This document shows positions 1 to 36,150 of a DNA stretch of 36,150 bases, piece after piece. Each line of letters starts with the position of its first letter. Position 1 is the stretch's first letter. The notes beneath the pieces were generated by a model. The model was not told the DNA's origin. It did no database searches and worked only from the letters and a program-made list of their open reading frames with translations. The translations under genes and the position numbers were made by a program. The stretch is from the NCBI GenBank assembly GCA_002699485.1, contig PAAV01000020.1, forward strand, positions 1-36,150. Reading direction: 5' to 3'. The DNA is from Chloroflexota bacterium (GTDB taxonomy: Bacteria > Chloroflexota > Dehalococcoidia > Lucifugimonadales > UBA2962).

Positions 1-67
1 GAAAGGAATTCGCTATCAGGGAGAACAAGTTAAGTTAAAACCGGGCAAAGCCGCTCGTAGGGTTTAA
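1..67 (+). CDS. rplF: 50S ribosomal protein L6, C-terminal end (partial)
   Basis: Only the last 21 codons and the TAA stop (65-67) lie in the window; the reading frame starts at base 2. The tail reads KGIRYQGEQVKLKPGKAARR, which resembles the conserved basic KGKGIRYxGE...G end of L6. Position directly upstream of rplR is the normal spc-operon order. Most of the protein is outside the window, so the call rests on this short tail plus synteny. Confidence 0.85.
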   Translation, partial: KGIRYQGEQVKLKPGKAARRV

Positions 68-101
68 TTAAATACAATCAAGTTAGTGGGAGAAAATCAA
101 A

Positions 102-470
102 TTGGCAGGCCGTAAAACAATAAAACAACGTGCAACCCTAAGGCATGTTAGATTGAGAAAAAAAATAAGAGGTACTGCAGCCAGGCCAAGGCTTGCAGTG
201 TACCGGAGCTTGAATCATGTATATGCGCAGCTTATAGATGATGATTTAGGAGTAACGATTGCTTCTGCTTCAAGTTTAGAAGGCGATGTAAAGAAGGGGA
301 TATCTAGCCAGAGTAAAACTGAAATATCTCGGTTAGTTGGAACCCTTGTAGCTAAACGGGCAAAAACCCATGGTATATCAAATGTCGTTTTCGATAGAGG
401 TGGCAACAGATATCACGGAAGAGTAAAAGCATTAGCTGATGCTGTAAGAGAAGGAGGTCTAGTCATTTGA
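102..470 (+). CDS. rplR: 50S ribosomal protein L18
   Basis: L18 binds 5S rRNA and forms part of the central protuberance of the large subunit. The 122-residue product has the usual length. It has a basic N-terminus, then the L18 core ([20 protein letters not shown]) and a conserved end ([23 protein letters not shown]). The start is TTG at 102, preceded by a GTGGGAG purine tract about ten bases upstream; no ATG fits the conserved N-terminus. The end overlaps the rpsE start by four bases (TTGA), which suggests translational coupling. Confidence 0.97.
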
Positions 471-1042
471 CTTCGGAAAAGCCAAGACGTGAAAGAAGAA
501 ACAGAAATGGAGATCGCGGGCCAGATGACGGGATGGAGGAGAGAGTTGTCAAAATTTCTAGGGTAGCTAAGGTAGTTAAAGGTGGTAGGCATTTAAGTTT
601 TAGCGCTATGGTGGTAGTTGGAGATTCTAAGGGGAAAGTAGGTGTTGGACTTGGCAAAGCTGATGCGGTACCGGATGCGGTAAAAAAAGGTGGGTATTAT
701 GCCAGGAAAAACATGGTAAATGTTCCTCTTTCAAAAACCACTATTACGCACGAAATTAAAGTCAAATACTGTGGAGCTGAAGTCATGTTAAGGCCAGCCG
801 CCCCAGGTACTGGTGTAATAGCAGGCGGCTCCGTACGGGCTGTTGTCGAGTTAGCAGGAATCAAAGATATATTAACTAAAGCGACTCACAGTACTAACCC
901 CATTAACCTAGTCAAAGCAACTTTTAAAGCTCTATCCATGCTTAAAGACCCTGAGGCCGAAAAAGCAAGAAGGCAGATAGTAATAAATGCAGGAGTTGGA
1001 ATAGATAGCAATGAAGTTAGTTCAAAAGTTTCTGCGAGTTAA
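467..1042 (+). CDS. rpsE: 30S ribosomal protein S5
   Basis: S5 is a small-subunit protein near the decoding/entry site, involved in fidelity and mRNA helicase activity. The product is 191 residues, longer than the roughly 165 usual, because of an N-terminal basic/acidic leader ([16 protein letters not shown]). The double-stranded-RNA-binding N domain follows ([19 protein letters not shown]), then the C domain ([19 protein letters not shown]). The start is TTG at 467, overlapping the rplR stop in a TTGA arrangement. The stop lies two bases before rpmD. Confidence 0.97.
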
Positions 1043-1044
1043 AA

Positions 1045-1230
1045 ATGTCCAAACTTTCAATCACATTAATTAATAGCGTAATAGGTAATAAGCAGGACCA
1101 ACGAGACACTGTTAGGGTGCTTGGCCTGCGTAAATTGCACCAAACAGTTGTCAAGGATGACAACCCATCAATTCGGGGAATGGTTCATAAAGTTAGGCAT
1201 CTGGTTACTGTTGAAGAGTTAACGGATTAG
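1045..1230 (+). CDS. rpmD: 50S ribosomal protein L30
   Basis: A 61-residue L30 of normal bacterial length. It shows the SxIG...QR.[33 protein letters not shown] pattern characteristic of the family. The ATG at 1045 follows the rpsE stop by two bases. L30 is not universal in bacteria (some lineages lack it), so its presence here is mildly informative. Gene order S5-L30-L15 is standard. Confidence 0.96.
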
Positions 1231-1250
1231 TTTTTTATAAGGGTTTCAAA

Positions 1251-1715
1251 TTGTCTGATAAATCATCTTTAAAATTAGAAAAATTAAGCGCTCCTAAAGG
1301 TTCCAAAAGAGCAAGGAAAAGATTAGGTCGTGGGGATGGCAGTGGCCATGGCAGTTTTTCTGGCAGAGGTATGAAAGGCCAGAAGTCTCGTTCCGGTGGT
1401 GGAGTTAGAGTTGGTTTCCAAGGTGGACAGCTGGCTCTAATAAAATCCTTGCCGATGATTAGAGGTTTTACAGCTCGCAGCCATAAGTCTTACCAACTTG
1501 TAAACTTGGATCAACTAATGCTATTCGAATCAGGATCTGAAATCACTCCGATTATTCTAGAAGAAGTGGGGCTGATAAGAGACGCATCAAAATTAGTAAA
1601 GATTTTGGGACGAGGGAATTGTGATAAACCGATTATTGTTGAAGCTAATCGATTCTCTGATTCTGCCAGAAAAAAAATTGAGGATGCTGGTGGCACAGCT
1701 AGAGAGGTAATTTAG
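1251..1715 (+). CDS. rplO: 50S ribosomal protein L15
   Basis: L15 is a late-assembly large-subunit protein. The 154-residue product has the typical glycine-rich basic N-terminal arm (RLGRGDGSGHGSFSGRGMKG, then GQKSRSGGGVRVGFQGGQ), which threads into 23S rRNA. A globular C-terminal domain ends ARKKIEDAGGTAREVI. The start is TTG at 1251, with a weak AAGGG 10-15 bases upstream. The stop overlaps the secY GTG start by one base (TAGTG). Confidence 0.96.
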   Translation: MSDKSSLKLEKLSAPKGSKRARKRLGRGDGSGHGSFSGRGMKGQKSRSGGGVRVGFQGGQLALIKSLPMIRGFTARSHKSYQLVNLDQLMLFESGSEITPIILEEVGLIRDASKLVKILGRGNCDKPIIVEANRFSDSARKKIEDAGGTAREVI

Positions 1716-3055
1716 TGGTTCAGCGAGGTTCTGCTGCAAGACAGCAAGAAAGCTCTAGGCCGCAATTGATCCAATCAATGATCGATGCGCTCCGGGTTCC
1801 AGATCTTAGGGCTAAAATCTTATTTACCTTAGCGATGCTGGTAATATTTCGATTTGTTGCTCATGTTCCTGTGCCCGGCGTTGATGTTGGGGCACTTGGT
1901 AGAGCATTTGAACAGAATGCGCTATTGGGTTTTCTAGATTTATTTAGCGGTGGTGCTTTAGCCAATTTAAGCGTAGCAGCTCTTGGTGTTTATCCTTACA
2001 TTACATCTTCCATAGTGATGCAGATATTAACCCCAGTGGTGCCTTCATTGAAAGCATTATCCCAAGAAGGTGATTATGGTAGGCAAAGAATCAATCAAAT
2101 CACTCATTGGTTAACCGTACCAATCGCTGTTTTACAGGCTTGGGGTCAATTAACGTTACTGCGTCAATCTGGAGTATTACCTGGAGTAGATTTTGGACTA
2201 AATTTGGGTACTATAGCGATCATAATTTCCATGGTTGCGGGCACAATGTTTCTTGTGTGGCTTGGTGAGTTAATTACCGAAAAAGGTCTTGGTAATGGAA
2301 TTTCATTGATTATCTTTGGAGGAATAGTAGCCAATTTGCCCAACATGATTGGACAAGGATTTTTAGCAAAAGATGATGCCGGTGGAATTTTATTGTTGGC
2401 TTTGTTTGGTTTAGCAATAATTTATTTAATTGTCCTTTTTAATGAAGCACAGAGAAGAGTGCCTGTACAGTATGGAAGAAGTGTTTTCAGGGGAGGAAGA
2501 ATGCAAAGGCAAACAGGATCATCCTTCTTGCCATTACGCGTAAATTCGGCTGGTATGATTCCTCTGATCTTTGCGTTTTCTATCATAATTTTGCCTACGA
2601 CGATTGCTAGTTATTTCAGAGACCCGTTAAGTGACGGATTCGTAGCAGTCGCTGCTCGTTTTATTTCCGATACATTTAGCCCTGATAATTGGCCTTATTG
2701 GCTTGTTGTTTTCTTTTTAGTTGTCATATTTGCTTTTTTCTATACCCTGGTTATTTTTCAACAGCAGCGCCTTGCTGAAAACCTACAGAGAAATAACGGA
2801 TTTATACCGGGTATAAGGCCAGGAAGCCCGACACAAGAGTATTTAAATAGGGTGATAATGAGAATCACTTGGGGTGGGGCAATATTCTTAGGTGCAATAG
2901 CAGTTTTGCCATTTTTAATAACACAAATTACAGATATTCGAGCATTAACTATAAGCAGCGTAAGTCTTTTGATAATGGTCGGCGTGGCCTTGGATACTAT
3001 GAGACAACTTGAATCTCAATTATTGATGCGTAATTACGAAGGATTCATAAAATGA
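1715..3055 (+). CDS. secY: Sec translocase channel subunit SecY
   Basis: SecY forms the protein-conducting channel of the Sec translocon in the inner membrane, with SecE/SecG and SecA or ribosomes as partners. The 446-residue protein has the family length and about ten hydrophobic segments. Motifs include the plug/TM2 region (GFLDLFSGGALANLSVAALG, then VYPYITSSIVMQ), the cytosolic loop EAQRRVPVQYGR, and the C-terminal DTMRQLESQLLMRNYEGFIK. Start is GTG at 1715, overlapping the rplO stop. It sits between L15 and adk as in most bacteria. Confidence 0.98.
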   Translation: MVQRGSAARQQESSRPQLIQSMIDALRVPDLRAKILFTLAMLVIFRFVAHVPVPGVDVGALGRAFEQNALLGFLDLFSGGALANLSVAALGVYPYITSSIVMQILTPVVPSLKALSQEGDYGRQRINQITHWLTVPIAVLQAWGQLTLLRQSGVLPGVDFGLNLGTIAIIISMVAGTMFLVWLGELITEKGLGNGISLIIFGGIVANLPNMIGQGFLAKDDAGGILLLALFGLAIIYLIVLFNEAQRRVPVQYGRSVFRGGRMQRQTGSSFLPLRVNSAGMIPLIFAFSIIILPTTIASYFRDPLSDGFVAVAARFISDTFSPDNWPYWLVVFFLVVIFAFFYTLVIFQQQRLAENLQRNNGFIPGIRPGSPTQEYLNRVIMRITWGGAIFLGAIAVLPFLITQITDIRALTISSVSLLIMVGVALDTMRQLESQLLMRNYEGFIK

Positions 3056-3095
3056 TTGTAAATAAAACACAATCAAACAATATTAGGTTAACCCT

Positions 3096-3740
3096 ATGAA
3101 AAAAGTAGTTTTATTGGGAGCACCCGGTGTCGGGAAGGGCACTCAGGCATCTCAAGTTGCTAAATATCTTGATGTTAATTCCATGGCATCTGGAGATCTT
3201 TTTAGAGATCATCTATCTAGAGAAACAGAACTTGGATTACAGGCTAAGTCATACATGTCGATTGGAGAGCTTGTTCCAGATAAAATAACCATCGGCATGG
3301 TAACTCAATGGCTGAATAAAGGAGAGCAAAGTAAAGGATTTGTTTTAGATGGTTTTCCTAGAACTATTGCTCAGGCCAAGGCTTTAGATAATGTTTTGAA
3401 TAACGGAACTAGTGGATTGGACAGAGTTATACATATCGTAGTTCCAGTAAGTGAACTAATTGAGCGTTTAAGTGGAAGGTATATTTGTACAAAATGCCAG
3501 AAGCCATATCATTCAGTTTCTTCTCCACCATTAATTGAGAATCAGTGTGATGATTGCGACGCTCCTATTTACCAAAGAGATGATGATAGGTCTGATGCAG
3601 TCACGAAAAGATTAGAAGTGTATGAGGAGCAGACAGCTCCTTTGGTCGAATACTACCTAGGTTCAGGACTATTGACTGAGGTTGATGGCCTGGGAGAAAT
3701 TGATGAAGTGAGAACATCAATACAAGAGGTTCTTGCATGA
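3096..3740 (+). CDS. adk: Adenylate kinase (zinc-LID type)
   Basis: Catalyses ATP + AMP = 2 ADP in the cytosol. The 214-residue product carries the P-loop GAPGVGKGT (residues 8-16), the AMP-binding stretch ASGDLFRDHL, and the LID with DGFPRT (85-90). Four cysteines in the LID (C131, C134, C151, C154) form the C-x2-C-x16-C-x2-C set that binds structural zinc in Gram-positive-type and many thermophile/Chloroflexi enzymes, unlike the E. coli enzyme. A 40-base gap follows secY. The start ATG at 3096 directly precedes the conserved KKVVLLGAPG. Confidence 0.97.
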   Translation: MKKVVLLGAPGVGKGTQASQVAKYLDVNSMASGDLFRDHLSRETELGLQAKSYMSIGELVPDKITIGMVTQWLNKGEQSKGFVLDGFPRTIAQAKALDNVLNNGTSGLDRVIHIVVPVSELIERLSGRYICTKCQKPYHSVSSPPLIENQCDDCDAPIYQRDDDRSDAVTKRLEVYEEQTAPLVEYYLGSGLLTEVDGLGEIDEVRTSIQEVLA

Positions 3741-3810
3741 ATTTCACCTATAATTATGTGTAGGGGGAACAGTAATCGAACGGAATATAGGCTTAGCTAG
3801 CCAAAAACCA

Positions 3811-4575
3811 ATGGGTATCACAATAAAATCTTCAAGCGAACTTGATTTAATGAGAGAGGCCGGAAGAATTGTGGGATTAGCAAAGCTAGGGGTTTCTAAT
3901 GCGATAAAACCTGGAGTCACTACGAGGACTCTCGACGAAATTGCAGAGGGGATTATAAGGGCCGAGGGCGCAATACCGTCTTTCAAAGGGTATGGAGACC
4001 CTCACAACCCATTTCCAGCTTCTATTTGCGCATCAATTAACGATGAAATCGTTCATGGTATACCAAGTAATAGAGTTATAGATACCGGTGACATAATTAG
4101 CGTGGATTTTGGTGCAATTTGGAAAGGCTTACATGCAGATAGTGCCTTTACACTTGGTGTCGGCAGTATTAGTGAAGAAGCAGCTAAGCTAATTGACGTT
4201 ACTAGATTGTCTCTTGAAAAGGGTATAGAGAAAGCGGTAATAGGGAATCGGATTGGCGATATATGTTTTGCAATACAAACATATGCCGAAAATGAGGGAT
4301 ATTCCCTAGTGCGACACTATGTTGGACATGGAATTGGCTATAGTATGCACGAGGATCCGCAAGTACCGAATTGGGGGATGGAACCAGGCTTGGGGCCATT
4401 ATTAAAAGAAGGCATGGCGATTGCGATAGAACCAATGTTGAATATAGGAACCTATAGGACGAAAGTTTTGAGCGATGGATGGACAGTGGCGACTGACGAT
4501 GGTGAGCTATCTGCTCATTTTGAACATACAGTATTAATAACAACTAACGGCCCAGAAGTGACTACTCGGTTGTGA
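3811..4575 (+). CDS. map: Methionine aminopeptidase, type I
   Basis: Removes the initiator methionine from nascent proteins. The 254-residue product has all five metal ligands, D99, D110, H173, E207 and E239, in the order and spacing of E. coli MetAP (D97, D108, H171, E204, E235), and the active-site H82. This spacing supports the ATG at 3811. That ATG has no Shine-Dalgarno in front; an AGGGGG tract lies at 3762-3767, too far upstream. The in-frame region back to the stop at 3751 contains no ATG, GTG or TTG. It follows adk as in many spc operons. Confidence 0.96.
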   Translation: MGITIKSSSELDLMREAGRIVGLAKLGVSNAIKPGVTTRTLDEIAEGIIRAEGAIPSFKGYGDPHNPFPASICASINDEIVHGIPSNRVIDTGDIISVDFGAIWKGLHADSAFTLGVGSISEEAAKLIDVTRLSLEKGIEKAVIGNRIGDICFAIQTYAENEGYSLVRHYVGHGIGYSMHEDPQVPNWGMEPGLGPLLKEGMAIAIEPMLNIGTYRTKVLSDGWTVATDDGELSAHFEHTVLITTNGPEVTTRL

Positions 4576-4602
4576 CTTGGTTTAACAGATATAGAGGTGT
4601 AA

Positions 4603-4824
4603 TTGGCTAATAAAAAAGAGTCTATAGAGGTAGAGGGCTTGGTTAAAGAAGCGCTTCCTAATGCGACGTTTACGGTAGAATTAGCAAATGGACATGCGGT
4701 TCACGCGTATATATCAGGCAAGATAAGAAAAAATTATATACGTGTTCTTCCTGGAGACAGGGTATTAGTTGAGTTATCGCCATATGATCTTACAAGAGGT
4801 AGGATCACATACCGGTTTAGATGA
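4603..4824 (+). CDS. infA: Translation initiation factor IF-1
   Basis: IF-1 binds the 30S A-site during initiation. The 73-residue OB-fold protein matches the family along its length: [20 protein letters not shown], then [20 protein letters not shown] and a typical end [26 protein letters not shown]. Start is TTG at 4603, about seven bases after an AGAGGTG ribosome-binding tract (4592-4598). It lies between map and rpmJ, the common arrangement. Confidence 0.97.
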
Positions 4825-4889
4825 GATCGGTGATTAAATAAGTATTTTAAATTGAAGATCAATAGATATAAGAATAACTAAGGTAAAAG

Positions 4890-5003
4890 ATGAAAGTATC
4901 AGCTTCAGTAAAAAAGCGGTGTGCAAAGTGTCGAGTGATTCGACGCAAAGGGCGCGTGCACATAATTTGCGAAAATCAAAGACATAAACAAAGGCAGGGT
5001 TAA
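4890..5003 (+). CDS. rpmJ: 50S ribosomal protein L36 (zinc-binding form)
   Basis: A 37-residue gene, the smallest ribosomal protein. It begins [20 protein letters not shown] and ends with the typical basic HKQRQG. The zinc ligands C11, C14, C27 and H32 form the C-x2-C-x12-C-x4-H motif of the zinc-containing L36 type. It starts at ATG 4890 with AAGGTAAAAG just upstream, and stops one base before the rpsM start. The 65-base gap after infA shows nothing else recognisable. Confidence 0.96.
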
Positions 5004-5004
5004 T

Positions 5005-5388
5005 ATGGCACTTGTAGCAGGCGTAAATATTCCCGATAACAAACGTGTTGAATACTCACTCACTCGTATTTATGGAATCGGACCAAAACAGGCAAAAGAA
5101 GTACTGTCTCGTGTCGGAGTTGATGATAACCCACGTGTTAAGGATCTAACAGAAACAGACCTGGTAAAAATACGAGAGATTATTGAAAAGGAAAAAACAG
5201 TCGAAGGTGATCTAAGAAGAGAGGTCAATTTAAATATAAGAAGACTAATAGATATAGGCTCATACAAAGGGCAAAGACATAGACGTGGATTACCTGCAAG
5301 AGGACAGCGTACGCGCACCAATGCACGAGCAAAACGTGGACCCAGAATGCCTGTGGCAGGTAGGGGTCAAAAAGGAAAGACCAAGTAA
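5005..5388 (+). CDS. rpsM: 30S ribosomal protein S13
   Basis: S13 sits in the 30S head and contacts the P-site tRNA and the 50S subunit. The 127-residue product has the helix-hairpin-helix core ([17 protein letters not shown]), the conserved [20 protein letters not shown] and the basic tail [15 protein letters not shown]. It starts one base after rpmJ, with AGGCAGGG as the likely ribosome-binding site inside the rpmJ end. It begins the S13-S11-S4-alpha-L17 group. Confidence 0.98.
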
Positions 5389-5389
5389 T

Positions 5390-5776
5390 ATGGCTAAAAG
5401 ATCAAGAACAAGAAGAAAAGACCGACGATCCGTACCTAAAGGTAGGGTTTATATACAATCCACTTTTAATAATACGATAGTGACTATCACAGATTTAGAA
5501 GGTGGTGTTATATGTTGGGGTAGTTCTGGAACCGTCGGATTTAAAGGTTCACGTAAATCGACAGCTTTTGCGGCGCAGAGAGCTGCAGAGGATGCTACTC
5601 GAAAAGGTAAAGAACAGGGTCTGAGGGAAGTCGATGTATTAGTTTCCGGTTCAGGAGCGGGTAGAGAAGCCGCAATAAGAGCCATGGCTGGACAAGGTAT
5701 AACGGTAGCATCGATAAGAGATATTACCCCAATCCCACACAATGGATGTAGACCTAAGAAAAGGCGTAGAGTTTAA
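5390..5776 (+). CDS. rpsK: 30S ribosomal protein S11
   Basis: S11 lies on the 30S platform near the Shine-Dalgarno/anti-SD helix. The open frame extends upstream to 5285, but the real start is ATG 5390, one base after the rpsM stop. From there the protein is 128 residues and begins [19 protein letters not shown], as expected for S11. Conserved blocks are [33 protein letters not shown] and [17 protein letters not shown]. The upstream part would only re-read rpsM in another frame. Confidence 0.98.
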
Positions 5777-5780
5777 TAAA

Positions 5781-6578
5781 TTGAGTATTATGCAAACGAT
5801 TATGGAAGACAGAAAATCTCCTATATTCAGGGATCAAGACTTGCGTGGGTTAACCGGGCAGGTGTGGTCTATATATGGAAATAATATCGGTCCATTTTTG
5901 ATATTAACAATAACGGGTATGTTGCCAGTACTTTTAATTTCTTATTTTATTGGAAATAACGTGCCTGGCTTATTAGCCCTTTCGCTTATAGAGATACTTA
6001 TAGTAACAACTTTAGCGGGAGCTTTTATATATTCGGTTCCATACTACTATGTTAATGGCAGAGTTAATTTACAAACCTCTTTGAAAGCCTCCCAATCTGT
6101 ATATTTTAAGCTGCTTGTTGTTACGTTAGGTCTGCAAATCATATTGGCAATCTTGTTAACTTTCGGAGTAGTTCTGCCACTTTTGATAATTCCTTTCACT
6201 GGTGCTCTACTTTATATGATTTATTTTGTGGTCACTCAACCGGTAGTAGTGATTGAACGGCTCAAGCCAATAGATGCATTTAAGAGAAGCCTTAAGCTAG
6301 TGAGGGGTAATTGGTGGCGTGTATTTGGAGCCACAGCTATATTCTTTCTCACTGCTGTTGGCACTTTTGTTTTGTCTTGGCTCCCATTTTATTTAATTTC
6401 TTTGGTTTTACCCGAAGAGGCTGGGTTAAGAGGAATAATTCAGCAAATCGGTGTGTATATTGGAGGAACATTGACTATTCCACCGATATATATATTTCTA
6501 ACAGTTCTTTATTACGATTTAAGATACAGGAAGGAGGATTTCAGCTTTGAGCAATTATCAGATGAAATTAGTTACTGA
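5781..6578 (+). CDS. Uncharacterised polytopic membrane protein in the alpha operon
   Basis: No ribosomal role is recognised. The roughly 265-residue product has about six hydrophobic segments (from IGPFLILTITGMLPVLLISY to the last one before YYDLRYRKE). The stretch AFKRSLKLVRGNWWRVFG followed by a long hydrophobic segment, and the YYDLRYRKE tail, resemble the glycerophosphoryl-diester-phosphodiesterase membrane-domain / YciC-like superfamily as I remember it. No catalytic domain is attached. The start is uncertain: TTG 5781 (four bases after the rpsK stop), ATG 5790 or ATG 5802. It lies between rpsK and rpsD, which are normally adjacent, and is probably co-transcribed with them. Substrate and role are unknown. 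Confidence 0.8.
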   Translation: MSIMQTIMEDRKSPIFRDQDLRGLTGQVWSIYGNNIGPFLILTITGMLPVLLISYFIGNNVPGLLALSLIEILIVTTLAGAFIYSVPYYYVNGRVNLQTSLKASQSVYFKLLVVTLGLQIILAILLTFGVVLPLLIIPFTGALLYMIYFVVTQPVVVIERLKPIDAFKRSLKLVRGNWWRVFGATAIFFLTAVGTFVLSWLPFYLISLVLPEEAGLRGIIQQIGVYIGGTLTIPPIYIFLTVLYYDLRYRKEDFSFEQLSDEISY

Positions 6579-6608
6579 TAATTAAAAAGCTTAAACGCTG
6601 ATTTACTA

Positions 6609-7238
6609 ATGGCAAGGTATACAGATGCAAGTTGTCGGCAATGTCGCCGAATAGGAGAAAAGCTTTTTCTTAAAGGGGAAAGATGCTACACGCCAAGGTG
6701 TGCTGTGGAGCGTCGGAAAAACCCTCCTGGAGATCGAAGCTTAAAGCGAAGAAGGGCGTCAGATTGGTCACTTCAATTGCGCGAAAAGCAAAAGGCTCGA
6801 TTTAGTTATGGAGTTCTAGAAAGACAATTCCGCAAATATTTTGACTTGGCTCGTGAGCGCCCTGGAGTAACCGGAGATATTTTACTGCAATATCTGGAGA
6901 GAAGGCTGGATAATGTTGTTTATAGATTAGCGTTTGCTGGTTCACGTAAGCAGGGAAGGCAGTTAGTTAATCATGGCCATTTTACGGTTAATGATAAAAA
7001 AATGGATATACCTTCCTATCTAGTTGAGACTGGGGATATTGTTAAGTGGAAGGGCGCAAACGGAACTGTTCCAGAGTTTGCAAAGACTATAATGGAATCT
7101 GGAGGCAGGCTATCTACCCCCGGTTGGCTTAAAGTTGAACCTGAAAAAGGTCAGGCTGAAGTTTTAGGAGAACCTACATTGGATGCTATAGAAAATGATA
7201 TTGATGTTAGGTTAATTGTTGAGTTCTATTCGAAGTAA
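6609..7238 (+). CDS. rpsD: 30S ribosomal protein S4 (zinc-binding form)
   Basis: S4 nucleates 30S assembly and in many bacteria represses its own operon. The 209-residue protein has the cysteine set C9, C12, C26 and C31 (zinc-binding C+ form), which E. coli S4 lacks. The S4 RNA-binding domain follows (YLERRLDNVVYRLAFAGSRK, then QGRQLVNHGHFTVN) and the protein ends DVRLIVEFYSK. Start ATG 6609. It is separated from S11 by the inserted membrane-protein gene and followed after 43 bases by rpoA. Confidence 0.98.
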   Translation: MARYTDASCRQCRRIGEKLFLKGERCYTPRCAVERRKNPPGDRSLKRRRASDWSLQLREKQKARFSYGVLERQFRKYFDLARERPGVTGDILLQYLERRLDNVVYRLAFAGSRKQGRQLVNHGHFTVNDKKMDIPSYLVETGDIVKWKGANGTVPEFAKTIMESGGRLSTPGWLKVEPEKGQAEVLGEPTLDAIENDIDVRLIVEFYSK

Positions 7239-7281
7239 ACATTTTTGAAATCGCGAGATAACGTATAGGAGATAAAGAATC

Positions 7282-8331
7282 ATGGTACTTGAATTCCAAA
7301 CATTGGTTCCGGAAGAATTACCAATACAGGAAAAAGAAGTTATACCTGATGCTTCCGTAAAGGTTCTAGAAGAAGAAGGAAACTATGGTAAGTTCGTGGC
7401 AGAGCCGCTTGAGAGAGGTTATGGCACAACTCTAGGTAACTCTCTTCGTAGGGTTTTATATGAATCACTCACAGGTACAGCTGTTACATGGGTAAAGATA
7501 GATGGTGCTTTGCATGAGTACACAACATTGCCGCACGTCAAGGAAGAAATTTCGGAATTTCTTTTAAATATAAAGAACATTAGACTTAAATCTGAAGTTG
7601 ATAGACCAGGAAAATTGAGATTAGAAGTTGCTGGACAAGGCAAAGTCTGTGCTGGTGACATAATGGCCTCATCAGATTTTCATGTTGTTAATCCAGAATC
7701 TCATATAGCTACATTAGACTCTGACCAAGCAACATTAAACGTTGAATTCAACGTTGAGAGAGGAGTTGGTTTTAGACCCGGCGTTAATGATAATGAAATG
7801 CCTATAGGAGTACTACCTGTTGATGCAATTTTCACGCCGGTTCGTAAGGTTAATTACACAGTAGAGCCTACCCGTGTGGGCGGTAGAACCGACTTTGAGA
7901 AATTGACAATGGAAGTTTGGACTGACGGTTCTATTGCACCTCTGGACGCTTTAAAGGTTGCCGGAGATATATTGGTAAACAAGTTTTTCATGTTTGCAAA
8001 TGTGCAAGAAGGCGATGTTGATAGTATTGAGGCATCATCGATAGCTTTAAATATAACGCCAGAGCAATACAATATGACTGTTGAAAGCCTTGATTTGTCA
8101 TCAAGGACACTTAATTGCTTGAAGCGTGCAGATATCCATAAAGTCGGAGAAGCTCTTCAGTATGAAAAATCCGATTTGCTGAAGATACGTAATTTTGGTG
8201 AGAAATCGATGCGCGAGCTTTACGATAAGTTTGCTGAGTTGGGTTTGCCTGTTGAAGATATCAAGGGAGAAAAATCGGAAGACGAAGACGATGCTGATCA
8301 AGAAGAACCGAAAGAGGATGAATCGAAATGA
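7282..8331 (+). CDS. rpoA: DNA-directed RNA polymerase subunit alpha
   Basis: Alpha dimerises to start RNA-polymerase assembly. The 349-residue protein has the N-terminal domain with [25 protein letters not shown] and [12 protein letters not shown]. The flexible linker is followed by the C-terminal helix-hairpin-helix domain (about residues 271-325, [20 protein letters not shown] and [20 protein letters not shown]), which touches UP elements and activators. It ends in an unusually acidic tail of about 22 residues ([19 protein letters not shown]). Start ATG 7282, with AGGAGA 9-14 bases upstream. Its end overlaps rplQ by four bases (ATGA). Confidence 0.98.
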
Positions 8332-8681
8332 GGCATCAAATTGCAGGATCAGGATTAGGTCGTCCCACAGCACATAGAATGTTAATGCTGAGAGGCGCAG
8401 TCACTGATCTGTTTCGTAATGGAAGTATAAAAACGACTCAGGCTAAGGCTAAGGAAATTCGGCGTTTGGCTGAGAAAACAATATCGCGTGGTAAAAAAGG
8501 CACTCTTCATCAAAGGAGACAGGCATCTTCGTTCCTTTTGGATGAAGTTGTGGTAAAAAAGTTGTTTGATGAAATAGCACCTCGATACTCAGACCGTCCT
8601 GGAGGATATACGCGTTTAACAAAAATCGGACAGCGTCAAGGTGATGCAGCTGAAATGGCAGTATTGGAATTAGTGGAATAG
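8328..8681 (+). CDS. rplQ: 50S ribosomal protein L17
   Basis: L17 is a large-subunit protein near the exit-tunnel rim. The 117-residue product has the normal length and begins [20 protein letters not shown], with the typical [19 protein letters not shown] and [20 protein letters not shown] blocks. It overlaps the rpoA stop by four bases (ATGA), a coupling common in this operon. The stop is ten bases before truA. Confidence 0.98.
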
Positions 8682-8691
8682 TGGTGGATGT

Positions 8692-9468
8692 ATGGCCGCC
8701 GAAGTAAGGTTGGCCTTAATAATAGAATATGACGGTAGTTGTTACAAAGGGTTTCAGTATCAGAAGAACCATCCTTCCATTCAGGAAGAGATTGAAACGG
8801 CAATAGAGAAATTAACTAGTCAAAAGATAAAGATTAGAGGTGCCGGAAGAACTGATGCTGGAGTACACGCTTTGGGTCAAGTGATAGCGTTCGATTTGAA
8901 GTCTGATTTGACGGCAAATCAGGTTTTAACAGGACTTAATCATTATTTACCCAGAGATATTGTTGTAAAAACTGCCTATGAGGTGGATAAAGATTTCGAT
9001 CCGAGACGGATGGCTGTCAATCGGGTTTATAAATATTCAATACTAAATCGAAAAGTCAGGTCACCTCTACAGTTGCGATACTCTACTTTAGTAAGAGAGG
9101 ATCTTAATATCGTGGAAATGCGTTTAGCTGCTGAACTAATGTTAGGAACGCATGATTTTGGCGCTTTTGCTGGAACATTACCTAAAAGCACTGACAGTAC
9201 GGTACGCAATATTAGTAAATTAGAAATATTAATACTTGGAGACAAAATAGAAATTGAAGTGGAAGGAAATGCTTTTCTTCCACATCAAGTAAGGAGAATG
9301 GTTGGAGCAATAATTGATGTTGGTCTAGGAAAAATATCTGTCGATTATATTAAATTGATACTTGATGGTGATAATAAAAAAATGAAAACCAAGACCAAAA
9401 GTATGCCATCTCAGGGTTTATGCCTTGTCAAAGTGGCTTACAAAATATTTCCTCCGCCGGGAAAATAA
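8692..9468 (+). CDS. truA: tRNA pseudouridine synthase A (positions 38-40)
   Basis: TruA converts U38-U40 in the anticodon stem-loop of many tRNAs to pseudouridine. The 258-residue product shows IEYDGSCYKGFQYQ, the catalytic-Asp motif GAGRTDAGVHALGQVIAF (D55), the RVYKYSILN block with its conserved tyrosine, and NAFLPHQVRRMVGAIIDVG near the C-terminus. Start ATG 8692 lies a few bases after GTGGTGGAT. It is followed by rplM after a two-base gap. The L17-TruA-L13-S9 order is common in Firmicutes and Chloroflexi. Confidence 0.97.
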   Translation: MAAEVRLALIIEYDGSCYKGFQYQKNHPSIQEEIETAIEKLTSQKIKIRGAGRTDAGVHALGQVIAFDLKSDLTANQVLTGLNHYLPRDIVVKTAYEVDKDFDPRRMAVNRVYKYSILNRKVRSPLQLRYSTLVREDLNIVEMRLAAELMLGTHDFGAFAGTLPKSTDSTVRNISKLEILILGDKIEIEVEGNAFLPHQVRRMVGAIIDVGLGKISVDYIKLILDGDNKKMKTKTKSMPSQGLCLVKVAYKIFPPPGK

Positions 9469-9470
9469 AA

Positions 9471-10139
9471 ATGCCTACATATATAAAAAATTACAATATA
9501 ACCAAAGCTGATCTAAGACCAAAATGGCATGTGATTGATGCAAATGGTCAAACACTTGGTCGGCTTTCAAGTGAAATAGCTACATTGCTTCAGGGAAAGC
9601 ATAAGCCATCTTATGCACATAATTTATTAACTGGAGATTTTGTTGTAGTAATTAATGGTGACAAATTTAAGGTCACAGGTAACAAGCTTCTATCAAAAAA
9701 ATACTATCGCCATAGTGGCTATATAGGTGGTTTAACTGAACAAACCATGGAAGAAATGTTAGATAAATTCCCAGAGAGGGTAATTACCCAGTCAGTGAAA
9801 GGGATGCTTCCAAAAAATAAGTTAGGAAGAAAGATGTTGCTACGACTCAAAGTCTACGCAGGGGATCAACATCCACATGAAGCGCAAATTAAAGAAAGCA
9901 ACAATTTAGTACAAGAAGTGGCAGAGGTTAAACCTAAAGCAGAGGCTAAACCTAAGGCAGAGGCTAAACCTAAGGCAGAGGCTAAACCTGAGGCAGAGGC
10001 TAAACCTAAGGCAGAAGACATCAATTTGGCAGGCCTAACAATTCCTAAGTTAAAAGAGTTAGCAACTAGTAGAGGGCTTACTATTCCAAGTAAAGCTCGT
10101 AAAGCCGACATCATTGAAATGATTAGTAAGGCGGAATAG
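9471..10139 (+). CDS. rplM: 50S ribosomal protein L13 with long C-terminal extension
   Basis: L13 is an early-assembly large-subunit protein. Residues 1 to about 145 are a complete L13 (WHVIDANGQTLGRLSSEIAT, then LQGKHKPSYAHNLLTGDFVV; YYRHSGYIGGLT; AVKGMLPKNKLGR-like SVKGMLPKNKLGRKMLLRLK). At 222 residues the protein is about 75 longer than usual. Residues 151-180 are five six-residue Ala-Glu-Ala-Lys-Pro-Lys repeats. Residues about 184-222 (LAGLTIPKLKELATSRGL, then TIPSKARKADIIEMI) resemble a SAP or Rho N-terminal nucleic-acid-binding fold. The open frame extends upstream to 9420, but ATG 9471, two bases after truA, gives the conserved N-terminus. The tail's function is unknown. Confidence 0.96.
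   Translation: MPTYIKNYNITKADLRPKWHVIDANGQTLGRLSSEIATLLQGKHKPSYAHNLLTGDFVVVINGDKFKVTGNKLLSKKYYRHSGYIGGLTEQTMEEMLDKFPERVITQSVKGMLPKNKLGRKMLLRLKVYAGDQHPHEAQIKESNNLVQEVAEVKPKAEAKPKAEAKPKAEAKPEAEAKPKAEDINLAGLTIPKLKELATSRGLTIPSKARKADIIEMISKAE
9921..10010 (+). repeat. Five tandem 18-bp repeats inside rplM
   Basis: Five in-frame copies of gcagaggctaaacctaag occur at 9921, 9939, 9957, 9975 and 9993, with only a few substitutions (gtt for gct in copy 1; aaa for aag in copy 1; gag in copy 4). They encode the Ala/Lys/Pro/Glu linker of the L13 extension. Near-identity at the DNA level suggests recent duplication by slippage, so copy number may vary between strains. Confidence 0.95.
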
Positions 10140-10169
10140 TGAAATGAAGAACCGAATGAGGAGAACAGG

Positions 10170-10568
10170 ATGGTAGAAAAACAGCAATATTATTATGGTA
10201 CAGGTCGACGAAAATCGGCTGTGGCCAGGGTTCGGTTATACAAAGAAAGAGGACCTATAGTGGTTAATGGGAAACCTATACAAGAAATTTATGATGTAGA
10301 TGAGTTACAACGAGCTATTAATGCGCCTTTTAAGGTTGCGGGAGTCAGTAACGAATATAGAGTTGTGGCGAAAGTTTCCGGTGGTGGTCTAACTGGACAG
10401 GCTGGAGCATTGAGTCATGGCATATCTAGGGCGTTAATTGTAGCAAATCCTGATTTTAGAGCTTCTCTAAAGAAGGCAGGCCTTTTGACTAGAGACTCCA
10501 GAGTAAAGGAAAGCAAGAAATACGGCTTGAAAAAGGCGCGTAAGGCTCCACAATACACAAAACGCTAA
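10170..10568 (+). CDS. rpsI: 30S ribosomal protein S9
   Basis: S9's C-terminal tail reaches the P-site tRNA. The 132-residue product begins with [18 protein letters not shown] and ends with the conserved [25 protein letters not shown], including the terminal K-R. Start ATG 10170 follows a GAGGAGA ribosome-binding site at about 10157-10163. It is the last gene of the operon; a strong terminator begins 21 bases after the stop. Confidence 0.98.
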
Positions 10569-10588
10569 ATTTTTACTTAGCTTAGAAT

Positions 10589-10624
10589 AAAAAGGGCCCT
10601 TTTAGATGAGGGCCCTTTTTATTT
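10589..10624 (+). terminator. Rho-independent terminator of the ribosomal operon
   Basis: A perfect 11-bp stem, AAAAAGGGCCC (10589-10599) with GGGCCCTTTTT (10610-10620), has a 10-base loop and runs into TTTTTATTTT. The A-tract on the left and T-tract on the right would let it work in both directions. It marks the end of the core operon and the start of the accessory region. Confidence 0.95.
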
Positions 10625-10633
10625 TGCTTTTTA

Positions 10634-10686
10634 GTGTGTTAACCTCCCACTTGTTTGGCCATCATCAAGAATAAGGGTGTGTTAAC
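10634..10686 (+). repeat. Direct repeat GTGTGTTAAC upstream of the amidase pair
   Basis: The 10-mer GTGTGTTAAC occurs at 10634-10643 and again at 10677-10686, directly before the ATG at 10688. The starts are 43 bases apart, about four DNA turns, so both would face the same side of the helix. The second copy overlaps the ribosome-binding region. It may be a paired regulator site or chance; no -35/-10 pair is convincing here. Confidence 0.35.
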
Positions 10687-10687
10687 A

Positions 10688-10882
10688 ATGAATACGATAA
10701 ATCAATCAGATTTCAGGGTAATCTGCGCCAAAGCAGGTTACGATTTAAGTGATTGCGAGCGGCTAAGCCTGAAATCTGAATTTGAAGATGCCCACAGGGT
10801 AATTCAACCGCTTTACGAGATTGATCTTAGAGAGGCAGAAATGGTTCTTAAGTTTTACCCAGCAATTGGGATTGATAAATAA
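10688..10882 (+). CDS. Small GatC/AtzG-like protein, likely amidase partner
   Basis: A 64-residue acidic, probably helical protein. Its pattern (a helix, GYDLSDCERLSLKSEFEDAH, then DLREAEMVLKFYP) recalls AtzG/DUF4089 and GatC, small subunits that stabilise amidase-signature enzymes. In AtzG the end typically reads E-P-A-x-x-F-x-P, comparable to EMVLKFYP here. The ATG at 10688 has AAGGGTG nine to fifteen bases upstream. A TTG at 10655 would add eleven residues but has no ribosome-binding site. The amidase starts six bases after the stop, which fits a two-subunit enzyme. The family assignment is by pattern only. Confidence 0.7.
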   Translation: MNTINQSDFRVICAKAGYDLSDCERLSLKSEFEDAHRVIQPLYEIDLREAEMVLKFYPAIGIDK

Positions 10883-10887
10883 AGTTA

Positions 10888-12291
10888 ATGGATGATAACT
10901 CAAACTTTTTATATACCCGTTCAATTGCAGAAGCCTCGAAACTTATAAAAAGACGTGACATTTCTCCTGTTGAACTGACTCAAGCATTTTTAGATCGTAT
11001 AAGAGACCAAAACTGTTCTTTAAATGCCTATATTACTGTGACACAAGAGATCGCGATAAGGCAGGCACGTAAGGCTGAAAAAGAGATCCAAGCAGGATTT
11101 TATAAAGGCCATTTACATGGAATACCAATTGCTTTAAAAGATTTATTTGATACCGGAGGTATCAAAACGACTTCTGGGTCTATGCTATTTAAAAACAGGA
11201 TTCCAGTAAAAGACTCAACAGTCACTGCTCGATTAAATGAATCCGGCGCTGTTCTTTTAGGCAAGCTAGCCATGAGTGAAAATGCCATTGCTGGAATAGG
11301 AAGAGGTTTTAAGGACCCAAAGAATCCCTGGGATATTTCACGAACAGCGGGTGGATCAAGCAATGGTTCAGCGGTTGCAGTTGCGTCAGGGATGGCTATG
11401 GGCGCTATGGGCTCATGTACAAGAGGTTCAATTCGGGCTCCTGCTTCATATTGTAATGTCGTAGGGTTAAAGCCAACATATGGACGTGTTTCTAGGCATG
11501 GTGTATTACCTTTAAGTTGGACTTTGGACCATGTTGGGCCAATGACATATAGAGTTGAAGATGCTGCAATTATGTTAGATGCGATTTCAGGATATGATAA
11601 GAATGACCCCACAAGTTCTAAGCAAAGTTTGAAAAAGTTTGAGATACCGTCCAAGCGTCGTTTAGATGGCATAAAAATTGCTGTAGCGAAACATTACTTT
11701 TTTGATAAAACTCGCCCAGAAGTTGATCCTCAAGTTATAAAAATCGCTGAAGAGGCATTAGAAAAATTAGATCAGCTTGGGGCCATTATTGAAGAGATTA
11801 ACATTCCGGCGTTGGAATACGCAGATGCAGCTGCATTGGTAATACTACTTAGTGAAGGATATGCCGTACACCAGAGGGATATTTTGACAAATCCCGAATT
11901 ATACGGAGAGCTTAATTTACTTGAATTGAGAGTGGGAGGTTTGTTTTCTAATACCGAATATATCTCTGCACAGAGGATACGCACTATTTTGATTCAACAG
12001 TATGCAGAAGCGTTCAAATCATATGATTTTTTTGCATCCCCTACATTTGCTACGGTTGCGCCAACTAATTTAGTTCCGACACCTAGCGCAATAACTCAGA
12101 TGCCTAGTTTCACTGGCCCATATAATCTGACTGGATTGCCTGCAATATCTGTGCCAGCTGGATTTACAGATGAAGGTTTGCCTGTAGGTTTGCAATTGGC
12201 TGCAAACGCTTTTAAGGAACATGAGTTATTGCAACTGGCATATATTTACGAACGAGAAACTTGTTTTTATAAGACTAGACCAAATCTTTAG
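10888..12291 (+). CDS. Amidase-signature family hydrolase
   Basis: Hydrolyses a carbon-nitrogen amide bond; the substrate is unknown. The 467-residue length is typical. The Ser-cisSer-Lys triad is visible as K84 (IPIALKDLFDT), S157 (GGSSNGS) and S181 (RGSIRAPASYC), with S157 and S181 24 residues apart as in FAAH. The usual T-D-x-G-G-S-I-R stretch reads S-C-T-R-G-S-I-R, so an arginine (R179) replaces the first glycine of the oxyanion-hole loop. It could be a GatA-like, AtzE-like or general amidase. The small gene just upstream and the absence of gatB argue against a normal Gln-tRNA amidotransferase here. Confidence 0.9.
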   Translation: MDDNSNFLYTRSIAEASKLIKRRDISPVELTQAFLDRIRDQNCSLNAYITVTQEIAIRQARKAEKEIQAGFYKGHLHGIPIALKDLFDTGGIKTTSGSMLFKNRIPVKDSTVTARLNESGAVLLGKLAMSENAIAGIGRGFKDPKNPWDISRTAGGSSNGSAVAVASGMAMGAMGSCTRGSIRAPASYCNVVGLKPTYGRVSRHGVLPLSWTLDHVGPMTYRVEDAAIMLDAISGYDKNDPTSSKQSLKKFEIPSKRRLDGIKIAVAKHYFFDKTRPEVDPQVIKIAEEALEKLDQLGAIIEEINIPALEYADAAALVILLSEGYAVHQRDILTNPELYGELNLLELRVGGLFSNTEYISAQRIRTILIQQYAEAFKSYDFFASPTFATVAPTNLVPTPSAITQMPSFTGPYNLTGLPAISVPAGFTDEGLPVGLQLAANAFKEHELLQLAYIYERETCFYKTRPNL

Positions 12292-12375
12292 ACTGTAAAC
12301 CAAGTGTTTAGAATTGTTGAAGTACAAAATTTTGATACAAAAACCAGATTCTTGCAAAACAATATCTACAATATT

Positions 12376-12399
12376 TTTGATTACCTGTTTATAATCAAA
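12376..12399 (+). promoter_or_regulatory. Candidate promoter with inverted repeat for the ncRNA
   Basis: A consensus -10 box TATAAT lies at 12390-12395. It is embedded in an 8-bp inverted repeat TTTGATTA (12376-12383) / TAATCAAA (12392-12399). A -35 match at the right distance is poor (around 12366-12372), so a regulator or an alternative sigma factor may be involved. The expected start of transcription is near 12402, just ahead of a strong RNA hairpin. Confidence 0.5.
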
Positions 12400-12401
12400 T
12401 C

Positions 12402-12567
12402 TGGAGACGCGTGGTGTCAGGTTATTGTGTATAGGTGGGAGGATGAATTCTCCAGATAAGGAGGTTATGCGAATTGGACATTAACAGTAGTTGGAGGTGT
12501 TCCAGTTAGGTGTTCACAGGGACACCTCTCATAATAGGCCTCACTTTAAAGTGGGGCCTATTTTTCT
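12402..12567 (+). ncRNA. Predicted stand-alone structured RNA, about 165 nt
   Basis: The 266-base gap between the amidase and cinA holds a complete transcription-unit layout. It has a -10 TATAAT (12390-12395), then a 9-bp hairpin stem ATCTGGAGA (12399-12407) / TCTCCAGAT (12449-12457). An AAGGAGG tract follows (12458-12464), then a second hairpin GAGGTGTTCC (12494-12503) / GGGACACCTC (12519-12528), and a terminator ending at about 12566. The next gene is on the opposite strand, so this is unlikely to be a leader. I checked by eye for SRP, RNase P, tmRNA and common riboswitch cores and recognised none. A 6S-like or regulatory RNA is possible. The first stem may start slightly before the true 5' end. 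Confidence 0.5.
12535..12566 (+). terminator. Terminator at the end of the ncRNA, overlapping the cinA stop
   Basis: Stem TAGGCCTCAC (12535-12544) pairs with GTGGGGCCTA (12551-12560) with one G-T wobble and a six-base loop, followed by TTTTTCTTTT. The T-run is good on the plus strand and poor on the minus strand. It therefore mainly ends plus-strand transcription, although the right arm contains the cinA stop codon (12558-12560). Confidence 0.9.
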
Positions 12568-13814
12568 TTTTCGAAACCGTTTTGAATTACATCTCGAATT
12601 AAGTTTAATGCTTCAAAGCTGGTTCTAATTCGGTCAGGGTTTCCTCTACCTGAAACATTTAAATTCCTGCTTTTAAAACTTTTACCGTCAGTAACAGTAA
12701 TAAAAGTTTTGCCTCTCGCTAAGTTTTCAGCATCATCTGATATGTCTGGAGCTCCATGTAACACCACACTTAATTCCGTCCCACAATTTTTTAAAATCTT
12801 TAAAGCCAAGTTTTCAATCAAATTTTGCGTAGTATTTGTAAACTTAGTTTTGGAGTCCGCATTTTTTACTTGAGACAAACGGTCTATAGTTTCAATTCCA
12901 TTACCAACTATGCCTTCTACAAAATGATCAAGCGAGGCCCTTTGCAGCCGATCGCACAGCATGCCTTGGGTAACATCTTCGTATGAACAGATAGTGATAT
13001 TGGCTTTCCTTAACAATTCTCCTACAACCGTTTCCATAGTTTGATCATTTGAAGCAAAAATATGTTTGCCTAATAATGATCGAACTTCTTTTTCAACAGG
13101 TTCGATCAAAATGTCAGCTTCTTTTACAGATCCTGCTTTTGCTGTGATACGTACATCTACTTGTCCAGGATGGGCTAAAACGCCGACGGTTGGGTTGCTT
13201 GAGTCTGCAATCAAATCACCAATTAAGTGATCTACGTTACTTTCTCCTAATTCCGCTACTTTGAGTATTTTGTAACTGATTACATCAGAAAGCGTAAATT
13301 TTTCTTTTAAATATGGAGTTACTTCATTTGAAAATAACCATTTAAGTTCGAAAGGAACTCCTGGCAAAGCAAATACAACACCTCTAGGATCTTCTACCGC
13401 AAAAGACGGTGCAGTGCCATTAGGATTATGTATTTTAACTGAACCTTCAGGAATATATGCTTGTCTTTCGTTATTTTTTGTCATCAGAAACCCACGACTA
13501 CGGAACATCGTGTCAATAGTGTTTAACAAGTCTTTGTCTAGGATTAGCTTTCTATGTGTGACCTCCGCTATAACTTCTCGTGTTATATCGTCTTGAGTAG
13601 GACCTAATCCTCCACCACAAATCACAATATCAGAACGCTCAAGTGCCTGATTTATTACATCAAACATTCGTGCCTTGTTGTCACCAACAACTGATTTTCG
13701 ATATAAATTAACCCCTATTTCAGTCAACCGTTGAGCCATCCAAGTGGCGTTGGTGTCCACTATCTGTCCTAGTAACAGTTCTGAGCCTATTGAAATAATT
13801 TCAGCACTAGGCAT
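12558..13814 (-). CDS. cinA: CinA-family protein with degenerate C-terminal deamidase domain
   Basis: CinA proteins join an N-terminal MoaB/MogA-like domain (ADP-ribose / nicotinamide-nucleotide pyrophosphatase) to a C-terminal PncC-type NMN deamidase. The 418-residue length fits. The N-domain is well conserved: IISIGSELLLGQIVDTNATW, CGGGLGPTQDDITRE and FALPGVPFELKWL. The C-domain (from about 260) is not: the expected E-S-C-T-G-G reads E279-D-V-T-Q-G284, with Asp at the catalytic Ser, and the later G-I-A-G-P motif reads H-G-A-P-D. Deamidase activity is probably lost while the nucleotide-hydrolase half may work. Start ATG 13814 is supported by the immediate MPSAEIISIGSE. Confidence 0.93.
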   Translation of the reverse strand: MPSAEIISIGSELLLGQIVDTNATWMAQRLTEIGVNLYRKSVVGDNKARMFDVINQALERSDIVICGGGLGPTQDDITREVIAEVTHRKLILDKDLLNTIDTMFRSRGFLMTKNNERQAYIPEGSVKIHNPNGTAPSFAVEDPRGVVFALPGVPFELKWLFSNEVTPYLKEKFTLSDVISYKILKVAELGESNVDHLIGDLIADSSNPTVGVLAHPGQVDVRITAKAGSVKEADILIEPVEKEVRSLLGKHIFASNDQTMETVVGELLRKANITICSYEDVTQGMLCDRLQRASLDHFVEGIVGNGIETIDRLSQVKNADSKTKFTNTTQNLIENLALKILKNCGTELSVVLHGAPDISDDAENLARGKTFITVTDGKSFKSRNLNVSGRGNPDRIRTSFEALNLIRDVIQNGFEKEK

Positions 13815-13916
13815 TTTTAGTCCTTAACATTTGGCATTTAATAAAATTAATCCCTGAAAATCATGAATCAATTCTGTGTTTTTCATTTTTATTTTCAATC
13901 TTCACGTTGTCAACCA

Positions 13917-13936
13917 CATAATGCTAAACTGCTGTT
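13917..13936 (+). promoter_or_regulatory. Possible promoter of the CoA-transferase gene
   Basis: The 122-base divergent gap between cinA and the CoA-transferase is very AT-rich. A CATAAT at 13917-13922 is a -10 candidate giving a leader of only about eight bases before ATG 13937. No Shine-Dalgarno is visible, which agrees with a near-leaderless message. No good -35 was found, so confidence is low. Confidence 0.25.
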
Positions 13937-15214
13937 ATGGATAAAGATAGTAATGCTGAATCTAAAGAAAATAGAGTGACTCAGGGCCCGCTGAGCGGAA
14001 TTAAAGTCATTGATTGGACACTCTGGCAATTTGGGCCAGTTGCAGCAATGATGCTCGGTGATTTAGGAGCTGATGTAATAAAGGTTGAAGCATTAAGTGG
14101 TGAGCAAGGAAGAGCCATGTTTACTCTCAGTGGTATTGATAGAAGCTTGCCAGGCGGTCGAAATTCATATTTTGAAGCTAACCAACGTAATAAGAGATCG
14201 ATAGCCTTAGATTTAAAGCAACCTGAGGGAGTCGATGTTGTACGTAATTTGGTTGGTGGTGCCGACATTTTCTTACAAAATTATAGAAAAGGTGTGGCGG
14301 AGAGACTCGGTTTAGGTTACGAAGATCTGAAGGCTATTAACAATAAAATAATTTACGGTTCTGGTAGCGGATATGGCCCAGAAGGGCCTGATGCTCACAA
14401 ACCTGCTTTAGACACCGTTGGTCAAGCAAGATCAGGCTTAATGTATGCAACCGGACCCGATGGAGATGACCCATATCCAATCCAGGGCGTTGTAGCTGAT
14501 CAAATAGGTGGTATTATGCTTAGCTGGGGTATATTAGCTGCTCTCTATGCACGTGAAGATACAGGTGTAGGCCAACGTGTTGATGCATCACACTTAGGTA
14601 GCTCCATTTGGCTTCAAGGACTAGGAGTATCAATGAGCATGCTAACTGCTCACAAGCCAGCTTCGGAAACAAACTTAACGGCAAAACCATCTAGAGACAA
14701 AGCCTATAATCCGATTTCGAACTATTATCGCTGCAAGGATGGACGATGGTTAATGTTGGCCAACTTAGAAGCAGATAGATATTGGCCAACATTTGCTGCT
14801 GCATTAGGAATTGAAGAATTGGCTAGAGATGAGAAATTCATTGATACTGCATCAAGGGCAAAAAATAATCAGAAGTTGATTAAGTTACTCGATGAAGTGT
14901 TTGAAACCAAAACATATGATGAATGGGATGAGATACTGTCTTCATCTGGGGATTTTATATACGCACCTGTTCAGCAACTCATGGAACTTTGGGATGATCC
15001 TCAAGTTCAGGCTAACAAATATATAGTAGAAACTGATCACCCCACTTTAGGTAAAGTAAAGTTAGCAAATCATCCTATTAAATATAGTGAAACTCCTAGC
15101 TCAATCCGTAGATTAGCGCCTGAGATAGGTGAACATACTGAGGAAATATTGATAGAAGCTGGTTATTCTTGGGATGATATTGCTGATCTACAGGATAAGG
15201 GCGTCATATTGTAA
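13937..15214 (+). CDS. Class III (CaiB/BaiF) CoA-transferase
   Basis: Moves CoA between acyl-CoA and a carboxylic acid. The 425-residue product starts the family pattern at PLSGIKVIDWTLWQFGPVAA, then LGDLGADVIKVE and ANQRNKRSIALDLK. The catalytic aspartate is D159 in KPALDTVGQARSGLM, matching Asp169 of formyl-CoA transferase. DASHLGSSIW follows later. The acid substrate cannot be read from sequence; carnitine, oxalate/formate, bile-acid and aromatic-acid relatives exist. It stands alone on the plus strand and ends eight bases from a convergent SDR gene. Confidence 0.93.
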   Translation: MDKDSNAESKENRVTQGPLSGIKVIDWTLWQFGPVAAMMLGDLGADVIKVEALSGEQGRAMFTLSGIDRSLPGGRNSYFEANQRNKRSIALDLKQPEGVDVVRNLVGGADIFLQNYRKGVAERLGLGYEDLKAINNKIIYGSGSGYGPEGPDAHKPALDTVGQARSGLMYATGPDGDDPYPIQGVVADQIGGIMLSWGILAALYAREDTGVGQRVDASHLGSSIWLQGLGVSMSMLTAHKPASETNLTAKPSRDKAYNPISNYYRCKDGRWLMLANLEADRYWPTFAAALGIEELARDEKFIDTASRAKNNQKLIKLLDEVFETKTYDEWDEILSSSGDFIYAPVQQLMELWDDPQVQANKYIVETDHPTLGKVKLANHPIKYSETPSSIRRLAPEIGEHTEEILIEAGYSWDDIADLQDKGVIL

Positions 15215-15222
15215 AACAGTGA

Positions 15223-16035
15223 TTATTGGCTTGTTACTCCACCATCAATAATTATTTCAGTACCCGTAACATATGATGATTCATCAGATGCCAAAAATAA
15301 AATCAAATTGGCAATTTCTTTTGAATTAGCTACTCTACCTAATGGAATTCTGGGTAGTCTAGGGTCCGGAGAACCATCAGCCATTAGTTCGTCCACTAAC
15401 TTTCGAGACAAAGGCGTGTCAGTGTACCCCGGGTGGATGGAATTCACCCGTATTTGATATTTTGCAAGTTGCACTGCAGCAACCTTGGCAAAAGTTCTAC
15501 CAGATCCTTTCGCAGCAGAGTATGCTGTTCCAGATCCACCAATATGAGAATCTATAGATGACACAATTATTATCGATCCTCCTTTAGATTGTCTCAATAT
15601 TGGAACCACATATTTAGTTCCTAGAAAAACTCCTTTGCTGTGTATGTCCATCATTTCGTCCCATTGATATTCATCAGTTTTTTCTATGTCGCCTGTTAAA
15701 GCCTTTCCTGCAGCATGTACCAGAATATCTATCTTTCCATATAGGGATTTTGTTTGGTTAATTAATGACATCCATTCCGACTCAACTTTTACATCCAATT
15801 TCATGAAGGTCGCTGTGTCATTTGCTTTAGTTTCTTTATTGATTTGAGAAGCAGTTAAATAACCCTGCTGTTCGTCGATGTCTGCAATTATTACTTTAGC
15901 GCCTTCCTTAACAAAAGCCCATGCGCTAGCTCCTCCAATACCCATTACTTTACCGGGCACACCAGTAGCTCCGCCTGTAATAATTGCTATCTTACCTTCA
16001 AGTCGTCTCTGTTCCATGGTTTGTGAATATACCAT
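15223..16035 (-). CDS. Short-chain dehydrogenase/reductase with extended glycine loop
   Basis: NAD(P)-dependent oxidoreductase of the classical SDR type, 270 residues. The Rossmann N-terminus reads IAIITGGATGVPGKVMGIGG, so the usual T-G-x3-G-x-G motif is split by about seven extra residues. An acidic residue after beta-2 (IIADID) favours NAD(H). Catalytic residues are S159, Y172 and K176 (AYSAAK), and the C-terminus has the usual SSYVTGTEIIIDGG. The start could be ATG 16035 or the internal ATG at 16017; neither has a clear ribosome-binding site. The substrate is unknown. It faces the CoA-transferase end to end. Confidence 0.9.
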   Translation of the reverse strand: MVYSQTMEQRRLEGKIAIITGGATGVPGKVMGIGGASAWAFVKEGAKVIIADIDEQQGYLTASQINKETKANDTATFMKLDVKVESEWMSLINQTKSLYGKIDILVHAAGKALTGDIEKTDEYQWDEMMDIHSKGVFLGTKYVVPILRQSKGGSIIIVSSIDSHIGGSGTAYSAAKGSGRTFAKVAAVQLAKYQIRVNSIHPGYTDTPLSRKLVDELMADGSPDPRLPRIPLGRVANSKEIANLILFLASDESSYVTGTEIIIDGGVTSQ

Positions 16036-16148
16036 CTAAGTCTTCAAAATGTTCTCAACAAACATCATGTTAACGATTTCACATTTGTTTTGTACATAAA
16101 ATAAGGAATATTCCCCAGTTTTTACCAAGATTGGCCCAAAGATTTTCA

Positions 16149-16184
16149 TATAGAGTGGTTTTTTCTGTAAAGCCACTCTATAAT
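16149..16184 (+). promoter_or_regulatory. Promoter with long inverted repeat before the peptide-ABC genes
   Basis: Inverted repeat TATAGAGTGG (16149-16158) / CCACTCTATA (16173-16182) is perfect and can extend to 14 bp with one wobble. Its right arm overlaps a consensus -10 TATAAT (16179-16184), and its left arm covers the -35 position, a layout typical of an operator. There is no T-run after it on the plus strand, so it is not a terminator. Transcription would start near 16191, leaving a leader of about 110 bases that contains another imperfect hairpin (about 16204-16240). Confidence 0.5.
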
Positions 16185-16303
16185 GTCTGCCTACATGTAA
16201 AGTCATCGAAAGGTAAAAGATTTATCTCTTTTCTGATGAAACGGATAACGGTTTAATATCGTTGTTTTACATTAATTAAGAACACTCGGGAGGAGTGGTA
16301 TTA

Positions 16304-17299
16304 ATGGCTGAGAGACTACTTGAAGTAAACGATTTAGCAACCTACTTTTTTACAGCAGATGGTGTAGTAAAAGCGGTTGATGGGATTACCTATCATATAG
16401 ATGAAGGTGAGTCAGTAGCAATTGTTGGAGAATCTGGTTGCGGTAAAAGTGTGAGCGCTTTATCTGTAATGAGACTAATAGCCAGCCCACCTGGCAGGAT
16501 TGTTCATGGCGAAGTTATCTTTGAAGGTAACGATATCCTGAAATTAACAGAACCTGAAATGAGAAAAGTTCGCGGAAATGATATATCAATGGTATTTCAG
16601 GAGCCGATGACATCACTTAATCCGGTTTTGACTATTGGTTATCAATTGACAGAAGCATTGAAGCTTCATATGGAATTAAATCATAAAGAAGCACTTGAAA
16701 GAGCAGGAACTCTTCTGGAACAAGTTGGTATACCAGACGCTCATCGCAGACTGAAAGACTATCCTCACCAGTTTAGTGGTGGGATGAGACAAAGAGTAAT
16801 GATTGCACTCGCAGTGAGCTGTAATCCCAGAATGATAATAGCAGATGAACCTACAACAGCTTTAGATGTAACTATACAAGCCCAAGTATTAGAAGTAATG
16901 CGTGATATGGCCAAAGAATACGGAACTGCTTTGGTTATGATAACTCACAACCTTGGCGTTGTTGCTCGATATGCTGAACGAGTTATAGTTATGTACGCTG
17001 GCAAGATAATCGAAAGCGGCACAGCAAATGACGTTTATACAGATCCTAGGCATCCATATACATTAGGGTTACTTAAGTCGGTACCAAGATTAGATGAAAA
17101 AATACCGGAGAAACTTGAAGCGATTGAAGGACTACCACCGTTAGTTATTGATCTACCCGATGCATGTGCATTCGCTCCTAGGTGTAAATTCGCTATAGAT
17201 AAATGCAATGAGAAAATGCCGGAGCTATTAGAAATAACTCCAGGTCATGTGTCTCGATGCTATGTAGCCTCAGAGTTACATGAGTTGGCAAAAAAATAG
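16304..17299 (+). CDS. Peptide-type ABC transporter ATPase (OppD/DppD-like)
   Basis: Powers uptake of oligopeptides, dipeptides or similar solutes (nickel and sugar relatives exist). The 331-residue product has Walker A GESGCGKS (42-49), Q-loop VFQEPMTSLNP, signature FSGGMRQR, Walker B MIIADEPTTALD and the H-loop ITHNLGVVARYA. The C-terminal oligopeptide-type extension contains CAFAPRCKFAIDKC, a conserved cysteine cluster. The start is ATG 16304, eight bases after a GGGAGGAG ribosome-binding site (16288-16295); a GTG at 16295 lies inside that site. No permease or binding protein is in the window. Confidence 0.93.
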   Translation: MAERLLEVNDLATYFFTADGVVKAVDGITYHIDEGESVAIVGESGCGKSVSALSVMRLIASPPGRIVHGEVIFEGNDILKLTEPEMRKVRGNDISMVFQEPMTSLNPVLTIGYQLTEALKLHMELNHKEALERAGTLLEQVGIPDAHRRLKDYPHQFSGGMRQRVMIALAVSCNPRMIIADEPTTALDVTIQAQVLEVMRDMAKEYGTALVMITHNLGVVARYAERVIVMYAGKIIESGTANDVYTDPRHPYTLGLLKSVPRLDEKIPEKLEAIEGLPPLVIDLPDACAFAPRCKFAIDKCNEKMPELLEITPGHVSRCYVASELHELAKK

Positions 17300-17347
17300 C
17301 AGAAATATTGAAGCTGCTGGATTAAAAATCAGTGGATGAGGTAATAG

Positions 17348-18394
17348 ATGGTTCAAGAAACTAAAACAACTGAAGAAGCAAAAGATATTAAATCGTCCGA
17401 TGGGCATGACAATATCCTGGAAGTTAAAAATCTTAAACAGTATTTCCCGATAACTTCGGGAGTATTGTTACAGCGTCATGTATCGGACGTGAAAGCCGTT
17501 GACGGAGTAAGTTTCACTATTCGTCGAGGAGAAACGCTAGGATTAGTTGGTGAATCCGGTTGTGGTAAATCAACTACTGGCAGATCTATTTTGCAATTAA
17601 ACGATCCGACCGAAGGCGAAGTGATATTTAATGGTGAAAATATAGCTAATTGGAATGTTAATCAGATGAGGCCACTAAGAAGGCAGATGCAGCTGATATT
17701 TCAGGACCCTTATAGCTCGCTTAACCCTCGCATGACTTGTGGTTCAATTATCGGAGAACCGTTAATTGTCCATGGTTTGACGGGATCAAAAAATGAATAT
17801 AGGGAACGCGTCGCTAATTTACTTGAAAATGTTGGGCTTAACCCTTTTATGGCGGACCGTTATCCACATGAATTTAGTGGTGGACAGAGACAAAGAATTG
17901 GGATAGCACGGGCTATCGCTGTGAATCCAAGTTTCATTGTTTGCGACGAGCCAGTTTCAGCTTTGGATGTTTCTATTCAAGCCCAAGTCATAAACTTAAT
18001 GGAAGATCTACAAGAACAATATGATCTTACTTATCTGTTTATCGCTCATGATTTGTCTGTTGTGCGTCATATATCAGATCGCATAGCAGTAATGTATCTA
18101 GGTCACATTGTAGAGATAGCAGATAGAGTAGAGCTTTATGAAAATCCACAACATCCTTATACAAAGGCGCTATTGTCAGCGATTCCTATTCCAGATCCAG
18201 TACTTGAAGCAACGAGAGATAGAATAGTGTTAGAGGGAGATGTTCCTAGTCCTTCAAATCCTCCTGAGGGATGTGTTTTCAAAACTAGGTGTCCTAGCCC
18301 TACTGATGATTGTCAAGAATCTACAGAACAGATGCATCTAATAGAAGTTAGCCCGGATCACTGGGTCGATGCATGTTGTGTTAATTGCGGATAG
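17348..18394 (+). CDS. Peptide-type ABC transporter ATPase (OppF/DppF-like)
   Basis: Second ATPase of the heterodimeric pair. The 348-residue product has a polar N-terminal leader of about 20 residues, then Walker [10 protein letters not shown] (68-76), [14 protein letters not shown], signature [14 protein letters not shown], Walker [13 protein letters not shown], and [14 protein letters not shown]. The end has the same type of cysteine-containing tail ([14 protein letters not shown]). The phrase [10 protein letters not shown] near the N-terminus is typical of OppF/DppF. It follows the first ATPase after 48 bases and precedes the LLM monooxygenase by 39 bases, probably one operon. Confidence 0.93.
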
Positions 18395-18433
18395 CAACAA
18401 TCTTTATTACATAATTTAAAGGTGTAACAACTG

Positions 18434-19513
18434 ATGGATTTAGGTTATTTTGTGGACCCTCTGCACCCTGCAGGTAGCGATTTCACTAAGACTATCCATC
18501 ATGATTTAGACCAGCTCAAAGTTCTCGACGAACTTGGTTATTCCGAAGCATGGGTTGCCGAGCACTACACAGCAGCATGGGAAAACATACCTGCACCTGA
18601 CATTTTCATAGCTCAAGCTATAGCTATGACTAAAAACATTAAGCTTGGTACTGGAGTGCATTGTCTTCCCAATCATAATCCTTTTCATATAGCTCATAGA
18701 ATTGCGCAACTTGATCATCAGGCCGAAGGCAGATTTATGTGGGGTGTTGGGAGTGGAGCCACCCCTCTTGATTTTCAGGCATTTGGTATCGATCCTGCTA
18801 CTAATGAACAACGTGAATTGACTTGGGAAACCTTAGAAATGGTCCTTAAGATATGGGATGGTCTTGAACCAGGTACTTATGAGAATAAATTTTGGAAATT
18901 TACCATGCCTGAGCCTATGGAAGAACTTGGCTTCTACGTTCATATGCAGCCTTATCAAAAACCACACCCGCCTATTGCTGTTGCTGGGCTTGGCGCCCGC
19001 TCTGATTCGTTAATAAAAGCTGGTCAAAAAGGCTGGTGGCCATTAAGTATTGATTTTGTACCTTCCAGCACTCTCAAATCTCAATGGGATGTATACGAAG
19101 AAGCGGCCAAGGCTGCTGGGCGTTCATCTAATCGAGATGACTGGAGGATTTGCAGGAATGTTTATATTGCTGACACTACTGAAGAAGCTCGAGATTTTGC
19201 ATTTAACGGTGTAATGGCACGCGATTTCGTTACTTATTTCAGGTTGGTAATGGATAAACTTGGCTTTCTAGACCTTATGAAGACAGACCCAGAAATGCCA
19301 GACGACGATATAGATTTGGAATATATGGTTGATAACATATGGATAGTGGGAAGTCGTGAAGATGTAACTGAAAAGATACGACAACTATATCGTGATGTCG
19401 GAGGCTTTGGAACGCTACTCGCTTATTCACATGAATGGGAACCACGTGACCAGTGGATTAAATCAATGACGATCCTTGCAGAGGAAGTAATTCCCAGCTT
19501 ATCTGATCTCTAA
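18434..19513 (+). CDS. LLM-class (luciferase-like) flavin monooxygenase, copy 1
   Basis: TIM-barrel oxidoreductase using reduced FMN or F420. The 359-residue product has LDELGYSEAWVAEHYTAAWE, IKLGTGVHCLPNHNPF, HRIAQLDHQAEGRFMWGVGS and HPPIAVAGLGARSDSL. These blocks resemble limonene 1,2-monooxygenase (LimB)-type members as I remember them; the true substrate is unknown. Start ATG 18434 follows AAAGGTG at about 18418-18424. It lies directly after the two peptide-ABC ATPases, perhaps acting on an imported compound. A clear paralogue lies at 31992-33086. Confidence 0.92.
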   Translation: MDLGYFVDPLHPAGSDFTKTIHHDLDQLKVLDELGYSEAWVAEHYTAAWENIPAPDIFIAQAIAMTKNIKLGTGVHCLPNHNPFHIAHRIAQLDHQAEGRFMWGVGSGATPLDFQAFGIDPATNEQRELTWETLEMVLKIWDGLEPGTYENKFWKFTMPEPMEELGFYVHMQPYQKPHPPIAVAGLGARSDSLIKAGQKGWWPLSIDFVPSSTLKSQWDVYEEAAKAAGRSSNRDDWRICRNVYIADTTEEARDFAFNGVMARDFVTYFRLVMDKLGFLDLMKTDPEMPDDDIDLEYMVDNIWIVGSREDVTEKIRQLYRDVGGFGTLLAYSHEWEPRDQWIKSMTILAEEVIPSLSDL

Positions 19514-19557
19514 TTAATTATGTGAAATAACTTTCCCAACTCTAAGTTATAAGTAAA

Positions 19558-20208
19558 CTAAAATTTAGCGTTATCTAATTGGATCCTTAGATACTCTTGA
19601 AACTTACTTTCAAGTTCAGCTTTAGTTAGAAATACACCTCTTCTAGAAGTTGAAGTGGTTGAGGTAGATGTCTGCTCTACACCTCGTTGGACCATACAAT
19701 AATGAGTAGCTTGTGTTACTGCTATTACGCCAGCAGGATTAAGATAATCATCGATTGCCTTTGTGATTTGTTGTGTCATTCGTTCTTGTACTTGGAGACG
19801 TTTAGCAAACAATTCAACAACCCTAGATAGCTTTGAAAGGCCCGTGATTTTCTTACTTTCAGGGTTTGGTATGTAAGCTATATGAGCAGTTCCTCTGAAA
19901 GGAGCCAAATGATGCTCACACGTGGATGTAAATTGTATGTTGTGAACGATGATCATGTCTTGAGCATCATTTGGATAATTTTCCTCATCCAGTTTAAAAA
20001 TTACTTGCAAGTGTTGCTTAGGATCCTGCTCCATACCTTTAGTATAGTCTAGAAGCGCCTTTGCCCAGCGCTCAGGCGTTTTTATAAGACCTTCACGTTC
20101 AACATCTTCTCCCAACATTTCTAGAACGTTTTTTAACAGAGGGACAATTGTTTTTACTCGGTTTTCGTATTCTGCTGAAGACCTAGTAGGATAGTTATTA
20201 TTATTCAT
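19558..20208 (-). CDS. folE: GTP cyclohydrolase I
   Basis: Converts GTP to 7,8-dihydroneopterin triphosphate, the first step of folate and of queuosine/7-deazapurine synthesis. The 216-residue product has the zinc ligands C97, H100 (STCEHHLAPF) and C171 (ATHYCMVQRGV), plus ITGLSKLSRVVELFAKRLQV QERMT. The start overlaps the queC stop by one base (TAATG). It is the last gene of the SDR-queD-queC-folE operon, whose company points to a 7-deazaguanine role as well as or instead of folate. Confidence 0.97.
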   Translation of the reverse strand: MNNNNYPTRSSAEYENRVKTIVPLLKNVLEMLGEDVEREGLIKTPERWAKALLDYTKGMEQDPKQHLQVIFKLDEENYPNDAQDMIIVHNIQFTSTCEHHLAPFRGTAHIAYIPNPESKKITGLSKLSRVVELFAKRLQVQERMTQQITKAIDDYLNPAGVIAVTQATHYCMVQRGVEQTSTSTTSTSRRGVFLTKAELESKFQEYLRIQLDNAKF

Positions 20209-20864
20209 TAATTTTCCTCGTTGTTGTATTTAGTCTTGTCTTGTATCCCTGCCATTTCAAAAGCATCCCGCCTTTCTTTGCACTTGTTACAAGCATTACA
20301 GTGAATCATGCCGACAGGTTGCATGCATGTCATGGTTTTGTCTAATGGGAGATGTTTAAATTCTTTGATTAATTCAATCTTATTTTTCCCCCTGTAAGGG
20401 GCTTGAACAGAAATATCTTTATTGAGACCGATTTTTAGAATTTCAGAATAATCCTGTATGAAGTTATCAGTTGCATCTGTGAAAGGATTACCCTTGAGTG
20501 ATCCCAGAAATATTGAAGATATGTTATGTGAACTACACCATATTGCTGCTAAGCCGACGAGTATTAAATTTCTACCGGGTATATAAACATTTTCATCAGG
20601 CTCATCATAGGCTGGCACTTCTCCACATAGACTCCAGTGCTTTTTACCATATAGCGATGAACCATCTATTGATAAAGTCACAATTTCAGATATAAGTGGG
20701 TTATTAATGGTTTCAATAAAACTTTGTAGAGAGCTGATCTCTTCATTTTCCCATCTTAGCCCTGATCTAACATATATCGGACGGGTTTTGTTGGATTTGG
20801 CAAGGTCAGCTAACAATATAGCGCTATCTAGACCTCCACTAGTTAATACAGCAATTTCATTCAA
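20208..20864 (-). CDS. queC: 7-cyano-7-deazaguanine synthase
   Basis: Converts 7-carboxy-7-deazaguanine to preQ0 with ATP and ammonia. The 218-residue product has the PP-loop SGGLDS (9-14), the conserved VYIPGRNLILVGLAA block, and four zinc cysteines C180, C189, C192 and C195 (HCNACNKC). It lies eight bases downstream of queD and overlaps folE by one base, so the three are almost certainly co-translated. PreQ0 could go to queuosine in tRNA or to DNA/secondary-metabolite deazapurines; nothing in the window decides this. Confidence 0.95.
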   Translation of the reverse strand: MNEIAVLTSGGLDSAILLADLAKSNKTRPIYVRSGLRWENEEISSLQSFIETINNPLISEIVTLSIDGSSLYGKKHWSLCGEVPAYDEPDENVYIPGRNLILVGLAAIWCSSHNISSIFLGSLKGNPFTDATDNFIQDYSEILKIGLNKDISVQAPYRGKNKIELIKEFKHLPLDKTMTCMQPVGMIHCNACNKCKERRDAFEMAGIQDKTKYNNEEN

Positions 20865-20872
20865 GTTTTTAC

Positions 20873-21280
20873 CTAGCTCATTTCAGAATAAGACGCATAG
20901 CTTGTTGGAGTTTCCCATAAACGTATTTCCTTAACGTCAATACCTTTAGATTTAACTTGATTAAATACAAGTTTAGCTATGTTTTCAGCTGTTGGGTTCT
21001 CTTCCATGACGTAAATCGGCTGGCCAGCTTCTTCTAGCACAGATATTAACGGGTCTTCTCTCGATAAAATCATTCGGTGATCCATTTTAGAGTCAATCCA
21101 CGTTTTTACGGTTTCCTTTATTACGGTGAAATCAATTACCATCCCTTTGTCATCTAAACTCTTTGACTCCACATCTATTTCTAATTTTCCATTGTGTCCA
21201 TGAAGGTACTTGCATTGTCCTTCGTAGTTCAGCAAACGATGTCCGTAACAAAAATCTATGGTTTTTGTGACACTGTGCAT
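20873..21280 (-). CDS. queD: 6-carboxy-5,6,7,8-tetrahydropterin synthase
   Basis: Makes 6-carboxytetrahydropterin from dihydroneopterin triphosphate, the product of folE. The 135-residue product shows the zinc histidines H14 (YGHRLL), H27 and H29 (CKYLHGHNG) and the catalytic C23. The MDHRMIL, NPTAENIA and LWETPTSYASY blocks follow. It starts one base after the stop of the SDR gene, indicating coupling. QueE, the radical-SAM enzyme acting between QueD and QueC, is not in the window. Confidence 0.95.
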   Translation of the reverse strand: MHSVTKTIDFCYGHRLLNYEGQCKYLHGHNGKLEIDVESKSLDDKGMVIDFTVIKETVKTWIDSKMDHRMILSREDPLISVLEEAGQPIYVMEENPTAENIAKLVFNQVKSKGIDVKEIRLWETPTSYASYSEMS

Positions 21281-21281
21281 T

Positions 21282-22043
21282 TTAGTTATTACCTGGGCCT
21301 GCTAGATGTCGTCCTGAGTCTATCCTAATAGTTTCTCCAGTTATGGTTTCACTCTTTAATAGAGTAACAACCATCTCGCCTATATCGCTTGCGGAGGATT
21401 CTCGTTGTAATGGAGCTTTAGAAACCACGTTTTGGTTCCATGAAGCTTCGGATATATCTGGTGGCCTCATAGTGGGACCAGGTGCGATTGCATTAACTAA
21501 TATGCCGTTACTAGAGAGCTCAACTGCAAAGGCTCTTGTCATAAAATCTATTGATGCCTTTGACGCCATATAAGGTAGGTAGTTCTTATATGGTGCATGA
21601 ATTGCAGCCCAATCTGAAAAAAACACTAAATGACCTTTGGTAGGTCCAGAGTTAGACATCATTACCCGGGATAAATGAACGCCGAATAGAAATGTGCCTT
21701 TTGCATCGCCAATGCTTTTATCCCAAGAATCTGAGTTTAGTTCCATGAATGGGTCTCTCGGGAACCCAGAAGCTAAATTAACTCCGAAATCGATGTCACC
21801 GATTTTTGTTTTTGCATTATCAAGCATGTTTAAAACTTGATCTTCGTCTGTTAAGTCACACTTAATTGTTGTGGCATTGATTTTCTTCAGCAACAGCTCA
21901 TTAACTAAAGCTTTGGCTTCATCTTCTGAATTTCGATACACTACGGCAACGTCAATGCCCTCAGCTGCCATTCGATGCGCCACTACCGCACCGATCCGAC
22001 GTGCTCCAACGATTATCGCCCTTTTACCTTGTAGATTTATCAA
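21282..22043 (-). CDS. SDR oxidoreductase, pteridine-reductase-like, heading the queDC-folE operon
   Basis: NADPH-type short-chain reductase. The nucleotide motif reads IIVGARRIGAVVA, with VVYRNSEDEA after beta-2; the arginines favour NADPH and the layout recalls PTR1/FolM dihydropteridine reductases. Catalytic YMASK is present. The open frame reaches ATG 22103, giving 273 residues. The first 20 of these lie in a palindrome-containing region, however, and TTG 22043 gives a standard SDR beginning (MINLQGKRAIIVGARR, 253 residues). I prefer TTG 22043. Being first in an operon with queD, queC and folE suggests a pterin substrate; that is inference. Confidence 0.85.
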   Translation of the reverse strand: MINLQGKRAIIVGARRIGAVVAHRMAAEGIDVAVVYRNSEDEAKALVNELLLKKINATTIKCDLTDEDQVLNMLDNAKTKIGDIDFGVNLASGFPRDPFMELNSDSWDKSIGDAKGTFLFGVHLSRVMMSNSGPTKGHLVFFSDWAAIHAPYKNYLPYMASKASIDFMTRAFAVELSSNGILVNAIAPGPTMRPPDISEASWNQNVVSKAPLQRESSASDIGEMVVTLLKSETITGETIRIDSGRHLAGPGNN

Positions 22044-22086
22044 TAAACTTACTCTCAGTGACTGGTTACTATAGTTCGATTGTAAC

Positions 22087-22103
22087 ATGGCTTTGAAAGC
22101 CAT
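22087..22103. promoter_or_regulatory. Perfect palindrome in the divergent promoter region
   Basis: ATGGCTTT-G-AAAGCCAT is a perfect 17-bp dyad, flanked by AAC on the left and ATGTT on the right that extend the symmetry with an offset. It lies between the minus-strand SDR-queDC-folE operon and the plus-strand methyltransferase. A TACAAT on the minus strand next to it could be a -10. The position suits a repressor site controlling one or both units. Confidence 0.45.
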
Positions 22104-22169
22104 ATGTTAAAGGAATTTTAAAAACATCTGCTGACGAATTGCTGATAAAATTTTCTGGAGGTACTAAAA

Positions 22170-22928
22170 ATGTCAGATTACGACCCAGAGTGGTACAAGT
22201 CCTTTTTTGGACCAGAATATTTAAATATTTACGCACACGTTTTTGGTGAGGAAGAGTCTCAAAAACAGGCAGAATTTGTGCAAAAAGTCCTTAAGCTAAA
22301 AGAAGGCAATGAAGTTCTAGATTTGTGCTGCGGGCAAGGCCGTATATCTATTCCTATGGCACTAAATGGAATTAAAGTGACAGGTTTAGATTATTCAAAT
22401 GAGTTGTTGTCTATAGCTCGATCAAAAGCTTCAGAATCAGGGGTGGAAATCAATACTGTTGAAGCTGATATGAGAGATATACCATTCGACAGTAAGTTTG
22501 ATGCTGTTATAAATATTTTCACCGCTTTAGGTTATTTTGAATCAGACACTGAAGATCAAAAAGTTCTTGATGCAGTATCTAGAAGCCTTAAAAAAGGTGG
22601 TTTAGCTTTATTTGACCTACTTAATCGAGACTGGGTGGTGGCTAATCACATACCACGAGAGTGGAGAACAAATGACAAAGGGATTATGTACCTTGAGGAA
22701 AGAAACTGGGATCCTATCGAAGGAAGAAGCCATATTAATTTCAAAATTCTTGGACTTAATGGTTCAATAACTGAAACGGGCCATCACATACGTTTATATG
22801 TGGCCACAGAATTTAACAACATGCTAAAACGAGCCGGTCTATCTTTTGAATGTGCCTACGGTGGATATGATCAGAGCCCATTCGAAATATCAGCCAAACG
22901 CATGATAATTATTGCAAGGAAAGACTAA
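22170..22928 (+). CDS. Class I SAM-dependent methyltransferase
   Basis: The 252-residue protein has motif I VLDLCCGQGRISIPMA (about residues 46-61), the acidic residue after beta-2 (VTGLDYS), VEADMRDIPF and DAVINIFTALGYFE. This is the ordinary Rossmann methyltransferase layout. The N-terminal YDPEWYKSFFGPEYLNIYAH is typical of small-molecule or unknown-substrate members. The start ATG 22170 follows CTGGAGGT at about 22156-22163. It is divergent from the pterin/deazaguanine operon and is followed after 55 bases by the ABC fusion. Substrate unknown. Confidence 0.92.
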   Translation: MSDYDPEWYKSFFGPEYLNIYAHVFGEEESQKQAEFVQKVLKLKEGNEVLDLCCGQGRISIPMALNGIKVTGLDYSNELLSIARSKASESGVEINTVEADMRDIPFDSKFDAVINIFTALGYFESDTEDQKVLDAVSRSLKKGGLALFDLLNRDWVVANHIPREWRTNDKGIMYLEERNWDPIEGRSHINFKILGLNGSITETGHHIRLYVATEFNNMLKRAGLSFECAYGGYDQSPFEISAKRMIIIARKD

Positions 22929-22983
22929 TAACAAAATTTCATGTGGCAATATTTTTTTAAAATTTACGATTTGAATTTTATAA

Positions 22984-25900
22984 ATGTATTTTAATATCAG
23001 ACTTTGGGAATTTACCGCAGGGTTTAGGATGAGAATTCTACTTGGTACTTTCTTTGGAGTATTAACGGCAGTTGCTGGCGTAAGTAGGCTGGTTATGTCC
23101 GGGTATGTTGTCGCTCTTGTTTTTCAAGGAGAGCCTTTCAACAGGGTTGTAATTTCAATTTTGGGTGTGATTTTGGCAATCATATCCAGGGCTGTTTTTC
23201 AGTACTTTAAAGAAATGACTGGCCATAGAACTGCCTTGAAAATACAGCAAAACTTGAGACGTCGTTTGTTTGCTAAAACTCTTGAATTAGGACCGGCTGT
23301 ACTACTTCGCAAAAGAACTGGTGATGTATTAGTGTCGGTGGTCGAAGGCGTAGAGGCTCTAGAGAGCTATTTTGGTGAATATCTGCCGCAGATGTTCGTA
23401 GGCCTGATCACACCTATAGGTTTATTTGTGTTTATGGCATTTCTAGATATATACACCGCGTTAATTTATTTGATTTTTGCATTAATTACCCTAATCGCTC
23501 CTTTGGCATTTCATAGGTGGAATGAAAAAAGTTCTCTTTTCCGTAGGGATGCCTATCATGATCTAAGTGCTGAGTTCCTGGATTCTGTACAAGGCCTTGC
23601 AACTCTAAAATCTTTTGGTCAGAGCGATATTAAAGGAGACGATCTAGCGGAAAAAGCCAGAAGGGTATTTCGATCGACAATGGCAATTTTAGCTACTAAC
23701 CAAGCAACTATCGGTGTGACATGGCTGGGTATATCTGGAGGAGCTGCACTTGCTTTGGGCTTAGGAGCTTTGAGAGTTAGCTCGAGTGAACTTGATTTAT
23801 CGACACTATTAATTGTCGTAATGCTTGGCGTAGAAGTATTTAGACCATTAAGAGAGCTTACCTTGTTGTACCATCATGGTATGGTGGGCATGGCATCTGC
23901 AAAGTCCGTTTTAGAGATAATAGATGCGGAGCCATTAGTTACTGATAGCAGAGATGTATCACGACCTGACCAGTTTTTGGATTCAACACTAACATTTCAG
24001 GATGTCTCGTTTTCTTACCCTGGCCGTGAAGATGTTGTATTAGATGACATGTCTTTTTCTATATCAACTGGTGAGCGTCTTGCAATCGTAGGGCCAAGCG
24101 GTGCAGGTAAGACCACTATTGTTTCATTAGTATTGCGATTTTTTGACCCTGATTCTGGATCTGTTTGGATTGGCTCCGAGGATTTGAGGTCAATACCTTT
24201 AGATTTTGCTAGAGAACATATCAGCGTTGTCTCCCAGGATACGTATATTTTCTTTGGCACGGTAGCCGAAAATTTAAGGTATGGAAAATTAGATGCCACC
24301 GATGAAGAACTCGAGGAAGCGGCTGCTGCTGCAAATGCGTTGGACTTCATAAAATCATTGCCACAAGGATTTGATACTTTATTAGGTGAACGTGGAATTA
24401 AGCTCTCTGGTGGTCAGAAACAGCGCATAGCTATTGCAAGAGCCCTTCTAAAAGATGCTCCAATATTGATATTAGATGAAGCGTTATCAAGCGTGGATGC
24501 AGAAAATGAATTTTTGATTCAATCTGCGTTAGATGAATTAATGGTTGATCGAACTACGCTAATCATTGCACATAGGCTTTCAAGCGTAATTGGAGCTGAC
24601 AGAATTTTAGTGATTAATCAAGGCCAGGTGGTTCAGGAAGGCTCACATGATGAATTAATTTCAACAAAAGGCATATATTTTAACCTTATGATGGATCAAC
24701 TAGAGTCCAATGAATCCAACTTGAAGACCGATAGCAATGAGGTAATGGAAAGAATTAGTTCACCGAATAAGAATTTTGGAGGAGCTGGTTTACCGCCCAC
24801 TAAAATTAAAAAGTCAAACATAAAGTTGAAAGAGGTTTTTGTCCGGTTGCTTAAATTAATAGAGCCATGGCGGACAGAACTTATACTCACTTTTTTATTG
24901 GGCATAGGTAGAGTAGCAGTATTACTTGGACTAGGTATTGTAAGTGCATATTTAGTAGCTGAAGTGGCAAATGGAAATGCAATTTTTGCTTTATTAGTAT
25001 CTCTGGGAGTGCTTGCTGTACTGACACCAGTATTTCAATGGGCTGAGTCTTGGATTGCACATGATTTAGCCTTCAGGTTACTGGCTGAGATGCGAATTGA
25101 TCTTTACAAAAAATTAGACAAACTTGCCCCTGCATATTTAGTTAGACATAGATCAGGTGACATAGTATCCGCTGTAACAACAGATGTTGAAACCGTTGAA
25201 TTGTTCTTTGCCCACACTGTAGCACCAGCATTCGTGGCTTTAGCGGTTCCTTTATCTGTTTTGTTGATTATAGGTTCAATCGAGTGGTTATTAGCATTGA
25301 TCCTTATGCCTTTACTTATATTGATAGCCTATATGCCTTTTCGAGTTCGGGATAAGCTGGATGTATTAGGATTCGAATCGCGTGAGCAATTAGCCGAAGT
25401 TAATGCACACATGGTTGACGGTATACAGGGTATAAAAGAGATTGTTTCTTTTGGTCGATCTTCTCTAAGGCTGGAAGAAGTGGACCGGAATCAGAATAAA
25501 TATGCATCTTTGAGGATAAAGTTCTTTCATATCTTAACTGTTCAAAGATCGTTAATTGAATCAGCTATGGGGCTAGGTGGCATTTTGGTTCTTGGGTTGG
25601 GGGCTTATTTGGTTACAATCGGAGATTTGTCAGTTTCATTTTTACCTCTGGTATCGATAATTGCATACACTGCATTTATACCGATTTCAGAGGTTGCCCA
25701 AGTAGGCCGTCAATTGTCAGACACAATTGGAAGCGCCCGCAGGATATTCAGAATACATGATGAGCCTATAACAATATTAGATGGACCAAGGACGCTTAGT
25801 TCTGAAAACAAAACATCCAAATCGCTGAATCGAGGCGAGTTGCAATTTAAAAATGTCACATTTAGATATATATCTGAAATGGATCCTGTGTTACAGGATG

Positions 25901-26580
25901 TCAATTTTGTATTAAATCCTGGAGAGAATCTAGCATTAATAGGGCGTTCTGGTGCTGGCAAGACTACCGCTGCACATCTGATTTTACGTTTCTGGGATCC
26001 GCAAACTGGTGCGATATCGCTAGATGATGTAGATATACGTAGCTATAAGCTGAATGATTTAAGAGATCAAATAGCCCTAGTATCTCAGGATACATATTTG
26101 TTCAACACGTCGATAAAAGAAAATTTGATGATGGCTCGACCGGATGCATCTGAGAGTGAAATTATTCAGGCTGCAAAAAGTGCTTCGGCTCATGAGTTTA
26201 TAATGGATCTACCTGATACATACAATACTCTTGCAGGTGAAAGAGGGTTTCAGCTGTCCGGAGGTCAGCGGCAACGCATATCCATAGCTAGAGCGTTTTT
26301 AAAAAATGCACCAGTATTAATATTGGATGAAGCGACATCTCACTTAGACGCTGAAAGCGAATCGTTAATTCATCAATCCCTTGACACCTTAATGTCTGGT
26401 AGGTCAACAATAATAATCGCTCATAGATTGTCTACTATTAAATCTGCTGACAACATAATTGTTCTGGATGACGGAAAGGTGATAGAACAAGGAACTCATG
26501 ATGTTCTGTTAAGTGGAAGCGGTCTTTATGCAAGTTTGGTTTCCAAACAAACTCAACGCACCACTCGGCCGAGTATATAA
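22984..26580 (+). CDS. Fused CydDC-like ABC exporter (TMD-NBD-TMD-NBD)
   Basis: A 1198-residue full-length exporter. In order it has TMD1 (1-320), NBD1 with Walker A GPSGAGKTT (370-378), signature LSGGQKQR (from 474) and LILDEALSSVD, a polar linker (about 575-620), TMD2 (about 625-925), and NBD2 with GRSGAGKTT (987-995), LSGGQRQR (from 1091) and LILDEATSHLD. Both ATP sites look intact. The first half (LELGPAVLLRKRTGDVLVSV VEGVEALESYFGEYLPQ) resembles CydD of the cysteine/glutathione exporter CydDC; the second is CydC-like. No cydAB is nearby. It could instead be a lipid or drug exporter. No clear ribosome-binding site precedes ATG 22984. Confidence 0.92.
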   Translation: MYFNIRLWEFTAGFRMRILLGTFFGVLTAVAGVSRLVMSGYVVALVFQGEPFNRVVISILGVILAIISRAVFQYFKEMTGHRTALKIQQNLRRRLFAKTLELGPAVLLRKRTGDVLVSVVEGVEALESYFGEYLPQMFVGLITPIGLFVFMAFLDIYTALIYLIFALITLIAPLAFHRWNEKSSLFRRDAYHDLSAEFLDSVQGLATLKSFGQSDIKGDDLAEKARRVFRSTMAILATNQATIGVTWLGISGGAALALGLGALRVSSSELDLSTLLIVVMLGVEVFRPLRELTLLYHHGMVGMASAKSVLEIIDAEPLVTDSRDVSRPDQFLDSTLTFQDVSFSYPGREDVVLDDMSFSISTGERLAIVGPSGAGKTTIVSLVLRFFDPDSGSVWIGSEDLRSIPLDFAREHISVVSQDTYIFFGTVAENLRYGKLDATDEELEEAAAAANALDFIKSLPQGFDTLLGERGIKLSGGQKQRIAIARALLKDAPILILDEALSSVDAENEFLIQSALDELMVDRTTLIIAHRLSSVIGADRILVINQGQVVQEGSHDELISTKGIYFNLMMDQLESNESNLKTDSNEVMERISSPNKNFGGAGLPPTKIKKSNIKLKEVFVRLLKLIEPWRTELILTFLLGIGRVAVLLGLGIVSAYLVAEVANGNAIFALLVSLGVLAVLTPVFQWAESWIAHDLAFRLLAEMRIDLYKKLDKLAPAYLVRHRSGDIVSAVTTDVETVELFFAHTVAPAFVALAVPLSVLLIIGSIEWLLALILMPLLILIAYMPFRVRDKLDVLGFESREQLAEVNAHMVDGIQGIKEIVSFGRSSLRLEEVDRNQNKYASLRIKFFHILTVQRSLIESAMGLGGILVLGLGAYLVTIGDLSVSFLPLVSIIAYTAFIPISEVAQVGRQLSDTIGSARRIFRIHDEPITILDGPRTLSSENKTSKSLNRGELQFKNVTFRYISEMDPVLQDVNFVLNPGENLALIGRSGAGKTTAAHLILRFWDPQTGAISLDDVDIRSYKLNDLRDQIALVSQDTYLFNTSIKENLMMARPDASESEIIQAAKSASAHEFIMDLPDTYNTLAGERGFQLSGGQRQRISIARAFLKNAPVLILDEATSHLDAESESLIHQSLDTLMSGRSTIIIAHRLSTIKSADNIIVLDDGKVIEQGTHDVLLSGSGLYASLVSKQTQRTTRPSI

Positions 26581-26627
26581 AAATGTGAAGCTGATCTCAA
26601 AATAAAAAAAGCAATGGAGAATGATTT

Positions 26628-26981
26628 ATGAAGAATAAATATTTATTTATGGCTAGCATGGACGTTGAACCTAATAAACAGCAGGTTTTTGATGATGTCT
26701 ATGACACTGAACATGTTCCTTATTTATCTGCAGTCCCAGGGGTTATATCAATTGCTCGTTTTCAAACCGAACCTTTGAGGATAGCGATTGGAGGTGAGAT
26801 CAAAAATATTGTTATTGATGATCAACCTAAACATACGGCAATTTATGAAATTGAAAGCCCAGAAGTTTTGATTAGTAGCGAATGGAGCAATGCTGTTGAA
26901 AGAGGGAGTTGGCCAACTGAAGTGAGGCCTTTTACCAAGAATCGTAAGCATATCTTGTTGGGGGTCAACGAAAAGCAATAA
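26628..26981 (+). CDS. Small protein, probable dimeric alpha-beta barrel (EthD-like)
   Basis: A 117-residue protein of unknown function. MASMDVEPNKQQVFDDVYDT EHVPYLSAVPGVISIARFQ has the beta-strand, amphipathic helix, H-V-P-x-L, P-G-V pattern of EthD/NIPSNAP-like ferredoxin-fold proteins, often degradation accessory enzymes. ATG 26628 has GGAG about eight bases upstream. Its stop abuts, with no base between, the stop of the convergent Gfo/Idh/MocA gene. Confidence 0.65.
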   Translation: MKNKYLFMASMDVEPNKQQVFDDVYDTEHVPYLSAVPGVISIARFQTEPLRIAIGGEIKNIVIDDQPKHTAIYEIESPEVLISSEWSNAVERGSWPTEVRPFTKNRKHILLGVNEKQ

Positions 26982-28049
26982 TTAGTCTAATATTGTGCTT
27001 GGATTTACATGTGTTTTCGAATTTGAAGATAAGTAAGGAGCTAAAGTTAGTTGTAATGTATGTTTTGCCATTTCAGCATCCATAAGTTCTTGTTTTCCTT
27101 CAATGATTGAATCGATAAATGCACCCGCTGCTCCATTAAACCCTTCCAGCCAATCAGAAGGCACGTTAAAGCTGTGAGTCTCGTTTCCTTTGAACAGCAT
27201 AACCGGAGGCAGGTCATACATTTCCCCTGTACTGCGAGTCACCCAAATTGAACCTTTAGAGCCTTGAAATTCAAAGAAATCATCGACTGGGTAATACTTG
27301 CCTCTAATTTTCATTTCAGATGCATAAACGGATTCTAAAATACCAATGCAATTTTGGTTTTTATGTTTCCATATAACCGCAGCAGGGGCTTCAAGATAGA
27401 AATCATCAGTCTCAGAGATTATTGCGCTAACGGATTCCGCCTCACCAGCGATCCATATTGCAGTTGCAAACTTGTGCCATCCACTGTCGTAAAGTAATCC
27501 ACCAGGATTGTCTTTAGGGTTTCCTCTCCATTTCATGGCATCTTCTGTTGGTGTTATTAATGAGTTCGGATCAAGTTTACCTAAAAAAGTTCTCATTCTT
27601 ATCGAACTTAATTCGCCAATAGACCCGGATTCAATTAGCTTTTTAGCCTTTATTAAAGGTGGGTAATAAAGGAAATTTTCTGTGACTCTGAACATGGCTG
27701 CAGAATTATTTGCAACCTTGCCGACTGCATCAGCATCTGAGACTTTAGGTCCAATAGGTTTTTGGGTCGATACATGTTTTCCTGCGTTCAATGCATCGAT
27801 GCTTTGCTGAGGGTGTAGGTGTGTGGGGGTCAGTAGTTCAACTGCATCTATTTTAGAGTCATTTAACACGTCTTCGTAATTTGAATAAATAATTGGATCT
27901 ATGCCAATACTTTTAGCCGCCCCCCTGGCGCGTTCCGGCAAAGGATCACAAAGGGCGTAAATCTCACTTGAAGGATGTTTCAGATAACCCGGGAAAGTAA
28001 CATATGAAATTGCTCCGCAACCTACTATGGCTATATTGATTTTTTTCAT
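26982..28049 (-). CDS. Gfo/Idh/MocA-family oxidoreductase
   Basis: NAD(P)-dependent sugar or inositol-type dehydrogenase, 355 residues. The N-terminal Rossmann motif is IAIVGCGAISYVTFPGYLKH. The usual E-K-P motif reads STQKPIG, with Gln in place of Glu, which is seen in some branches. The C-terminal alpha/beta domain includes DSGWHKFATAIW with the likely catalytic histidine. It is the last gene of a four-gene minus-strand cluster (SDR, CocE-type hydrolase, kelch protein, this gene; gaps of 22, 64 and 36 bases). Confidence 0.92.
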   Translation of the reverse strand: MKKINIAIVGCGAISYVTFPGYLKHPSSEIYALCDPLPERARGAAKSIGIDPIIYSNYEDVLNDSKIDAVELLTPTHLHPQQSIDALNAGKHVSTQKPIGPKVSDADAVGKVANNSAAMFRVTENFLYYPPLIKAKKLIESGSIGELSSIRMRTFLGKLDPNSLITPTEDAMKWRGNPKDNPGGLLYDSGWHKFATAIWIAGEAESVSAIISETDDFYLEAPAAVIWKHKNQNCIGILESVYASEMKIRGKYYPVDDFFEFQGSKGSIWVTRSTGEMYDLPPVMLFKGNETHSFNVPSDWLEGFNGAAGAFIDSIIEGKQELMDAEMAKHTLQLTLAPYLSSNSKTHVNPSTILD

Positions 28050-28085
28050 TTTAGCCCCAGATTAAATTCCTATTTGGTTAGATAC

Positions 28086-29330
28086 TTAAGGCGTAAAAAC
28101 TTCTGTGGTTGCCGTCATTCCTGATCCACTAACTCCAGCGGCACTATTGCCTCCTGCGACTATCACACGTCCATCGGATAAGATAGATGCACCAAACTCA
28201 TATCTGCCAACCTCCATTTCTCCTGACATCATCCACTCTCCTGTTGCAGAATCCCATAATTCACCTGAGTCACGATTGCCAATTCCACCAATAACCAAAA
28301 CTCTGCCATCGTTAAGCAGAATGGCCTGATGATCCGCCCTTGGTATATTTAAGCTACCAGTTTTAGTGAAAGACATATCAGTAGGATCCCAAACTTCAGC
28401 GATCATTCTTTTTCCATTGCCGCCAGCTATTAACACTCTGCCATCTTGCAGGAGAGTAGCTGTGTGCGATCTGCGACTAAGATTAAGTTCTCCAGCAGGA
28501 GACCATTCACCTGTTTCAGGATCAAATATTTCTGCTGATTTGTGGTAAGGAGGATCCACTTTTCCTCCTCCAGTCACCAAGACTCTACCGTCTTGCAGGA
28601 GAGTAGTGGTATGGGCAATTCTAGTGTCGATCATAGGTGCTGCCGAAGTCCATTCGTTAGTTTTTGGATCGAATATCTCAACAGTGTTCATAAGGCTATA
28701 GGCTTCGCTTCTTCCCCCTGCGACTAAAACAGTGCCATCATTTAATAGGACTGCATCCGTTGAGTCACGCTCTTCAATAAGAGGACTTATTTCAGTCCAT
28801 TCTCCTGTTGCAGGATCCCAAATCTCTGTTGAATTAATGGCTTTGTTCTGTTCACCTTCGCCACCAGCAGCTAGAACTTTCCCATCGCTTAAAACTATTC
28901 CTATAGCATCAGCACGAGCAGTATTCATTTCTCCAGACATAGTCCAGGTGTCAGTATTGCCGTCAAATATCTCAGATGTGAAGTTATAATTGAGCCAAAA
29001 ACCCGAAGATCCGTCGGTTCGACCACCAAAAATAAAAGCAGTTCCATCATTAAGCAAAACTGCGTTTAATCCAGATCTCTTTGCTCCCATATCTTCTGCG
29101 CGTCTGAATTCACCAGGTGACATGCTTACAGCTGCATCAGTTGGTTCATCTTTAAAACGATCTGCAGAAGTGTCAGCCGAATCACTTTTACTATCTGATT
29201 TACCATCACTAGTAGAACTTGATCCACCACAGTTTATGATGGCGATCATGGATATTATTAGTATTGTTAAAGTCAAAATTGGTCGTATCAAATTAAATCC
29301 CTCAAGGTTTAGTATTGTGTTCGAATCCAA
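28086..29330 (-). CDS. Secreted kelch-type beta-propeller, putative lipoprotein
   Basis: A 414-residue protein with an N-terminal hydrophobic segment (about 15-33) ending IAIINCGGSSS. This looks like a lipoprotein signal, but the residue before the cysteine is Asn rather than Gly/Ala/Ser. A Ser/Asp-rich linker follows. Seven repeats carry the L-x-D-G-x-V-x-x-x-G-G signature (for example LLNDGTVLVAGG, LLQDGRVLVTGG, LLQDGRVLIAGG) and W-x(n)-M/L turns, as expected for a seven-bladed kelch/galactose-oxidase-like propeller. It probably acts outside the membrane in binding. No catalytic copper ligands were identified. Confidence 0.85.
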   Translation of the reverse strand: MDSNTILNLEGFNLIRPILTLTILIISMIAIINCGGSSSTSDGKSDSKSDSADTSADRFKDEPTDAAVSMSPGEFRRAEDMGAKRSGLNAVLLNDGTAFIFGGRTDGSSGFWLNYNFTSEIFDGNTDTWTMSGEMNTARADAIGIVLSDGKVLAAGGEGEQNKAINSTEIWDPATGEWTEISPLIEERDSTDAVLLNDGTVLVAGGRSEAYSLMNTVEIFDPKTNEWTSAAPMIDTRIAHTTTLLQDGRVLVTGGGKVDPPYHKSAEIFDPETGEWSPAGELNLSRRSHTATLLQDGRVLIAGGNGKRMIAEVWDPTDMSFTKTGSLNIPRADHQAILLNDGRVLVIGGIGNRDSGELWDSATGEWMMSGEMEVGRYEFGASILSDGRVIVAGGNSAAGVSGSGMTATTEVFTP

Positions 29331-29394
29331 ATTCTACAACAAAATTTAATATCTACGCTATTTTGTTTTAGAATTTGCTTATTAGTAGAAATCT

Positions 29395-31089
29395 TTAATC
29401 AGGTATTATCGGCAGAATGATTTGGGACAACATTTCAGGTTCATGATAAACCGTCTGGTTTGCAATTTTTAAATCACTGTCACTATTTATGTTGTTTCCT
29501 GTATTCGTATTTCTGTCAAATCTCGGGAAATTTGAAGAAGATATATCGACTCTAATTTTGTGTCCAGCCTTAAATACGTTAGATGTTGGCCATAGGTCGA
29601 TGTTAAATTCGTATATTTTATTCGGCTCAAGCAGTTCCAATTTTGCCGTGCTATTTCGATATCTTGCTCTTACAATACCATCGCATAAATTCAAGGCTCG
29701 CCCATCAGGATAAACGTCTACAAGTTTTGCAGTAAAATCTGTGTCGAGGCAGTCAGTAGATGCAAAAAGTTTAACTGTTATTGGCCCTGTGACCTCGACG
29801 GGTTTATCTAATTCTTCTGAGGTATACACAAGCACATCAGACCTTGCTTCAACCTCTCTCTGGTCGTAGGAACCCCACGGAATAATGTGAGGGTCGCAAC
29901 AGTTGCACCCTCCTTTTGTAGGTACAGGAAACATGGGGTTATATGTAAATTGATCAGGAGTTTCTTTATTTGGCCTTACCGTAGATAAATTACCGCAGCC
30001 TGCAGCCGAATTGGCATCGCCATCTGAATGAAAATACCAAGTTGTGTAATTAGTGCGTTTCAATGGCCACTCGTACTCATCGCGCCATTTATTTGATCCC
30101 ATAATAAATAGTTTAAGGGGTGGCTCAACTTCGGATTTATTTTCCACCCCTTTTAGCCAATGATCAAACCAAGCCAATTCGATTTCTAAAATGTCTATCG
30201 AAGCGGTTGCACTATAGTCGGTATTTCCAGCGTAGGTCAGTTTTCCTACAAAACTATGTGTCCAAGGACCAATTATTGCTCTTTGATATTTGCGTGCTAG
30301 CTCTGAGCCACCCTTCTCTTTCATGCCAACGAAATTATTAAGCGTCCCGGCAGTGAAAAAATCATACCAACCCCCAATTTGCAATATGGGTATTTTAATA
30401 TCAGAATATCTTTCTTTTATTGCAAGTTTTTTCCAATATTCATCATAACTAGGGTGCTTCATCCAGTCGTCGTAAAAATGAAGTTTCTTACCAGCAAGTT
30501 TTGGCAGATCTTCTAATGGAAGAGTATGAAAAACTTGAGTCCAATCATATATATCTATATCTTGTGCTGTTCTTCCTCCCATTCGAAACGACCAGGTCGC
30601 AGTCCAACCAAGCTGCAAGGCGCCCCCTTGGTAATGAGGAGCTTCGTGTAAGTTGTCTCCGATTACACGTGGAACAATAGCTTTTAGATATTTACTGTTC
30701 ATGGCGGCTGCTTGCCACTGAACATTACCCACGTACGATGGGCCATGCATTCCCACATTGCCATTACACCAGGTTTGCTTTCCTATCCACTCTATAGTGT
30801 CATAACCATCGTTAAACTCGTTAACCCAAGGCTCAAATATGCCGTCAGAATCAAATCTGCCACGTACATCTTGCGATACCACTACATATCCGTTTTGTGC
30901 AAAATATGTTGCGCTTTCAATAATTAGTTCGGGCATTTGATTATTGTATGGAGTTCTTATAAGAATTACGGGCCACGGACCAGTGCCAATTGGAAAGTAT
31001 ATATCCGATGAAAGGCTTACTTGGTCTCGCATGTTTGTTTTCACGTCATACTCAACTCTTAAGTTGGCTGGTTTAAATACTTGTACCAT
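29395..31089 (-). CDS. CocE/NonD-family (X-Pro dipeptidyl-peptidase S15-like) hydrolase
   Basis: Serine hydrolase of 564 residues. The triad matches cocaine esterase closely: S118 in GMHGPSYVG, D243 in GGWYDFFTAG, and H278 in IGPWTHSF; Y48 (RTPYNN) corresponds to the oxyanion tyrosine. The C-terminal jelly-roll domain runs from about 410 (RSDVLVYTSEELDKPVEVTG). A Cys-rich turn GGCNCCDP lies just before it. There is no signal peptide. Start ATG 31089 follows an AGGAG site. The substrate may be an ester or amide; it lies 22 bases after an SDR gene in a likely operon. Confidence 0.92.
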   Translation of the reverse strand: MVQVFKPANLRVEYDVKTNMRDQVSLSSDIYFPIGTGPWPVILIRTPYNNQMPELIIESATYFAQNGYVVVSQDVRGRFDSDGIFEPWVNEFNDGYDTIEWIGKQTWCNGNVGMHGPSYVGNVQWQAAAMNSKYLKAIVPRVIGDNLHEAPHYQGGALQLGWTATWSFRMGGRTAQDIDIYDWTQVFHTLPLEDLPKLAGKKLHFYDDWMKHPSYDEYWKKLAIKERYSDIKIPILQIGGWYDFFTAGTLNNFVGMKEKGGSELARKYQRAIIGPWTHSFVGKLTYAGNTDYSATASIDILEIELAWFDHWLKGVENKSEVEPPLKLFIMGSNKWRDEYEWPLKRTNYTTWYFHSDGDANSAAGCGNLSTVRPNKETPDQFTYNPMFPVPTKGGCNCCDPHIIPWGSYDQREVEARSDVLVYTSEELDKPVEVTGPITVKLFASTDCLDTDFTAKLVDVYPDGRALNLCDGIVRARYRNSTAKLELLEPNKIYEFNIDLWPTSNVFKAGHKIRVDISSSNFPRFDRNTNTGNNINSDSDLKIANQTVYHEPEMLSQIILPIIPD

Positions 31090-31111
31090 AATTGTTGACT
31101 CCTAAGATGAT

Positions 31112-31858
31112 TTATTTGATTAATATACCGCCATCGATAGTAAGTTCGGCTCCAGTAATATAACTTGAGTCATCAGATGCTAGAAACACAACACCTTTAG
31201 CAATATCTTCGGACTTCCCCATACGACCCAGGGGAATAAGTTCCAAATATTCTGACACTCTCTCAACTCCATATGCGTCTCTGATCATATCTGTGTCGAT
31301 AGCTCCAGGGTGTATAGAGTTGACCCTGATATTGTCTTTAGCAAATTCGAGAGCAGCTTCTTTTGTGTGAATTCTGACTGCACCTTTTGATGCGTGATAG
31401 GCAGCTGCCCATGGTTGGGCAATAATGGCAGATAACGAAGAGATATTTACGATAGCTCCACCTCCAGCTTTACGCATTTCGGGTAAAACCGCTTTAGTTC
31501 CCAGGACAATTCCCCACATATTGATGTCCATAACCTTATCCCACTCTTCTTTGGTTGTTTCCTCTATGGTGCTTAATGTAAGAATCGCCGCGTTGTTAAC
31601 CAAGATGTCTAATTTGCCATATGTTGTAATAGCAAGTTTTACAGCGTTTCTCCAGTCAACTTCATTTTGCACGTCCAAGCTAACATATTTTGCCGAACCT
31701 CCACTATCTTCTATTTCATTTGCAACCTCTTCCCCTTCATCGTCTAATATATCTCCAATAATTACTGACGCTCCTTCTTTGGCAAACAGCTTTGCTTCAG
31801 CGGCGCCTTGTCCGCGTGATCCACCGGTAATTATTGCAACCTTCCCTTTCAGTTTCAT
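31112..31858 (-). CDS. Short-chain dehydrogenase (hydroxysteroid-dehydrogenase-like)
   Basis: Classical SDR of 248 residues. It has IITGGSRGQGAAEAKLFAKE, a T-G-G-x-R-G-Q-G motif as in 3alpha/20beta-hydroxysteroid dehydrogenase. D36 after beta-2 (IIGDI) favours NAD. NNAA lies at 88-91, the catalytic residues are S141, Y154 and K158 (AYHASKGA), and the end is SSYITGAELTIDGG. Start ATG 31858 is preceded by GGGAG. It is the first gene of the four-gene minus-strand cluster. It probably oxidises a secondary alcohol; the substrate is unknown. Confidence 0.92.
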   Translation of the reverse strand: MKLKGKVAIITGGSRGQGAAEAKLFAKEGASVIIGDILDDEGEEVANEIEDSGGSAKYVSLDVQNEVDWRNAVKLAITTYGKLDILVNNAAILTLSTIEETTKEEWDKVMDINMWGIVLGTKAVLPEMRKAGGGAIVNISSLSAIIAQPWAAAYHASKGAVRIHTKEAALEFAKDNIRVNSIHPGAIDTDMIRDAYGVERVSEYLELIPLGRMGKSEDIAKGVVFLASDDSSYITGAELTIDGGILIK

Positions 31859-31928
31859 TTATAGACTCCCATCTTAAAGAAAGAATTAATTCTGTGCGTG
31901 AATTAAAAGATTCATTTAACCATCATCG

Positions 31929-31961
31929 GAGACTCTATTGATATACAATTAAATAAGTCTC
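31929..31961 (+). promoter_or_regulatory. Inverted repeat around a possible promoter before LLM copy 2
   Basis: GAGACT (31929-31934) and AGTCTC (31956-31961) form an inverted repeat with 21 bases between. A TACAAT at 31944-31949 within it could be a -10 box. It lies in the divergent gap between the SDR cluster and the second LLM gene. The arms are short, so chance is possible. Confidence 0.3.
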
Positions 31962-31991
31962 TGGGGGAATAATAAAGGAAGTAAATTTATA

Positions 31992-33086
31992 ATGTCCATT
32001 TTGTTAGGCGATTTCACAATGCCTCTTCACCGCCCAGGCATGTCAGCGTGGAGTGACACTTTGGATATGGATATAGAGCGACTCTCAATGTTAGACGAGC
32101 TGGGCTACAGCGAAACATGGTTGGGGGAACATTACACTTCTCGATGGGAAAATATCCCTGCACCGGATTTAATTATTGCCAGACTTATTCCGGAAACAAG
32201 GACGATGAAATTATGTACGGGAGTTACGTGCATGCCTAACCACAACCCCTTTCATCTTGCCCATCGTATTGCTCAATTAGATCAGATGTTAAAAGGCAGG
32301 TTTATGTGGGGAGTGGGTCCAGGTGGATTTCCTGGAGATATTCAAGCTGCCGGGTTTGATTTGGACTCAACGGACCATCGAAAAATGACTTCAGAAGCAA
32401 TAGATACAGTGCTCAAACTTTGGGATAAACCTGATCCAGGTCGGTACAAAAATGAATTTTGGGATTTTACTATTACGGAGCCATTGGAAGATATTGGGAT
32501 GTCATTTCATATAAAGCCATATCAAAATCCTCATCCTCCAATTGCTGTTGCTGGTTCTAGACCAGATTCTAAAACATTAGAAATGGCCGGTAAAAGAGGA
32601 TGGATTCCTATGTCCATTAATTTTTTGCCAACAGCTGCACTTAAATCACAGTGGTTATCTGTTGAGAAGGGTGCCAGGGATGCAGGAAAAGAGCCACCTA
32701 GCAGGTCCTCTTGGCGCATAGCTCGAGACGTTCTTATTGGTGACACAACAAAAGAAGCCCGTAAAGAAGCGATAGAAGGTTCAATTGGCGTTGCATATGA
32801 GGAATATTTTCTGCGTATTTTGTCTAAAATTCCAGGTCGTATTCAGCAGCTTAAAATAGACCCTGAAATGCCTGACAGAGACGTCACTTTAGAATACTTA
32901 GCAGACAACATATGGCTGGTTGGTAGCGCTGATGAAGTGGAAGAGAAAATCCGACAACTCTACGCTGAAGTGGGTGGTTTTGGATATTTAGTTACCATAG
33001 GACATGAATGGAACCCAAAGGAGTTTTGGCAAAATTCTCATGAAGTTCTTTCCAAAGAAGTTATTCCGCGCCTTTCCAATCTCTGA
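31992..33086 (+). CDS. LLM-class (luciferase-like) flavin monooxygenase, copy 2
   Basis: A 364-residue paralogue of the 18434-19513 gene. It shares LDELGYSE-W-x-x-EHYT, RWENIPAPDL, CMPNHNPFHLAHRIAQLD, GRFMWGVGPGG, HPPIAVAGS and a similar C-terminus (EVEEKIRQLYAEVGGFGYLV). Identity is clearly high by eye in the first 110 residues and falls in the loop after G-V-G-x-G, where substrate contacts are expected. Start ATG 31992 follows AAAGGAAG about ten bases upstream; a second ATG at 32022 is possible. Cofactor (FMN or F420) and substrate are unknown. Confidence 0.92.
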   Translation: MSILLGDFTMPLHRPGMSAWSDTLDMDIERLSMLDELGYSETWLGEHYTSRWENIPAPDLIIARLIPETRTMKLCTGVTCMPNHNPFHLAHRIAQLDQMLKGRFMWGVGPGGFPGDIQAAGFDLDSTDHRKMTSEAIDTVLKLWDKPDPGRYKNEFWDFTITEPLEDIGMSFHIKPYQNPHPPIAVAGSRPDSKTLEMAGKRGWIPMSINFLPTAALKSQWLSVEKGARDAGKEPPSRSSWRIARDVLIGDTTKEARKEAIEGSIGVAYEEYFLRILSKIPGRIQQLKIDPEMPDRDVTLEYLADNIWLVGSADEVEEKIRQLYAEVGGFGYLVTIGHEWNPKEFWQNSHEVLSKEVIPRLSNL

Positions 33087-33174
33087 TCGGTACTGTTTCG
33101 ATTGGATCTAAACTTATTAAAAACTGACTCTAGCCGACAACATTTTATGGGACTTTATAAATAACTAATCACTC

Positions 33175-34392
33175 GTGTTTCAAGAAATAAAATTAATTAA
33201 AACTTTATATAATATTTTTCTTAATCAGCCAGTTGATGTTGGAAGAATACAGAGGCAAGGTCTTTTGTCGATGAAAATTGCTCAAACCTTTGCATTAAGA
33301 CCTGATGTCCTTTCATTGGAGCGATGTCAAGAGTTATCAGAATTATTTTCTAATACCAAGCCAGTGGATAAAGAAACATTTAAAGACCTGCTTGCAAAGA
33401 GTGTGAATTCAGGTTGGCATAATAGTTTTGAACACATTAGTGATGTGTCTTTAGCATCGGCGTCTATTGGTCAAGTTCATGAAGCAACACTTAAAACAGG
33501 AGAGCAAGTAGTAATTAAGTTAGTACGAGATGATTGGGAGAGGGCTTTCAGAAGAGACATCATTGCGGCAGAACGAATATTAAAAAGTATTTTGTTTATT
33601 AGACCCCAATTGCAACAAGTAGCAGATCCATTAGGTGCATTGAAAGTAATAGAATTGAACACGTTAGCCGAACTGGATTTAAATAATGAAATAGATGGAC
33701 AGGCGAGCCTGATAGCTGAATCTAAAGCCTTGAATCAACAAGTAAATCTAGATCATGTTGCATTTCCACACATATATCAGGATCTTTCTAATACCAGAGT
33801 TATGGTTTCGGAGAAAATTGAAGGTATGACAATAGAGCAATTGATTAGATCTGACAAATTAGAATATGAAGATATGCTTCGAGTGTTCCAGGCCGTAGGG
33901 TCTTTTATATTTGGAGCAGGAGTTTTTCACGGTGATCCACACAGTGGAAATATCATGCTGGGTAAAAATAAGATTTGGTTTCTAGACACAGGTGTTATTG
34001 GAAGAGTAGACAAAATTGTAAGTAATGGCCTCTTGAAGTTCTTTGATTCGATTACTCAATATGATTATGAAAAAGCAGTTAATTCACTAGCGGGTATGTC
34101 ATCAATCACAATTGATACCATTGAATTAAAAACCAGATTAGAACAGATCTATTTTGGATTTGAAATTGCTACTGCAGAAGAAGCAAGTTTCACACAAAAG
34201 ATGATGGAAACTATAAAAGCAGCGGTTAATGCCGGAATGAGTTTTCCAAAAGGCATGTACCCGATCATTAAAAGCATGATGTATTTAGATGGCATGGTTT
34301 TGAGGTCTCATCCTAGGGCTAATTTGATGCAGGATATAAGGCCATTTATAAAGGAGTTCATAAAATTAGATGGGGAATCTAATTTGAGCTGA
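33175..34392 (+). CDS. UbiB/ABC1-family atypical kinase-like protein
   Basis: Members assist quinone or isoprenoid-lipid metabolism as ATPases or kinases. The 405-residue product has the N-terminal K-x-G-Q motif altered to K34-I-A-Q37, the alanine-rich loop region SLASASIGQVHEA, the lysine K115 (QVVIKLV), H252-GDPHSGN259 and D271-T-G instead of DFG. It lacks an obvious C-terminal membrane anchor, which many UbiB proteins have. Start is GTG at 33175 with no clear ribosome-binding site. Its end overlaps the convergent desaturase gene by 14 bases. Confidence 0.9.
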   Translation: MFQEIKLIKTLYNIFLNQPVDVGRIQRQGLLSMKIAQTFALRPDVLSLERCQELSELFSNTKPVDKETFKDLLAKSVNSGWHNSFEHISDVSLASASIGQVHEATLKTGEQVVIKLVRDDWERAFRRDIIAAERILKSILFIRPQLQQVADPLGALKVIELNTLAELDLNNEIDGQASLIAESKALNQQVNLDHVAFPHIYQDLSNTRVMVSEKIEGMTIEQLIRSDKLEYEDMLRVFQAVGSFIFGAGVFHGDPHSGNIMLGKNKIWFLDTGVIGRVDKIVSNGLLKFFDSITQYDYEKAVNSLAGMSSITIDTIELKTRLEQIYFGFEIATAEEASFTQKMMETIKAAVNAGMSFPKGMYPIIKSMMYLDGMVLRSHPRANLMQDIRPFIKEFIKLDGESNLS

Positions 34393-35866
34393 TATCTTCA
34401 GCTATTAATTTACTTGTAATTCCAGCAGATTCGAATATTACCGGTAATCCACTTCCTGGGTGAGTGCCCCCTCCCACAAGGTATACGCCTTCGCAGTCCT
34501 CAAATCTGTTTCTTGGCCTTAGATACAACATTTGCTTTAAATTGTGAGATAAATTAAAAGTCGAACCCAAATGAATGTTGTACTGATTTGACCAGTCAGC
34601 AGGTGTGATTACTTTTTCATAAACTATTCTGTCTTCCAAATCGTCAAAACCGACTTTCTCCAATTCTTTTATTATGAGGTTCCGGTAGTTATTTTTACTT
34701 TCGGCCCAGTCAATATTTTCATGTTCGTGTGATACAGGAACTAAAACATATAATGTGCTACTTCCTGTAGGAGCTAATGAAGGATCAGTAACACATGCAT
34801 TTTGCACATAGAATGAAGGTAATTCACTAAGTACATGTCGGCGTTCAATATCTTCTAGGTTACTCTTGTAATCCTCAGCAATGTATACATTATGATGAGG
34901 TACATCATATCTGCCTTTTATCCCAAGATATAACATAAATGTTGAACAGGAAAACTTTTTATTTTCGATTTTATGATCTTTCCATCTGCTTCTTTCTTTG
35001 TTTGGTATTAGTGTCTTAGCAGCCCTTGCAAAATCTGCATTGATAACAATCGCATCTGCTTTATAGTCTCCCGTTTTTGTTCTTACCCCAGTTGCTTTAT
35101 TTTCGTTGAAAAGAATTTTTTCAACTGGCTCGTTTAATTTAATTTCAACACCGTTATCGGTAGCTACTTGAGCCAGTACTTTTGTGATCTCGTTACAACC
35201 GCCTTTCGGGTGAAAAATACCATACTCGTATTCAATAAATGAAAGTATAGAAAATAAACTAGGACATACGAATGGAGACATTCCTAAATATTTGGACTGA
35301 AAACTGAAAGCTAACCGTATACGCGGATCTTTAAAGAATCGTTTCAGGTATGTATCAAGGCTCTGGTGTGGTTTAACCATTGGTAGTAGTTTGAGTAAGC
35401 GGGGGGACAGTAATGAAAAAATATTTAAAAATGGATTAGTTAGGCAAGGTTCCATTTTTCTAAGTTTTTCACGGTTTTCGTCCATAAATTTACTGAAACC
35501 CATTGCATCTTCAGGCGCGAAATTCTTTATTTGATCGCTCATTACTTTTATGTCGTTTGTAGCATCAATGTGCCCACCCGATTTAAAAATTATTCTGTAC
35601 TGCGGGTCGAGTCTCTCCATCTCTATTTCGTCCATTAGATTAAGACCAACGGATTGAAAAATCTTTTCTAGAGCTTGTGGGTAAAGAAAAAACGTGGGAC
35701 CTAGATCAAATTTAAACCCATTTTCAGTTATAGATGAAGTCCTTCCGCCAATCTTGTCGGATTTCTCTAATATCGTTATGTTGGCTCCGGATTTGGCTAG
35801 TAGAATGCTTGTTGCTAGTCCGCCTGGTCCAGCGCCTATGATAAATATACTTTTATTTGTTACCAT
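34379..35866 (-). CDS. Phytoene desaturase-like (CrtI-type) FAD oxidoreductase
   Basis: FAD-dependent desaturase or isomerase of the carotenoid family, 495 residues. The N-terminal dinucleotide motif is IIGAGPGGLATSILLAKSGA, followed by ILEKSDKIGGRTSS and the FDLGPTFFLYP region. The C-terminus carries the family hallmark VYLVGGGTHPGSGLPVIFES AG. It could be a CrtI desaturase, a CrtN/CrtD/CrtO-type relative or another polyene oxidoreductase. No phytoene synthase (crtB) is in the window. Start ATG 35866. It converges with the UbiB-like gene. Confidence 0.92.
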   Translation of the reverse strand: MVTNKSIFIIGAGPGGLATSILLAKSGANITILEKSDKIGGRTSSITENGFKFDLGPTFFLYPQALEKIFQSVGLNLMDEIEMERLDPQYRIIFKSGGHIDATNDIKVMSDQIKNFAPEDAMGFSKFMDENREKLRKMEPCLTNPFLNIFSLLSPRLLKLLPMVKPHQSLDTYLKRFFKDPRIRLAFSFQSKYLGMSPFVCPSLFSILSFIEYEYGIFHPKGGCNEITKVLAQVATDNGVEIKLNEPVEKILFNENKATGVRTKTGDYKADAIVINADFARAAKTLIPNKERSRWKDHKIENKKFSCSTFMLYLGIKGRYDVPHHNVYIAEDYKSNLEDIERRHVLSELPSFYVQNACVTDPSLAPTGSSTLYVLVPVSHEHENIDWAESKNNYRNLIIKELEKVGFDDLEDRIVYEKVITPADWSNQYNIHLGSTFNLSHNLKQMLYLRPRNRFEDCEGVYLVGGGTHPGSGLPVIFESAGITSKLIAEDISSN

Positions 35867-35954
35867 GCGTTTAACTTGTTAATAATGAATAGTGTTCTTT
35901 TTGATTATATAAAATCTCCCACAATAAATTTTTTAGAACACACTGGTATATACG

Positions 35955-36150
35955 ATGGATAATAAATTTACTATACGATTAGCGCGCATAGAAGATGCGA
36001 AAAAACTTGCAGAGTTTTGTGAAGCACGAATGGGTGTAGATAATGAGCCCATTCAGCAAGAGAAACTGTTGCCTGGAGTATCTGCACCTATCAAAGATTT
36101 GTCAAAAGGCATGTATTTAGTTGCAACAGAAGCACATAAAAGCGAACTAA
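35955..36150 (+). CDS. GNAT-family acetyltransferase, N-terminal part (cut by window edge)
   Basis: An open frame from ATG 35955 runs off the end of the window (65 codons visible). MDNKFTIRLARIEDAKKLAE is the usual first strand and helix of GNAT N-acetyltransferases (x-I-R-x-A-x-x-x-D-A). The acetyl-CoA-binding motif is not reached, so the assignment rests on the N-terminus only. No Shine-Dalgarno is evident. It is divergent from the desaturase gene. Confidence 0.65.
   Translation, partial: MDNKFTIRLARIEDAKKLAEFCEARMGVDNEPIQQEKLLPGVSAPIKDLSKGMYLVATEAHKSEL

Follow-up and report, generated by a model that had tools for sequence, protein, structure and literature searches.

Does the gap between an amidase gene and a convergent cinA gene in a Chloroflexota bacterium hold an RNA gene of its own and, if so, what could its RNA do? 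The question was raised by an initial annotation of a 36,150-nt stretch of DNA (contig PAAV01000020.1, hereafter the window), which proposed a new, free-standing structured ncRNA at this position. Bacteria of the SAR202 group abound in the deep ocean and have for the most part not been cultured, and no paper on small RNAs in these bacteria was found in the literature searched. A literature search that left most subscription journals outside its scope returned no earlier description of the RNA reported here.

Results

A structured RNA gene between an amidase gene and cinA

The unit runs over about 160 nt from the -10 box (12390) to the terminator (12562), and is flanked by the amidase gene (10888-12291, PF01425) and by cinA (PF00994/PF18146/PF02464). 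The coordinates of its features are collected in Table 1. All of the annotated elements were recovered: the TATAAT lies inside an 8-bp inverted repeat (arms TTTGATTA and TAATCAAA), the 9-bp 5' hairpin (here H1) is present, a second hairpin pairs GAGGTGTTCC (12494-12503) with GGGACACCTC (12519-12528), and the first plus-strand gene downstream begins only at 13937. The terminator with its T-run is also present (12533-12562), with a stem of 13 pairs rather than the 10 reported. The inverted repeat is probably incidental; it is absent from the copies of other families, in which the -10 box itself is conserved. The placement between an amidase gene and cinA holds at this locus, but the link is one of local synteny only. 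Two elements had been overlooked, namely AAGGAGGT-N8-TTG...TAG (12458-12509) and a rival hairpin.

Table 1. Features of the conserved unit, in window coordinates.
Feature	Position	Strand	Remarks
Whole conserved unit	12387..12566	+	-10 box to terminator end; covariance-model match
-10 box, TATAAT	12390..12395	+	Invariant in the first eight copies, nearly so in 50
Hairpin H1, ATCTGGAGA (12399-12407) with TCTCCAGAT (12449-12457)	12399..12457	+	Covariation
Shine-Dalgarno site AAGGAGGT (AAAGGAGG or longer in most homologs), predicted	12458..12465	+	Complementary to 16S tail ACCTCCTTTCTA of relatives
Mini-ORF, TTG GAC ATT AAC AGT AGT TGG AGG TGT TCC AGT TAG (LDINSSWRCSS*)	12474..12509	+	Open in 57/57 homologs
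Internal Shine-Dalgarno-like GGAGG/GAGG, inside mini-ORF	12493-12497 (GAGG 12494..12497)	+	Conserved spacing
Hairpin A, strand 1 (12493-12506) with strand 2 (12516-12529)	12493..12529	+	Covariation
Rival hairpin B, AGGTGTTC (12508-12515) with strand 2 of A	12508..12528	+	96.2% of cells paired
Intrinsic terminator, predicted	12533..12566	+	Overlaps last codons of convergent cinA (12558-13814, minus strand)

The fold is far more stable than expected (z = -4.9; none of 200 shuffles equally stable), but the minus strand folds as well (z = -5.2), so that fold energy alone proves little. The plus orientation is read from the -10 box, T-run and Shine-Dalgarno site, and from the many G-U pairs, which the minus strand would turn into mismatches. 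The conserved -10 box and terminator predict an independent transcript, and transcription would be expected to start near 12401-12403. A remnant of a coding region is ruled out by the -10 box, terminator and covarying stems that the unit has of its own.

Searching Rfam 15 at the gathering threshold gave no match in the window, and no family matched the window copy; permissive scans with this copy and four distant ones returned only sub-threshold matches, mostly terminator-like. 6S RNA (RF00013) was rejected: its model has no match in the bacterium's own genome, with a control search that misses 9 of 14 known genomes, and the fold consists of three separate hairpins. tmRNA (RF00023) was rejected too, since the genome's own tmRNA lies on another contig and ARAGORN finds none in the window.

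Homologs lie almost all in one bacterial order and covary

A plain DNA search found the unit in three of four other genomes of the genus and pieces of it in other families. A covariance model built from five copies (R1, cut-off E <= 0.01) matched 55 of 250 genomes of the order, and a second built from 50 copies (R2, cut-off E <= 0.001) matched 57 of 247, with one copy per genome in about 20 families. The window copy, which is part of R1's training set, scores E 3.2e-42 against R1, and E 1.1e-27 against R2. Elsewhere a single convincing copy was found, in a different order (G336, L094/L120, E 2.9e-9), and the covariance-model search of the wider phylum gave nothing above chance level. When the core motif was scanned against 84,980 species genomes, nine named records were returned, all of them SAR202 cluster, Dehalococcoidia or uncultured Chloroflexi assemblies, and the scan gave no hit in any other organism; the window accordingly comes from a SAR202-type genome.

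Among 49 distinct sequences, two-sided (compensatory) changes occur at 27 of 31 base pairs, and standard pairs make up 93% of base-pair cells. Covariation scores 0.634, compared with 0.247 in shuffled alignments and at most 0.146 with slid partners, in an alignment that was fitted to the structure, which favours its score. RNAalifold predicts the same three hairpins from this alignment. Two-sided changes occur at seven of eight pairs of H1 (90.8% of cells paired) and at all nine pairs of the terminator helix (helix 4; 99.8%), while hairpin A has 96.1% of cells paired and a covariation score of 0.498 (0.294 shuffled).

Finding homologs whose helices covary settles the reality of the structured RNA. 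We conclude that the predicted small RNA gene between the amidase gene and cinA is real and previously unlisted, and that a new structured RNA with predicted independent transcription is well supported: the -10 box and terminator are conserved, every helix shows covariation, and Rfam has no match. The label 'ncRNA', by contrast, is probably wrong or incomplete, given the Shine-Dalgarno site and conserved mini-ORF described below.

In most other families the H1 loop has a conserved GANAGYUU core in the loop alignment. The longer form GGUGG...GAUGANAGYUUANGG is found in most homologs (e.g. L054:6097-6158) and is altered in the window's genus. This core may be a putative ligand- or protein-binding site.

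Several matches were weaker. The leaders of genus g28 and of L119 are likely akin to the main group as judged by their E-values to R2 (2.9e-5 and 5.5e-4, respectively), which are weaker than those of the main group. Three candidates from other Chloroflexota (L095, L096 and L097) were rejected as relatives, with E-values of 0.003-0.009 in 300-400 genomes searched, about the number expected by chance; what they have in common with the RNA is limited to a Shine-Dalgarno site, a start like GATAGTAGT and a terminator. Each has a strong Shine-Dalgarno site, a 15-24-codon ORF (MDDNSSRGLW..., MGSSKRMGVTAGEAR and MDSSCTSCVSETSCTEVRGR) and a terminator, and they are perhaps other, unrelated-looking free-standing mini-gene RNAs. 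L117 (E 2.3e-5) was excluded from the ORF statistics; at L117:6001-6215 (G175) an 18-codon ORF, MGKRSIGSLGAHSSERAC*, with a strong Shine-Dalgarno site and a terminator lies just downstream of a HisRS-like gene.

A conserved mini-ORF behind an exceptionally strong Shine-Dalgarno site

The window mini-ORF has 11 codons and begins with TTG eight bases after AAGGAGGT, its first residue being fMet if the TTG start is used. The 16S tail ends in ...GGATCACCTCCTTTCTA in ten relatives, two of them from the window's genus, while a 16S search of the window's own assembly gave no match. The RNA's site complements this tail over 7-13 nt, with a median duplex energy of -17.8 kcal/mol against -8.15 kcal/mol for 264 neighbouring genes, whose complementarity reaches at most 8 nt and fewer than 1% of which are equally strong. 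A second, internal GGAGG or GAGG precedes the last sense codon by 6 nt in 55 of the 57 homologs and by 7 nt in the remaining two. Six nucleotides is a normal Shine-Dalgarno distance with the stop codon in the A site, and it is thus plausible that a ribosome would be held at the stop codon by this internal GGAGG.

An ORF of 9, 10 or 11 codons is present in all 57 homologs, which are related and so represent fewer independent cases than 57, and in 7.6% of shuffled versions; the other two frames carry stops in 14 and 57 of the 57. Within the ORF, lengths differ by multiples of three, whereas the spacer before it is not so restricted. Most ORFs have the same length, which leaves few independent indels to test the frame. 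A short ORF with a predicted Shine-Dalgarno site that overlaps a hairpin strand, as in leader attenuators, was found by comparison only, in 57 of 57. The very strong Shine-Dalgarno site, together with a conserved ORF of 9-11 codons whose start and stop codons are exchangeable, gives the RNA its likeness to a leader-peptide attenuator. The reading we prefer, and to which we give an even chance of being right, is a regulatory RNA of the attenuator-leader type that is mostly free-standing and whose fold would be set by ribosomes on the mini-ORF.

A structured sRNA acting in trans, in which the Shine-Dalgarno-like segments (AAAGGAGG, GGAGGUG) or the anti-Shine-Dalgarno-like strand 2 would bind the ribosome or mRNAs without being translated and the ORF would be incidental, would account for the near-invariance of UUG and UAG in the main group, which could reflect RNA motifs instead of codons, for the almost invariant loop UAGGUGUUC, and for a strand 2 that, reading GGAACACCUCC in many copies, resembles the 16S tail GGATCACCTCC. 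On the main group alone the ORF is therefore doubtful, and the distant copies decide. There, start and stop codons are swapped (ATG and TAA in L120, TAA in L116), and ten loci of genus g28 keep L[DE][TI]N[NYD]KRG[VA]L[NIT] with conservative residue changes and a TGA, TAA or TAG stop. Together with the frame kept in 57 of 57 and a TTG that persists where its flanking bases are lost (L074, L077 and L088), this makes an incidental ORF unlikely.

That the 9-11-residue peptide itself matters, with the hairpins only controlling its synthesis or the stability of the RNA, we consider improbable. Its D-S-S-x-R-R-like start in the main group, the conservative changes within g28 and the apparent conservation of the ORF would fit such a small-protein gene, and there is a precedent for leader peptides that act in trans (peTrpL, PMC7298713). 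However, the peptide diverges strongly between families (LDSSSRRCSR, LKHSSTRCIF, LFNYLRGCNR, LENSQTGCLK), its 3' half follows the hairpin, and outside the hairpin changes at second codon positions are as frequent as those at third positions (28 against 25).

Two rival hairpins share one strand

Leader-peptide attenuators have pairings that exclude each other, and hairpins A and B would be such a pair. Strand 1 of hairpin A is the 3' half of the ORF, and its apical loop in the window (TAGGTGTTC, 12507-12515) starts with the stop codon, as does the 9-nt loop UAGGUGUUC across copies. Hairpin B starts within this stop codon, with the loop segment AGGUGUUC pairing with strand 2. In 49 sequences, strand-2 columns 208, 209 and 210 have mismatches to their A partners in 20, 16 and 9 cases, against 0, 0 and 1 to their B partners. 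Columns 208, 209 and 211, each opposite a U in B, switch only between A and G; at the A partners of columns 208-210 all four bases occur. In two copies, L052 (one pair) and L116 (AGG/CCU to AAA/UUU), compensatory changes have replaced G-C by A-U in hairpin B. The transition-only pattern supporting B may partly be mutation bias. It is well supported by these comparisons that predicted hairpins A and B share strand 2, are mutually exclusive and are both kept.

When the footprint of a ribosome at the stop codon was blocked, 27 of 55 copies folded with strand 2 paired to the first Shine-Dalgarno site; this predicted feedback pairing fails in L116. Modelled folds showed no competition between the terminator and A or B: blocking the end of the ORF left the terminator intact, and these folds thus give no support to antitermination by strand 2.

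Gene neighbourhood

The RNA stays conserved while the neighbouring genes change. Downstream genes in most of the 50 loci are convergent and of varied families (cinA, phosphotriesterase and others), and neither the window nor most of these loci has a same-strand gene downstream that could be regulated, which points to an RNA without a constant cis target. An attenuator that controls the next gene by terminator read-through would suit the loci of genus g28 and L119, whose directly following co-directional NUDIX gene (PF00293) gives the element the look of a true leader, and those of L077, L088 and L089, with ABC-transporter genes directly downstream. As the general function, however, this is very unlikely, since the RNA is fully conserved next to convergent and varied genes and its terminator does not compete with A or B.

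Mini-ORF leaders of the same design stand directly before a co-directional NUDIX hydrolase gene in L118, L119 and L137-L145 (genus g28 and G161), with a TGA, TAA or TAG stop and a long hairpin between the ORF and the NUDIX gene.

Upstream, many loci have a glyoxalase-fold gene (PF12681/PF00903) just before the RNA and on the strand opposite to it, with its cluster present in 32 of 50. At loci L050-L089 this upstream gene is divergent and lies 30-130 nt from the RNA in most families; it is absent from the window's genus, where the upstream neighbour is the amidase gene. At the other end of the unit, the 3' end of cinA overlaps the terminator at 12558-12566, and this predicted terminator may serve both directions, for the RNA and for cinA. 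Elsewhere in the window (22984-26580), a gene encodes a 1198-aa protein that combines two ABC-transporter ATPase domains with membrane regions in a single chain.

Discussion

Comparison of the homologs establishes a conserved unit with a predicted -10 box, terminator, helices, strong Shine-Dalgarno site and ORF. In the course of events that we infer, comprising transcription and translation in the cell, their order, ribosome holding and feedback, RNA polymerase would start just after the -10 box and end at the terminator. A 30S subunit would dock on the exceptionally strong Shine-Dalgarno site and start, probably slowly, at UUG, and the ribosome would read 9-11 codons through strand 1 of hairpin A to the stop codon in A's loop. 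With no ribosome present, strand 2 would pair with strand 1 to form hairpin A; with a ribosome part-way in the ORF and covering strand 1, it would pair instead with the copy that starts in the stop codon, forming hairpin B. At the stop codon, the GGAGG six nucleotides before the last sense codon would pair with the 16S tail and could hold the ribosome, and strand 2, now free, could base-pair with the first Shine-Dalgarno site and so prevent new rounds of initiation. The RNA would in this way report how well ribosomes start and move on the mini-ORF.

The output would most likely be an action in trans and, in one genus (g28), control of the NUDIX gene directly downstream. Since the terminator stands outside the competition and usually no gene follows it, we propose a switch RNA acting in trans for most families. 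A more specific version, which we regard as doubtful, is a free-standing ribosome sensor in which the super-strong Shine-Dalgarno site and weak UUG would load a ribosome, the internal GGAGG would hold it at the stop codon and the A/B switch would convert ribosome availability into a trans signal, for example by release of the anti-Shine-Dalgarno-like strand. If this is true, a ribosome-sensing RNA would be an attenuator working without a downstream gene.

A conserved single-copy RNA with covariation and a predicted bistable, translation-linked design offers metatranscriptome and reporter studies a concrete target. Should it act in trans, attenuator logic would be used as a stand-alone regulator. 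It also illustrates how cross-family comparison of start and stop codons can reveal a ten-codon mini-ORF of the kind that gene finders pass over.

Parts of this design have counterparts in known systems. Like the tag frame of tmRNA, the mini-ORF is about ten codons long and ends at a stop codon within a hairpin, but the SAR202 RNA has no tRNA-like part and would initiate with a predicted Shine-Dalgarno site. At the frameshift site of RF2 (prfB), the ribosome is influenced by an internal Shine-Dalgarno-like sequence that shortly precedes a stop codon, and a similarly placed sequence is found here; its spacing to the last sense codon is 6 nt, compared with about 3 in prfB, and there is no conserved downstream frame. 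Dual-function sRNAs such as SgrS/SgrT and SR1/SR1P are short independent transcripts with a terminator and a small ORF. In the SAR202 RNA, by contrast, the ORF lies inside the conserved fold with its stop codon in a conserved hairpin loop, and the peptide is shorter and poorly conserved.

The closest design is that of the trpL/hisL/ilvL-type attenuators, which have their own promoter, a strong Shine-Dalgarno site, a short ORF, exclusive pairings and a terminator at the end. The SAR202 RNA shares the predicted promoter, Shine-Dalgarno site and terminator, an ORF end that forms strand 1 of a hairpin, a stop codon in or near the loop, and exclusive pairings. It differs in that it usually has no downstream gene, its terminator takes no part in the rival pairings, strand 1 competes with a copy starting in the stop codon, and there is no obvious run of regulatory codons beyond a few serine AGU codons. 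In Sinorhizobium meliloti, the terminated leader RNA of a trp gene, rnTrpL, and its leader peptide, peTrpL, act in trans (PMC7298713). The SAR202 RNA stands alone in most genomes and has no sequence kinship with rnTrpL. The S. meliloti system offers a precedent for a leader RNA and its peptide acting in trans (PMC7298713).
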